Shown: in pieces, positions 1 to 51,840 of the stretch
How positions within the stretch are numbered: position 1 is the first letter of the stretch
How the letters are laid out: every line of letters starts with the position of its first letter
Program-made: the position numbers and the translations under genes
The notes under the pieces: model-generated
Databases searched by the model: none
What the model saw: only the letters and a program-made list of their open reading frames with translations
What the model was told of the DNA's origin: nothing
Assembly: GCA_016787295.1 (NCBI GenBank)
Contig: JAEUUX010000218.1
Coordinates: 1 to 51,840 of the forward strand
Length of the DNA: 51,840 nt
DNA from: Chitinophagales bacterium
GTDB taxonomy: Bacteria > Bacteroidota > Bacteroidia > Chitinophagales > UBA2359
Direction: 5' to 3'

Positions 1-62
1 AATTCGTCACTCTTTGACTTTTTTGCTTTTTGCAATAATTTATTCGTTGCATTTCTTGCCAT
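1..62 (-). CDS. ecoRIM: EcoRI-type adenine-N6 DNA methyltransferase, 5' end only
   Basis: The ATG lies at 62..60 and twenty codons remain before the window edge. They read MARNATNKLL then QKAKKSKSDE, which I recognise as the N-terminus of M.EcoRI with about one change. The family methylates the inner adenine of GAATTC and so protects host DNA from the paired endonuclease. The start lies 9 bases after the stop of the endonuclease gene, and a GAGGG stretch just before the ATG could act as a ribosome binding site. The R-then-M order is that of the classical EcoRI operon. Truncation is by the window edge, so integrity of the enzyme cannot be judged. Confidence 0.85.
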   Translation of the reverse strand, partial: MARNATNKLLQKAKKSKSDE

Positions 63-71
63 AATTGCCCT

Positions 72-908
72 CTATTTAGTCTTAGTTATTTGATTAAACA
101 AATCACTTCCCAACACTTTAAGAGAAGTTTTTGAAATTTCAATCATAATATCAAACATCTCCTTGTTGTTCCACTTTTCTCCTTTTCCTTGCGTGTAAAT
201 AGATGTTGCTTGAAGCATAATTGTCTTGTCCTTATGCTGAACAAATTTATTTTCGCACAAATTGGTGTTAATCGGCATTCCATAATTTGCCGAAGTCAGT
301 CTGTCTAATCTATTTAACATACCTGAGTTGTATTCAAGTGTTACAATTCTTCCGTCAGGTCGTTTAATGGAAATTGTTTCTGTCAAAAAATTTGACCCTT
401 CTAAGAACAAGACGTAAGGAAAGTGAGATTCAGAAAGCATAAAGTTCGCAATTTCTGATATGTTTTTGTGCGACCTTTCAATAGCATTTCCGGCAGCCAT
501 TAAGTCTTGATTGTCTGCTGTGCCAACTTGCAAACCTTTTTTGATGTTTTCAACATCTTTCCCTTGATGTTTGGCTTCCGAAACTAAAACTATTCTCCAT
601 TCTCCATTATCGTCTTTTACTTCAATTATTCCACCATCGGGTTTGATGCTTGAATTGGGAACAAAAAGAGTTTGCCCTAATTCTGGGTCAATTTTCTTTA
701 AGGCTTCGTTTATCTCTTCTTTTCGTATGCTTGTTTTATATTGAAATGTCAATTGCGGATATTCTGCTTGAAGTTGTGTAATTACAAGGTTTGAAATTTG
801 TCCAACAGTCAAGTCGTGCAATTTTGCTTCGTCACCAAAGATGCCTACCACACCTTGCGATTTTTTATGTTGGGTTGTCAACCTTGTTGATTGGTTCTTT
901 TTAGCCAT
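72..908 (-). CDS. ecoRIR: EcoRI-type type II restriction endonuclease
   Basis: The 278-residue product matches E. coli EcoRI (277 residues, recalled from memory) almost collinearly. It cuts G^AATTC as a dimer. With the start at 908, the catalytic residues fall at exactly the EcoRI numbers: D91 (PDGG), E111 and K113 (EAK). Residues known to contact the GAATTC bases are also kept: M137, N141, A142, E144, R145, R200 and R203. An upstream in-frame start at 983 would add 25 residues with no EcoRI counterpart, so I chose the ATG at 908. The cognate methyltransferase starts 9 bases downstream. EcoRI-type genes are scattered across phyla, so transfer is likely. The predicted specificity is GAATTC. 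Confidence 0.95.
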   Translation of the reverse strand: MAKKNQSTRLTTQHKKSQGVVGIFGDEAKLHDLTVGQISNLVITQLQAEYPQLTFQYKTSIRKEEINEALKKIDPELGQTLFVPNSSIKPDGGIIEVKDDNGEWRIVLVSEAKHQGKDVENIKKGLQVGTADNQDLMAAGNAIERSHKNISEIANFMLSESHFPYVLFLEGSNFLTETISIKRPDGRIVTLEYNSGMLNRLDRLTSANYGMPINTNLCENKFVQHKDKTIMLQATSIYTQGKGEKWNNKEMFDIMIEISKTSLKVLGSDLFNQITKTK

Positions 909-1111
909 TTTGTTAACTCTATTTGCAAATTTAGCATTTATTTTTATTTTTTTATGATTGCAGCCAACGGTTGGCACACACATAGAGCGATAGCCTTGTC
1001 GTGTTGTGCAGTGTTGGACGATTTTTGTTTTTATTTGTTAATTGTAATTTCCTCATTCTTAAATATCCAAGCAAAATTTTATCTCACGCAAAAAGTCAAA
1101 GTAATAAGTTT
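909..1111. other. AT-rich spacer upstream of ecoRIR with a short palindrome
   Basis: No supported gene is seen. A 13-base palindrome (GCCAAC, central G, GTTGGC) lies at 963..975, 55 bases upstream of the ecoRIR start. It could be an operator or half of a small hairpin. No controller (C) protein gene is visible. A plus-strand frame across 891-1187 has no recognisable protein character. Confidence 0.3.
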
Positions 1112-1357
1112 TCATAATCGTTTTATAATGTCTATTCTACGAATATTTTTTGCTTCGCCTGTAAAAGTCAAGGTTATTTTATCATAATTTTCTGTCAATG
1201 CTTTACCGTGATAACACACTTCTTTTTTGTCTTTGCTGTGAAATAAGACAATACCTGTTAAAAGTTTGGTATCTTTTATGATAGAATTCCCCACCAACAC
1301 CCACTGATGGGGATATTGCGCTTTTATTTCGGTGATGGTTAATACTTATGGTTGCAT
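1112..1357 (-). pseudogene. Small conserved hypothetical protein interrupted by a stop at codon 4
   Basis: The frame from 1345 to 1112 reads as a compact conserved-looking protein (ITEIKAQYPHQWVLVGN, then GIVLFHSKDKKEV). It resembles a family of about 75-residue hypothetical proteins I recall from Bacteroidota and cyanobacteria. Upstream in the same frame is ATG CAA CCA TAA: the natural-looking start (1357..1355) is followed at codon 4 by a TAA stop (1348..1346). A promoter-like -7 box sits 21 bases upstream of that ATG, which supports it as the original start. Rescue could come only from GTG codons inside the conserved part. I read it as a recent nonsense pseudogene. Function is unknown. Confidence 0.55.
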
Positions 1358-1377
1358 AAATGTTGGTTTTTGGTGGG

Positions 1378-1385
1378 CAAAGTTA
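1378..1385 (-). promoter_or_regulatory. Bacteroidota -7 promoter box (TAACTTTG)
   Basis: On the minus strand this reads TAACTTTG, matching the TAnnTTTG consensus. It lies 21 bases upstream of the ATG at 1357, the usual very short leader. Its upstream side is occupied by a perfect inverted repeat. Confidence 0.55.
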
Positions 1386-1420
1386 CGCCAAATTTTGCGA
1401 AATATTGCAAAATTTGGCGT
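1385..1420. repeat. Perfect 14-bp inverted repeat over the -33 region
   Basis: Arms at 1385..1398 and 1407..1420 (ACGCCAAATTTTGC and its complement) flank an 8-base spacer. Seen from the minus-strand promoter at 1378, the repeat covers roughly -8 to -45. This is where a dimeric repressor would block RNA polymerase, so I read it as a candidate operator. A cruciform or mobile-element end is possible. Confidence 0.45.
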
Positions 1421-1629
1421 GGAATTTTTGGTTTGGGGGGAGACATTTGGTTGAATTATTTGAAAACGGGAAAATAGCTGAGAAGGGCAGGATTGAGCAC
1501 TATTGCCCCACACACAAAGTTTATAGAAAGTACAAAAGCCTAAATTACGCACATTAGCGCACCTTTTCACAAACATAATGTTGGTGGCTGTTTCGGTAGC
1601 TACCTATTTGCTTACAGTTTGGTTACTAC
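1421..1629. other. Intergenic, nothing recognised
   Basis: Short frames on both strands lack protein character. No terminator with a T-tract was seen after the ATPase stop at 1630. Confidence 0.4.
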
Positions 1630-3357
1630 CTATGTTTGTTGATTTTCTATCCTAAACAATTTGTCATTTTGGGAAAGTTCAAGGACAAAAAAATCTTCTT
1701 GATTTAATTCAGTTGGTAATTTATCTTTTAAAATAGACGCAACAAACTGAATATTCCTGTGATTCACAATTTCAGCAATTTTTGATAATTGATTGTCGTG
1801 CATCAATTCTTTTTTGTCATTGAGTAAAAAATGCAAACAAGGGATACTCTCCTCATCAGCGAAAGAAATATAAGCAATATCAAAGGCAGATATTTCACCT
1901 TGTTTTTTTCCTGAACTGAAATTCAGATTAAAGGTGCTAAACTTATATAACTTTTGACCGCTTTTGTCTATTATTATGTCATATTTTACGGCATATTGCT
2001 CACCATATAATTGACCTGAAATTTCTGAAAAATGTTTATTGAACTTGAAAGTTTGGCTTTTAACAGTTTTTTCAAATTCATCAGAAAATAGTGTTTCATC
2101 AATTATATTCAATTGTTCATAGTAATTTTTGACATTTTTTTCAACTTCATTTAATTGTTGTATGATATTTTCATACTCTCCTTTTTGTCGGTATTTTTCG
2201 TTTAGGTTGCTAATTAGTTTTTCCAAGTCCTCAAAAGTATCGCTTTTTGCAATTAAATTTGCAAGTTCCTTTTCTTTTTTCAGAAGTTGCTTTAATTGCT
2301 CTCCTTTATTGTTTATCTCTTTTTCGAGTTGTGGCAACTCTTTTGATATAAACTTAATTTTTTCATTGAGCATTTGATTGTGATACTTTAGCAAATCATC
2401 AAAAGTTTTTTGAATATTATCTACCAACATTGTTGTTTGTATATAGATTTGAAATAGTTCATTCACATCTATATTTGAAATAGAAGCCGCCAATTCCTGC
2501 TCACTTTCCTTGATTAAATCACGTCTTATTTTCAGTTTATTTATCTCGGAAGTAAGTCTATTTATTTGATATTTAACAAGATTTAGATTATCCAAATCCT
2601 GTTCAAAATTTTCATTCAAATTCAAGTCAACCTTCCTTTTATTGAGTTTTTGTATATCCTCCTCAATAAAAGAAAGCATTGTTTCATAAGCATTTTTAGT
2701 TTGATTTTTCTCTAAACGCTTTTGAAAAGTATGTTCTTGTCTGAGTTTGGTTAAAATTTCTTGTTTCTCATTGCCTTGATTGAAATTACAGCCAAACAAA
2801 AACAAGTACAGAGTTTCATACTCTGCATCTGAAGTATATGCATTTAACGTTTTTAACGTATTATTAATACTTTCGTCTCTGAATCTAATGTTATGAGAAA
2901 TTAGTTGCCTTAAACTTGGTTTTTCTGCCTGATGTTCAGGAAATAATAACTTAGTTAATTCCGATTCAAACTCTTTACCCTGAATATTTTGCTCATTTAT
3001 TCGTCTGGTAGCATTTTTTCTTGAAAGAAAATTTCTTTCAATTATTATTTGATTTGCATTTGCATCATCAAGATTTTCAACAAGAATAAGCGTTATAAGA
3101 ATTTTATTGTTTTCTAAAAATTCTTTTACCAAGGGATAGGTTATTTTAGGATTTTCTTGGTCTGTGTAAACAATTTTCCCCTCTGCACCGAAACAAAAAT
3201 CAACTAATTTAAGCACAGTAGTTTTCCCTACATTATTGCCTGTTGAAGTATCTTCTAAATTTATTGTTTCATCAACAATCAAATTAATCCCTTTCCGAAA
3301 AATAATTTCTCGGATAATTTCGTTCTCACTTGCTATGGTTAATGATTTTATGAACAT
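1630..3357 (-). CDS. ABC-three-component system ATPase (DUF2326, SMC/RecF-like)
   Basis: The 575-residue protein has a Walker A motif at residues 40-47 (GNNVGKTT), a long coiled coil at about 205-440, and a C-terminal half ending in a DUF2326-type region (SSGKKQG signature, then LMHDNQL near 500). That is the layout of the ATPase of ABC-three-component (ABC-3C) conflict systems, where an SMC-like ATPase is thought to license an effector. It is the last gene of three: its ATG overlaps the end of the middle-component gene by 10 bases. The region is noticeably AT-rich compared with the core genes further right, which fits horizontal acquisition. The role in phage defence is inferred from the family, not shown. 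Confidence 0.85.
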   Translation of the reverse strand: MFIKSLTIASENEIIREIIFRKGINLIVDETINLEDTSTGNNVGKTTVLKLVDFCFGAEGKIVYTDQENPKITYPLVKEFLENNKILITLILVENLDDANANQIIIERNFLSRKNATRRINEQNIQGKEFESELTKLLFPEHQAEKPSLRQLISHNIRFRDESINNTLKTLNAYTSDAEYETLYLFLFGCNFNQGNEKQEILTKLRQEHTFQKRLEKNQTKNAYETMLSFIEEDIQKLNKRKVDLNLNENFEQDLDNLNLVKYQINRLTSEINKLKIRRDLIKESEQELAASISNIDVNELFQIYIQTTMLVDNIQKTFDDLLKYHNQMLNEKIKFISKELPQLEKEINNKGEQLKQLLKKEKELANLIAKSDTFEDLEKLISNLNEKYRQKGEYENIIQQLNEVEKNVKNYYEQLNIIDETLFSDEFEKTVKSQTFKFNKHFSEISGQLYGEQYAVKYDIIIDKSGQKLYKFSTFNLNFSSGKKQGEISAFDIAYISFADEESIPCLHFLLNDKKELMHDNQLSKIAEIVNHRNIQFVASILKDKLPTELNQEDFFVLELSQNDKLFRIENQQT

Positions 3358-3575
3358 AAATTTACTACTCCTTTATTGTTTAATTCTGCAATATTTGTTA
3401 AAAATAACCAATCCAAACACAAAATGAAAATAGAAAATGACATATTTTTTTTCTTCTTTACGTCTTGATATAAATCAAGAAAATCACTACTGCCCTTGCT
3501 TTGTAAAGACTGCAAGACAAAGGCACTATTGTAGTAGATGGTGTGTTCAGGATGTATGTTATCAGGAATTAGCAT
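3348..3575 (-). CDS. ABC-three-component system middle component
   Basis: The 75-residue product starting MLIPDNIHPEHT matches the small middle component (MC) of ABC-3C systems, including the NMSFSIFILCLDWLF block typical of one MC subfamily. I chose the ATG at 3575; an upstream in-frame ATG would lie deep in the previous gene and adds residues absent from the family. The start overlaps the end of the SMEK gene by 14 bases and the stop overlaps the ATPase start by 10 bases, so the three are probably translationally coupled. MC proteins are thought to bridge ATPase and effector. Confidence 0.8.
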   Translation of the reverse strand: MLIPDNIHPEHTIYYNSAFVLQSLQSKGSSDFLDLYQDVKKKKNMSFSIFILCLDWLFLTNIAELNNKGVVNLCS

Positions 3576-4527
3576 AGTTGTAATTTTCAGGGTTTTTAAA
3601 TATTTTACAACGTATAAAAGCATCTACAAGAATAATATTTACACATAATTCTAATTCATCGATAGGCGTTTTTACAAAATTTGCACTTTGACGTATTTTT
3701 TCGATAATACTATCTTTGATTTTTAAAAACAATTCATCATCTGAAAATTTATTTGATAATATTACGTACTCTTGTCTCACATTTTGTAAAACAGAAATGC
3801 TTTTATTAGCACCTTGTTTATTAAATTCGCTATAAATTTTTTCTAATCTATTATGATGTATTTTATAGTCTTCTATGGTTATTTTTGTAGTTTTCAAACC
3901 ATTGTATGCAATTTTTTTTTCTATTTCAAAAGTCTTAGCATTCAAATCTGAGCTTTCATTTAAATTTTCTTTTGCCAAAATATTAACAATCGTAGTCAAA
4001 TTTGAGTCTAACTTTTCTATATCAGTTTCTTGCCGCAATTCTTTTTTTATAAAATCGTAAATTTCTCTTTGTTTATCAATATCTAATGACAGAATAATAT
4101 TTAAAATTGATATTAATTCGTAAATATCTTTTTTAGGATCAAAATTGATACCATATGGATTTACAAAAGTTTTAGTTCTCAAATTAGCAGCATCTTTCGA
4201 GATACAAATAAACTTAAAATTATAATCAGAATAGTCTTTTAAAATGTCTTTTGTCAATGTACCTTCAATTTTATCTTTCCTGTTGATTGCAGAAACTTGA
4301 ATAAATATTTTGTTTGCCCTATCAATCAAATCAATAGCAGGAGTATTTTGCAATTTAGCATTTTCATTTTCAAGTTTCCAATCAAAAAGCAAATTAAAAA
4401 AATGTAAATAAAAGTTTTCGGAATGAATATTCAAGTCAAGGATATTTAACTTACCTCGTGACTCAACTCTTGTGGCAAGGGTGGTTAATTTTTCTTCAAT
4501 GAAACAAAAATACCAAGAACGATTCAT
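3562..4527 (-). CDS. SMEK-domain effector of an ABC-three-component system
   Basis: The first about 150 residues form a SMEK domain, a restriction-endonuclease-like fold. Visible elements are the SEN motif near residue 36-38, the ID at 65-66 and the IQVSA strand at 76-80, which correspond to the family's acidic and Q-x-(S/T/K) positions. The C-terminal part (about 160-321) is helical and contains the ABC-3C C-terminal region expected to contact the ATPase and middle component. It is the first gene of the operon, with a -7 box at 4763-4770. By family analogy it is the nuclease-like effector, released or activated on infection. A lysine in the final catalytic position is not obvious, so catalysis is uncertain. 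Confidence 0.75.
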   Translation of the reverse strand: MNRSWYFCFIEEKLTTLATRVESRGKLNILDLNIHSENFYLHFFNLLFDWKLENENAKLQNTPAIDLIDRANKIFIQVSAINRKDKIEGTLTKDILKDYSDYNFKFICISKDAANLRTKTFVNPYGINFDPKKDIYELISILNIILSLDIDKQREIYDFIKKELRQETDIEKLDSNLTTIVNILAKENLNESSDLNAKTFEIEKKIAYNGLKTTKITIEDYKIHHNRLEKIYSEFNKQGANKSISVLQNVRQEYVILSNKFSDDELFLKIKDSIIEKIRQSANFVKTPIDELELCVNIILVDAFIRCKIFKNPENYNYANS

Positions 4528-4762
4528 AATTTTGTAGAGTTATGTTTTTATTGTATCTTCTTTAAAATAGTTATTGATTGCTTACTATCCGAACTTCGTT
4601 TGTTTTTGAAAAAAATGTATTTAACTTGTTCAGGTTTGTCGCAGATTTTTAAGGTCTGTATAAGGCTCCGCCGTCGCCAGTAACAGTCGGAGACTACTAC
4701 CGCACTAAAAATTAGGATGGTAATTATAATTGGGCACATAGGACAGCAATTATAATTGGGCG

Positions 4763-4770
4763 CAAAGGTA
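4763..4770 (-). promoter_or_regulatory. -7 promoter box (TACCTTTG) for the ABC-3C operon
   Basis: The minus strand reads TACCTTTG, a consensus Bacteroidota -7 element, with a TTG about 20 bases upstream. The first gene starts at 4527, giving an unusually long leader of about 230 bases that carries the duplicated AATTATAATTGGGC. Confidence 0.5.
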
Positions 4771-4847
4771 CAAACTTCCCCCCAAACAACCAAGTTTTTT
4801 AGTAAAAATTTTTACTTCCCCAATTCCACTCAAACACATAAGCACAA

Positions 4848-4878
4848 AGGCATCATCTAAGCGAATAGATGATGCCCT
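4848..4878 (-). terminator. Hairpin downstream of the Fe-S operon
   Basis: An inverted repeat of about 12 bp (AGGCATCATCTA and its complement) lies about 45 bases after the stop at 4925. The minus-strand side has only a weak T-run, so termination may be partial. Confidence 0.5.
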
Positions 4879-4924
4879 TCTTATAAGTGGGAGTTGGTAA
4901 TATGACCAACAAATTGTAGGAATA

Positions 4925-5725
4925 TTAACCCAAATCCTGCGCCGCCGCAATCAATTCGGCAATATCCATCACTTTGATATTGTCTTGCAGGTCTTTTTCC
5001 TTCACGCCGTCCGTAAGCATCGTATTGCAAAAAGGACAGGCAACTGCCACAAAATCTGCCTTGCTTTCTTGTATGTCTTTGGTGCGTTCTTGGTTGATAC
5101 GGCTTGTGCCTTTTTCGTCTTCCTTGAACATTTGCGAACCTCCTGCTCCACAACACAAACCATTCGTGCGGCAGCGTTTTAGCTCCACCAACTCGGCATC
5201 GAGGGCAGCCAACACTTCGCGCGGTGCTTCATAAACATTGTTAACACGTCCCAAATAGCAAGAATCGTGGTAGCTAATGCGCTTGCCTTTGAACGAACCG
5301 CCGCCTTGCAACTTAATTTTACCTTCATTAATCAATTGTTGTAAAAGCGCTGTGTGGTGAATAACCTCATAGTTGCCGCCCAAATCGGGATATTCATTTT
5401 TGAGGGTGTTGAAACAATGCGGACAAGTCGTCACGATTTTTTTGACACCATAGTTGTTCAAGGTTGCAATATTAGTCAAGGCTTGCATTTGGAACAAAAA
5501 CTCGTTACCTGCTCGGCGCGCGGGGTCGCCTGTGCATAGTTCTTCGGGACCCAAAATGGCAAAACTGATGCCAACATGGTGTAATATCTTGACAAATGCC
5601 TTAGTTACTTTTTGGGCGCGTTGGTCAAAACTGCCTGCACAACCCACCCAAAACAAAATATCGGGCTGTTTGCCTTCAGCTACAAGGTCGGCAAGAAATG
5701 GAACGGAAATGTGTTGGTCGGACAT
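4925..5725 (-). CDS. CCG-domain Fe-S oxidoreductase subunit (HdrB/GlpC-like)
   Basis: The 266-residue soluble protein has two cysteine-rich CCG-type regions: WVGCAGS with TCPHC in the first half, and HDSCYLGR, LCCGAGG and ACPFC in the second. These bind a special Fe-S centre in heterodisulfide-reductase B and glycerol-3-phosphate dehydrogenase C families. It is the last gene of a minus-strand operon that also encodes the membrane-bound ferredoxin partner at 7077-8393, so the pair probably forms a quinone- or thiol-linked electron-transfer complex at the inner membrane. Two nuclease-like genes separate the partners. The physiological substrate is not evident. Confidence 0.85.
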   Translation of the reverse strand: MSDQHISVPFLADLVAEGKQPDILFWVGCAGSFDQRAQKVTKAFVKILHHVGISFAILGPEELCTGDPARRAGNEFLFQMQALTNIATLNNYGVKKIVTTCPHCFNTLKNEYPDLGGNYEVIHHTALLQQLINEGKIKLQGGGSFKGKRISYHDSCYLGRVNNVYEAPREVLAALDAELVELKRCRTNGLCCGAGGSQMFKEDEKGTSRINQERTKDIQESKADFVAVACPFCNTMLTDGVKEKDLQDNIKVMDIAELIAAAQDLG

Positions 5726-5795
5726 ATATCGATATTATTTTTTGCTATATTACAAAATAAAAACAAGCTGAGAGAAGATCAGTAGCAGCAATGGA

Positions 5796-6437
5796 TTAAT
5801 AAGCTATTTGGTGCTTGAGATTCTGAAGAATGTGTATGATTTGCGCTAATTCGTTGGCTTGCGTCGCATCGTAATCTTTACTAAAACAATAATTTTTGTC
5901 GTGTAAAGTCGTAAAATACCAATGTTTTCCCAGCAAATAACAACCATAAATCGGAAATCCATCGGCGTTCAGGTGTTGAGCAATCAACATGGCAGTCAGC
6001 ATTTGACCTTCTGCATCGATAGCAGATTTTTTGCCTTTTTTAAATTCTTGCAAAAAAAAGTAAGGTTTTTGGGGTGTATTAATTCCCAAAGGTGCTGCCA
6101 ATAGCGCATCACAAATCACATAAAGCGGTGTATTTTCGATGGTAGCCGTCAACGGACGTTCATAGAAAAGTTTCATTTTTTTATCCACTTCCATTTTTGA
6201 AAACAAGAATACGATGGACAAAAAGTGCATTTTCAACTCTTCTTCGTTCCATAAATCGCCTTCTAAGCGCAATTTATGACGGCGTTCATCTAAAATTTCA
6301 GGTAATTGATAGCCACTACTTACTGTAACGTTTAACAAGTTGTCCAGAATAGGACAGTCTACGCCTCTTGATAAGCCAAAATGGGTTAGGATTTGGTCTA
6401 AATCGTATTTGGATTTTTTTACGTCGAAAATTTGCAT
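5796..6437 (-). CDS. PD-(D/E)XK nuclease-like protein
   Basis: The 213-residue product shows D110 (VICDALL) and E131-F-K133 (FLQEFKKGK), the spacing of a PD-(D/E)XK nuclease core. A downstream helix carries DAEGQM. I recall similar proteins as lone hypothetical genes in Bacteroidota. It lies between the Uma2 gene and the CCG Fe-S gene on the same strand, with gaps of 27 and 70 bases, so it is probably co-transcribed. It has no signal peptide or membrane segment. Substrate and role are unknown. Confidence 0.6.
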   Translation of the reverse strand: MQIFDVKKSKYDLDQILTHFGLSRGVDCPILDNLLNVTVSSGYQLPEILDERRHKLRLEGDLWNEEELKMHFLSIVFLFSKMEVDKKMKLFYERPLTATIENTPLYVICDALLAAPLGINTPQKPYFFLQEFKKGKKSAIDAEGQMLTAMLIAQHLNADGFPIYGCYLLGKHWYFTTLHDKNYCFSKDYDATQANELAQIIHILQNLKHQIAY

Positions 6438-6464
6438 TGTAGGTGTGTTATATGGTTACAAAAA

Positions 6465-7064
6465 TCAATCTTCTTCAGGCAAAAATACTTCGGAAAGTGG
6501 CATACTTAAGTCGGGAAAAAGTGCCGATGTAATCGTTTCGTTGGCGCTAAAAATTTGCTCTTCATAACGTTCGTTTTCCTGCAAAACACATTGCCAAACA
6601 ATGCGATTATTCGGGTCAACTATCCAATACTCTCGAACGTTGGCGCTGCGATACAACTCTTTTTTCGTCACCATATCCATTTGATAGGAACTCGGCGAAA
6701 TGATTTCGATAATCCAATCGGGCGCACCTACACAACCGCGCTTGTCCAACTTTTGCAGGTCGCACACCACGCAAAGGTCAGGCTGAACAACGGTAAAACT
6801 TTTTTCGGCAGCAGTTTGTGGGTTCTTTTCTAAACGAACGTCAAAAGGTGCGTGAAAAACACGACATTTATGCGTTTTAAAGTAAGTCCACAAATTACCA
6901 TATAAATTGCCACTAATGGCTTGATGCCTCATCGATGGAGCTGACATACGCACCATAATTTTGCCGCGAATAAGTTCTATCCATTCTTGGATTTGCCAAC
7001 TTAAATAATCAGCATAACTATAGTGTCCATTTTGTAGGTCTAATTGGGAGAGTTGTGTTATCAT
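6465..7064 (-). CDS. Uma2-family (DUF820) putative endonuclease
   Basis: The 199-residue protein has the Uma2 pattern: QPDLCVV (D96), GAPDWIIEIISPSS (E120), a lysine pair at about 134-135, and the family's REYWIVDP strand. Uma2 proteins have a PD-(D/E)XK fold, occur as many paralogues in cyanobacteria and some Bacteroidota, and have no settled biological role. The gene starts 12 bases after the stop of the membrane Fe-S gene, so it shares that transcript. Length is normal for the family and the active-site residues appear intact. Confidence 0.85.
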   Translation of the reverse strand: MITQLSQLDLQNGHYSYADYLSWQIQEWIELIRGKIMVRMSAPSMRHQAISGNLYGNLWTYFKTHKCRVFHAPFDVRLEKNPQTAAEKSFTVVQPDLCVVCDLQKLDKRGCVGAPDWIIEIISPSSYQMDMVTKKELYRSANVREYWIVDPNNRIVWQCVLQENERYEEQIFSANETITSALFPDLSMPLSEVFLPEED

Positions 7065-7076
7065 GGCAAAAGTATT

Positions 7077-8393
7077 TTATAGTTCCGTCACCCAATTGGC
7101 GCGATTTTCGGCGGGCATTTTCCACACAGCGCCATTCGTTTCGATATTGTTAAACATCAAATTCCATTCTTCGGGCGATTTTGATTCTTCGAGAATCAGG
7201 TAGCGTCGCATTTCCAAAATAATAGTCAGCGGATTAATGCTCACAGGACATTCTTCGACACAAGCATTACAGGTTGTGCAGGCGCGCAATTCTTCTATGC
7301 TAATATAGTCGTGTAACGATTTTCCGTCGTCGGCATCGTTGCTGTTGGTTTTTGCAAAAGCGGCTTTGTCTTCCATGCGGTCGCGTGTTGCCATCATGAC
7401 TTTTCGTGGCGACAAAAGCTTACCTGTTTGATTAGCAGGGCAGGCAGCAGTGCAGCGTCCACACTCGGTACAACTGTAAGCATCTAACAAACTTTTCCAA
7501 GAAAGGTCTTGCACATCTTTAGCACCAAATCGTTCAGGAGCGGCGTTGGGGTCTTCTTCGGGTGTGGGCAGCGAAGGGTCGAGCATCAGTTGTATCTCTT
7601 GCGTAATGCGTGGCATGTTTTTGATTTTGCCACGTGATTCCAAATCTCCAAAATAACTGTTCGGAAATGCCAACAAAATGTGCAAATGTTTAGAATATGG
7701 CAGATAGTTTAGGAACGCAAAAATACCCAAAATATGCGCCCACCAAGCCAAGCGCTCGATGATTTCGAGGGTTGTTACGCTACAATTGGCAAACAAAGGC
7801 ATCAATAAACCCGAAAAAAAGAAATGTCCAGTGGTATGATAATGTTCCGATGTGCCTTGTAGATGTTGGTCGGTGGCGTTCATCACCAATACAGCAAGCA
7901 TCAAAGTTATTTCTATGAACAAAATACGGTTAGCATCTTTGGCAGGAAAACCATGCAGGTCGGTATGTGCCAAACGCGGTACTTTTAGAACGTTTCTGCG
8001 CACCAAAAAAACGACACAGGACAGCAAAACTGCTACTGCTAAAAACTCAAAAAAGTTGATAGCAACCGCATAAATTCCGCCCAAATAAGGTGCAAACAAA
8101 CGGTGCGTTCCCAAAATACCGTCTAACACAATTTCGGCTACTTCGATATTAATCAGCAAAAAACCGACATACACAAAAAAGTGCAGAATAGCTGCGATGG
8201 GTTTTTTGAACATTTTTTGTTGTCCAAAAGCCAATAACAGCATATTTTTTAGGCGTACATTGGGATTGTCGTTGCGGTTTTCGGCTTTACCTTGCATAAT
8301 ATTTTGGTAAATTTCGCGTGCTTTTCGGCTAAATAGGTAGCCCGCCGCCGCAAGTGCCAACACGAATAATAATTGTTGTAAAATTCCGAGCAT
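7077..8393 (-). CDS. Membrane-bound 4Fe-4S oxidoreductase (NarI/HdrE-like plus ferredoxin domain)
   Basis: The 438-residue protein has about five to six membrane segments in its first 250 residues (at about 1-20, 67-90, 100-128, 160-180 and 190-235) and a C-terminal dicluster ferredoxin domain with CTECGRCTAACP and CTTCNACVEECP. Histidines in the membrane part (HFFVYVG, HTTGHFFF, WWAHILG) could ligate haem b as in NarI-type subunits. It pairs with the CCG protein encoded at 4925-5725; fused or adjacent HdrC/HdrB pairs are common. Together they would pass electrons between the membrane quinone pool and a cytosolic partner. The specific donor is not known. Confidence 0.8.
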   Translation of the reverse strand: MLGILQQLLFVLALAAAGYLFSRKAREIYQNIMQGKAENRNDNPNVRLKNMLLLAFGQQKMFKKPIAAILHFFVYVGFLLINIEVAEIVLDGILGTHRLFAPYLGGIYAVAINFFEFLAVAVLLSCVVFLVRRNVLKVPRLAHTDLHGFPAKDANRILFIEITLMLAVLVMNATDQHLQGTSEHYHTTGHFFFSGLLMPLFANCSVTTLEIIERLAWWAHILGIFAFLNYLPYSKHLHILLAFPNSYFGDLESRGKIKNMPRITQEIQLMLDPSLPTPEEDPNAAPERFGAKDVQDLSWKSLLDAYSCTECGRCTAACPANQTGKLLSPRKVMMATRDRMEDKAAFAKTNSNDADDGKSLHDYISIEELRACTTCNACVEECPVSINPLTIILEMRRYLILEESKSPEEWNLMFNNIETNGAVWKMPAENRANWVTEL

Positions 8394-8426
8394 TATTTTT
8401 GTTTTGGAAATGGGAAAGTAAGTAGA

Positions 8427-9068
8427 TTAAACGTGGGTTGTGGTGGATAGTGTTGCGTTTTGTATGGCGTTTTCGATGAGATAGTTCAATACGCCCAACA
8501 ATTCCGATAGATTTTTTAAGGGATAAAATTCGCTATCTATATAGACCGAAGTACCTTCTTTTTTCAAAAAATTCCACTCCGTGCCAGTAGTTACAGCGCC
8601 ATACAAAATGGGCAAAGATTTGTTTTCGACCTTTTTGTTGTACAAATCCACGCCACAAAGTTGGGCAATACATTGGGGAATACCCAATTCTAAGTCATTG
8701 TCTTTTGCTTCGACAACACAAAATATAGGACTTTCTACTTCTATGCTTTGTTTGGAATTGCTCAATACAAAATCGCATTCACCGTTTAAACCCAAATCTT
8801 TCTCGCCCTCGATATTCGCACCCGAATATAGCGCAAAAGAAAAATTATGTAAATATTGTAGCTCCGAAAGAACGGGAAAAACAATACCTTCGGAGCGCGA
8901 TTTTTCGTTAAAATAAGCAGTTCTATTGCGCGTATAACGTTCTAATAGTTGTACCAACAAAGCACTTGGTTCAACAGCAGGACAAGCAGGCAACCATGTG
9001 GTAAAATGAACACTAATGCCCAATTTTTGGCGCACACTTCTCAAATTTCGAAAGTCGCTATACTGCAT
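8427..9068 (-). CDS. PD-(D/E)XK nuclease-like protein, intact paralogue
   Basis: The 213-residue product carries GECDF (D99) and VVEAKDND (E120, K122), a PD-(D/E)XK core. I placed the start at 9068 (MQYSDFRNL) because the interrupted paralogue at 24105-24716 begins at the equivalent place; 15 extra upstream residues lack a counterpart. The two share (L/I)(Q/N)GxCDF, EAK, the GIxQCxAQ helix and the final DSE strand. It is the first gene of the Fe-S operon, 33 bases before the membrane Fe-S gene. A 10-bp inverted repeat lies 54 bases upstream. Function is unknown. Confidence 0.65.
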   Translation of the reverse strand: MQYSDFRNLRSVRQKLGISVHFTTWLPACPAVEPSALLVQLLERYTRNRTAYFNEKSRSEGIVFPVLSELQYLHNFSFALYSGANIEGEKDLGLNGECDFVLSNSKQSIEVESPIFCVVEAKDNDLELGIPQCIAQLCGVDLYNKKVENKSLPILYGAVTTGTEWNFLKKEGTSVYIDSEFYPLKNLSELLGVLNYLIENAIQNATLSTTTHV

Positions 9069-9121
9069 AAGTAACGATTTTTGGTGTTGCAAATAAGAGA
9101 ATAAACCACTCAAAACGCAAG

Positions 9122-9157
9122 GTCATGTATACAAAATGGCATTTTTCTATACATGAC
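9122..9157. repeat. 10-bp inverted repeat upstream of the Fe-S operon
   Basis: GTCATGTATA at 9122..9131 is exactly complementary to 9148..9157 across a 16-base spacer. It has no T-tract on either side, so an operator is likelier than a terminator. It lies 54 bases upstream of the start at 9068. Confidence 0.4.
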
Positions 9158-9197
9158 ACTCTGAACGTGTAGACAAAACAACGATTTCATTAACACG

Positions 9198-9335
9198 TTA
9201 TAGTTTATTGGTAAACAATTCAAACAGATTTTGGTTGACATAAAAGTTGCTTTTGCCTATTTTGTGTTTCTGCAAAAAACCATCTGCTATTAGTAAGCAA
9301 CAGGCGCATTTGGTACATAATTTAGGCAAAAAAAC
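9198..9335 (-). pseudogene. Possible remnant of a Fic-type protein C-terminus
   Basis: A 45-codon frame with no start reads ADGFLQKHKIGKSNFYVN then LFELFTNK. I recall this as the winged-helix tail typical of Bacteroidota Fic proteins, where a helix is followed by GFL-x3-KIG(K/R)-x-N-x-YxN. The frame begins inside the last codons of the AIPR gene. If correct, a Fic gene once lay here and was mostly removed when the present downstream end of the AIPR gene formed. Confidence 0.25.
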
Positions 9336-12300
9336 TTAACAAATCTTGACTACGAAAGTAGGCAGACAATTGACGCGCATCAATATTAGGGTATCGAAGA
9401 TTCATATCTTGCAAGGCTTGGTTAATTTGTTCAACCGATTTTTTGAACAAACCTTCTTTGTTTTGCTCAAAATACTCTTTAGCGGCTCTAAATTTTTCGT
9501 GATTTAATTCTTGCAAATTTTTCATTTGTAGTGCCTCTAACAAATTTTCGCCCAACAACATAGCCACAAAATAGCTACTATATGGCAAGTGTGGATATTG
9601 CTGTATAAGTTTTTCTTTGCGGCGCTGGTTGTCGGCATAACGAAAAATCAATACAGCCATAATCATCTGCACTGCTTGCAACTCGTAAAATACTTTATCA
9701 TAGTACTTGCTAAATAAGTTCTTTGACTGAAACTTGGCAATGCCCGGTTGTCGCCTCCAAACTGCCATAACTGCTTCAGCGGCTGTTGCCATAGCAAAGC
9801 GTTCGGGTTCAACAGGGCTAAGGTCGCGCTTGATTTTGTAGTCATATCCCAAACCTTTTGCTGCTATTTGCAAATCGCGTTGTTTTTTATCGGTACTTCG
9901 CAAATCGCTCAAATCGATAGGGCTTTGACTATTCGTATTTTGTGCTATTTTCAATACTTGGTCTTCGTTTTCGGGTATTTCATACAAACGAAACAACACA
10001 AAAGCACGCGAATAATCTATATCGCCATGTTTCTTCATGGTTTCATAGATAGTTCGACAAGTTTGTCCACCGTTGATAATTTGCAATTTTTTGACAACTA
10101 CATTTTTTTCTCGCTCAAAGCCATTGGCGGTCAGATAATTACAAATAGCAGTTATGCCGTTGTTGTAGAAATAAAAGTTTTCGCATTCATCATTATCCAA
10201 CAAAGTGGCTTGAATTTGGGCATTAACGTTATTTTGTTCAGAGAGAAAACCGCGCACATTTGAATCAAAAACACTTTCTCCAAACGTTTCGACAAGTCTA
10301 TGAATTTCGCTCACGTGTACTTTGCCCACTAAAATTCGATGATTAAGGTTTTCGATAAGGCTTTCGCCCTTAAACGCCAAAGTTGTGTCGACTACGCGCG
10401 TTTTTCGCAAACGCTCCATAATAGCGGCATGATTAAAGTATACTAATTCCACGTCTTTGTCTTTTGCCAAAACATCACCTTCTTGTTGCCATTTTTCTCC
10501 ATTGTTGATAAACACCAATTTTACTCGCGGTACCTGCCCTGCTTTTTTTAGCGAATGAACTTCGGTCAACACGGCTTTTAGGCGCGAATTAACAGGAATT
10601 GAACTATTTTTATCGAGCAAATTAGATAAATTAGACAAGATACTTTTGATGGCATTCACAGGAAAATGATTTTCTTTGCGCAAATCAAAAACATATTTAC
10701 TTTGAAAAAGTACCAATAAAAATTCAAATTCATCGATAGCCTGCACAAATGCTGCATCAATGCCTTGATCGTTGCCACCGTCGGTAACTATTCGTTCTGC
10801 TGCTTCTTTGTCAATATTTAGGTAAATAGCAGTAGACAAAATAACAAATGCACGTGACATTTTTTGTTTTTCATCGCCAATATTTTCAAACCATTCAGGA
10901 TTCTCGCGCACCATATTGCGAATTTGTTGGTCAATAGCTGTTTTCTCAAGATAGGAAGCAGATAAAGCGAGGTTCGCAGAAGGCTGTGTCTCAAAAGCAA
11001 AAATGTATCTACTAAACTCTTCTAAGCGCTCCAAAGTATCACGCTTACCCAAAACGGCTGCCATCTCAAAAACACCTGGTCCCGCCATACTTCCTGTCAA
11101 TGCCAAACGGAATAAAGGCATTATTTCACCAATTTTCGCACCGTTTTCGGTGGCAAAAGCTTTGGTAGCGGCTTCCCACTCGCTGGCTGTAGAAGGGCTT
11201 TGTTTGGCTAAATGCTCGATTAAGCCATCAAAAACAGGTTGCAATTCGGCTTTCCATCGTTTTTGTACGGCTACATCGTCATATTTGGTGGGAGCATTGA
11301 ACAAATAAGCCGCTTCTGTCCAAACATCGGACACAAAAGTCAAACGGTCTTTCACCAAATCTATTACTTTTGTCAAAAATTCGGGCGCGGTATCTTCCAA
11401 ACCCGCAGGAGCCACCTGCAAGGCAAGTTCTGCCAAAGTAGCTGTATCTTTTTGGCGCAAATACTGCTGGTTGAACCATTTAGCTTTGTCAAAATCGAAG
11501 CGCGCACCATGTTTGCTCACGTGCGACATATCAAATTCCGCTATTAGTTCGTCCATAGAAAATATTTCGCGCTCGCCTTGTGGGTGCCAACCAAAGAACG
11601 CCAAAATATTGACAAAAGCATTGGCAAAAAAGCCCATTTCACGAAAACCGTTAGATGATTCACCCGTTTGTGCGTTTTTCCATGCCAAAGGATACACTGG
11701 AAAACCATATCTATCACCCGCTCGTTTGCTCAACTTGCCTTTGCCGTCGGGCGACAACATCAATGGCAAATGGGCAAAAACAGGCATAATGTCCGAAATA
11801 CCCAAGCCGCGATACAACAAAACGTGCAGCGGCGTGGACGACAACCATTCTTCGCCGCGAATAACGTGCGTAATTTGCATCGTATAATCATCAACCACAT
11901 TGGCGAGGTGATAAGTCGGCATACCATCTGATTTCATCAACACCTTATCGTCCAATTCGTTGGTCTCAAAAGTCACCGTTCCGCGCACCATGTCCGTAAA
12001 AGTCACTTTTTCATCGGCAGGCATTTTGAATCGAATAACATAGTCACCTGCTTCGATGTGTTGTTGCATCGTGGGAGAATCAACCGAAAATTGGTTGTTC
12101 ATCGTGGAGCGTGTAGCTGCGTTGTACTGAAAATTGGGGTTTTGTTGGCGCATTTGGTCTAATGCTTCTGCTGTATCAAAGGCATAGTAGGCATAACCAT
12201 TTTCCACCAAACGGTCGGCATATTGGCGATACATACTTTTTCGCTCCGACTGGCGATAAGGCGCACAATTGCCTCCAACATGTACGCCTTCGTCGCATTG

Positions 12301-12504
12301 GATCCCAAGCCAATTCAACGAATCGATGATGTATTGTTCAGCTTCTGCCACATAGCGCGTTTGGTCGGTGTCTTCTATGCGCAAAATGAAGTCTCCTCCA
12401 TGTTTTTTGGCAAATAAATAACAATATAGAGCTGTTCGAACGCCTCCAATGTGCTGAAAACCTGTGGGACTTGGGGCGTAACGGGTGCGTATTTTTCGTT
12501 GCAT
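9322..12504 (-). CDS. gltX: Glutamyl-tRNA synthetase fused to an AIPR phage-resistance protein
   Basis: This is one uninterrupted frame of 1060 residues. Residues 1 to about 502 are a full-length GltX: HIGG at 18-21, KLSKRAG for KMSKS, and the usual C-terminal anticodon-binding end (LGKRDTLERL). Residues about 503-1060 are a full-length AIPR (PF10592-type) protein: a restriction-endonuclease-like part with GGNDQGID (D583) and QSK (601-603), then VRGFLSEQN, FYFYNNGIT and LQIINGGQT, and a helical tail. GltX charges tRNA-Glu in translation; AIPR proteins are abortive-infection or R-M associated defence proteins. Both halves look complete, so the join is end to end near position 10999. Internal ATG codons just after the junction could give a free AIPR. 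An assembly error that removed a stop codon is the main alternative. Confidence 0.9.
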   Translation of the reverse strand: MQRKIRTRYAPSPTGFQHIGGVRTALYCYLFAKKHGGDFILRIEDTDQTRYVAEAEQYIIDSLNWLGIQCDEGVHVGGNCAPYRQSERKSMYRQYADRLVENGYAYYAFDTAEALDQMRQQNPNFQYNAATRSTMNNQFSVDSPTMQQHIEAGDYVIRFKMPADEKVTFTDMVRGTVTFETNELDDKVLMKSDGMPTYHLANVVDDYTMQITHVIRGEEWLSSTPLHVLLYRGLGISDIMPVFAHLPLMLSPDGKGKLSKRAGDRYGFPVYPLAWKNAQTGESSNGFREMGFFANAFVNILAFFGWHPQGEREIFSMDELIAEFDMSHVSKHGARFDFDKAKWFNQQYLRQKDTATLAELALQVAPAGLEDTAPEFLTKVIDLVKDRLTFVSDVWTEAAYLFNAPTKYDDVAVQKRWKAELQPVFDGLIEHLAKQSPSTASEWEAATKAFATENGAKIGEIMPLFRLALTGSMAGPGVFEMAAVLGKRDTLERLEEFSRYIFAFETQPSANLALSASYLEKTAIDQQIRNMVRENPEWFENIGDEKQKMSRAFVILSTAIYLNIDKEAAERIVTDGGNDQGIDAAFVQAIDEFEFLLVLFQSKYVFDLRKENHFPVNAIKSILSNLSNLLDKNSSIPVNSRLKAVLTEVHSLKKAGQVPRVKLVFINNGEKWQQEGDVLAKDKDVELVYFNHAAIMERLRKTRVVDTTLAFKGESLIENLNHRILVGKVHVSEIHRLVETFGESVFDSNVRGFLSEQNNVNAQIQATLLDNDECENFYFYNNGITAICNYLTANGFEREKNVVVKKLQIINGGQTCRTIYETMKKHGDIDYSRAFVLFRLYEIPENEDQVLKIAQNTNSQSPIDLSDLRSTDKKQRDLQIAAKGLGYDYKIKRDLSPVEPERFAMATAAEAVMAVWRRQPGIAKFQSKNLFSKYYDKVFYELQAVQMIMAVLIFRYADNQRRKEKLIQQYPHLPYSSYFVAMLLGENLLEALQMKNLQELNHEKFRAAKEYFEQNKEGLFKKSVEQINQALQDMNLRYPNIDARQLSAYFRSQDLLSFFA

Positions 12505-12602
12505 ATTATTTTTGGTAGTTTAGGAAGTGGTTGCAAAATCCATCGAGTAGATGCAATTTGCTATGTATCCCTTGGATTATAATTAGCATTTAAAGCAATA
12601 GT

Positions 12603-12717
12603 ATTTTTTGGGCGTTTCCCTGCGGGTCGGGCTGTTACGGGCTTCGCTTCGCTTGGTGCTGCGTTGCTCTCCGCACTGGCTAACGCCACCCTCCACATCC
12701 CTAACGCGCTTCGCCAT
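12603..12717. repeat. GC-rich dispersed repeat, copy 1
   Basis: About 115 bp from TTTTTTGGGCG to CGCGCTTCGCCA, clearly richer in GC than its surroundings. A second copy in the same orientation lies at 36460-36574, with strong matches at both ends (TTTTTTGGGCG; GCACTGGCTAACGCCACCCT; CATCCCTAACGCGCTTCGCCA) and a variable middle. I recall similar intergenic elements in other Bacteroidota, where they yield spurious short ORFs. Confidence 0.7.
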
Positions 12718-12829
12718 CAACACCATTTGTACCATTTGGAAATTGGTGTTCGTGCTGGCATACTGTGCAAAAAATCCGAAAAGTAGTTTCAATTCGGTAT
12801 AATAACTATTTTTAGGTACTATAACAAAC

Positions 12830-12860
12830 GCCCTGCTCAAAAACATTGGTTGAGCAGGGC
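12830..12860 (-). terminator. Terminator of the beta-oxidation gene
   Basis: A perfect 11-bp stem (GCCCTGCTCAA and complement) with a 9-base loop lies 25 bases after the stop at 12885. The minus-strand exit is GTTTGTT, a modest T-run. Confidence 0.6.
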
Positions 12861-12884
12861 ATTTGCAATAGGTAAACAGCCGTT

Positions 12885-15332
12885 TTAGTTACGCAAAGGT
12901 TTACCAGTATTTAAGATGCTTTGAATGCGTTCCAATGTTTTGCGGGTGCTAAGACATTGCAAAAATGCTTCGCGCTCCAAATCGAGCAAGTATTGTTCCG
13001 AAACTTTGGTGGCTTGCGAAAGGTCGCCGCCGCACAATACATACGCCACTTTTTGGGCAATAAATTCGTCATGTTCAGAGGCATAGCCGCCAAAACGCAT
13101 GGCTGAGATACCAGAATAGAACGTACCCAAGGCTGTTCGTCCCAAGACTTGTATGTCTGTACGTGGTGCGGTTGCTACGTAGCCATTTTCTGCCAAATTC
13201 AATACAGCTTGTTTGGCTTCGGCGAGCAAACGGCGGTCATTGACCACAATTTGGTCGATACCTTTTCGCAAAATACCCATTTCGAGGGCTTCTTGCGCCG
13301 ATGTTGCTACTTTGGCTGTGGCAATGTGCATCAAATAGTTTTGCAAAGCGGGAACTTGAATATCACCTGCATAGTAGGCATCGGAGGCGCGAAGGGCAAA
13401 CTCTTTGGTGCCACCACCTGCGGGAATAACACCTGCTCCCACTTCCACCAAACCAATATAAGTTTCGGCTGCGGCTACGGCGCTGTTGGCGTGCATAGTG
13501 GTTTCGCAGCCGCCACCCAAGGTCAAGCCACGCGGAGCCACTACCACAGGAATACCTGAATAACGAACGCGCATGGTGGTTTGTTGGAATGCTCGGATAG
13601 CAAAATCCAATTCGTCGTACTCTTGTTCGATGGCAAGCATCAATATCATGGCTAAATTGGCACCTGCCGAAAAATTGGGAGCATCGTTGCCAATCACCAC
13701 ACCGTTCCAGCCTTGTTGCTCGGCAATATCGATGGCTTTGTGAATGCCTTGCAAAATTTCGGAACCAATGGCGTTCATTTTTGTGTGGAATTCTACGCAC
13801 AACACGCCATCGCCAATATTGTGAATCGTTGCGCCTTTGTTGCTCCAAATAGGTGCGGTATTGCGATAATTATCCAAAATGATGAACGATTCGGTGCCGC
13901 TAATAGTTTCATAGCTTTGTGTTGCAGGATTATAGACTTTTCTTTGTCCGTTTTCGGATAGATAGAAACTGCTATAGCCTTTGGCAAGCATATCATAGAC
14001 CCATTGAGCGGGGCGTTTGCCGAATGCTTCCATTTCGCTAACCATTTTTTGGATACCTAATGTTTCCCAATACTCGAACGGTCCCAGTTCCCAGCCAAAG
14101 CCTGCTCGCAAAGCATCGTCTATTTTGTAGATTTCTTCGGCAATTTCGGGGATTCTGTTCGATACATATTGGAACAAATGGTATGCCATTGTATTGAGGA
14201 ACTTTGACCCTTTGTCACTACCGCCATGCAATACGCGCAAACGGTCTTTTAGGTTGTCAATGGGTTTGGCATCGCCAATACATTTGAATTTGGGTTTTTG
14301 TTGGGCTTCGTAGTCCATCGTTTTGCGGTTAAGGGTGAGGATAGTTTTTCCACCATCACCTTTCACCTTTTTGAAAAAACCTTGTCCTGATTTATCTCCG
14401 AGCCAGTTGTTTTTGACCATTTGGTTCACATAATCTGGCACGACAAACATGGCGCGGGCTTCGTCGTTGGGGCAGTTTTCATATAGACCATTTGCCACTT
14501 TGACCAAAGTATCAAGACCTACCACGTCACAGGTTCGGAAAGTAGCCGATTTCGGACGACCTGCAATAGTACCTGTTAGTGCATCAACTTCCTCGAAAGT
14601 CATGTCTAATTGTTCCATAACATGGAAAACAGTCATGATAGAAGCAACTCCAATGCGGTTGGCAATGAATGCAGGTGTGTCTTTGCACAATACGGTGGTT
14701 TTGCCCAAATACAAATCGCCATAATTCATCAAAAATCGTGTGACTTCGGCGTGTGTATCAGGTGTTGGAATGATTTCCAACAATTTCAGGTAGCGCGGTG
14801 GATTAAAAAAGTGCGTACCGCAAAAATGTTGGCGGAATTCTTCCGAGCGACCTTCGCATAAAAGATGGATTGGAATACCCGATGTGTTGGAGGTGATGAG
14901 CGTGCCTGCTTTGCGGTTTTGTTCAACGCGCTCAAACACAGAACGTTTGATGTCTAAGCGTTCGATAACAGCTTCTACTATCCAGTCGCACTCTTTGAGC
15001 CACGACATATTGTCTTCAAAGTTGCCGACCGTGATGCGGCTTGCCAAGTTTTTGCTATAAATGGGCGATGGATTCGATTTCAGAGCAAACTGCAAAGCAT
15101 CGTTGGCAATGCGGTTGCGCACTTTGAGGCTGCTAAGGCTAAGACCTTGTGCTTCTTCGGCGGGTGTGAGGGCGTTGGGAACAATGTCCAACAATACCAC
15201 TTGCAGACCGATATTGGCAAAGTGGCAAGCGATACGGCTACCCATAACACCTGACCCCAATACCGCTACTTTGCGGATTTTGCGTTGTGTGGCAGGTGCT
15301 ACAGAAACGGTTTTTTCTAAAACAACGGTCAT
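12885..15332 (-). CDS. 3-hydroxyacyl-CoA dehydrogenase / enoyl-CoA hydratase fusion (FadN-like)
   Basis: The 815-residue bifunctional beta-oxidation enzyme has the dehydrogenase first (NAD-binding GSGVMG at residues 26-31, catalytic-His segment HFFNPPRYLKL, and the SNTSG loop), then the C-terminal dehydrogenase domain, and a crotonase domain at the end (FSAGANLAMI, GLTLGGGCETTMHA, EVGAGVIPAGGG). This order is that of B. subtilis FadN, not E. coli FadB. I placed the start at 15332 (MTVVLEKT), since 40 further upstream residues would overlap the promoter box at 15440-15447 and lack family similarity. It would convert enoyl-CoA to 3-ketoacyl-CoA in the cytosol. The thiolase that usually accompanies it is not adjacent. 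Confidence 0.9.
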   Translation of the reverse strand: MTVVLEKTVSVAPATQRKIRKVAVLGSGVMGSRIACHFANIGLQVVLLDIVPNALTPAEEAQGLSLSSLKVRNRIANDALQFALKSNPSPIYSKNLASRITVGNFEDNMSWLKECDWIVEAVIERLDIKRSVFERVEQNRKAGTLITSNTSGIPIHLLCEGRSEEFRQHFCGTHFFNPPRYLKLLEIIPTPDTHAEVTRFLMNYGDLYLGKTTVLCKDTPAFIANRIGVASIMTVFHVMEQLDMTFEEVDALTGTIAGRPKSATFRTCDVVGLDTLVKVANGLYENCPNDEARAMFVVPDYVNQMVKNNWLGDKSGQGFFKKVKGDGGKTILTLNRKTMDYEAQQKPKFKCIGDAKPIDNLKDRLRVLHGGSDKGSKFLNTMAYHLFQYVSNRIPEIAEEIYKIDDALRAGFGWELGPFEYWETLGIQKMVSEMEAFGKRPAQWVYDMLAKGYSSFYLSENGQRKVYNPATQSYETISGTESFIILDNYRNTAPIWSNKGATIHNIGDGVLCVEFHTKMNAIGSEILQGIHKAIDIAEQQGWNGVVIGNDAPNFSAGANLAMILMLAIEQEYDELDFAIRAFQQTTMRVRYSGIPVVVAPRGLTLGGGCETTMHANSAVAAAETYIGLVEVGAGVIPAGGGTKEFALRASDAYYAGDIQVPALQNYLMHIATAKVATSAQEALEMGILRKGIDQIVVNDRRLLAEAKQAVLNLAENGYVATAPRTDIQVLGRTALGTFYSGISAMRFGGYASEHDEFIAQKVAYVLCGGDLSQATKVSEQYLLDLEREAFLQCLSTRKTLERIQSILNTGKPLRN

Positions 15333-15439
15333 TGATAGAAAGTCTATTTTGGTTGAATTAAATTTTTGGTGGAGATGTGGCAATATCTTTGTTTTAGTGC
15401 TATTTGGAAGCCCAAAAACAAAACAGCCCAACTTGGCAG

Positions 15440-15447
15440 CAAAGGTA
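15440..15447 (-). promoter_or_regulatory. -7 promoter box (TACCTTTG)
   Basis: Consensus TAnnTTTG element on the minus strand, 108 bases upstream of the chosen start at 15332. Confidence 0.5.
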
Positions 15448-15553
15448 AGCAATTTTGCGCACTTTGCTGCTAAGTTGGGCTACAAATTTTCATTTTTTTT
15501 TGAAAGTTGTGGAATTAGTCTTGTTTGAATAGGTTGTTTGGTTTCCCCCAAAC

Positions 15554-18214
15554 CTATTCTACCTTATAGGCTACCACATTACTTGCTGTACCGCCAACCA
15601 CCAATACTTGCTCATTGCCATATAACTGATGTACCGTAAAAGCGGTAGTTGCTGCGATAGGAAAACCTTTGTGAATGCTATTGTCGCTATCCAATAGCCA
15701 CACTTGTTGGTGCTGATGGTCTAAAACACCTATTTTTGCCTTTGCCGTATTGCCAAAAGGAACACTAAAGACATCGGTTAACTGTTGGGTAGCTGGAAAC
15801 TGATAGCTGTTTTGCAACTTCTTATCCCAACCATACACCAATACTTTATTACCGGTCATAAAAACACATTCCTCGTCAGCATCACCCACCAAATTGTCGG
15901 TAATAAAATCGGCATTGCTACCCAATTTGGCAAAAGTCGATGTCCAACCACCGCCGTTTACATTAATAAGGTGTGTTTTGCTATCAGCAGTTGTTACGAT
16001 AAGTTTGGCTTCGTTTTTTCGCATATCCACCTGCGGCGAACCAATGATTCGTTGCCCTAATGGTAATTTGTGTTTTTGTTTACCACGACGGTCAAGCAGG
16101 TATACATCGCCATTATCGTTCATTACTGCCAGCACCTCTTTGTCTTCATACTGTACATATTTGATTGGCAATTTGACCATGCCTAAACCCTGTCGCGGAG
16201 TCCAACCCGGCAAAGGTTTTCCACTATATTCAAAACCATAAATCCTGTCACGCCCACATGGAACAAAAAAGCTATAGGTCGTTTCGTCAGCAAATTTGAA
16301 GCATGACAAACCTGATGTAGCTTGCATAGGAAGTTTTTTGGTAAATTCCTTCACCTCATTCCCTTGTCGGTCGAGCAAATAGAGATGATGACCCGTGTTG
16401 AGCAAATAATACAAGGATTTATCTCCATAATAATCGATTTGATATATTTTGCTCAAAATCGGCTCGTCGAACTTCCGTTTCCACAATACCTCACCACTTT
16501 TGCTTAACAGATAAAGCGTATTATTTTGGTCGGTTATCATCAATTCAGTTTCATTGCTGTGGTCGTTTTTCACCAATTGCGGTGCCGAAGCAGCGGGTGC
16601 GTCCAAGTTAGTGTTCCACAACAAAGTGGGTGTTTTAGCACTTTTTGCAGCTTTTTGAGTGCTATCCAATGCAACATTTCCGCGCATATATCCTAACATA
16701 CCTTGGGTGTGGATTTGGTTTTTCTCGCGGTTAAATGCCAACAACAGCGGTGAAATAGGCTGCAATAAAGCCATTTTTTCGTCTATGCTGCGTTCAAATT
16801 GTGGATTACTCACACCCCGCAACCATTCTTTTCCTAAATAAGGATTAAGATAGACCAAGGCATTATTGTCCGTTTGCCAACGAATCATATTTTTTTGCAA
16901 ATGCGGAATGGTGGCGAGGGTGTGTTGCTGTTGCTGTTTTTCGAGCAATACTTGCAAATACTCACTACTACCTGCAATCGCTACAAAATCACCTACCAAA
17001 GCATAATACGCTCCCGCAAATTGCTTTCCAATAGCTTCGCCAAAGAGATGTTCGACCAAAAGATTTGCCGCAATAGGATGTAATTTTTGCTTACCCATAG
17101 TAATGGTAGGCGTAGGCTGTGGATTAGCATTTTTATCTGCCATTTTCTCCAAAAATTTCCTTGCTGCGGTGCTATCATTCATTTTGAGCAATACATAACT
17201 CTCACGCCGAATATCGGCACTGCCCGGCTCCGTGAAGCCATACACCCACTCGTCACCTATCCACCGCAAATCACTGCTCGAATACTGTTGGTTGAACAAA
17301 GAAGTGTGACGGCGCGCCACATAGTAGGCATTTTGGGCAGCATAACACAAAGCAAAAGCCGTATTTTGGGGCATATAGCTTGCCACGCGAAGGTCATTTG
17401 GCGTTTTTTGGCGCAAAGAACCTTCAAAAATTGGCATCTCGTCAGTCAAAATGCTGCTACCATTCAGTTGCACCGCTTCTTTTTCTAACCAAATATCGAA
17501 TTGTGACCAAGTGGTAATATCTCTAAAACTTTGCAACAAAGCATAATGGGTCGGTTTTAGAAAAATGGACGATAATAAGGGTAAATTTTCAGCGTTAATG
17601 AACAAACTTGCATCACTATTGGCATGATGAACGCGCACTTTTCTGCCCAAACATGACCAACGAAACCAACGACTGTACTCACTTACCGCTTCCTCTACCA
17701 AAGACGAATTGATGCTTGCTAAAAGTACCCCATTGGTCGTCGAAAGACTAAAACAAATTTGGGTGTGTGGCAAACAAACGTCATAGATGGGAGTATTGCG
17801 AAAAATGCGCTGTGTGACTTTTGCTCCCTTACTTTGCAACAATTTGGCACTATTTTCCAAAGGTTGTGCCAATAGGTCGATAGGCAAAATGAGCAAATAG
17901 TCATAACTATTGGCTGCCGTGATGTGCAGCGATGCTAACAAGCGTTTAGGTGATGTTTTGGGAGACAATACCAACGAATCTACCCATTTGAAATCCTGTT
18001 GCACCTTTTGTATCAACTCGAAGTGCTGAAGGTCTTGCCAATAATCAGCTTTTTGCAGTTTGTTGGCTGTTCTATTCATGTCGTTAGATTCTATCAATAG
18101 AATAGCACTATTGGGAACAGCCCGAAATAAGGTGGGAATGCTGCCCCAGAACCACCAATAAGCAACTATTACAAGGGCAAATAAGATGATGAGTAGATAA
18201 TGTTTGGGATTCAT
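15554..18214 (-). CDS. Membrane-anchored protein with C-terminal beta-propeller-like repeats
   Basis: The 886-residue protein begins with one membrane anchor (about residues 5-22, LLIILFALVIVAYWWF). Residues 30-530 resemble the large hypothetical (DUF3352-like) proteins of Bacteroidota that contain pairs of extracytoplasmic lobes. The last third has repeated strands of the PQQ/WD type (NTLYLLSKSGEVLWKRKF, then LYLLDRQGNEV and DVYLLDRRGKQ), suggesting a beta-propeller. It is probably periplasmic and tethered to the inner membrane. It lies alone between the beta-oxidation gene and the gliding-type gene, all on the minus strand, with no obvious operon partner. Function is unknown. Confidence 0.6.
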   Translation of the reverse strand: MNPKHYLLIILFALVIVAYWWFWGSIPTLFRAVPNSAILLIESNDMNRTANKLQKADYWQDLQHFELIQKVQQDFKWVDSLVLSPKTSPKRLLASLHITAANSYDYLLILPIDLLAQPLENSAKLLQSKGAKVTQRIFRNTPIYDVCLPHTQICFSLSTTNGVLLASINSSLVEEAVSEYSRWFRWSCLGRKVRVHHANSDASLFINAENLPLLSSIFLKPTHYALLQSFRDITTWSQFDIWLEKEAVQLNGSSILTDEMPIFEGSLRQKTPNDLRVASYMPQNTAFALCYAAQNAYYVARRHTSLFNQQYSSSDLRWIGDEWVYGFTEPGSADIRRESYVLLKMNDSTAARKFLEKMADKNANPQPTPTITMGKQKLHPIAANLLVEHLFGEAIGKQFAGAYYALVGDFVAIAGSSEYLQVLLEKQQQQHTLATIPHLQKNMIRWQTDNNALVYLNPYLGKEWLRGVSNPQFERSIDEKMALLQPISPLLLAFNREKNQIHTQGMLGYMRGNVALDSTQKAAKSAKTPTLLWNTNLDAPAASAPQLVKNDHSNETELMITDQNNTLYLLSKSGEVLWKRKFDEPILSKIYQIDYYGDKSLYYLLNTGHHLYLLDRQGNEVKEFTKKLPMQATSGLSCFKFADETTYSFFVPCGRDRIYGFEYSGKPLPGWTPRQGLGMVKLPIKYVQYEDKEVLAVMNDNGDVYLLDRRGKQKHKLPLGQRIIGSPQVDMRKNEAKLIVTTADSKTHLINVNGGGWTSTFAKLGSNADFITDNLVGDADEECVFMTGNKVLVYGWDKKLQNSYQFPATQQLTDVFSVPFGNTAKAKIGVLDHQHQQVWLLDSDNSIHKGFPIAATTAFTVHQLYGNEQVLVVGGTASNVVAYKVE

Positions 18215-18317
18215 TGGTGCAAATGGTTTTGTTAAAAAATGTAGAATTTAGCGATGATTTCACTAAAAGCATGTTTGTTGAGGCATAATCCTCATTAGAG
18301 AATAATGGCAAAACTTG

Positions 18318-20243
18318 CTATCTAATCACGGTAACATTGCCCTGATATATTTGTGCTTGTTCATTAATGAAGGTTACTTCGGCATAGTAGGCATATACCC
18401 CATTGGGAACTTCTTGCCCTTTATAGGTGCCGTCCCACGCTTCGGTAATATCATTGGTTTCAAACACTTTTTGTCCCCAACGGTTGAAAATACTCCATTT
18501 GATTTGGCTAATAAAACTATTGTTGCTCACAATGCGAAGTTCATCGTTCACGGCATCGTTGTTGGGCGAAAAAGCATTGGGTATAATCGCCACCACTTGT
18601 ATAACATTAGCTGAAGCTGTCCCTGTGCAGGTATTAGAGTCTGTAACAGTAACACTATATTCGCCTTTGGTGCCAATGCTAATGGTGGGTGTAATATCGC
18701 CATTTGACCAAACATAACTCACAAAACTATTTCCTGCATTAAGTTCAGTAAGGCTATTGGGCAATATAAATAAGTTACCTTCAATAACTGGTGTTGGAGT
18801 AGGATTTTGTATCACTGTTTGTGTGGCAATGCCTGTGCAACCGTTATCGTCCGTCACGGTCACAACATATACGCCTGCTGTATCAGGATTGATGGTGGCA
18901 GATGTGGCTTCGTTTGACCAGAGGTAGGCAGCAAAATCACCTGCATCGAGTTGGGCTGTTTTGCCTTCGCAAAAGTCAAATTTCCCTGTAATACTGGTTT
19001 CAAAAGGCGGAAAGACGGTCACTGTTGCCATAGCAGTAGCCGTACAATTGGCAGCATCGGTCACGGTCACTTGATAGCTTCCATCGCTTACCTCCGTCAA
19101 CAAACTATCTGTTTCGCCCGACGACCAAAGATAAGTATAGGGATCTATACCATTTTGAGCGCTAACCGACACACTTGCGGAGGCTGCTCCTGCACACACC
19201 TCTTGCGGCAGACTTGCTTGTGCCTCAATGCCTGATACCACTACCTCGACGCTTGCAGGTTGCGACAAACAACCCGCATCGTTGGCAACAACGGTATATG
19301 TTCCGTTCATAGTTGCCGTAGCATTGGGAACAGAAAGCAACTGCCCGCTACCCGTGAAACCGTTAGGACCAGTCCAATTAAAAACGGTTGCAGGAGAAAC
19401 TTGTACCGCAGCGGTAACAAATTCTATCGTACTACCCGTACAAACGGGCGAGTTAACGGTCGGCAATACGGCGGGGTTAAGAACATTGATGGTTGCGGTA
19501 ACAGGGTCGGTATAGCAGTCTCCAATAGTCACTACTACGCTATATTCTCCCGATTGTGCAGCACCCATGTTGGTAATGCTGGGGTTTTGCGAAGTGGAAG
19601 TAAAGCCGTTGGGACCTGTCCATGCGTAGGTAGTGTTAGCATCGATGGAGTCGACCGTTACGTTAAGGTTAAGCGTTCCATCATTGCAGACCCACAAAGG
19701 TGCTTCTATTTCGGCATTTAGTCCACACAAAATACTACAGTTGGTAGCTCCTGTTCCGTTGTCTTGTACGGCATTGATTTCGGTAGGTTGATTACTAAAG
19801 TTGGTAATCAACAAAATATACACATCTCCTATTTGGTTGTCTGCTATGGTAATCGTCTCGACTGGTGAAGGACTATAGCTACAGTCAATAGGTTCGCCCA
19901 ACGACCCACATTGTTCGCTGGCATCTGATAAGCTGTTAAAAGGTCCCCATAATGCAAAATCTACATCAACATTAGTGGAATTGGTTTGTAAAATCTCGAT
20001 AAGCCCATTTTGTGCTATCTGTAGATAATACCAAGCTGGATTAGGTTGTGTACCAAGACAGCCGTAGTTATTACCGGGGTCTGTTACTGAGGCTTGAGGA
20101 ACATTGGTACCTGCGGGAAAGGTTACGCCCGAGTCGGTGCAAAAGGGTTGTACTTCGGCACAAGTGTTGCCTTGTGCGGCGGCAGTTATAGATAAAAATA
20201 GGGTAATGATAGTGTATGTTACAAATAGGTAACAGTTTCTCAT
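18318..20243 (-). CDS. Secreted adhesin-like protein with gliding-motility/T9SS C-terminal domain
   Basis: The 641-residue product has a signal peptide (LFVTYTIITLFLSITAAAQ), an N-terminal beta domain of the Bacteroidota adhesin type (FCTDSGVTFPAG to about 165), several Ig/PKD-like and SprB-like repeats (PYTYLWSSGETDS, FAAYLWSNEATS, FVSYVWSNGDIT), and a C-terminal CHU_C/type B domain (IPNAFSPNNDAVND, FNRWGQKVFE, WDGTYKGQEVPNGVY). Such C-termini direct export through the type IX secretion system. The start at 20243 begins the signal peptide; an upstream start would overlap the -7 box at 20298-20305. It should be cell-surface, acting in adhesion or gliding. Confidence 0.85.
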   Translation of the reverse strand: MRNCYLFVTYTIITLFLSITAAAQGNTCAEVQPFCTDSGVTFPAGTNVPQASVTDPGNNYGCLGTQPNPAWYYLQIAQNGLIEILQTNSTNVDVDFALWGPFNSLSDASEQCGSLGEPIDCSYSPSPVETITIADNQIGDVYILLITNFSNQPTEINAVQDNGTGATNCSILCGLNAEIEAPLWVCNDGTLNLNVTVDSIDANTTYAWTGPNGFTSTSQNPSITNMGAAQSGEYSVVVTIGDCYTDPVTATINVLNPAVLPTVNSPVCTGSTIEFVTAAVQVSPATVFNWTGPNGFTGSGQLLSVPNATATMNGTYTVVANDAGCLSQPASVEVVVSGIEAQASLPQEVCAGAASASVSVSAQNGIDPYTYLWSSGETDSLLTEVSDGSYQVTVTDAANCTATAMATVTVFPPFETSITGKFDFCEGKTAQLDAGDFAAYLWSNEATSATINPDTAGVYVVTVTDDNGCTGIATQTVIQNPTPTPVIEGNLFILPNSLTELNAGNSFVSYVWSNGDITPTISIGTKGEYSVTVTDSNTCTGTASANVIQVVAIIPNAFSPNNDAVNDELRIVSNNSFISQIKWSIFNRWGQKVFETNDITEAWDGTYKGQEVPNGVYAYYAEVTFINEQAQIYQGNVTVIR

Positions 20244-20297
20244 GATAGGTCTTATGGATTTAAATGGTTTTTGGGTGCATGGTGAAAAATTTTGCCG

Positions 20298-20305
20298 CAA
20301 AATTA
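20298..20305 (-). promoter_or_regulatory. -7 promoter box (TAATTTTG)
   Basis: The minus strand reads TAATTTTG, 55 bases upstream of the gliding-type gene start at 20243. Confidence 0.45.
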
Positions 20306-20429
20306 CTATATTCTTGTCATTTTTGAGAAATTTTGAGCAAAATAGCTATTATTTTTTAGCTGTTTATACTAAAATGTTCAAGGTAACGTTTTAAATGGTG
20401 TTTTTAAAAACTCAAATACGTTCTACAAG

Positions 20430-22457
20430 ATGAAAAAGAAACTGTTTAGCATTTATTTATGTTGTTGTACGACCTTATTATTGGCTCAAAATGAAGCTGT
20501 TACACTACACCAAATTTATTTTGAAACAGCTCGCCATGAATTAAGCCCCGATTCAAAGGCAAGTTTAGACCATTTAGTACAACAAGCCCAAAGCTATGTG
20601 GACTATGAAGTGCAGATTGTGGCGCACACAGATAGTCGTGGTAGTGAATCTTACAACCAAACACTTGCTCAAGCTCGCGCCCAAAGTGTTTTTGATTATC
20701 TTACCCAACAAAAAATGGCTGCCATACGCATACGCAGCGAAGCCAAAGGCGAAACAGCAGCCGGTTATGATAATAACACAGCCGAAGGGCAGCAACTGAA
20801 TCGACGCGTGGATATTGAACTGCACTATTATTGGTTTGACAATTTGGAACAAGTTTTCCAACGTGTCGCAGCTAACAACGAACAACACTTCACCATCGAC
20901 CCTACCCATGACCGTTACATTTATGCCAAAAATGGCACGCAATTCTTTATTCCTGCCAATTGCTTTGTAACCTCCGACGGTAAATCTCCTGCTGATAAGG
21001 TAAATATCACAGTGCGCGAAGCCCTAAGCGTAGACAATATGTTGTGGGAAAATTTACATACCCAAAGTGATGGACAAATGTTGGAAACAGGAGGTATGGT
21101 CTACATCAATGCCAGCTACAATGGCGAGCCTTTATCGGTAGAAGCCAATAGTAGCATAGAAGTTGCCATACCTACATCAAAAAAAGAAACTGATATGCAG
21201 CTATTCTACGGCATACGCAAGGCTGACAATACTCTTGATTGGCAAGCCACACAAAAGAGTTTCACACAAAACCAGCGTCAACAAGCCAACGCTAAAACAA
21301 ACCTTCCGCCTATTAAGTGGACGCTAAAAACAGCATCTTTACCTACTGTAGTCAAACCTACTCCACCTCACTATGACAGGTCTTTAGCCCAAAAGCCTGA
21401 AGCACCATCGCCACCAACTCAACCGTTTCCACCCCAAAAACCCCAGTTAAAAGATGTACGATATAAACCCAAATTTCCTCGAAACCTATTCATGTCCAAA
21501 GCCACTATTGACGCTGAAAAACAAAACCGTTATGAACGATTATTGCAGCTTTATGACAAAAAAATGCAAAACTACCAAAAGCAATTAGCAGATTATGAAC
21601 AAAAAAAAGTAACTCATCAAAAAGCAGTAGAACAATACAAACAAAACCTCAAAGCATGGAATGCTGATAAAGATGAACGTTTGGCGACTTACGAAAGTTT
21701 TATGCACGAACTTAATGAATACGAAAGAGTGGCAATTCTACATACTTCCCTTTTGGCTTGGCAAAAAGAATTCCCCAAATATCAACAGATTTCTTTGAAC
21801 ACACCACAAGATGTAGCTAATTTGCGCTACAGTATGGCATACAATTTAAACAAACATTGTCAAAAGGTTTCTATAACCACCTACAATAGGGAAAGTGTTC
21901 GGAAAGTGATATTTGGCAAATACAACATCTGTGAACTGAATAGCGCCAAGTGCAAGGATACCTCAAACGATCTATTCGAAAACCAGTATAATGACATTAA
22001 CAAGTGGTTCAATGAAAATTATGGTGTTGTTATGGACAGTATAGCCCAAATAGTTCTTGAACGCTCATTGGTTAGTGGCACTGCTAAGATAGAATATATC
22101 AACAACTATGTAAGCAACATCACTCAATTAGGCTGGATAAACTGTGACCGTTTCTTCAGTTATCCTGATGCAGATAAAATAATGATCAGCATTCTGGAAT
22201 CAGACCCCAATGTTCGCTTATATTTGGTAGCAACAGACCTAAAAAGTATTTTGCCAATGTACCAAAACCTAAATAGCTATCGAGTGGACAGGGTACCACG
22301 CCAATTATCGGTCAACTTAGTGGCAGTAAAATTGCTTAATGGCAAATTGCAGATGGCAACCATCACCACACAAGCAAATAATTTGATAGGTTACAAACCA
22401 CAATACAAAAGTTGTTCTCTATCCGATTTGAAAACTGTCTTTCGGACGATGAATTAG
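20430..22457 (+). CDS. OmpA-domain envelope protein with coiled-coil and C-terminal unknown region
   Basis: The 675-residue protein has a signal peptide (to about LLLAQ, residue 20). An OmpA-type peptidoglycan-binding domain spans 25-132, with the family's IYFETARHELSP, AHTDSRGS (D68), QARAQSVFDYL (R83) and NRRVDIEL. Having OmpA at the N-terminus, not the end, is unusual. Next come a beta-rich part with FIPANCF and a GG-VYINA stretch (140-280), a proline-rich linker at about 300-345, a charged coiled coil at about 345-430, and a final about 200-residue region I do not recognise. It should sit in the periplasm bound to peptidoglycan. It is divergent from the gliding-type gene and ends at a shared terminator. 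Confidence 0.65.
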   Translation: MKKKLFSIYLCCCTTLLLAQNEAVTLHQIYFETARHELSPDSKASLDHLVQQAQSYVDYEVQIVAHTDSRGSESYNQTLAQARAQSVFDYLTQQKMAAIRIRSEAKGETAAGYDNNTAEGQQLNRRVDIELHYYWFDNLEQVFQRVAANNEQHFTIDPTHDRYIYAKNGTQFFIPANCFVTSDGKSPADKVNITVREALSVDNMLWENLHTQSDGQMLETGGMVYINASYNGEPLSVEANSSIEVAIPTSKKETDMQLFYGIRKADNTLDWQATQKSFTQNQRQQANAKTNLPPIKWTLKTASLPTVVKPTPPHYDRSLAQKPEAPSPPTQPFPPQKPQLKDVRYKPKFPRNLFMSKATIDAEKQNRYERLLQLYDKKMQNYQKQLADYEQKKVTHQKAVEQYKQNLKAWNADKDERLATYESFMHELNEYERVAILHTSLLAWQKEFPKYQQISLNTPQDVANLRYSMAYNLNKHCQKVSITTYNRESVRKVIFGKYNICELNSAKCKDTSNDLFENQYNDINKWFNENYGVVMDSIAQIVLERSLVSGTAKIEYINNYVSNITQLGWINCDRFFSYPDADKIMISILESDPNVRLYLVATDLKSILPMYQNLNSYRVDRVPRQLSVNLVAVKLLNGKLQMATITTQANNLIGYKPQYKSCSLSDLKTVFRTMN

Positions 22458-22490
22458 AATCAGGTTGGGCATAAAATTTAACCCACAAAC

Positions 22491-22530
22491 AAATTCCCTC
22501 TTTCTATAACAGAAGGAGGGAATTTTTGTT
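22491..22530. terminator. Bidirectional terminator between the OmpA-domain gene and asnS
   Basis: AAATTCCCTC and its complement form a stem that extends to about 15 bp with one wobble around a 5-base loop. T-tracts lie on the plus side (ATTTTTG) and A-rich sequence on the other. It serves the convergent genes ending at 22457 and 22550. Confidence 0.75.
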
Positions 22531-22549
22531 TATAGTGTTATACAGAATC

Positions 22550-24079
22550 CTATGGAAACAAACGACCGAAATAGCGTGGGAAAGGAATCGTTTCGCGGAT
22601 ATGCGATACGCCCGTGAGCCACATCACTAACCGCTCAAAACCTAAACCAAAACCTGCATGAGGCACCGATCCATACCGCCGCAAATCCAAATACCATTCG
22701 AAGGCTTCCATTGGTAGTTCGTGTTCTTTGATTCGTTCGATAAGTTTTTCGATGTCGTCTTCGCGCTGCGAGCCACCTACAATTTCGCCGAAACCCTCTG
22801 GTGCCAAAAGGTCTACGCCTTTCACGTAGTTGTCATCGTCTTCATAGCGTTTCATGTAGAACGCTTTGATGGGTGAAGGCCATTTGTATACAAACACAGG
22901 CAGGTCAAAGAGACGTGTGAGGGCTTTTTCGTCGGGTGCGCCAAAGTCCTCGCCGGGCGGGAAGTTGCGTGCCGATTCCAACCATTGCGGAATATTGCGT
23001 GCATCGTCTTCGAGCTTTTTTAGGTCGTTTTTCAAACCATCGATTTTGCTCTGAAAATAGTTCACTTCACCTTTTTTGAGGTTTGGCGTTTGCAGTTTTT
23101 GTTCATAATCTGCCAGACTTTGTTGTTTATCTGCAATAACTTGTCGCACGCCTTCCAAATCTGCTTCGAGTTCTTTGATAGCATTTTTACCATCTACTTC
23201 CTCTTCGCCTCTGATGATGCGCACGGCACGGTCATACTCAATACGCGGGAATGGCTGATGAATATTGTCGAACAATGCTGTTTTGCGTTCCAAAATATTC
23301 ACCAATTCGTCTTTACATTCCGTATAAACATCGGTCACTACTGTGCGAACAAATTCCTCGATGAGGTTCATGTTCATCTCCAAATCATAGAACGCCATTT
23401 CGGGTTCTATCATCCAGAACTCGGATAAGTGGCGCGGTGTGAGGGAACGTTCAGCACGGAACGTCGGTCCAAAAGTATAGACTTTACCCATTGCCATAGC
23501 CGTTGCTTCGGCATACAACTGTCCTGATTGCGACAGATAGGCGGGCAGGTCATCTTTGTAGAAAATGGTATCAAAAAGCGTCGTTGTTCCTTCGCACGCA
23601 TTGCCCGTTAGGATAGGCGAATCCATTTGCATGAATCCTCGCGACTGAAAAAAGCGATGGATAGCGAACAATGCACTATTTCGCACTTTCATTATTGCCC
23701 ATTGACGCTTGGTGCGCAACCACAAATGGCGGTTGTTCATCAAAAAATCGACACCATGCTCCTTCTTACCCAAAGGATATTCTTCGGCAATGCTATAGAT
23801 ATGTAGGTCGGTCACTTGTATCTCAAAGCCGCCTTCTTGTTTTTCGTCGCGCAGCACTTTACCATGAATTTTAATGGCACTTTCGAGGGTCAAGCGTTTG
23901 GCGCGTTCGAGGTTCTCTTCGCCTGCGGTTGCCAAATCGACAACACACTGCGCAAAACCCGAACCATCGCGAAGCACCAAGAAAGCTACTTTACCACTTG
24001 TGCGCTTGTTCGAGACCCAGCCGTTCAACACAACCGTTTGTTCGACGTGTTGGGATAAATCTTTGATGTATGTTTGCAT
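22550..24079 (-). CDS. asnS: Asparaginyl-tRNA synthetase
   Basis: The 509-residue class II synthetase charges tRNA-Asn. It has the N-terminal OB anticodon-binding fold (VVLNGWVSNKRTSGKVAFLVLRDGS), motif 2 (FRAERSLTPRHLSEFWMIEPE) and motif 3 (GFGLGFERLVMWLTG). A charged helical insertion of about 75 residues (about 300-375, rich in K, E, D and Q, coiled-coil-like) sits between motifs 2 and 3. I believe Bacteroidota AsnS proteins carry related insertions, so this may be lineage-typical. A nuclease-like pseudogene lies 25 bases upstream and both are probably read from the promoter at 24784-24791. Confidence 0.95.
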   Translation of the reverse strand: MQTYIKDLSQHVEQTVVLNGWVSNKRTSGKVAFLVLRDGSGFAQCVVDLATAGEENLERAKRLTLESAIKIHGKVLRDEKQEGGFEIQVTDLHIYSIAEEYPLGKKEHGVDFLMNNRHLWLRTKRQWAIMKVRNSALFAIHRFFQSRGFMQMDSPILTGNACEGTTTLFDTIFYKDDLPAYLSQSGQLYAEATAMAMGKVYTFGPTFRAERSLTPRHLSEFWMIEPEMAFYDLEMNMNLIEEFVRTVVTDVYTECKDELVNILERKTALFDNIHQPFPRIEYDRAVRIIRGEEEVDGKNAIKELEADLEGVRQVIADKQQSLADYEQKLQTPNLKKGEVNYFQSKIDGLKNDLKKLEDDARNIPQWLESARNFPPGEDFGAPDEKALTRLFDLPVFVYKWPSPIKAFYMKRYEDDDNYVKGVDLLAPEGFGEIVGGSQREDDIEKLIERIKEHELPMEAFEWYLDLRRYGSVPHAGFGLGFERLVMWLTGVSHIRETIPFPRYFGRLFP

Positions 24080-24104
24080 AATTCGTTAATTAATTACTGT
24101 GGTT

Positions 24105-24716
24105 TTAGCGAAATGCAGAGGCATTGTTTTGAATAATTTGCGCAAATGCGCCGAGAAGTGTGGCTATAGGTTGTAGAAAATAGGTTTCGGAATCTATGTA
24201 CAGTTGGTTGTCATGCAATTGCAAAAAGCGCCATTCATGCGCTGTCGTAGCACAACCCCAAATATGCTCAATAGCACGTTCTTCGCGCCGATTGAATAGT
24301 TGAGCGGCTATCATTTGTGCCGAACACTGGGCTATACCATAATCCATATCTTCATTTTTGGCTTCGGCAAGGGCGATGATAGGTGCTTCGAGCAAATAGG
24401 CATCAGGAGAAGCGCAAAAAAAGAAATCACAAGCGCCATTAAGGTTATTTTCGGGCTGAATATTCAGTTCCTCTCCCGAAAAAAGACTAATACTTTGCTG
24501 ATAACGGTTATGCACCTCCGTCAAAATAGGCGATATAATGCGTTCTGATTTCACTTTTTCGTTTGACAAAACCGTGTGGTTCGCCCATTGCAGCGTTTGT
24601 AACAATCAATTGCTTGGCTCAACGGGTTCTATGGTATCGAGCAATGCCCGACGACGAATAACAATGCCAAATTTGTCTTTAAGTTGTTGTATATGCTTAT
24701 ATTTTTTGTAGCCCAT
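24105..24716 (-). pseudogene. PD-(D/E)XK nuclease-like paralogue interrupted by an in-frame TGA
   Basis: From the ATG at 24716 the frame reads MGYKKYKHIQQLKDKFGI to VEPSN, then TGA at 24606..24608, then continues in the same frame to 24105. The intact paralogue at 8427-9068 aligns without gaps across the stop (VEPSN-stop-LLQ against VEPSALLVQ), and a TTA leucine codon mutated to TGA would explain it. The downstream part keeps the core residues (GACDF and LAEAKNED). I read it as a single-base nonsense pseudogene of about 203 codons. A TTG restart right after the stop, readthrough, or a sequencing error cannot be excluded. Confidence 0.7.
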
Positions 24717-25030
24717 TCTCGCCATATTCGTATATTGACTCAAGAAAACAAAGCATAAAAGTTACGCCTTGTCTTTTGGGGGGCAAAGTTACGTATTTTT
24801 GGCGAAAAAGCGCCTATTTTGCCCAATATGTGCTTATTTTTCCTTGCATTATTGTTCATGCGTCCCATAAAATTGTCTTTGTTCAAAAACAGCGTTTTGA
24901 TAAGAACGTTTTTCTAATTAGCTTTGCAGCAAAAAAAAGCAATAGTTTTGCTTTAGTGACATTTGCCAAATATCCACTTGCTCCCCCAAACCCTATCTTA
25001 TAACCTTATGTTTATCACTCAAACTTTTTC
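24717..25030. other. Divergent intergenic region
   Basis: No gene is supported. It contains a minus-strand -7 box and AT-rich sequence up to the start of the membrane protein at 25031. A plus-strand frame at 24776-25003 lacks protein character. Confidence 0.45.
24784..24791 (-). promoter_or_regulatory. -7 promoter box (TAACTTTG)
   Basis: TAnnTTTG element on the minus strand, 68 bases upstream of the pseudogene ATG at 24716. It probably drives the pseudogene and asnS. Confidence 0.5.
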
Positions 25031-26371
25031 ATGCAAACAATAACTTTTTATTTTGCTACTCTTGCCATATTTTTTGCTTTTGGTGGGAGTATACTATTAA
25101 TATTGTGGCAACACATCAAACAACAGAGTGCTGTTCATGCCAATGCCTATCTATTTCTGTTTTTGGCACTTTTTACGCTATCTTTATCATCTGTCCATTT
25201 CTTTGTATCCTCACATGAAGACGAAGCCATTAAGATATTGGTAGAGCGCATTTTATCTGCTGTCAGCAATATGTTCTTGGTGTTGTCTTTACCTTTTTTT
25301 AGTACCTATTCCAGCAATAAAACAAACAAATACATCTCCGAATATACTCCCATGATGGTCGTGTTGTTTTTTTCTGGTTTATTTGTGTTATTTTCATTGC
25401 TTTTTGAGTGGAAAATAGGGCGGCTCGCCCTTGGAAAAACGATAGTGATTTCGCTCGAAACGGCTATTACTGCCTTAGTGCTTTTGGTTTTTGGCTATCG
25501 TCTTAGCCAAGTGTTTAATCAACAAACCTTTGCTGCTGCTTTCCGCTATCTTGTTTATACCGTGTTCTTCGTTTTGGTGGGGTCACAAATCGTCATTGCT
25601 ATCAATCAATTGCTATACCTACCTTTATTAGCCAATAATGTTCCCTATATTGTCTTTCCTATTTTTGTGGGTTTCCTTTGTTTTACTGCGCTGATAATGG
25701 TGGCAGGAATAAGTACTTTTTTGATGCACCAAACACAACTCGTCCAACAAAAACACGAACAAGAAGCACTACAATATCGACACCAACAACAAGAACAGCA
25801 AACACTCCTACAACAACAAGCACACACCATCAAACAACTCCAAGAACAGCTCGAGCAAACATCACCTATCGCACCTACGCTGTCACCTATTCATCATGCA
25901 GAAAGCATAATGCCCCTCTCCCACTCCACTTCCGACTTTATGGTGTCTGATAACGAAAATTACCTCACTATTGGTTATGAGCAACAACTCTATTTTTTTC
26001 AGTTACACTTGCCTAAGTGCGGCATTAGGACGTTTCGGTATGAAAACTACAAATTGGTCAATGGTTTTTTGTTCCTATTGTTCTATGCTGTGGCACAAAA
26101 GCAAAAAAAATACCACCAAAAAACCACCCTCAACGGCTATTCTATTGCTATGTTTAACAATACGCTTATTCAAGCCATTAATACGCAACTCATTGACGCA
26201 GGTTTCGAGAAAATTGTGAAAGAAGATTTATTAGTAAGAACACGACAAGGCAGATTTGAACTCACCATCGACTCTCAAAACATCGCTATTGTTGGCATAG
26301 AAAGCATTCAGAAAGATAGCGACCGCAATTCCATCGAGTCTATCTTATCTATGCTCGATACCGACCTATAG
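25031..26371 (+). CDS. Polytopic membrane protein with cytoplasmic glutamine-rich coiled coil
   Basis: The 446-residue protein has about seven membrane helices in the first 235 residues, starting ITFYFATLAIFFAFGGSILL. A Q/H/E-rich coiled coil (about 237-280) follows, then a C-terminal domain of about 150 residues with strands such as ENYLTIGYEQQLYFF and GRFELTIDSQNIAIVGIES. The layout (7TM, coiled coil, output domain) resembles sensor proteins of the 7TMR type, but I see no histidine-kinase, GGDEF or LytTR motif. I do not recognise the family. It is a single plus-strand gene with no clear operon partner. Confidence 0.5.
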   Translation: MQTITFYFATLAIFFAFGGSILLILWQHIKQQSAVHANAYLFLFLALFTLSLSSVHFFVSSHEDEAIKILVERILSAVSNMFLVLSLPFFSTYSSNKTNKYISEYTPMMVVLFFSGLFVLFSLLFEWKIGRLALGKTIVISLETAITALVLLVFGYRLSQVFNQQTFAAAFRYLVYTVFFVLVGSQIVIAINQLLYLPLLANNVPYIVFPIFVGFLCFTALIMVAGISTFLMHQTQLVQQKHEQEALQYRHQQQEQQTLLQQQAHTIKQLQEQLEQTSPIAPTLSPIHHAESIMPLSHSTSDFMVSDNENYLTIGYEQQLYFFQLHLPKCGIRTFRYENYKLVNGFLFLLFYAVAQKQKKYHQKTTLNGYSIAMFNNTLIQAINTQLIDAGFEKIVKEDLLVRTRQGRFELTIDSQNIAIVGIESIQKDSDRNSIESILSMLDTDL

Positions 26372-26690
26372 TATTTTGCGTTCGCCTTACTGTTGTTTGC
26401 TTGTTTTATGCTTTAGCTTTGTTTAGACCGACTCCCGAAAAATTAATGTTGCTATTGTTTTTCGCAACCAACACCAATTCCTTCCTCACCTTTCTACGCT
26501 TACTATACTTTCAGGTTTAGGGCATTATAGTTAGCACATAATGGTATTTGAAAATCTTTGCTTATTCCCAAACCTTGACAAATCCTACAGACAGCACGAC
26601 TCCTCCCAAAGTACGATATTTGCAATGATTTGTTATTTTCCCATCTGCAAGTACTCCAAAGAACAGCTAATTTTGTGTTTTTCCTTTATT

Positions 26691-26732
26691 TACAGTTCAT
26701 TTTCAATACTGAAAGTGAACTGTATTTTTTTT
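26691..26732 (+). terminator. Rho-independent terminator
   Basis: A stem of about 13 bp with two mismatches or wobbles (ACAGTTCATTTTC against GAAAGTGAACTGT, loop AATACT) is followed by eight T residues. It is about 320 bases after the membrane-protein gene. Confidence 0.75.
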
Positions 26733-26789
26733 GCCCTATATTTTCAAGTTATTTACCATAAAAAATTTTTTTTCATAATTTACCTTCGC

Positions 26790-26797
26790 TACTTTTG
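26790..26797 (+). promoter_or_regulatory. -7 promoter box (TACTTTTG)
   Basis: TAnnTTTG element 44 bases upstream of the secreted-protein start at 26841. Confidence 0.5.
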
Positions 26798-26840
26798 TGT
26801 TTTGCAATAACAATTGTATAAACTCAAAAAAAAATCCCCT

Positions 26841-29453
26841 ATGTCAAAAAACAGTACCATTATTACGGATCATTATCTGTTATTATTACCCTTATATTTC
26901 TGGCTTTTGGTTGCTATTGCAGCTAATGCCCAAACTTTCAATGCTTCCACTACTTTCCCTTTCAATGTTGATGGAGCAAACGGTTCGTGCGCTACTCCCG
27001 GTAGCGGAACACCCAATGTTGTCACTGTTCCTGTATCGGGTATCGGCACATTGAGCAGTGGTTTTGCCCTTACGCAGGTGCGCGTCACAATGACTGATTG
27101 TGGTAGCGGCACAAAAAACATGAACGCAGTGGCTTTTCGTGTTATGGCTCCCGGTGGCACTTGTGTTGGTGTCTATAATGGTGGCTTATCAACGGTGGCA
27201 ACAGGTTCTCACACCCTCAATTTGGTCTCCTCCGAAACTTGTCTTAACAACCCCGCTACTGCCAACGACCCTACCAGCGGAGCAACAGCAGGCACATCGG
27301 GCAATTATGGTTTTTTTAATGCCCAATTTGGTGGAACAGGCACTAATCTCACTTCCTCTTTCACTGGTATCAATGCTAATGGCAATTGGCAAATTATCTT
27401 CTCCGAAAGTACAGCATCTGCTCCTTGTATTGCGGGAGCTTCTTTGGTTTTTGGAGACCCTACTACAAGTGATCAAAGCGCCAACGGCAATACTTGTGCT
27501 GCCCCTATCGTTTGGACAGGTTCGCCTATCTGTGCTTCTACCAACAGCAAGACGGGTGAAATTAATTCACCGGGTTCTAACACAGGGCAAGGCGACTTGA
27601 CTTTATCTACTTTTGCTAATGGCACTTGTGCTTGGAATGCTAACAATAACAACGACGTTTGGATAAAATTCACTCCCACCAACACCAATGTCTGCATCTC
27701 TATTAGTGGTTTGGACTTTAGTTTGCAATCTATTATTGTCACAAATCCGAGCGGCGACGGCAGCACTTGTACTGCCAATGGCGAACAATGGAACGTCGTA
27801 TCATGTCCGCGAGACGCTATTTATACTACTACATCTGGCTCACAACTTAACCAACAACACTGCTTCACGGCTACGGTAGGCAATACCTATTATTTGGTCG
27901 TTGATGGCAATGGTGGCGCTGAATCTTCTTTTTATATTTCGGGCGTATCGGGTTTTCAAGCCACCGATTGCAACATTAGCGCTTTGACGGTGAGCAATGC
28001 GTCTGCCTGCAACGATAACGGCACGCCCGCCGATGCTACCGACGATTACTATACCGCCGATGTAACGGTTTCGTTTACCAATAAACCCACCACAGGCACT
28101 TTAAATCTTAGCGGTACGGATTTGCATAGCAGCAACACGGCATCAAGCATAGCTGTTGGCTTAACCACGACTGCCATTTCCCATACTTTTTCGGGTGTAA
28201 GAATAAAAGCCAACGGCTCTACCACAAGCATTACCGCTGCTTTTTCGGCTGCTGCCACCTGCACCTTTACCAGCAGTAGCATTGCCGCTGTTGCTTCTTG
28301 CTCTGCTGGTGGTACTTGTGGCGCTGCGCCGAGCATTAACCTTTTCGCCACATCGGGCAGCACCTGTAGCTCAAGTGCCATAACTGTTTCGGGCAATACA
28401 TTTAGCAACGCCAGCAATGTGACTGTTACCGCGAATGGAGCAGGAAGCATTACGGCGGGTGCGAGCAGCAGTTCGTCTCCTTTCAGTTTCACCTATACCC
28501 CTGCCACAGGCGAATCGGGTAGTGTGACCGTTACCGTCACCACCAACGACCCCGACGGCGCAGGCGCGTGTGTCGCTGCCACTGCTACCTATACTTTAAC
28601 GGTTGATGCCGACCCCGGTACTGCCGATAATACTACCTCCACCGCTACTATTTGTGAGGCAAGCACCAAGACATTGAGCGGCACGCCTGCCACAGGCACT
28701 TGGTCTATTATTGCAGGAGGTGGATCCATTAGCGGCAGCACCTATACGCCTGCCAACATTAGCACCGCCACCACTGTCACTGTTCGCTACAGCCTTGCAG
28801 CTAATGGCGCGTGTGCTGCCACGTCCGAAGACGTATCTTTCACCGTCACTCCCACCCCTGACGCTCCCACCGCCAGCGTCACCACCCAAGCCACGTGTGC
28901 TGCACCCACAGGCACGATTACTGTTACTGCTCCATCTGCCGCCGCAGGCACTACCTACACGGCTGCGGGTGTCTCTCCGACTTCGAGTGTGAGCAATGCG
29001 ACTGGTATTTTTAGTGGTTTGGCTCCCAATACCTATAATATTACGGCAACGGTTGACGGTTGCGTTTCTGCACCTACTCCTTTGACCCTTGCAGCTCCTA
29101 CGGGCTGTTCGGTGAGTGTTATCATCAGCGACCCATGTAACTGTGCCAACCGTATAGTTGTTGGTGGCGTGACTTATGCCCGCGAAACCATTACCATCAC
29201 CAGCAGCGGTTCGGGTGAAACATGGACTTTGAGCGGTGGAAGTGGTTTGTTTAGTGCCGTAGGTGTTGCTTTGCCCACCGATGGCTCTATCGTCTTGTCG
29301 GGCAGCGGCACTACCTATACTTTGGTGGCTTATGTCCCTGCTAATGGCGTTGCTACCTATACTGCCTCTTTCACCAACGGCGCACAAAATGCCAGCGTCA
29401 ATGGTGGTTCTTGTGCAGTTTGTTGTACAGCTAACAATGGCGCTTGGCAATAA
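26841..29453 (+). CDS. Large secreted Ser/Thr/Ala-rich protein with P-domain-like N-terminus
   Basis: The 870-residue product begins at MSKNSTIITDHYL, with a long signal peptide ending near AIAANAQ. Residues about 25-200 resemble a proprotein-convertase P domain (VTVPVSGIG, TQVRVTMTDCGSG, NGNWQIIFSES). Residues 200-380 resemble the Bacteroidota adhesin domain (NNDVWIKFTP, VVDGNGGAESSF). The remainder is Ig-like repeats rich in T, S, A and G (SVTVTVTTNDPDG, TVTVRYSLAANGAC). No type IX sorting domain is visible; the protein ends in a cysteine-rich tail, CAVCCTANNGAW plus Q. A similar tail ends the next gene. It is probably surface-exposed or released. Confidence 0.6.
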   Translation: MSKNSTIITDHYLLLLPLYFWLLVAIAANAQTFNASTTFPFNVDGANGSCATPGSGTPNVVTVPVSGIGTLSSGFALTQVRVTMTDCGSGTKNMNAVAFRVMAPGGTCVGVYNGGLSTVATGSHTLNLVSSETCLNNPATANDPTSGATAGTSGNYGFFNAQFGGTGTNLTSSFTGINANGNWQIIFSESTASAPCIAGASLVFGDPTTSDQSANGNTCAAPIVWTGSPICASTNSKTGEINSPGSNTGQGDLTLSTFANGTCAWNANNNNDVWIKFTPTNTNVCISISGLDFSLQSIIVTNPSGDGSTCTANGEQWNVVSCPRDAIYTTTSGSQLNQQHCFTATVGNTYYLVVDGNGGAESSFYISGVSGFQATDCNISALTVSNASACNDNGTPADATDDYYTADVTVSFTNKPTTGTLNLSGTDLHSSNTASSIAVGLTTTAISHTFSGVRIKANGSTTSITAAFSAAATCTFTSSSIAAVASCSAGGTCGAAPSINLFATSGSTCSSSAITVSGNTFSNASNVTVTANGAGSITAGASSSSSPFSFTYTPATGESGSVTVTVTTNDPDGAGACVAATATYTLTVDADPGTADNTTSTATICEASTKTLSGTPATGTWSIIAGGGSISGSTYTPANISTATTVTVRYSLAANGACAATSEDVSFTVTPTPDAPTASVTTQATCAAPTGTITVTAPSAAAGTTYTAAGVSPTSSVSNATGIFSGLAPNTYNITATVDGCVSAPTPLTLAAPTGCSVSVIISDPCNCANRIVVGGVTYARETITITSSGSGETWTLSGGSGLFSAVGVALPTDGSIVLSGSGTTYTLVAYVPANGVATYTASFTNGAQNASVNGGSCAVCCTANNGAWQ

Positions 29454-29495
29454 AATATCGGCTTATTTTGGTTTCATTTTTTAAAACAAACAACC

Positions 29496-30146
29496 ATGAT
29501 TAACAAACATCATATTCATAAATTCCTCTCCAAAGTAGCCCTTATTACCATTTGCCTGCTTAGTTTTGGGTCTAACAACAGTTGGGCGCAATGCACCTTT
29601 TCGGCTACGGTGCAAGGAAGTGCTGGCACCACAACGCGCTATTACTTAACCGACCCTCTCGGCAACGTTATCGATGATACCGCTCCCTATACAAGCCCTT
29701 CGGAAGGCAACTACCGTTTGTATGCCGTCACACACGACGCAAGCACCACCAATTTTCCTACCGTAGGTGGCAATGTATCGAGCATTACAGGCAATTGTTT
29801 TAGCATAGACTTTATTCCAGCTATTTGTCGTTGCTCAAGCAATAGTAACAACCTAAGCGTATCAACAACGGCATACAACACCAACTATACACAAAGCTAT
29901 GCCTTGATGAATGGCAGCACCATTGCAGCAGTCAATACCACTGGCACCTTTACGGCTGCCCAACTGACCGCCGCAGGACTTACCACTACTACTTTTGTTC
30001 GGATATATGCCATTAATCACGACGCAAGTGCCACGCCCACCGTTGGGCAAGCCTTACCCAATAGCGACTGCTACGATGCAGATAGTTTTGCACTTATTGG
30101 CGCTTATTCTTGCTGTGTCGCCAATGCAGGTACTTGGATTGAGTGA
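29496..30146 (+). CDS. Secreted protein with two tandem cysteine-containing repeats
   Basis: The 216-residue product has a signal peptide ending near NNSWAQ (about residue 31) and two related domains of about 85-90 residues, with matching blocks YRLYAVTHDAS and VRIYAINHDAS, each followed by a TVG strand and a paired Cys (GNCFSIDF; SDCYDADSF). It ends SCCVANAGTW plus IE, like the tail of the preceding gene (CCTANNGAW). The gap to that gene is 42 bases, so the two are probably co-transcribed. No sorting domain is seen. I do not recognise the family. Confidence 0.55.
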   Translation: MINKHHIHKFLSKVALITICLLSFGSNNSWAQCTFSATVQGSAGTTTRYYLTDPLGNVIDDTAPYTSPSEGNYRLYAVTHDASTTNFPTVGGNVSSITGNCFSIDFIPAICRCSSNSNNLSVSTTAYNTNYTQSYALMNGSTIAAVNTTGTFTAAQLTAAGLTTTTFVRIYAINHDASATPTVGQALPNSDCYDADSFALIGAYSCCVANAGTWIE

Positions 30147-30666
30147 GCGTCATTTGCCTTTTAGGTTCGTTTATGTCATATTGTTGCGCTAATACTGGCT
30201 ATTTAAGACGACAAAACAAAACAGTTACTACCCGCCACAACCCACACACTTGTCTACTGCCATAAGCAAGGTGTTTATGACTGTTTTTATTGTTTCAAAT
30301 TAAATAGACACAGCGACAATAGCAACACAAGCGAAAATCTTTAAACCGCTTTTCGTCACTGCACCACTCGTTATTTCATTGATAGCTAAACTTGTAAAGA
30401 TGCAATGAACATTCTAACTCAATACACAAAACAAATGGTATACGTATTGAAAAAGCAATATGGCTTTGTTCTGTTTTACGCCCTAATATTGTTGCGTTAA
30501 TGGGGTGTGTTGGAAAGCGACGGGAATATGTTGGTTTGTGTGCTACATTTTTTTTCTTTTTGACAAGGTATATTGAAAAACGATAGACAAAAGTTGGTTT
30601 GTTTTGCTCACTTTTTTTCTATCCGATACATTATCAGGAGCTACCTAAATAATGCTTTTGTTTTTT
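30147..30666. other. Non-coding stretch before the repeat zone
   Basis: No gene, terminator or repeat was recognised. The sequence is AT-rich with stops in all frames at short spacing. Confidence 0.5.
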
Positions 30667-30856
30667 AAACCCATATCATGAGCTTTTAGACCCATGCCGT
30701 GAGCTTTTAGACCCATATCATGAGCTTTTAGACCCATATCATGAGCTTTTAGACTCATATCATGAGCTTTTAGACCCATATCATGAGCTTTTAAACCCAT
30801 GCCGTGAGCTTTTAAACCCATGCCGTGAGCTTTTAAACCCATGCTGTGAGCTTCAT
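30667..30856. repeat. 21-bp tandem array A (nine units)
   Basis: The core GAGCTTTTA recurs at 30680, 30701, 30722, 30743, 30764, 30785, 30806, 30827 and (as GAGCTTCAT) 30848, always exactly 21 bases apart. Unit consensus is ACCCATATCATGAGCTTTTAG with ATATCA/TGCCGT variants. On the minus strand it translates as a heptapeptide repeat (MGLKAHD), but with no supporting gene signals. Confidence 0.9.
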
Positions 30857-30860
30857 GCAG

Positions 30861-31026
30861 CCATTCTAAAAGCTCATGTAATCATTCTAAAAGCTCATGT
30901 AATCATTCTAAAAGCCCATGTAGTCATTCTAAAAGCTCATGTAATCATTCTAAAAGCCCATGTAGTCATTCTAAAAGCCCATGTAGTCATTCTGTGAGCT
31001 TCATGTATCATTCTAAAAGCTCAAGT
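30861..31026. repeat. 21-bp tandem array B, inverted relative to array A (eight units)
   Basis: The core ATTCTAAAAGC recurs at 30863, 30884, 30905, 30926, 30947, 30968, 30989 (as ATTCTGTGAGC) and 31010, exactly 21 bases apart. TCTAAAAGCTCATG is the reverse complement of the array A core CATGAGCTTTTAGA, so the two arrays face each other across about 10 bases. Confidence 0.9.
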
Positions 31027-31180
31027 TAGGGTTTTGAAGCATTATAATGCCTATTTAAGGCATCAATTAAGCATTTTTATTAATATGGATAGCCATTTTA
31101 AAAACCAATATATCGCCTGCTAACAACAATATTGTAATTCAAAAAACAATAATATTGCCCTACAACAACACCATTTCACC
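31027..31180. other. AT-rich link between the 21-bp arrays and the long repeats
   Basis: Contains short inverted stretches (CATTATAATG, TAATATTG-type) but no gene or defined element. Confidence 0.4.
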
Positions 31181-31680
31181 CTACAACAACACAATATCAT
31201 TTCACCCTTTCAGGGTTTGTGTTATTCGGGCGGCGGTGACGGTTGCTATAAACGTTTCACCCTTTCAGGGTTGGAATGTGTGTTGTTTATTGCACATTTG
31301 GCTATTTATGTTTAACACCTTTGGCGTTGGTTGGTGCAATATTGGGGTGATATGTTGCAAATTGTCGGCTGTTCGTCGCATTATTACAACATAATGCACC
31401 ACGAAACCACCATTAAATAACACCATTTCACCCAATAACAACACAATATCATTTCACCCTTTCAGGGTTTGTGTTATTCGGGCGGTGGTGGCGGTTGCTA
31501 TAAACGTTTCACCCTTTCAGGGTTGGAATGCGTGTTGGTTATTGTACATTTGGCTATTTATGTTTAACACCTTTGGCGTTAGTTGGTGCATTATTGGGGT
31601 GATATTATACAAATTGTCGGCTGTTCATTACATTATTACAACATAATGCACCACGAAACCACCATTAAACAACATCATTT
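31181..31680. repeat. Two 252-bp repeats carrying inverted two-hairpin elements
   Basis: The segment TTCACCCTTTCAGGG at 31201 recurs at 31453, and the shared ATTATTACAACAT at 31380 recurs at 31632, both 252 bases apart. Each copy holds a pair of ACCCTTTCAGGGT hairpins 55 bases apart, separated by a GC-rich middle (GGGCGGCGGTGACGG). Part of each unit is shared with the 168-bp array to the right. Confidence 0.85.
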
Positions 31681-33516
31681 TACCCAATAAACCAAAAATA
31701 AACCCCGAAGGGGTGATAAGTTTATAGCAAAATAGAAATAACGGATTTTACAGAAACCCTGAAAGGGTGATATGTTGAAAATTGTCGGCTGTTCGTCGCA
31801 TTATTACAACATAATGCACCACAAAACCACTATCAAACAACATCATTTCACCCAATAAACCAAAAATAAACCCCGAAGGGGTGATAAGTTTATAGCAAAA
31901 TAGAAATAATAGATTTTACAAAAACCCTGAAAGGGTGATATGTTGCAAATTGTCGGCTGTTCGTCGCATTATTACAACATAATGCACCACGAAACCATCA
32001 TCAAACAACACCATTTCACCCAATAAACCAAAAATAAACCCCAAACGGGTTGACATTTTATAGCAAAATAGAAATAACGGATTTTACAGAAACCCTGAAA
32101 GGGTAATATGTTGCAAATTGTCGGCTGTTCATTACATTATTACAACATAATGCACCACGAAACCACCATCAAACAACAATATTTCACCCAATAAACCCAA
32201 AATAAACCCCGAAGGGGTGATAAGTTTATAGCAAAATAGAAATAACGGATTTTACAAAAACCCTGAAAGGGTGATATTTTGAAAATTGTCGGCTGTTCGT
32301 TGCATTATTACAACATAATGCACCACGAAACCACCATTAAACAACATCATTTCACCCAATAAACCAAAAATAAACCCCGAAGGGGTGACAAATTTATAGC
32401 AAAATAGATATAACGGATTTTACAGAAACCCTGAAAGGGTGATATTTTGAAAATTGTCGGCTGTTCGTCGCATTATTACAACATAATGCACCACGAAACC
32501 ACCATTAAACAACATCATTTCACCCAATAAACCCAAAATAAACCCCGAAGGGGTGATAAGTTTATAGCAAAATAGAAATAATAGATTTTACAGAAACCCT
32601 GAAAGGGTGACATTATACAAATTGTCGGCTGTTTGTTCCATTATTATAATGTAATGCACCGCAAAACCACCATCAAACAACATCGGTTCACCCAATAAAC
32701 CAAAAATAAACCCCGAAGGGGTGATAAATTTATAGCAAAATAGAAATAACGGATTTTACAGAAACCCTGAAAGGGTGACATTATGCAAATTGTCGGCTGT
32801 TTGTTCCATTATTATAATGTAATGTATAACGAAGCCACCATCAAATAACATCATTTCACCCAATAAAGCAAAAATAAACCCCGAAGGGGTGATAAGTTTA
32901 TAGCAAAATAGAAATAACGGATTTTACAAAAACCCCGAAGGGGTGACATTATGCAAATTGTCGGCTGTTTGTTCCATTATTATAATGTAACGTATAACGA
33001 AGCCACCATCAAATAACATCGATTCACCCAATAAACCAAAAATAAACCCCGAAGGGGTGATAAGTTTATAGCAAAATAGAAATAACGGATTTTACAAAAA
33101 CCCTGAAAGGGTGACATTATGCAAATTGTCGGCTGTTTGTCGCATTATTATAATGTAATGCACCACGAAACCACCATTAAACAGCATCATTTTACCCAAT
33201 AAACCAAAAATAAACCCCGAAGGGGTGATAAGTTTATAGCAAAATAGAAATAACGGATTTTACATAAACCCCGAAGGGGTGACATTATGCAAATCGTCGG
33301 CTGTTTGTTCCATTATTATAATGTAATGCACCGCAAAACCATCATCAAACAACAATATTTTACCCAATAAACCAAAAATAAACCCCGAAGGGGTGATAAG
33401 TTTATAGCAAAATAGAAATAACGGATTTTACAAAAACCCTGAAAGGGTGACATTATGCAAATCATCGGCTGTTTGTTCCATTATCACAACATAATGCACC
33501 ACAAAACCACCATAAA
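31681..33516. repeat. 168-bp tandem array, eleven units with no length change
   Basis: The hairpin ACCCCGAAGGGGT starts at 31703 (counting from CCCC) and recurs at 31871, 32039 (degenerate), 32207, 32375, 32543, 32711, 32879, 33047, 33215 and 33383, always 168 bases apart. A second hairpin ACCCTGAAAGGGT (or the CCCCG form) follows 54 bases later in each unit. Between the hairpins lies the conserved GTTTATAGCAAAATAGAAAT; after them comes TCGGCTGTTTGTTCC-ATTATTA. Units differ by substitutions only. No coding frame spans it. Confidence 0.9.
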
Positions 33517-33527
33517 ACACCACATCA

Positions 33528-33610
33528 TCATTTCGCCCTTTCAGGGTTTATGTTATTTGGGCGGCGATGACGGTTGCTATAAACGTTTCACCCTTTCAAG
33601 GTTGGAATAA
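33528..33610. repeat. Two-hairpin element, inverted orientation
   Basis: GCCCTTTCAGGGT and CACCCTTTCAAGG about 55 bases apart with the GGGCGGCGATGACGG middle, like those in the 252-bp repeats. It closes the right side of the array in opposite orientation to the 168-bp units. Confidence 0.75.
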
Positions 33611-33756
33611 TGCTAACATAAAACCAAAAATAAACTTGTCGAGCAACATTTCTCCATAAGGCAGGCTTGAAACGCTACCTTATGGGGAAGCAAACAAAGG
33701 CAACATTATTACCAAACACTATCAACATAAAACACTATCAACCCTCAAATCCACAA
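33611..33756. other. Spacer to the toxin-23-like gene
   Basis: Contains a short imperfect inverted repeat (CCATAAGG at 33654 and CCTTATGG at 33678) and no gene. Confidence 0.35.
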
Positions 33757-33791
33757 AAAAAGGGATATGCAAACGGCTGCATATCCCTTTT
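33757..33791 (-). terminator. Strong terminator of the methyltransferase/toxin-23-like operon
   Basis: A 14-bp perfect stem (AAAAGGGATATGCA and complement) with a 6-base loop is followed on the minus strand by seven T residues. It lies about 50 bases after the stop at 33843. Confidence 0.85.
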
Positions 33792-33842
33792 AGCATTTTG
33801 TCGGTTATTATAATGAAACACAAACAAAAAATACAGCCCGAA

Positions 33843-34799
33843 TCAATACAAACCCACATCATCTATATCCAATTTCCACCAAAACCGCGCTGGACGCACC
33901 TTTTGTCCCGCTTCATACAAATAAGGTTTGCCATTAGCATCGAGCATGGGTATGTGTGGGTTGCGGGCTTTATTCCATTGTTTCGGCACGAAAGGCATAT
34001 CGTGAATAAATCGGTTTTGAAGAAAATTGCGCACCTGTTCGGCATCAATACCTATCTGTGCATCGACAAGGCGCGGCAACAATGCACCAGCACGTGGCAC
34101 GGCATATTGCCATTGGGCTGCCAAAATGCCATGCGACACATCGGCATAGCGCTTATTGTTCATGTCATAATAACCGTATCGGGATTTAAAAGACGGATGT
34201 GTGCGCAGCTTTCGCGTACCGTTTTCGCGCGGGTTCGCCGTCCATAACACCGACCTAATACCCCACTGTTGAACGCCATAACGGTAGTATACAGCAAGGG
34301 CAGCCGTCCGAAACTTATCGCCACCTTTGCCTCCCCACAAATCATTCTCTATCAAACACGTCCAACGGTAGAACTGCGCGGCAATTTGTCCACTTTTTTG
34401 TGACGTATGTATGTTGTCCTTATAAACAATGAAGCTATACCCAAGGCTATATGCCTGACGAAGCGGGTGGCTCAAGAGGTCATAGAAAGGATTTGGCTGT
34501 TGCCAAAAACGCTGCCCCCAACTCACCACACCACCGACGTAGTACTGCTGCTGCCATCGCCTCAAGGAGGGACCCACGTCTTTCCAAGCATAATGGCATC
34601 GATATCCTACATTGATTTGTAGGTGTTCATAACCAATACGGGCGCTGGCATGAACACCAATTTTGCTCGACTGGCTACCAATGGCAGTGCTAATGCCCGC
34701 TATCCACTCTGTTTGGAGGCGTGGGCTTTGTGCAGCCACAAAAAAGGTGCTTAGATAGAGCAACAGCGAGCAATATGCGACAATTTTTCGGGTAATCAT
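33843..34799 (-). CDS. Secreted protein resembling polymorphic toxin type 23 proteins
   Basis: The 318-residue product (start ATG 34799) has a signal peptide (VAYCSLLLYLSTFFVAAQ) and a body rich in aromatic beta strands (IGYEHLQINVGYRCHY, LAVYYRYGVQQWGIRSV). The C-terminal block has VDAQIGIDAEQVRNFLQN, FIHDMPFVPKQW, HIPMLDANGKPYLYEAGQKVRP and FWWKLDIDDVGLY. I recall this C-terminal block from Bacteroidota proteins annotated 'polymorphic toxin type 23'. The ATG overlaps the stop of the methyltransferase gene by four bases (ATGA), so the two are translationally coupled. It is probably exported to the periplasm or outer membrane. Toxicity is not established and no immunity gene is visible. Confidence 0.55.
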   Translation of the reverse strand: MITRKIVAYCSLLLYLSTFFVAAQSPRLQTEWIAGISTAIGSQSSKIGVHASARIGYEHLQINVGYRCHYAWKDVGPSLRRWQQQYYVGGVVSWGQRFWQQPNPFYDLLSHPLRQAYSLGYSFIVYKDNIHTSQKSGQIAAQFYRWTCLIENDLWGGKGGDKFRTAALAVYYRYGVQQWGIRSVLWTANPRENGTRKLRTHPSFKSRYGYYDMNNKRYADVSHGILAAQWQYAVPRAGALLPRLVDAQIGIDAEQVRNFLQNRFIHDMPFVPKQWNKARNPHIPMLDANGKPYLYEAGQKVRPARFWWKLDIDDVGLY

Positions 34800-35701
34800 G
34801 TTGCGGAGGGGCTTGTGTAGGTGGATGAGCAACGAAAATCAGCCGACAAAGCCTTGAGACGCATCGAAGTGGTTTGTATAGCCGCCTCCGAGCAATCTAT
34901 ACCAATCCATTGGCGTTGCCAACGCTCCGCCACGACCACACTCGTTCCGCTGCCAACAAAAGGATCTATGATGACAGCACCTTTTTGGGTGGAGGCTAAA
35001 ATAATTCTTTCCAATAAGGCTTCGGGTTTTTGGGTGGGGTAGTCGCAACGCTCGCTGTGGCTTGCCTGCAAAGAGTTAATGTCTATCCACCAATCTTCGG
35101 GAACCTTGCCTTCGTCCAAATAGTAGCGGTAATAGCGCTTTTCGCCTTTGCTGTTTTTGCTGCCAAAGACTTCGCGATACACGCGCCCGTCCGCATCGGT
35201 CAAAAGCTTACCGCCAAAACTCTTGGTGCCGCTGTCCATCGGGATTTTGATAGCATCAGCACAAAAAGTCCATTGTTTACCTTTGGCATACCAAAATATA
35301 GTATCCTTTTTGCGAGCAAAACAGTTTGAACTGCGTCCGCCCATGTTGTAGCACCAAGCAATAACGTTGAGCAATTGTTTTGTACCAAAGATAGGGTCGA
35401 GTATTTGAGTGCGAATGTAGGCATCGGCATGCCAGTCACAATGCAAAAACAAGGTAGCGTCGGGTTTTAGACAGCGGTAGACCTCCTTAATTCGGGTGTG
35501 TAGCCATTGCAAATAGTCGGTCAAACCACCTTTCCACGTATCGCTAAAAGCAGAAAGGCTGCCATCGGTTTTGTTATAGGTTTTGTAGTCTTTATTAGAA
35601 AAAAAAGGAGGGTCAATATATACCATATCGGCAATATTGTCGGGTATCTGTTGCAAAATAGTGAGGTTGTCACCCCAAAGTAGTTGACCGTTCATGTTCA
35701 T
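34796..35701 (-). CDS. Beta-class DNA methyltransferase (N4-cytosine / N6-adenine)
   Basis: The 301-residue enzyme has motif IV DPPF at the N-terminal end (VYIDPPFFSNKDY) and motif I near the C-terminus (VIIDPFVGSGTSVVVAE), the beta-class order. DPPF is more typical of N6A and beta-class enzymes, with CDYPTQKPEALLERII as the adjoining motif. The target-recognition region lies between about 105 and 215. No restriction partner is seen; the coupled downstream gene encodes a secreted protein. A -7 box lies at 35718-35725. Two close ATGs (35701, 35695) are possible starts. It may be an orphan methylase or the remainder of an R-M system. Confidence 0.9.
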   Translation of the reverse strand: MNMNGQLLWGDNLTILQQIPDNIADMVYIDPPFFSNKDYKTYNKTDGSLSAFSDTWKGGLTDYLQWLHTRIKEVYRCLKPDATLFLHCDWHADAYIRTQILDPIFGTKQLLNVIAWCYNMGGRSSNCFARKKDTIFWYAKGKQWTFCADAIKIPMDSGTKSFGGKLLTDADGRVYREVFGSKNSKGEKRYYRYYLDEGKVPEDWWIDINSLQASHSERCDYPTQKPEALLERIILASTQKGAVIIDPFVGSGTSVVVAERWQRQWIGIDCSEAAIQTTSMRLKALSADFRCSSTYTSPSAT

Positions 35702-35985
35702 TATGGGATTTTGTGTGCAAAAGTACGATTTTCTGTGTATATGCTGTAGTTTGTGTTATAAATAAAACATCCCCTTTTGCAGCAATGGGAGCAAAGGGGG
35801 ATAGGGAGTGGGAGAGGGGAGGAGACGGTATTGGGTTTGTGTTTGAGTGGTGGAGCTATAACACGAGATAATGCGGGAATGACAACACAAAAGTTATTCT
35901 GCTTTTTATAGCGGGAAATATCAGAAAAAAAAGAAGCTAACATCAAAATCAATGACCTATAGAACAGTATTAATAAAGCCCGAAA
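35702..35985. other. Intergenic region upstream of the methyltransferase
   Basis: Contains the promoter box at 35718-35725 and G-rich sequence (35790-35830). A minus-strand frame at 35701-35952 has no protein character. Confidence 0.45.
35718..35725 (-). promoter_or_regulatory. -7 promoter box (TACTTTTG) for the methyltransferase operon
   Basis: TAnnTTTG element 17 bases upstream of the ATG at 35701, giving a very short or absent leader. Confidence 0.55.
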
Positions 35986-36283
35986 GATTTCAACTTTTAA
36001 CCCTTCGGGGGTTCAAAACCCGCAAAAGGTTTCAACTTTTAACCCTTCGGGGGTTCAAAACCCGCAAAAGGTTTCAACTTTTAACCCTTCGGGGGTTCAA
36101 AACCCGCAAAAGGTTTTAACTTTCAACCCTTCGGGGGTTCAAAACCCGCAAAAGGTTTCAACTTTCAACCCTTCGGGGGTTCAAAACCCGCAAAAGGTTT
36201 TAACTTTCAACCCTTCGGGGATTCAAAACCCGCAAAAGATTTCAACTTTCAACCCTTCGGGGGTTCAAAACCCCCGAAGGGTT
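35986..36283. repeat. 42-bp tandem array, seven units
   Basis: CCCTTCGGGG recurs at 36001, 36043, 36085, 36127, 36169, 36211 and 36253, exactly 42 bases apart. Each unit holds a small stem with a TTCGG loop (AACCC-TTCGG-GGGTT) and GGGTTCAAAACCC. The last unit differs: it ends in a perfect 15-bp hairpin (AACCCTTCGGGGGTT, loop CAAA, then the complement). Confidence 0.9.
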
Positions 36284-36459
36284 AAAAATTAACACAATAA
36301 AGGCATAACGACAAATTTTGTGGTTTACAATATGACTTATTGGAAGTTTATGCGTCCGCAAAGCACCTTACTTTCTCCCTAACACAATATATAACCTATA
36401 TCATTAAATAGTAGTGTTCCTTATGGGATAAGCAGTCGGAAATATTAGATGATACTGAT
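36284..36459. other. Intergenic, nothing recognised
   Basis: AT-rich sequence between the 42-bp array and the GC-rich dispersed repeat. Confidence 0.4.
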
Positions 36460-36574
36460 TTTTTGGGCGTTCCCTAACGGTCGGGCTGCTATGGGCTTCG
36501 CTGCCGCTACGGTGCTTCGACAAGCTACGCACTGGCTAACGCCACCCTCCGCATCCCTAACGCGCTTCGCCACC
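36460..36574. repeat. GC-rich dispersed repeat, copy 2
   Basis: Same element and orientation as 12603-12717, from TTTTTTGGGCG to CGCGCTTCGCCA, with a diverged middle. It lies between the 42-bp array and the methyltransferase remnant. Confidence 0.7.
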
Positions 36575-36649
36575 CAAACAAAGCGTTCCAATACAGCAAC
36601 ATATCCATAAAACCCGCCACGAGAACAATAATTTATGTCGATAGAATAG

Positions 36650-36952
36650 TTAAAATGGAACAGCAATACTAAAAATGTCAGGCAATATAGGGTTTTTCTT
36701 TAGTTCAATATCAAGGTCTTCGCCCCAAATTTCGGCTAAGTGTTCTGTACAAAGATAATCGGGATAGTATTTTTGTATGCGGTCAGCTTCTCTTATGCTG
36801 TTCAAACGTTCATTAATACAACTTACATTGTGAGGGTCTATTTCGATAGCTATGGAATTTCTTTTGGTTTGCATAGCCACTACAGAAGTAGTTCCTGTTC
36901 CTGCGAAATAACCTGAAATTAAGGATATAGGCGCTGCATTGTTGTTTGTGGG
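36650..36952 (-). pseudogene. C-terminal remnant of a beta-class DNA methyltransferase
   Basis: The open frame (about 100 codons, no proper start, TAG stop immediately upstream) carries methyltransferase motif I, GYFAGTGTTSVVAMQ, followed by RNSIAIEIDPHNVSCINERL, the end typical of beta-class enzymes. Motif IV (DPPY/DPPF) and the target-recognition region are missing. A degenerate promoter copy lies upstream at 37071-37078. It differs in sequence from the intact enzyme at 34796-35701 and is therefore the relic of a second system. Confidence 0.65.
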
Positions 36953-37072
36953 GGGCTAAAAATTAAATAAAGCCTTTTTGTTGTAACACAGCTCGGTATG
37001 CATGATGAGTTAGTAATATTAAGGCATACATGGCGTAGATAATTGTTTGGTTTGGATATTTTTAGTTATGCG
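36953..37072. other. Spacer upstream of the methyltransferase remnant
   Basis: No feature is recognised apart from the degenerate TATCTTCG box at its right edge. Confidence 0.35.
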
Positions 37073-37165
37073 AAGATACTAAAAATTTGGCAGTTGGTGG
37101 ATTTTATTTGCTTTTTTGTCAACAAAAAACAAGGCACTATCGGTATAGAAGGGCGATAGTGCCTT
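37073..37165. repeat. 93-bp direct repeat flanking hepT-mntA, left copy
   Basis: Identical to 37976-38068 except for two substitutions. It combines a 12-bp terminator stem (AAGGCACTATCG at 37131 and complement at 37154), which serves hepT on the minus strand, with a degenerate -7 region at its left end (TATCTTCG). Confidence 0.9.
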
Positions 37166-37264
37166 TAGAGCATCGCTACAAAAGATTTTATTTATGGTAT
37201 TGTTGGTATAAATATTGAAATGATGATAAAACATTGGTGTATTTTCTAATCAAAGAAACAAGAA

Positions 37265-37600
37265 TTAGTCTAGCAAAAGAGTAATATCTGTCAACAAAAC
37301 AGGAATTTGGTTTTGTATAATTTGCCAAATTTCCTCTGCATCAACCCCTAAATAGTCATGAGCAACTAAGTTTCGCAATGCTTTTATTTTGTTCCAATGG
37401 ATATGTGGTGTAGCTGTTTTAAATTCATTTGATAGGCGGTTTACACTTTCGCCGATAATTACAAAATTCATTAAAACAGCATCAAAGGTTTTGTTGTCTT
37501 CGAAAAAAACATCTGCGTCCGCTATTGTAGCGACAAACTTTTGTATTTTTTGACAACTATCAACTATAAGCAATAAATTAGCGGTGTCTTTTTCAAACAT
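37265..37600 (-). CDS. hepT: HepT-family RNase toxin of a HepT/MntA system
   Basis: The 111-residue product (start MFEKDTANLL at 37600) has the HEPN R-x4-H motif (RNLVAH, R76 and H81) followed by Y83, the residue expected to be AMPylated by MntA-type antitoxins. HepT proteins are HEPN-fold RNases. Its start overlaps the end of mntA by 8 bases, which supports this start over an upstream ATG at 37654. The gene order antitoxin-first on the minus strand and the tight overlap are standard for this type VII pair. Confidence 0.85.
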   Translation of the reverse strand: MFEKDTANLLLIVDSCQKIQKFVATIADADVFFEDNKTFDAVLMNFVIIGESVNRLSNEFKTATPHIHWNKIKALRNLVAHDYLGVDAEEIWQIIQNQIPVLLTDITLLLD

Positions 37601-37892
37601 AGATAACTGTTTTAAGGATATGGTCTTTATAATAGGGTTTAAGGTATTTTTCACGACAGATATCGACTTTTCGATGAAAAGTCTGTGAGATGATTTCTTT
37701 AATAGCAGCTTTTTTGTCGGTCAAATGGGGTGTGTTGGGCAAGAAATCTACTATAATATCAATATCACTTTGTTCTGTGGCTTCATTGCGTGCAAAAGAA
37801 CCGAGCAAACCTAATTTAGTAAGGCGAAACTCTGCAAACCATTGTTGCTTGTGGGAGCTTAAAAATTGGATAAGGTCTTTTTGTTCTAACAT
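37593..37892 (-). CDS. mntA: MntA-family nucleotidyltransferase antitoxin
   Basis: The 99-residue minimal nucleotidyltransferase has GS-x10-D-x-D (GSFARNEATEQSDID, G31, S32, D43, D45) and a third acidic residue in RKVDI (D77). MntA proteins transfer AMP to the tyrosine of HepT to inactivate it. It overlaps hepT by 8 bases. The promoter at 37974-37981 lies about 80 bases upstream, in the right-hand 93-bp repeat. Confidence 0.85.
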   Translation of the reverse strand: MLEQKDLIQFLSSHKQQWFAEFRLTKLGLLGSFARNEATEQSDIDIIVDFLPNTPHLTDKKAAIKEIISQTFHRKVDICREKYLKPYYKDHILKTVIYV

Positions 37893-37973
37893 ATTTGGGT
37901 TTTTATATTGAGATGATGGTACGGATAGTTGATTTAGGGTTTTTTTTGCCTTGTTTTTACAGTTTTAATGGTG

Positions 37974-37981
37974 CAAAGATA
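37974..37981 (-). promoter_or_regulatory. -7 promoter box (TATCTTTG) for mntA-hepT
   Basis: TAnnTTTG element at the left edge of the right-hand 93-bp repeat; the left copy has TATCTTCG at the same place. Confidence 0.55.
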
Positions 37982-38068
37982 CTAAAAATTTGGCAGTTGG
38001 TGGATTTTATTTGCTTTTTTGTCAACAAAAAACAAGGCACTATCGGCATAGAAGGGTGATAGTGCCTT
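37976..38068. repeat. 93-bp direct repeat flanking hepT-mntA, right copy
   Basis: Matches 37073-37165 at 91 of 93 positions. Its stem (AAGGCACTATC at 38034, complement at 38058) is the terminator of pheS on the minus strand; its other end supplies the mntA promoter. Confidence 0.9.
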
Positions 38069-38134
38069 GTGAAAAAAGATGTTTTTTATGGGATAATACA
38101 AGCAGGCGGTAGGAAATGTTTTACTGCCTATTTG

Positions 38135-39163
38135 TTATAAACTGCCTGCAAATTGACGCAAAAAACGGGCATCATTTTCATACAATAAGCGAATGTCCTT
38201 AATGCCATAGATTTGCATGGTGGTGCGTTCGATACCCATACCAAAGGCAAAGCCTGTGTATTTTTGGGAGTCAATACCGCAATTTTCCAATACATTAGGG
38301 TCAACCATGCCTGCGCCAAGTATTTCTACCCAACCCGAATACTTACAAACCGGACAGCCTTTGGCATGACAGATAAAACAAGTGACATCGGCTTCGAGGG
38401 AAGGTTCAGTAAAGGGGAAGAAAGACGGACGCAAGCGAATTTGTACGTCTTTGTTAAACATTTGACGGGCAAAATAGAGGATAGTCTGTTTCAAATCGGC
38501 AAGAGAAACATTTTCTGCCACATATAAGCCTTCGATTTGGTGGAACTGACAGTGCGACCGTGCCGAGATGGTTTCGTTGCGATAGACACGTCCCGGTACG
38601 ATGATTCGGATAGGCGGCTGATTTTTTTTCATATAGCGAGCCTGAACAGGAGAGGTGTGAGTACGCAATAAGACAGCCGGATTTGTTTGTATGTAAAAAG
38701 TATCTTGCATGTCGCGTGAGGGATGATCTTCGGGAGTGTTGAGGGCAGTAAAATTGTGCCAATCATCTTCTATTTCGGGACCATCAGCGATTTGGAAGCC
38801 AATGCTGCGAAAGATACTCACGGCGCGGTGTAAGAATAAGCTAATCGGATGACGGCTACCGAGCCGCGTAGTTTGTGCGGGCATAGTGAGGTCGGCGGGT
38901 GCGGCAGTATTATCCACCACTTCGCTTAACTGTTCTTTGAGTTGTTGATATTTTTGTTCGGCGGCTTGTTTTACTTGATTGACATTTGCCCCGAAAGTTT
39001 TCTTTTCGTCGGGTGGCAAGGTTTTTAAGACTTCAAACAAAGCCTTTAATTTGCCTTTTGAACCGATATAATCGAGGCGAAACTGCTCTAATTCGGGGGC
39101 GGTTTGCGGATTGTTCTGTTCAATTTCGGCGAGAAGGGTTTGTATTTCGCTATGGGTAGGCAT
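38135..39163 (-). CDS. pheS: Phenylalanyl-tRNA synthetase alpha subunit
   Basis: The 342-residue class II subunit charges tRNA-Phe together with PheT (not in this window). Visible are the N-terminal coiled coil (to about 90), motif 1 and the HPISLFLHRAV segment, FYIQTNPAVLLRTHTSPVQ, motif 2 (GRVYRNETISARSHCQFHQIEGL), FFPFTEPSLEADV, a zinc-like CFICHAKGCPVC, and motif 3 (GFAFGMGIERT). All are intact and length is normal. A 93-bp repeat that includes its terminator follows at 37976-38068. Confidence 0.95.
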   Translation of the reverse strand: MPTHSEIQTLLAEIEQNNPQTAPELEQFRLDYIGSKGKLKALFEVLKTLPPDEKKTFGANVNQVKQAAEQKYQQLKEQLSEVVDNTAAPADLTMPAQTTRLGSRHPISLFLHRAVSIFRSIGFQIADGPEIEDDWHNFTALNTPEDHPSRDMQDTFYIQTNPAVLLRTHTSPVQARYMKKNQPPIRIIVPGRVYRNETISARSHCQFHQIEGLYVAENVSLADLKQTILYFARQMFNKDVQIRLRPSFFPFTEPSLEADVTCFICHAKGCPVCKYSGWVEILGAGMVDPNVLENCGIDSQKYTGFAFGMGIERTTMQIYGIKDIRLLYENDARFLRQFAGSL

Positions 39164-39226
39164 AATTTTTTGTGGGATAGATGAAGGTAATTAAAAAATA
39201 ATAAACAAAGACAACAGTTGGTGCTA

Positions 39227-41671
39227 TTATGCGGTGGCGGAGCGTCGTTTGCCTTCTTGCCAACGTTGACGCATGCTCATCAGGAAGCCAATTACAGATA
39301 TAATACTGCCCAACCACACCAAATTGATATAAGGAAAAACAATGGCTTTGAGGATTACAAAGTCTTCAGGTTTTTCTGTTTCGGTGATAGAAAGTTTGAT
39401 AGTGCCACTACCTTTTTGGTGCAAAAGCTTAGGAAAAACAATGTCTAAACCCAATTCCTCTACCTTGGCAGGAATATTTTGCTCCACATTGCCACGAATA
39501 AAGTAGATAGGCTCGGCTTGATATGTTTTGTTGTTAATGTCAATGATTTCTAAGGTAGCGCCCACCGCCACGTCGTTGGACATAGGAATATATTGGGCGT
39601 TGATGGGATTGGGAGTAAGGGTTTTGAAAATGACAAAACAGTTTTTCAAGATGGCAGTATCGCCGCGCTCCAACTCCACTTCGGTCAAACTTTCGGTATT
39701 GTCGCTGCTTTGGTTTTTGTCAGGAACAGAAGAGACGTGTGTAAAGATGTCACGCGTCAGATAGTGTTTGGTGTCGGGATTGGCGATAAGTCCCATATTG
39801 GGATTGACTTGTGCGTTGGGGTGCAAGACAAAAGATTCGGAGGGTGTGTCAGTGCTTTTGTTCTTTTTTTCGTACAAAATTTTGTAGTAAGTATTGGGCG
39901 TTGCCACCGAGTCGCCTATATAGGTCACAAAATATTCGCCCATATTCATTGTCTTATCTTTGGGCAGGAGTACGTTTTCGCGCTGTTCTTTTTCGTTAAA
40001 TTCTTGTCCAAATTGGGTATTTAGCGCATTGACCGAGATAACTTCTTTTTTGGCAGACGAAATCAATACGCCCAACAATAAAATGCTAAACCCGATATGG
40101 GTAATAGAAGCGCCCGCTACACGGATTTTGCCTTTCAATACTGCCAAAAGATAGTTGGTGTTGGCAATAATACTGAACAATGCCGAAAAAAGTAATGCCA
40201 ACAAAGCCACCGATGAAAAACCTAAGAGGTATCCAAACAGCAATGTTAGAACAACACTACTCACTAAGGGAATAAGTATTTTTTTGATGAGTTGTTGTGA
40301 TTCGCTGTCTTTGTAGCGGAGGTATTGGATAGTGGCACTAAGCAAGGCAACCACCACCGCAAACCACAAGGCATATCTATTGTAGTGTGTAACGGGGTCT
40401 GTAATGGCTTTGTTGGTGCCAAAAACTTTGTTGATAGCGGGCCAAGATGTGTCGATGGTGACTAAGGTTGCCAACATGGTGAGTAATAAAGCACCGATGA
40501 ATAACCAAAACTCACGGGAGTAGGCGCTCTCTTCTTTTTCGGGCGAGGGCATTGTTTTCCAGCGACCCAACACTACCACAACAGCGAGCAGTAAATAGAA
40601 TATCAAAAAGACCAACAATTGTCCGTTGAGTCCTTCGTCGGTGAAGGCATGTACAGAAGTGTCGCCGAGGATACCTGTTCGGGTGAGGAAGGTGGAATAC
40701 AGCACCAACCAGAAGGTAAGCGAAAAAAAGATGGCAGTGGTTCGCAAGCCGTGTCCGCTATTTTTGTATGCGAGCAAGGTGTGTATGCCCGCAACGAGGG
40801 TAAGCCAAGGGACGAAAGACGCATTTTCGACGGGATCCCAAGCCCAAAAGCCACCGAAACTAAGTGCTTCGTAAGCCCAAGCTCCACCCATCAAGATGCC
40901 ACAGCCAAGAATGCCTCCCGAAAACAAACTCCACGACAAAGTGGGACGTATCCAATGGCTATCAAAGTTGGCTTTAAACAAACCCGCTATGATATAGGCA
41001 AAGGGAATAAGCGTGGAGGCAAAGCCAAGGAACAAGGTAGGTGGGTGAATGACCATCCAGTAGTTTTGGAGTAACGGATTGAGTCCGCGTCCGTCTTTGA
41101 GGAACAGTTCGAGGTAGTTAGGATTTTGGAATATCGGAGCATTGCCCATCTCTATACGGGTAAGCATGAAAGGACTAATGCCTATTTTTGTGCCTAAAAT
41201 ATAAATGCCAATAATCATGGCAGCCAAGAACACTTGCACTGAACCAACGACGGACATTACGCTATTTTCCCACTGTCGGGCAGTACGAATGACTATTAGT
41301 CCCAATACGCCTGTCCAGAATTGCCACAGCAAAAAACTACCTTCTTGTCCTTCCCAAAAGCAGGAAATCATGTAATAGACAGGTAGGGAGCGTGACGAAT
41401 GTTGCCAAACGTATTTGTACTCAAAACGATGGTTAAAGATTAGGAAAAATAGCAAGGCAAATATGCCAACAACTGATAGGACATGTAAGCGAAAACCTAT
41501 GCGCGCCAAACGATTCCACGATTGGGCAGCCAAAGTATCTGTTTTTTCTAAATGATTAGCGATAGCGAAGCCGATGGTGGCATATAGGGCAGCAAAGAGG
41601 GAAAACAAAGTGAGGAAATGCCCAATTTGACCGGGCAAGAGCCATTCCCCAATATATTGTATTTCGTTCAT
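39227..41671 (-). CDS. ccmF: Cytochrome c maturation haem lyase CcmF
   Basis: The 814-residue polytopic protein carries the haem-handling signature GGFWAWDPVENASFVPWL, FWEGQEGSFLLWQFW early in the protein, and conserved histidines (HPPTLFLG, VHAFTDEG). A long C-terminal periplasmic section of about 200 residues precedes a last membrane helix (LVWLGSIISVIGFLMSM). CcmF attaches haem b to apocytochrome c. ccmE lies 36 bases upstream, so both belong to a system I operon. The protein is longer than the proteobacterial CcmF but normal for Bacteroidota. Confidence 0.9.
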   Translation of the reverse strand: MNEIQYIGEWLLPGQIGHFLTLFSLFAALYATIGFAIANHLEKTDTLAAQSWNRLARIGFRLHVLSVVGIFALLFFLIFNHRFEYKYVWQHSSRSLPVYYMISCFWEGQEGSFLLWQFWTGVLGLIVIRTARQWENSVMSVVGSVQVFLAAMIIGIYILGTKIGISPFMLTRIEMGNAPIFQNPNYLELFLKDGRGLNPLLQNYWMVIHPPTLFLGFASTLIPFAYIIAGLFKANFDSHWIRPTLSWSLFSGGILGCGILMGGAWAYEALSFGGFWAWDPVENASFVPWLTLVAGIHTLLAYKNSGHGLRTTAIFFSLTFWLVLYSTFLTRTGILGDTSVHAFTDEGLNGQLLVFLIFYLLLAVVVVLGRWKTMPSPEKEESAYSREFWLFIGALLLTMLATLVTIDTSWPAINKVFGTNKAITDPVTHYNRYALWFAVVVALLSATIQYLRYKDSESQQLIKKILIPLVSSVVLTLLFGYLLGFSSVALLALLFSALFSIIANTNYLLAVLKGKIRVAGASITHIGFSILLLGVLISSAKKEVISVNALNTQFGQEFNEKEQRENVLLPKDKTMNMGEYFVTYIGDSVATPNTYYKILYEKKNKSTDTPSESFVLHPNAQVNPNMGLIANPDTKHYLTRDIFTHVSSVPDKNQSSDNTESLTEVELERGDTAILKNCFVIFKTLTPNPINAQYIPMSNDVAVGATLEIIDINNKTYQAEPIYFIRGNVEQNIPAKVEELGLDIVFPKLLHQKGSGTIKLSITETEKPEDFVILKAIVFPYINLVWLGSIISVIGFLMSMRQRWQEGKRRSATA

Positions 41672-41707
41672 GTTGGTTTGGGTTGTGATGGGATAGTGTC
41701 AAGCGTT

Positions 41708-42154
41708 CTAAGGAGTGGTAGTGGTGGAGTCGGCGGCATTGGTGCCAGCTTTGCTCATGTCATAGTAACCATTTTTGTCCACGTCTTTGGCGATGTATTT
41801 AGAAGGACATTTGAGCAAGACTTTGGAGGCTTCAAACACTTCGCCATTCATTTTGCCTGTGAGGACAATTTGCTCTGATTTTTCGAAATCTTGAGGCTTG
41901 GTACCTGCATAAATAACTTGGCGTGTTTCGCCTTGTGAGTCGACCATGTAGAAGCTAAAACGATTAGGGTCTTTTTGGGGATTGTATTCCATGGGGCGGT
42001 CTTTGGCTAATTTACCGACCACCTGAAATTGTTTGCCGTTATTAGATTGGGCAGTGGCAAAACTTTCGTAGGTGCTATAATTGGCAGATGTGCTGATGAT
42101 ATAACCCATCAAAATACCAATGATTAGCAAGGCAGCGATATAGGATTTTTTCAT
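41708..42154 (-). CDS. ccmE: Cytochrome c maturation haem chaperone CcmE, cysteine variant
   Basis: The 148-residue protein has one N-terminal anchor (SYIAALLIIGILMGYII) and the OB-fold core (FQVVGKLAKDRPMEYN, FSFYMVDSQGETRQVIYAG, EQIVLTGKMNGEVFEASKVLLKC). At the haem-binding position it has CPSKY (C116, Y120), not the HDENY-type H-x3-Y motif of E. coli. C-x3-Y CcmE variants are known from Desulfovibrio and archaea. It would carry haem in the periplasm to CcmF, encoded just downstream. A D/S/T-rich tail closes the protein. Confidence 0.85.
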   Translation of the reverse strand: MKKSYIAALLIIGILMGYIISTSANYSTYESFATAQSNNGKQFQVVGKLAKDRPMEYNPQKDPNRFSFYMVDSQGETRQVIYAGTKPQDFEKSEQIVLTGKMNGEVFEASKVLLKCPSKYIAKDVDKNGYYDMSKAGTNAADSTTTTP

Positions 42155-42272
42155 GTTCGAAAATATTTTATCAATTAAACGCTATACGAGCAGCGTGTGG
42201 TTGTTTTGGAGGGACAAAGGTACGACTTTTTTGTGGGTTTCTTGCAATAAATCTGGTGTAGGTAGACAAAAA

Positions 42273-42303
42273 ATCCGTTTTACCCAAGCTGGATAAAACG
42301 GAT
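42273..42303 (-). terminator. Terminator of the Spy-like gene
   Basis: A 10-bp stem (ATCCGTTTTA and complement) lies about 25 bases after the stop at 42326 and is followed on the minus strand by TTTTTTG. Confidence 0.7.
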
Positions 42304-42325
42304 AATGGTTTATGAGGGACAGAGA

Positions 42326-42772
42326 TTAGAATAAATCGTCTTCTTCATCGTCTGACGAACCGCCTGCTTTGCCTTTAGATTTGGCTTTGCCGCCACCTTT
42401 TTTGTTGTCGTGTTTTTTACGGATTTCTGTCCATTTTTTGAATTGTTCAGCGGTTAAAATGCTTTTCAATTCGGCACGAGAGGCTTCTTTTACTTTGGCA
42501 ATATCGGCGCGAATGGCATCTTTGTTGCCTTTGTTTTTGGTGCGGATGTCTTTAACTTGGGTAGCAGATTTTAGGGCAAGGTTGTACACCTTAGTTTTTT
42601 GGTCTGCGGACAAGCCCAAGGCTTTAGTAAGACGGTCTGTAGTTTTTTGAGCTACGCTTTCGGGGGTTCTTTTTTTGTCGTCCCCTTTTCCCTTAGCTGC
42701 TTGTGCCATAACGTTGCTGTTGAAAGTCAAGGCAAAAAACATAGCCGCTAAAATGAACAATAAATTTTTCAT
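42326..42772 (-). CDS. Small secreted Spy/CpxP-like helical protein
   Basis: The 148-residue protein has a signal peptide (LLFILAAMFFALTFNSNVMAQ) and a basic helical body. LGLSADQKTKVYNLALKSATQVKDI and LKSILTAEQFKKWTEI match the LTxxQ pattern of Spy/CpxP-type periplasmic chaperones. The C-terminus is unusual: a K/G-rich stretch followed by acidic DDEEDDLF. It is monocistronic with its own terminator. A role in periplasmic stress is inferred from the family only. Confidence 0.6.
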   Translation of the reverse strand: MKNLLFILAAMFFALTFNSNVMAQAAKGKGDDKKRTPESVAQKTTDRLTKALGLSADQKTKVYNLALKSATQVKDIRTKNKGNKDAIRADIAKVKEASRAELKSILTAEQFKKWTEIRKKHDNKKGGGKAKSKGKAGGSSDDEEDDLF

Positions 42773-42889
42773 GTTTAAACTAAAAAAATGGTTATTTTTT
42801 AAAAAAAATATCGTGTTTAGAGTGTTGTCGGTTTGTTAGACGGAGCTATTACTGGTAGGTTTAATTTGGATAATAATTTTTTGATAAAT

Positions 42890-43558
42890 TTACCAACAAT
42901 TATACCAGGTGCGATAATCGGCAATAATGGCATCGGTCTCGGAGTCTTCGGCGGCTAAGTCGGATAGGGGACAAGAGAAATGTCCATTGGTGGCATTGAC
43001 AGCCACCATAACGCCCATAATTTCATCTGGGGCATCAAATGCCTTGATTTTTACGCGATCGCCGGGGCGCAAATGTGCGTCGCCTTCGTGGTCGTCAGTA
43101 ACTTCGGCAGCGATGGGGAAGGATAGTTTTTTTTGAAGGTGTTGTTGCCAAGCTAGGTGACATGCCAAGTCATCTTCGGCATTTATTGCACCTAATACGG
43201 CTGCAATACGATCACCTTCTTCACCATAATCGAGCCAATCATACCAATTATGAAGGCGTTGAATGGTGTTTTCGACTTCTTCGAGTGTGTCGCGCGGCGA
43301 TGCAAGGCTTACCTCTTCAGTGTACAAATAGCAACTCTGCCAGTCATAGCCTTCTTCTTCGCAAACAGGAATGTAGTCGCGCATACTGTTCAGGGATTTG
43401 CTATCCCATGCGATTAAGACTAATGTAGCGTCCTCTTCATCGGTTTCAATTGCTTGAATACGACCTTGCAAACCTTCGAGGGAATAATCGGGAAAATCCG
43501 CGTCCATAACGCCTTTGTTGACAACAACCGAATCGCCAACTTTAAATGCTGTTTTCAT
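42890..43558 (-). CDS. Acidic protein with a CcbP-like calcium-binding C-terminal domain
   Basis: The 222-residue cytosolic protein is rich in D and E. Its N-terminal half starts with a KOW/SH3-like strand set (FKVGDSVVVNKGVMD, LQGRIQAIE). The C-terminal half (FPIAAEVTDDHEGD, LRPGDRVKIKAF, GVMVAVNATNGHFSCPLSDL, IADYRTWYNCW) resembles the CcbP-type calcium-binding domain I recall from cyanobacteria. Related two-part proteins occur in Bacteroidota. There is no signal peptide and no operon partner; the next gene to the right is divergent. The assignment rests on memory of the domain pattern. Confidence 0.5.
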   Translation of the reverse strand: MKTAFKVGDSVVVNKGVMDADFPDYSLEGLQGRIQAIETDEEDATLVLIAWDSKSLNSMRDYIPVCEEEGYDWQSCYLYTEEVSLASPRDTLEEVENTIQRLHNWYDWLDYGEEGDRIAAVLGAINAEDDLACHLAWQQHLQKKLSFPIAAEVTDDHEGDAHLRPGDRVKIKAFDAPDEIMGVMVAVNATNGHFSCPLSDLAAEDSETDAIIADYRTWYNCW

Positions 43559-43674
43559 GGAAACAAATAGAAAATGGAGTAAAAAAAAAGATTAAGAATG
43601 GTTTTTGGGTGCGAAAATAAGTTATTTTGTTGACAAATTGTTCACATCACTACCTAAAAAATTTAATTTAGCTG

Positions 43675-43682
43675 TAACTTTG
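43675..43682 (+). promoter_or_regulatory. -7 promoter box (TAACTTTG) of engB
   Basis: TAnnTTTG element 17 bases upstream of the engB ATG, leaving a leader of about 10 bases. Confidence 0.6.
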
Positions 43683-43698
43683 CTCCAAATTTAAGAAT

Positions 43699-44298
43699 AT
43701 GGTCATTAAAACGGCTCAATTTATCGGTAGTTTCCCCACTATACAGCAATGTCCCGATACTACATTGCCTGAATATGCTTTTATCGGACGCTCCAATGTG
43801 GGTAAGTCTTCTTTAATCAATTTGTTGACAAATCGCAACGAATTGGCGAAAGTATCGGGTACGCCCGGTAAAACGCAAAGTATCAATTATTTCAAAATTA
43901 ATGATACTTGGCATTTGGTGGATTTACCTGGATATGGATACGCTAAGGTATCGAAGAAAGAACGCGAACGTTGGGAGAAAATGATTCGCAACTATCTATT
44001 GCAACGCGAACAATTGGCATGTATTTTTGTGTTGATTGATGCTCGCATTGCTCCCCAAAAGATAGATTTGGAATTTGTACAATGGCTTGGCGAAAAAGGT
44101 TTGCCTTTTGCTTTTATTTTTACCAAAACCGATGACCGAAAATATAAAGCGGCTAATGTGGAAGCATTTAAAAAAGCCATTCTCGAGCATTGGGAAGAAA
44201 TGCCACCTTATTTCCTGACTTCTGCCGAAAAGAAACGCGGACGCGAAGACGTGTTGGCATTTGTCGAAAACGCTAATACTGCTTTGTTGGAGCAATAA
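43699..44298 (+). CDS. engB: Ribosome biogenesis GTPase EngB (YihA/YsxC)
   Basis: The 199-residue GTPase has G1 GRSNVGKSS (30-38), the switch GTPGKTQSINYF, G3 DLPGYGYA, G4 TKTD and G5 SAEKKRG. It assists maturation of the large ribosomal subunit. Length and all G motifs are normal. It stands alone on the plus strand, with a promoter box 17 bases upstream of the ATG. Confidence 0.95.
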   Translation: MVIKTAQFIGSFPTIQQCPDTTLPEYAFIGRSNVGKSSLINLLTNRNELAKVSGTPGKTQSINYFKINDTWHLVDLPGYGYAKVSKKERERWEKMIRNYLLQREQLACIFVLIDARIAPQKIDLEFVQWLGEKGLPFAFIFTKTDDRKYKAANVEAFKKAILEHWEEMPPYFLTSAEKKRGREDVLAFVENANTALLEQ

Positions 44299-44386
44299 TG
44301 CTTCATAAAGATTTCTATGACAATATCATTCAAGCCCATAACGCAAAATTTAACACTTTCTAACAAGCTGCTATTGTTTTTTTCCG

Positions 44387-44394
44387 TACCTTTG
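44387..44394 (+). promoter_or_regulatory. -7 promoter box (TACCTTTG) of the LRR gene
   Basis: Consensus element 39 bases upstream of the ATG at 44433. Confidence 0.6.
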
Positions 44395-44432
44395 CAGTGT
44401 TTTTATTCCCTTCCTAAAAAAATAATCCAAAC

Positions 44433-46181
44433 ATGATTAAACAAATTACCATTATAAACCTCTTGTTGTGTGGCAGCCTTAGTCTTTTTGCAGATGTATT
44501 GCCTGCCGAACGAGCTGCACTTTTGCAGCTTTTCAATGCCACCAACGGTAAAGAGTGGAAGATGAACCACAATTGGGCAACTAACGAACCTGTTTTTTCG
44601 TGGTATGGCATCACCATTAGCGGAGACGGACAACACGTGACCGCCATCGATTTGTCTAAAAACCGTTTAGTAGGTTTGCTGCCTAATATCAATTTGCCTG
44701 AACTCAAGTTATTGTATTTGGGCGAAAACCAACTTAGTGGTAGCATTCCTAATTTCGAGCTGCCCGAGCTAACAGAACTACAACTTCACAACAACGAACT
44801 AAGCGGTGCTGTACCCGATTTTTCGGGAATGTCTGAACTGCTCACTTTATCGTTGCGCGACAATCAATTGAGCGGTAATATTCCCAACTTCGCAGCTTTA
44901 CCACAATTGCAGAAATTGTATTTGAGCAAAAATAATTTTAGTGGCACCTTGCCCGATTTTGCAACTTTGCAACAATTACAAGAACTCTATATCAACAAAA
45001 CACAAATTTCGGGCAGCATCCCCGATTTTAATTTGCCACAACTCAAAAAACTCGAATTGTGCAAAAATAGTTTATCAGGAACCGTGACCGATTTTTCGCA
45101 TTTGCCATCTCTGACGTTCTTAGATTTGCGCAGTAACTATTTCGACGGACAACTTACCGATTTTCACTACTTACCGCAATTGCGCGTGTTGAGAATGACC
45201 AACAACGACCTAACGTCTTTGCCCGACTTCTCATCTTTGCCCAATTTGCAAACCCTTAGCGTTGGCTATAACAAACTAACCGAAGTTCCCAACTTCTCTC
45301 ATCTGCCCAATTTGCAAGCCCTCACATTGAACAACAACCTCCTAAAAGGCAATTTACCTGTTTTTACGCAGTTGTTTGCTTTGGAGGCTTTGTCATTGAG
45401 TTTTAACCAATTGAGCGGTACTATTCCTAATTTTGATAACTATCCGCACCTCAAAATTTTGCAGTTGGATTACAACGAACTCGAAGGCGAAATTCCTAAT
45501 TTTCAATATTTATCGGGACTCACTAAATTGTATCTTAACAACAATCATTTGAGCGGAATAGTGCCAAGTTTCAAGGGTTTTGATATGGTTGAAATGGATT
45601 TGTCTTACAACCAATTGACTTTTGCAGGGATAGAAAAAAATTGTAGTCTTACCGCTTCTTTTTGGTATGATCAACAAGAACAAATCCCACTGCAATATAC
45701 CGACGGAAAACTGTGGGTGCAAGCAGGTGGCGACCTCAAAAACAATACATATCAATGGTATTTGAACGAGCAATTGGTGGCAAGTGTGGTTGGAGACAAT
45801 AGTTATCTGCCAACTGCCGAAGGAGTTTATCGTTGCGAAGTAACCAATAAAATAGCACAAAAATTATGTTTGGTGAGCCATAACAAAACCGTAGCCGCTA
45901 CCACTTTGAACAATTATGCCTTAATGGAATCGGTGAAGGTGTATCCCAATTTTACGAATACTATAGTAAACATAGACTATACATTGGCAAACGAAGGCAA
46001 TGTGAAAATCATGCTGCTCGATCTTTCGGGACAACCTTTATTCACCCAACAATATGGCAACGAAACCAGAGGCACACACACACAAACCTTTGACCTAAGC
46101 CAACTGCCAACTGCTTATTACTTAATTGTAGTAGACAACGGACAAGCTAAATATACTGAAAAAGTGCTAAAAGTAGAGTAA
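44433..46181 (+). CDS. Secreted leucine-rich-repeat protein with type IX sorting domain
   Basis: The 582-residue product has a signal peptide (IINLLLCGSLSLFA). An LRR capping segment (LLQLFNATNGKEWKMNHNW) is followed by about fourteen repeats of 22-24 residues of the plant/bacterial type (LxxLxLxxNxLSGxIPNF), to about residue 390. An Ig-like part (YQWYLNEQLVASV, EGVYRCEVTNK) follows, and then a type A sorting domain (VKVYPNFTNTIVNIDY, LLDLSGQPLF, LPTAYYLIVVDNG, EKVLKVE) at about 505-582. It should be exported by the T9SS and anchored at the surface, probably in adhesion or recognition. Confidence 0.9.
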   Translation: MIKQITIINLLLCGSLSLFADVLPAERAALLQLFNATNGKEWKMNHNWATNEPVFSWYGITISGDGQHVTAIDLSKNRLVGLLPNINLPELKLLYLGENQLSGSIPNFELPELTELQLHNNELSGAVPDFSGMSELLTLSLRDNQLSGNIPNFAALPQLQKLYLSKNNFSGTLPDFATLQQLQELYINKTQISGSIPDFNLPQLKKLELCKNSLSGTVTDFSHLPSLTFLDLRSNYFDGQLTDFHYLPQLRVLRMTNNDLTSLPDFSSLPNLQTLSVGYNKLTEVPNFSHLPNLQALTLNNNLLKGNLPVFTQLFALEALSLSFNQLSGTIPNFDNYPHLKILQLDYNELEGEIPNFQYLSGLTKLYLNNNHLSGIVPSFKGFDMVEMDLSYNQLTFAGIEKNCSLTASFWYDQQEQIPLQYTDGKLWVQAGGDLKNNTYQWYLNEQLVASVVGDNSYLPTAEGVYRCEVTNKIAQKLCLVSHNKTVAATTLNNYALMESVKVYPNFTNTIVNIDYTLANEGNVKIMLLDLSGQPLFTQQYGNETRGTHTQTFDLSQLPTAYYLIVVDNGQAKYTEKVLKVE

Positions 46182-46249
46182 ATTTTCGCATATTGTGGTA
46201 TATTGACGAAAAACTGCTATGATATAAAGCACCTAATTCAAAAAAGCCT

Positions 46250-46257
46250 TACCTTTG
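46250..46257 (+). promoter_or_regulatory. -7 promoter box (TACCTTTG) of the AlbA_2 gene
   Basis: Consensus element 98 bases upstream of the chosen start at 46356. It lies inside the longer reading frame from 46203, which argues against the longer start. Confidence 0.55.
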
Positions 46258-46355
46258 CGGGCTGTAAACCTATGTTGTTTACAGCCCGCTTTTTTTGTGG
46301 AATAGGCTGTAACTTATTTGTAATGCCAACAAAAATATCTCCCCAATACTTTTTT

Positions 46356-48263
46356 ATGAATGACAAAAATCCAATAAACAATGCTCTGCGGCAAATAGAA
46401 CAAAACCTTCGGTATCCTGAAAGTTGGCAAAACTGCGAAACACATTTTGTCGAACTAAAAGACCTTTCGTCGGGAAGCCAATGGAAATCTTTGAATGAAA
46501 CAGTATGCGCATTTTTGAACACCGAAGGCGGTTATGTGATTTGTGGTATCAGAGAAACGGAAAAACGATATGTCATTTCAGGTTTTGATACTAACAACGA
46601 AGATAATTTGATAAAACTAAGAACAGACTTTTTTAAAAACGACCAAAATATACTGCTCGACCTTTCGGACAATATCTTTTTTAGTTACCATACCATCGAA
46701 GATATACAAGAAAAAGATCCCAACAAAAAAACTAAAACCATAGCTGTTATAGAAGTTTTACCCCTTGGCGAAGACCAAAAATATGTCAAATTCAAAGAGA
46801 CTTATTTTGAGCGCATATTGTCGGCAGACAAAGAAATTTCGCGCTCCCGACTCCAAGAACATCGCGAATATAAAGCCGAATTAGAATACGCCAAAGAAAT
46901 TAGCACCGTAAACAATGCCACTATCGAAGAGTTGGATATCGACAAAATCAACGAATTTATTTTGACAATCAACAAAACAGGCAAAAAAGAAACACCCAAA
47001 AAAGATATTGTCGACGCAACCAATTTTCTTATTCGCCGCTATTGTTTAAAAGAAAACGGAGATGTCACGTTATTAGGTTTGCTGCTTTTTGGCAAAGATC
47101 CTTATCAACAATTGGAGTCGCGCGCCGAAGTTAATTGTTATTATGAAACCAACAACCAAATTAGCCGCGATAAAAAGTATTTCCAAGACGATGTATTACA
47201 CCTCATGCAAGATACTTTTGCTTTTGTATGGGGACACATCAAAGTGGGCAGGACACACATAGGCGGCGGACAAAGTGATCCCGAATTTCCTGAAAAACTT
47301 ATTCGCGAAGTCATTAACAACGCTTTGGCACACCGCGACTACCACATTAACCAATTTATAACTATCAAAATCAATCCTAACGAAAGCATTGAAATCAAGA
47401 ATCCCGGCAGTTTTAAACAAAAAATGCTCATCACTATTCCTCAAAAAGATATTCGTCGCATTATTCCCGGTGTTCCTGAAACCAAAAATCCTAAATTGGC
47501 AAATATCCTAAAAACTTTCGACAAAATAGAAAGTCAAGGTATTGGCATGGCTACTTTGGTGAGTGTTTGTTTGGAGAATGCGATAGATGTACCCTACTAT
47601 GACCTGTCTATTCCCGATTCTATTACTTTGGTAGTTCCGTCGGGTAGTTTGTTGGACGATAATACAGCAAGATGGCTGAATGCTTTTGATGCCTATCTCA
47701 ACAAAAAACTAAAAGGCTCACTCAACCTACAACACAAATTGGTGTTGGCATACTTATTAAAATCGGAACGCAACAACCAACAACGTCGCTATACCATTTT
47801 GTTGAGTCCCAATAACAACCATTTCGAAGTATTAACTACTCTCAAAAAAGCGCAACTTATCCAAGAAATAACCTATGACAAAGCAGACCAAATACCCGTC
47901 TATGTCATTGACCCAACACTCACTATAGACGATTTTGACGAACCAATAGCCCAACTATTACAACAAGACCTTAGTAGTTTAAGCAAAGAAACGGTCGATG
48001 TATTGAATATTTTATATCGCCACAACCATTACAACGAACAAGCCGTGAAACCCAGCGCCATTACACCCGAACTGTATTTTAAGTATTATGGCAAAAATAT
48101 GAACCCCATTTATTACGAAACATTAGGGCGAAAAATACGCAAAATTTGCTCCGATTTATGGCAAAAAAAATGCTTGGTCAAACAAAAAAACGGTGCTTAT
48201 CAATTAGTCGATCTTTCAACTAAAGAAACGGAAGAAGATAATCATACACCTACTCTATTTTAA
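46356..48263 (+). CDS. AlbA_2 (Schlafen-like) DNA-binding protein with GHKL-type ATPase domain
   Basis: The 635-residue protein has an N-terminal AlbA_2 domain (HFVELKDLSSG, TVCAFLNTEGGYVICGI, residues 30-65) and a divergent ATPase region of the HATPase_c_4 type (EKLIREVINNALAHRDY, IEIKNPGSF, ESQGIGMATLVSVC). A C-terminal winged-helix-like section of about 200 residues follows. Such proteins are annotated as ATP-binding transcriptional regulators or RecG-like proteins, and some occur in defence loci. I started at 46356 because the promoter box lies within the longer frame; M at 46323 is an alternative. The following exonuclease gene begins 55 bases downstream and may be co-transcribed. Function is unproven. 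Confidence 0.75.
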   Translation: MNDKNPINNALRQIEQNLRYPESWQNCETHFVELKDLSSGSQWKSLNETVCAFLNTEGGYVICGIRETEKRYVISGFDTNNEDNLIKLRTDFFKNDQNILLDLSDNIFFSYHTIEDIQEKDPNKKTKTIAVIEVLPLGEDQKYVKFKETYFERILSADKEISRSRLQEHREYKAELEYAKEISTVNNATIEELDIDKINEFILTINKTGKKETPKKDIVDATNFLIRRYCLKENGDVTLLGLLLFGKDPYQQLESRAEVNCYYETNNQISRDKKYFQDDVLHLMQDTFAFVWGHIKVGRTHIGGGQSDPEFPEKLIREVINNALAHRDYHINQFITIKINPNESIEIKNPGSFKQKMLITIPQKDIRRIIPGVPETKNPKLANILKTFDKIESQGIGMATLVSVCLENAIDVPYYDLSIPDSITLVVPSGSLLDDNTARWLNAFDAYLNKKLKGSLNLQHKLVLAYLLKSERNNQQRRYTILLSPNNNHFEVLTTLKKAQLIQEITYDKADQIPVYVIDPTLTIDDFDEPIAQLLQQDLSSLSKETVDVLNILYRHNHYNEQAVKPSAITPELYFKYYGKNMNPIYYETLGRKIRKICSDLWQKKCLVKQKNGAYQLVDLSTKETEEDNHTPTLF

Positions 48264-48318
48264 AAACAATGTTACTCCCTTTTTCCTCTCACAACCATAA
48301 AATTTATTTCCCCCAGAC

Positions 48319-49095
48319 ATGATACAACTAAAACGTCCACTTGTGATTTTCGATATAGAAACCACAGGAATCAATATCGCTACAGACCGAATTGTTGAAA
48401 TCAGCGTGTTGCGTCTTAATATCGACGGCACAGAAACATGGTACAACCAGCGAATCAATCCTACCATTCACATTCCCAAAGAAGTGTCTGCTATACATGG
48501 TATTAGCGATGCCGATGTGAAAGACTGCCCCACTTTTGCTCAAGTTGCTCGCGAACTATACGATTTTATGTATCCTTGTGATTTGGCAGGTTACAATTCC
48601 AACTATTTCGATGTGCCGCTGTTATCCGAAGAATTTTTGCGATGCGACATAGATTTTCGCAACGACAAAAGGCATTTCATCGATGTCTATCGCATTTTTC
48701 AAAAGATGGAAAAGCGCGACCTTTCGTCTGCCTACAAATACTATTGCGGAAAAACCCTCGAAAATGCACACCATGCCCAAGCCGATGTCCAAGCTACCTA
48801 CGAAGTACTACTTGGACAACTCAAAATGTATGACAATTTGCAACCAACCGTCGAATTTCTTCACGGATTTAGTACAGACAATTCCTTTGTCGATGCAGGC
48901 AGAAAAATGACCCGCGATAATGAAGGCATTATTCGTTTTGCGTTTGGCAAATACAAAGGTATGCCCGTCATTGATGTCTTGACAAAAGAACCGCAATATT
49001 ATGATTGGATAATGAAAAGTGACTTTTTGCAAGATACCAAACAAAAACTCACCGAAATTTGGTTATCTACCCGTTTCAAAGTCAAAAAAGGCTAA
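48319..49095 (+). CDS. DnaQ-like 3'-5' exonuclease
   Basis: The 258-residue protein has the DEDDh exonuclease motifs: FDIETTG (D12, E14), GYNSNYFD in the middle, and HHAQADV with the catalytic His and Asp. It resembles the epsilon proofreading subunit. After residue about 190 comes a short domain (IRFAFGKYKGMPVIDV, YDWIMKSDF) of the DUF3820 type that often accompanies such exonucleases. It degrades single strands from the 3' end; whether it acts in replication, repair or RNA trimming is not determined. Confidence 0.85.
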   Translation: MIQLKRPLVIFDIETTGINIATDRIVEISVLRLNIDGTETWYNQRINPTIHIPKEVSAIHGISDADVKDCPTFAQVARELYDFMYPCDLAGYNSNYFDVPLLSEEFLRCDIDFRNDKRHFIDVYRIFQKMEKRDLSSAYKYYCGKTLENAHHAQADVQATYEVLLGQLKMYDNLQPTVEFLHGFSTDNSFVDAGRKMTRDNEGIIRFAFGKYKGMPVIDVLTKEPQYYDWIMKSDFLQDTKQKLTEIWLSTRFKVKKG

Positions 49096-49172
49096 TCGGT
49101 GACATACAAACACATAGCTGACCTCATCTAAACACCTCTTAATTTTATTGCTGTAATTAATTATTTATTCCC

Positions 49173-50087
49173 ATGAAAGCGAATAACATTTTAAGTACCA
49201 TTGGCAATACGCCAATTGTGAAACTAAACAAAATCTTGGGCAACGACCACGAAATTTGGGTCAAGTTGGAACGTGCCAATCCCGGTGGTAGCATCAAAGA
49301 CCGCATTGCTCTGGCAATGATAGAAGATGCCGAAACGAAAGGCATACTCAATAAAAACAGTATTATCATCGAGCCTACATCGGGCAACACAGGTGTTGGT
49401 TTGGCGATGGTTGCCGCAGTCAAAGGCTACAGACTAATCCTCGTCATGCCCGAATCAATGTCTATCGAGCGCCGACGATTGATGTCTGTCTATGGAGCAG
49501 AATTTGTTCTCACTCCACGCGAAAAAGGCATGAAAGGAGCTATCGAAAAGGCAAAAGAATTGGTAGAAAGCACTCCCAACGCATGGATGCCACAACAGTT
49601 CGATAATCCTGCTAATGTGGCTGTACATCAACGAACAACCGCACAAGAGATTTTGAACGACTTTCCCGAAGGTCTCGATTATCTTATTACGGGTGTTGGA
49701 ACAGGCGGACACATTTCGGGTTGCGCTGCTATCTTGAAGCAACATTTTCCTAATTTGCAAGTATTTGCTGTTGAACCCGCAGCCTCGCCCGTGTTGAGCG
49801 GCGGAAGTCCTTCGCCACACCCTATTCAGGGTATTGGAGCAGGTTTTGTGCCTAACAATTTCCACCGTGATTTTGTCGATGGCATTATCACTGTTTCGAA
49901 AGAAGCTGCCTTTGAATATGCTGTCCGAATGGCAAAAGAAGAAGGTATTTTTGCAGGAATATCGTCAGGAGCATCTTTGGCGGCGGTCGCACAAAAATTG
50001 TCCGACATTCCCAAAGGTAGCCGCATTTTGACATTTAATTATGATACAGGCGAGCGCTATTTGTCTATCGAAGGGCTGTTTGCATAA
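49173..50087 (+). CDS. cysK: Cysteine synthase A
   Basis: The 304-residue PLP enzyme forms cysteine from O-acetylserine and sulfide. It has the PLP lysine in NPGGSIKDR (K42), TSGNTGVGL for the substrate loop, [10 protein letters not shown] for phosphate binding, and SSGAS near the C-terminus. Length and motifs are normal. It is a plus-strand gene with its own terminator at 50093-50132. Confidence 0.95.
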
Positions 50088-50092
50088 ACCCC

Positions 50093-50132
50093 AAAAGCGG
50101 TTGCATCATTGGTGAGGCAACCGCTTTTTTTT
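50093..50132 (+). terminator. Terminator of cysK
   Basis: A 12-bp stem (AAAAGCGGTTGC and complement) with a 12-base loop, followed by eight T residues, begins 6 bases after the stop. Confidence 0.85.
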
Positions 50133-50182
50133 AGCCCATTATTATTCCTTTTCCCCAAACCGTTCTACCTCCTACCCAAAAT

Positions 50183-51124
50183 ATGCTAAAAATATACCGC
50201 ATAACCATTGCCACAATGATTTTGTTATTGTTGTTGCGCTTTTTGTTTATTAGCCTTTACCGTATTCCCAGCAGTTCGATGGCAAAAACATTACTTGTCG
50301 ATGACGTGATTTGGGTACAAAAATACAACATTTCTTTGTTCAACTTACCCTATTATAGATGGCTGCATGGCAATTGTGTGCAGCGAAACGATGTGGTTGT
50401 TTTTAAAATGCCCGAAAATCCGCGCCAACCTAATAATGATATTCCTTATTTGAAACGTTGCGTTGCCTTGAGCGGTGATACGATACAGATTATCAATCGA
50501 CAACTTTGGGTTAATCATCAAAAAATACCTAATCCTATTGCATTGCAGTATGATTATTTGGTGAGAAGTACTCAAAAAACACCTGTTCTTGGCCAATTTA
50601 TAAATACCGAAAGCGCATATCCTATTTATGATAACCTTGTGCGCCTATCGCTTACACAAAACGATTTAAAAACTATTGCACAAGATACATCGATAGAAAT
50701 AGATACCATTGTTCGTCCCAGAGGAGTGTATGTGCAAGAAGAAGCAGTTTTTCCTTACAACGCCACCTTTTTTCCTTGGAATATAGACAATTATGGCAGC
50801 CTAAGAGTGCCGAAAAAGGGCGACACCATTGCATTATCGCCTGCTAATGTTAATTTGTATCATACAATCATAACTGTTTATGAACACAACGATATTAAAG
50901 AACAAAATGGAGAGTATTATCTCAATGGAGCAGCAACATCGCATTATGTAGTACAGAAAAACTATTATTTTATGCTTGGAGATAATCGCCATAATTCTTT
51001 TGATTCGCGCTTTCTCGGTTTTGTTCCCGAAGACCACTTAATAGGTAAAGCGCAATATATTTTGTGGTCATGGAAAAACTTTTCATCTGCCTCGTCTAAA
51101 CGTTTTTTTATTAAAATTCAATAA
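50183..51124 (+). CDS. lepB: Signal peptidase I
   Basis: The 313-residue protein has one N-terminal membrane anchor (IATMILLLLLRFLFISLY), the catalytic Ser in RIPSSSMAKTL (S32) and the general-base Lys in PYLKRCVAL (K91). Further conserved boxes are SGDTI and MLGDNRHNSFDSRFLGFVP. It cleaves signal peptides of secreted proteins at the outer face of the inner membrane. An insert of about 130 residues (about 115-245) between boxes D and E is typical of Bacteroidota enzymes. Confidence 0.9.
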   Translation: MLKIYRITIATMILLLLLRFLFISLYRIPSSSMAKTLLVDDVIWVQKYNISLFNLPYYRWLHGNCVQRNDVVVFKMPENPRQPNNDIPYLKRCVALSGDTIQIINRQLWVNHQKIPNPIALQYDYLVRSTQKTPVLGQFINTESAYPIYDNLVRLSLTQNDLKTIAQDTSIEIDTIVRPRGVYVQEEAVFPYNATFFPWNIDNYGSLRVPKKGDTIALSPANVNLYHTIITVYEHNDIKEQNGEYYLNGAATSHYVVQKNYYFMLGDNRHNSFDSRFLGFVPEDHLIGKAQYILWSWKNFSSASSKRFFIKIQ

Positions 51125-51330
51125 TTTTTGCAAAAAACGGCTTTTTTTAATGGTTAATTGTTAATTATTAATGGTTAATTTTGGTTTTTCAATACAAAAA
51201 AGGTATTTTGTGTTTTTGGGAATGAATATTATGCTTTTTATAAAAACACCAAAAAATCAGAAAAGCGGCTTTTTTAATGGTTAATTGTTAATTATTAATG
51301 GTTAATGGAAGCAAAAGAAATCAATACTGT

Positions 51331-51407
51331 TTCACCCTTTCAGGGATTGTATTATTTTGGTGGTGGCGGTCGTTGTTACAAACGTTTCACCCTTTCAGGC
51401 TTAGAAT
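51331..51407. repeat. Two-hairpin element, inverted orientation
   Basis: CACCCTTTCAGGG at both ends, 55 bases apart, with the GGTGGTGGCGGTCG middle. It is like 31201, 31453 and 33532, and is repeated at 51708-51782. Confidence 0.7.
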
Positions 51408-51512
51408 AAAGGTGTTTTTTTAATGGTTAATTGTTAATTATTAATGGTTAATTTTGGTTTTTCAATACAAAAAAGGTATTTTGTGTTTTTGGGAAATTAA
51501 CAATTAAAAATA

Positions 51513-51590
51513 ACCCTGAAAGGGTGACAAGTTTATAGCAAAAACAAAAAACAACCATTAACATAAACCCTGAAAGGGTGATAAATTCAA
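51513..51590. repeat. Two-hairpin element, array orientation
   Basis: ACCCTGAAAGGGTGA, then AAGTTTATAGCAA, then a second ACCCTGAAAGGGTGA exactly 54 bases later. This is the same order and spacing as in each 168-bp unit at 31.7-33.5 kb. Confidence 0.7.
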
Positions 51591-51707
51591 ACAAAATTCT
51601 TACATTTTGGGACAAAATTCTTACATTGCCAAACAAAATAATATTGTAATACACCACCAAAGCGCCATCAAACAACATTGTTTTACAAAACAAAAACACA
51701 ATACTGT

Positions 51708-51782
51708 TTCACCCTTTCAGGGTTTATGTTATTTTGGTGGTGGTGGTCGTTGTTACAAACGTTTCACCCTTTCAGGCTTAGA
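51708..51782. repeat. Two-hairpin element, inverted orientation
   Basis: Near-copy of 51331-51407, 377 bases away, with the GGTGGTGGTGGTCG middle. Confidence 0.7.
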
Positions 51783-51840
51783 ATAAAAACGTTTTTTTAA
51801 TGGTTAATTGTTAATTATTAATTGTTAATTTTGGTTTTTC

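Follow-up and report, generated by a model that had tools for sequence, protein, structure and literature searches.

A glutamyl-tRNA synthetase joined in one reading frame to an AIPR/AbiU-type protein: an apparently one-genome fusion in a Chitinophagales bacterium

Why should an essential housekeeping enzyme and a defence-type protein share a single reading frame? The question arose in a contig of 51,840 nucleotides (hereafter the window) from a Chitinophagales bacterium, in which an initial annotation had described one open frame of 1060 codons joining glutamyl-tRNA synthetase (GluRS, the gltX product) to an AIPR protein. We confirmed this frame at 9322-12504 and placed it on the minus strand, which the annotation had not given; it is uninterrupted and holds no internal stop codon. 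The fusion is known from the assembled sequence of one MAG in one assembly (G000; 5.42 Mb in 296 contigs, 98.34% complete and 0.21% contaminated). Judged by sequence comparison, chance similarity cannot be the reason why two long, separately conserved proteins share one frame. The features are as follows.

9322..12504, minus strand: gltX-AIPR fusion ORF, 1060 aa, ATG start, stop included
10990..12504, minus strand: GluRS part, about residues 1-505, with HIGG, KLSKR and the catalytic and anticodon-binding domains
10957..10989, minus strand: linker TQPSANLALSA, about residues 506-516, placed from GltX ends, AIPR starts and pLDDT
9322..10956, minus strand: AIPR part, residues 517-1060, full length, own start codon absent
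10405..10953, minus strand: predicted PD-(D/E)XK nuclease domain, residues about 518-700, with D583, Q601 and K603
9913..10362, minus strand: predicted ParB/SspE-like domain, residues about 715-864, with YNNGIT and INGGQT; a fold resemblance with weak scores
10912..10914, minus strand: first in-frame ATG past the join (M531), C-terminal to the conserved I-D-Q motif (residues 524-526)

The GluRS half matched TIGR00464 (gltX_bact) over residues 4-497 with 467.6 bits, where the cut-off is 289.95. PF00749 (residues 4-343) and PF19269 (358-496) were both essentially complete. The equivalog score and the two class I signatures, HIGG and KLSKR, identify this half as a bacterial GltX, and the earlier description of a complete and apparently catalytically intact enzyme holds. 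It shared 55-57% identity with GltX of the same family and deviated at none of the 114 columns invariant among 29 relatives. Its terminal branch was 0.61 against a median of 0.31, a milder lengthening than that of the AIPR half. The top Foldseek matches were Elizabethkingia GluRS structures (6brl and 6b1z); the fold match to 6brl reached a TMt of 0.94, and the window protein adds about 543 C-terminal residues to it. The search for a second gltX that the annotation had proposed found none in the genome (98.34% complete), the next-best match being GlnRS-like at 25% identity on contig C57. As the sole GluRS of this genome, the fusion would charge tRNA-Glu as before.

The AIPR half matched PF10592 (AIPR) with 142-144 bits against a cut-off of 25 over residues 746-1000, and the PADLOC AbiU match covered residues 545-1044. 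It was full-length in both alignments (A1 and A5), and D583, Q601 and K603 were invariant among 31 aligned sequences. A complete AIPR protein with a D583-Q601-x-K603 core and the YNNGIT and INGGQT motifs is thus present, as had been annotated. It is not a separate gene with its own start, as no start codon lies at the homologous position. This concerns the form of the gene and leaves the homology to the AIPR family unaffected. In the tree, the AIPR half grouped with solitary AIPRs from Bacteroidota, Endomicrobium, a spirochaete and Aquibacillus (support 1.0), and the closest free AIPR genes adjoin unrelated, housekeeping-type genes. The genome carries a distant second AIPR on contig C105. The free AIPR/AbiU-type relatives (L090 and L097-L104, from Bacteroidota, Spirochaetia, Bacillota and Endomicrobium) were 40-42% identical over the full length and, like the window protein, have the predicted nuclease core, the motifs and the form of a single solitary gene. 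They differ in being unfused, with their own ATG or GTG, and in being less divergent than the window AIPR, which continues from GltX.

AIPRs of BREX operons belong to the same subfamily (36% identity over the full length), for instance in the arrangements PglX-AIPR-PglZ-BrxL (L149) and methylase-AIPR-SNF2 helicase-PglZ (L091). AIPR genes lie between BREX genes in unrelated phyla (L149, L141, L163, L166, L169, L091, L094, L107 and L111), and their partners are either PglX with PglZ/BrxL or a methylase with SNF2 helicase/PglZ. The window differs in that no BREX gene (PglX, PglZ, helicase, Lon) was found among the Pfam-scanned ORFs between 72 and 41671, nor any by PADLOC near the fusion. The words AIPR and AbiU are absent from a 2026 survey of BREX (PMC12839542).

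What kind of protein is the AIPR half? Solved AIPR structures, sought by sequence, gave one marginal match (E 0.023), and we modelled the AIPR half from an input that left out plasmid-derived rows (pLDDT 86). Residues 1-183 of the model matched PD-(D/E)XK nucleases in VIA-align, with FokI at Z 9.5, MspJI at 8.3, Avs4 at 7.9 and HamA at 7.1. The predicted model has the PD-(D/E)XK core fold and a D...(D/E/Q)xK site; MspJI also uses a D...Q-x-K site. Foldseek alone ranked MspJI first, yet returned nothing under 0.001. Residues of about 198-347 resembled ParB-N (Z 6.6-5.5), PadC (5.7) and SspE (5.3-5.1), and scores of Z 5-6.6 lie inside the range of common arrangements. The sequence identity of the AIPR domains to MspJI/FokI and SspE/ParB was 6-16%; the likeness is one of predicted fold. 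From these fold matches, we predict that the AIPR half is a PD-(D/E)XK nuclease, followed by a weaker ParB/SspE-like match. The parallels with DNA-cutting enzymes of the FokI/MspJI kind suggest that the substrate would be DNA rather than tRNA. The older literature connects AIPR with R-M loci and gives it a HEPN domain (PMC3506569, PMC2292703). We considered a HEPN RNase as the AIPR nuclease (PMC3506569) and set it aside: the subfamily model shows PD-(D/E)XK instead, and a HEPN fold, although not among the matches listed for it, may still be present.

We then located the join. The GltX proteins of 29 relatives terminate at columns matching window residues 501-511, and among 74 free AIPR homologues of nearly full length, 57 begin exactly at the column of residue 517. 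The annotation was right about an end-to-end joining, but its position at about residue 502 is better given as 505-517. From these alignments, the product is two full proteins linked by 5-15 residues, the sole loss being the AIPR initiator methionine. An AlphaFold2 model of the entire fusion had a mean pLDDT of 87, with both halves confidently folded and only residues 508-514 falling under 50; at a pTM of 0.53, the relative placement of the halves is not fixed by the model. No in-frame ATG, GTG or TTG occurs between codons 491 (TTG) and 531 (ATG). The I-D-Q motif, which precedes M531, is kept in practically all homologues covering that stretch. GC content steps at the join from 0.458 in gltX to 0.378 in the AIPR part. 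Two tandem TAG codons lie in another frame right at the usual gltX end; they could be the ancestral gltX stop, though chance may have put them there.

The out-of-frame TAG pair raises the possibility that separate gltX and AIPR genes were merged by a chimeric join or an indel in the assembly, as a one-base change would split them again. The source, one MAG in 296 contigs, and the foreign low-GC defence genes on the same contig also lend this some weight. However, restoring the gltX stop would leave the AIPR gene startless until codon 531, past I-D-Q, and one indel is insufficient. With the AIPR start codon absent too, one wrong base at the gltX stop is not enough to account for the fusion, and the stop or frameshift error near position 10999 for which the annotation had allowed is disfavoured by the sequence. 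No repeat of the join DNA longer than about 20 bases occurs at any other place in the genome. Repeat-driven misassembly was rejected, as such matches were at chance level only. The Fe-S protein gene on one flank and the 3-hydroxyacyl-CoA dehydrogenase gene on the other had best matches of 67% and 71% identity, both in the same bacterial family. This disfavours a chimera across species, while a chimera within the species may still underlie the join. An in-frame chimera sparing both domains is moreover improbable a priori. We therefore consider an artefact unlikely.

Is the arrangement found elsewhere? The samples of relatives and of order, class and phylum genomes overlap. None of the GltX matches in about 100 relatives extended into the AIPR part. 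At the order level no GltX-AIPR fusion was present among the matches listed from 398 genomes, and at the class level no GltX match at E <= 1e-250 reached into the AIPR part in 395 genomes. Close AIPR relatives in 395 genomes of the phylum had open frames of 446-579 codons, apart from one end fragment. A scan of GTDB r220 gave at least 80 AIPR loci, which we pooled with ten others; among the matches listed, none was credibly fused to anything, and GltX was carried by or adjoined 0 of 88 loci. Two candidates (L122 and L133) had long upstream frames that were of low complexity or were re-called without the extension, and look spurious. A single-protein query of IMG/VR returned no AIPR homologues. 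The annotation knew of no described GltX-AIPR fusion, and our search of open-licence papers found none either. By these sequence searches, the fusion is apparently unique to one genome in the samples checked.

The surroundings of the gene hold further defence-type genes. About 5 kb past the AIPR end, at the contig end (72-4527), lies a small low-GC island (0.27-0.35) encoding an EcoRI-family endonuclease (504 bits), a DUF2326 protein and an SMEK-CTD10 protein of the ABC-three-component type. The GC step and this island on the same contig fit a site prone to acquiring defence genes. Immediately downstream of the fusion (5796-9113), an Fe-S oxidoreductase gene lies among genes that encode a Uma2 protein and two PD-(D/E)XK-like proteins. 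Farther away, a 168-base unit is repeated in tandem at 31597-33528 (11.5 copies, 91% match), with more arrays of 252-, 63-, 42- and 21-base units within 30663-36273. Adjoining these arrays, an Ntox23-domain protein and an N6_N4 DNA methylase are encoded in overlapping frames (33843-35701). At 26814-30146, GC content rises to 0.51-0.53 from about 0.43 around it, and two ORFs there lack a Pfam match. Synteny around gltX is not conserved among genomes of the same family, so the former downstream gene cannot be named.

How might the fusion have arisen? We think it probable that it is a genuine lineage-specific fusion, in which a solitary AIPR/AbiU-type gene landed behind gltX, the stop and then the start were lost, and a bifunctional protein resulted. 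The defence gene would have been taken up immediately after gltX, in the same orientation, and the low GC of the AIPR part relative to gltX is in line with acquisition. An insertion of a mobile element at the gltX 3' end with a duplicated target was rejected, as the AIPR part is not bordered by any convincing direct repeats. Presumably the gltX stop was lost first and the AIPR start, no longer needed, afterwards, and a single bifunctional protein would now be translated from the gltX start. Its AIPR half would be a dormant DNA nuclease of the PD-(D/E)XK type, regulated through a ParB/SspE-like domain, and would respond to infection or to foreign DNA, presumably in the manner of its free relatives. 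The fusion would put this half under constant, housekeeping-level expression, and any upstream stop or frameshift silencing it would also destroy the essential enzyme.

Whether the AIPR half is still active bears on this reading. Its terminal branch is 1.19 substitutions per site against a median of 0.21, the second-longest in its tree. It has altered 8 of 72 near-invariant sites (F630L, P632K, R650H, L745V, R759N, F791L, T854A and A856N), the highest number among 75 sequences, against none at the invariant columns of GltX. From these changes the half may be altered or losing function, and a relaxed or inactive tail tolerated as an appendage of an essential enzyme would explain them. Yet all catalytic and motif residues (D583, Q601 and K603, YNNGIT, INGGQT) are retained, about 543 codons remain open, and the PF10592 score of 144 is near the 151-161 of close free relatives. 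The retained residues and the near-relative score argue for constraint across most of the branch, along which 64 of the 72 sites survived, unlike under neutral drift; the fusion may be younger than the branch. A passenger tail is, in our judgement, quite unlikely.

The initial annotation went further and proposed that the nuclease is tethered to tRNA-Glu or the translation machinery, or that a phage disturbing GltX triggers it. A phage that interferes with GluRS, tRNA-Glu or translation would then release the nuclease, or tRNA binding would restrain it. The covalent one-to-one link and the short linker would permit such coupling, and GltX is a known toxin target, being phosphorylated by the HipA toxin (PMC8262856). 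Neither proposal has positive support, however. The nuclease fold is like that of DNA nucleases, the free relatives, solitary or in BREX operons, need no GltX, and GltX is neither in nor beside any of the 88 AIPR loci noted above. With the fusion in a single genome, no recurring association of GltX with AIPR calls for an explanation. We regard functional coupling as very unlikely, and an integrated immune enzyme, in which the synthetase senses or inhibits the fused nuclease and unleashes it when a phage or toxin disturbs GluRS or translation, as very unlikely too. Most likely, the fusion is genuine yet incidental, confined to one lineage and not a new defence mechanism, and each half probably goes on with its customary function. 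A one-species synthetase fusion has a precedent in the MetRS-aminotransferase of Mycoplasma penetrans, one ORF shown at the protein level in vivo (PMC7694997). That fusion appends a metabolic enzyme supplying the amino acid, whereas the present one appends a defence-type nuclease.

As a rule, defence genes can be spared and are readily lost. A defence nuclease locked to an enzyme that the cell needs would be an uncommon route to fixing a costly gene in a genome. The fusion would also be a natural test of how harmless an AIPR protein is at housekeeping expression, that is, of how strictly it is triggered. For the poorly understood AIPR family, the reading of the fold as MspJI/FokI-like and ParB/SspE-like offers a testable biochemical hypothesis.
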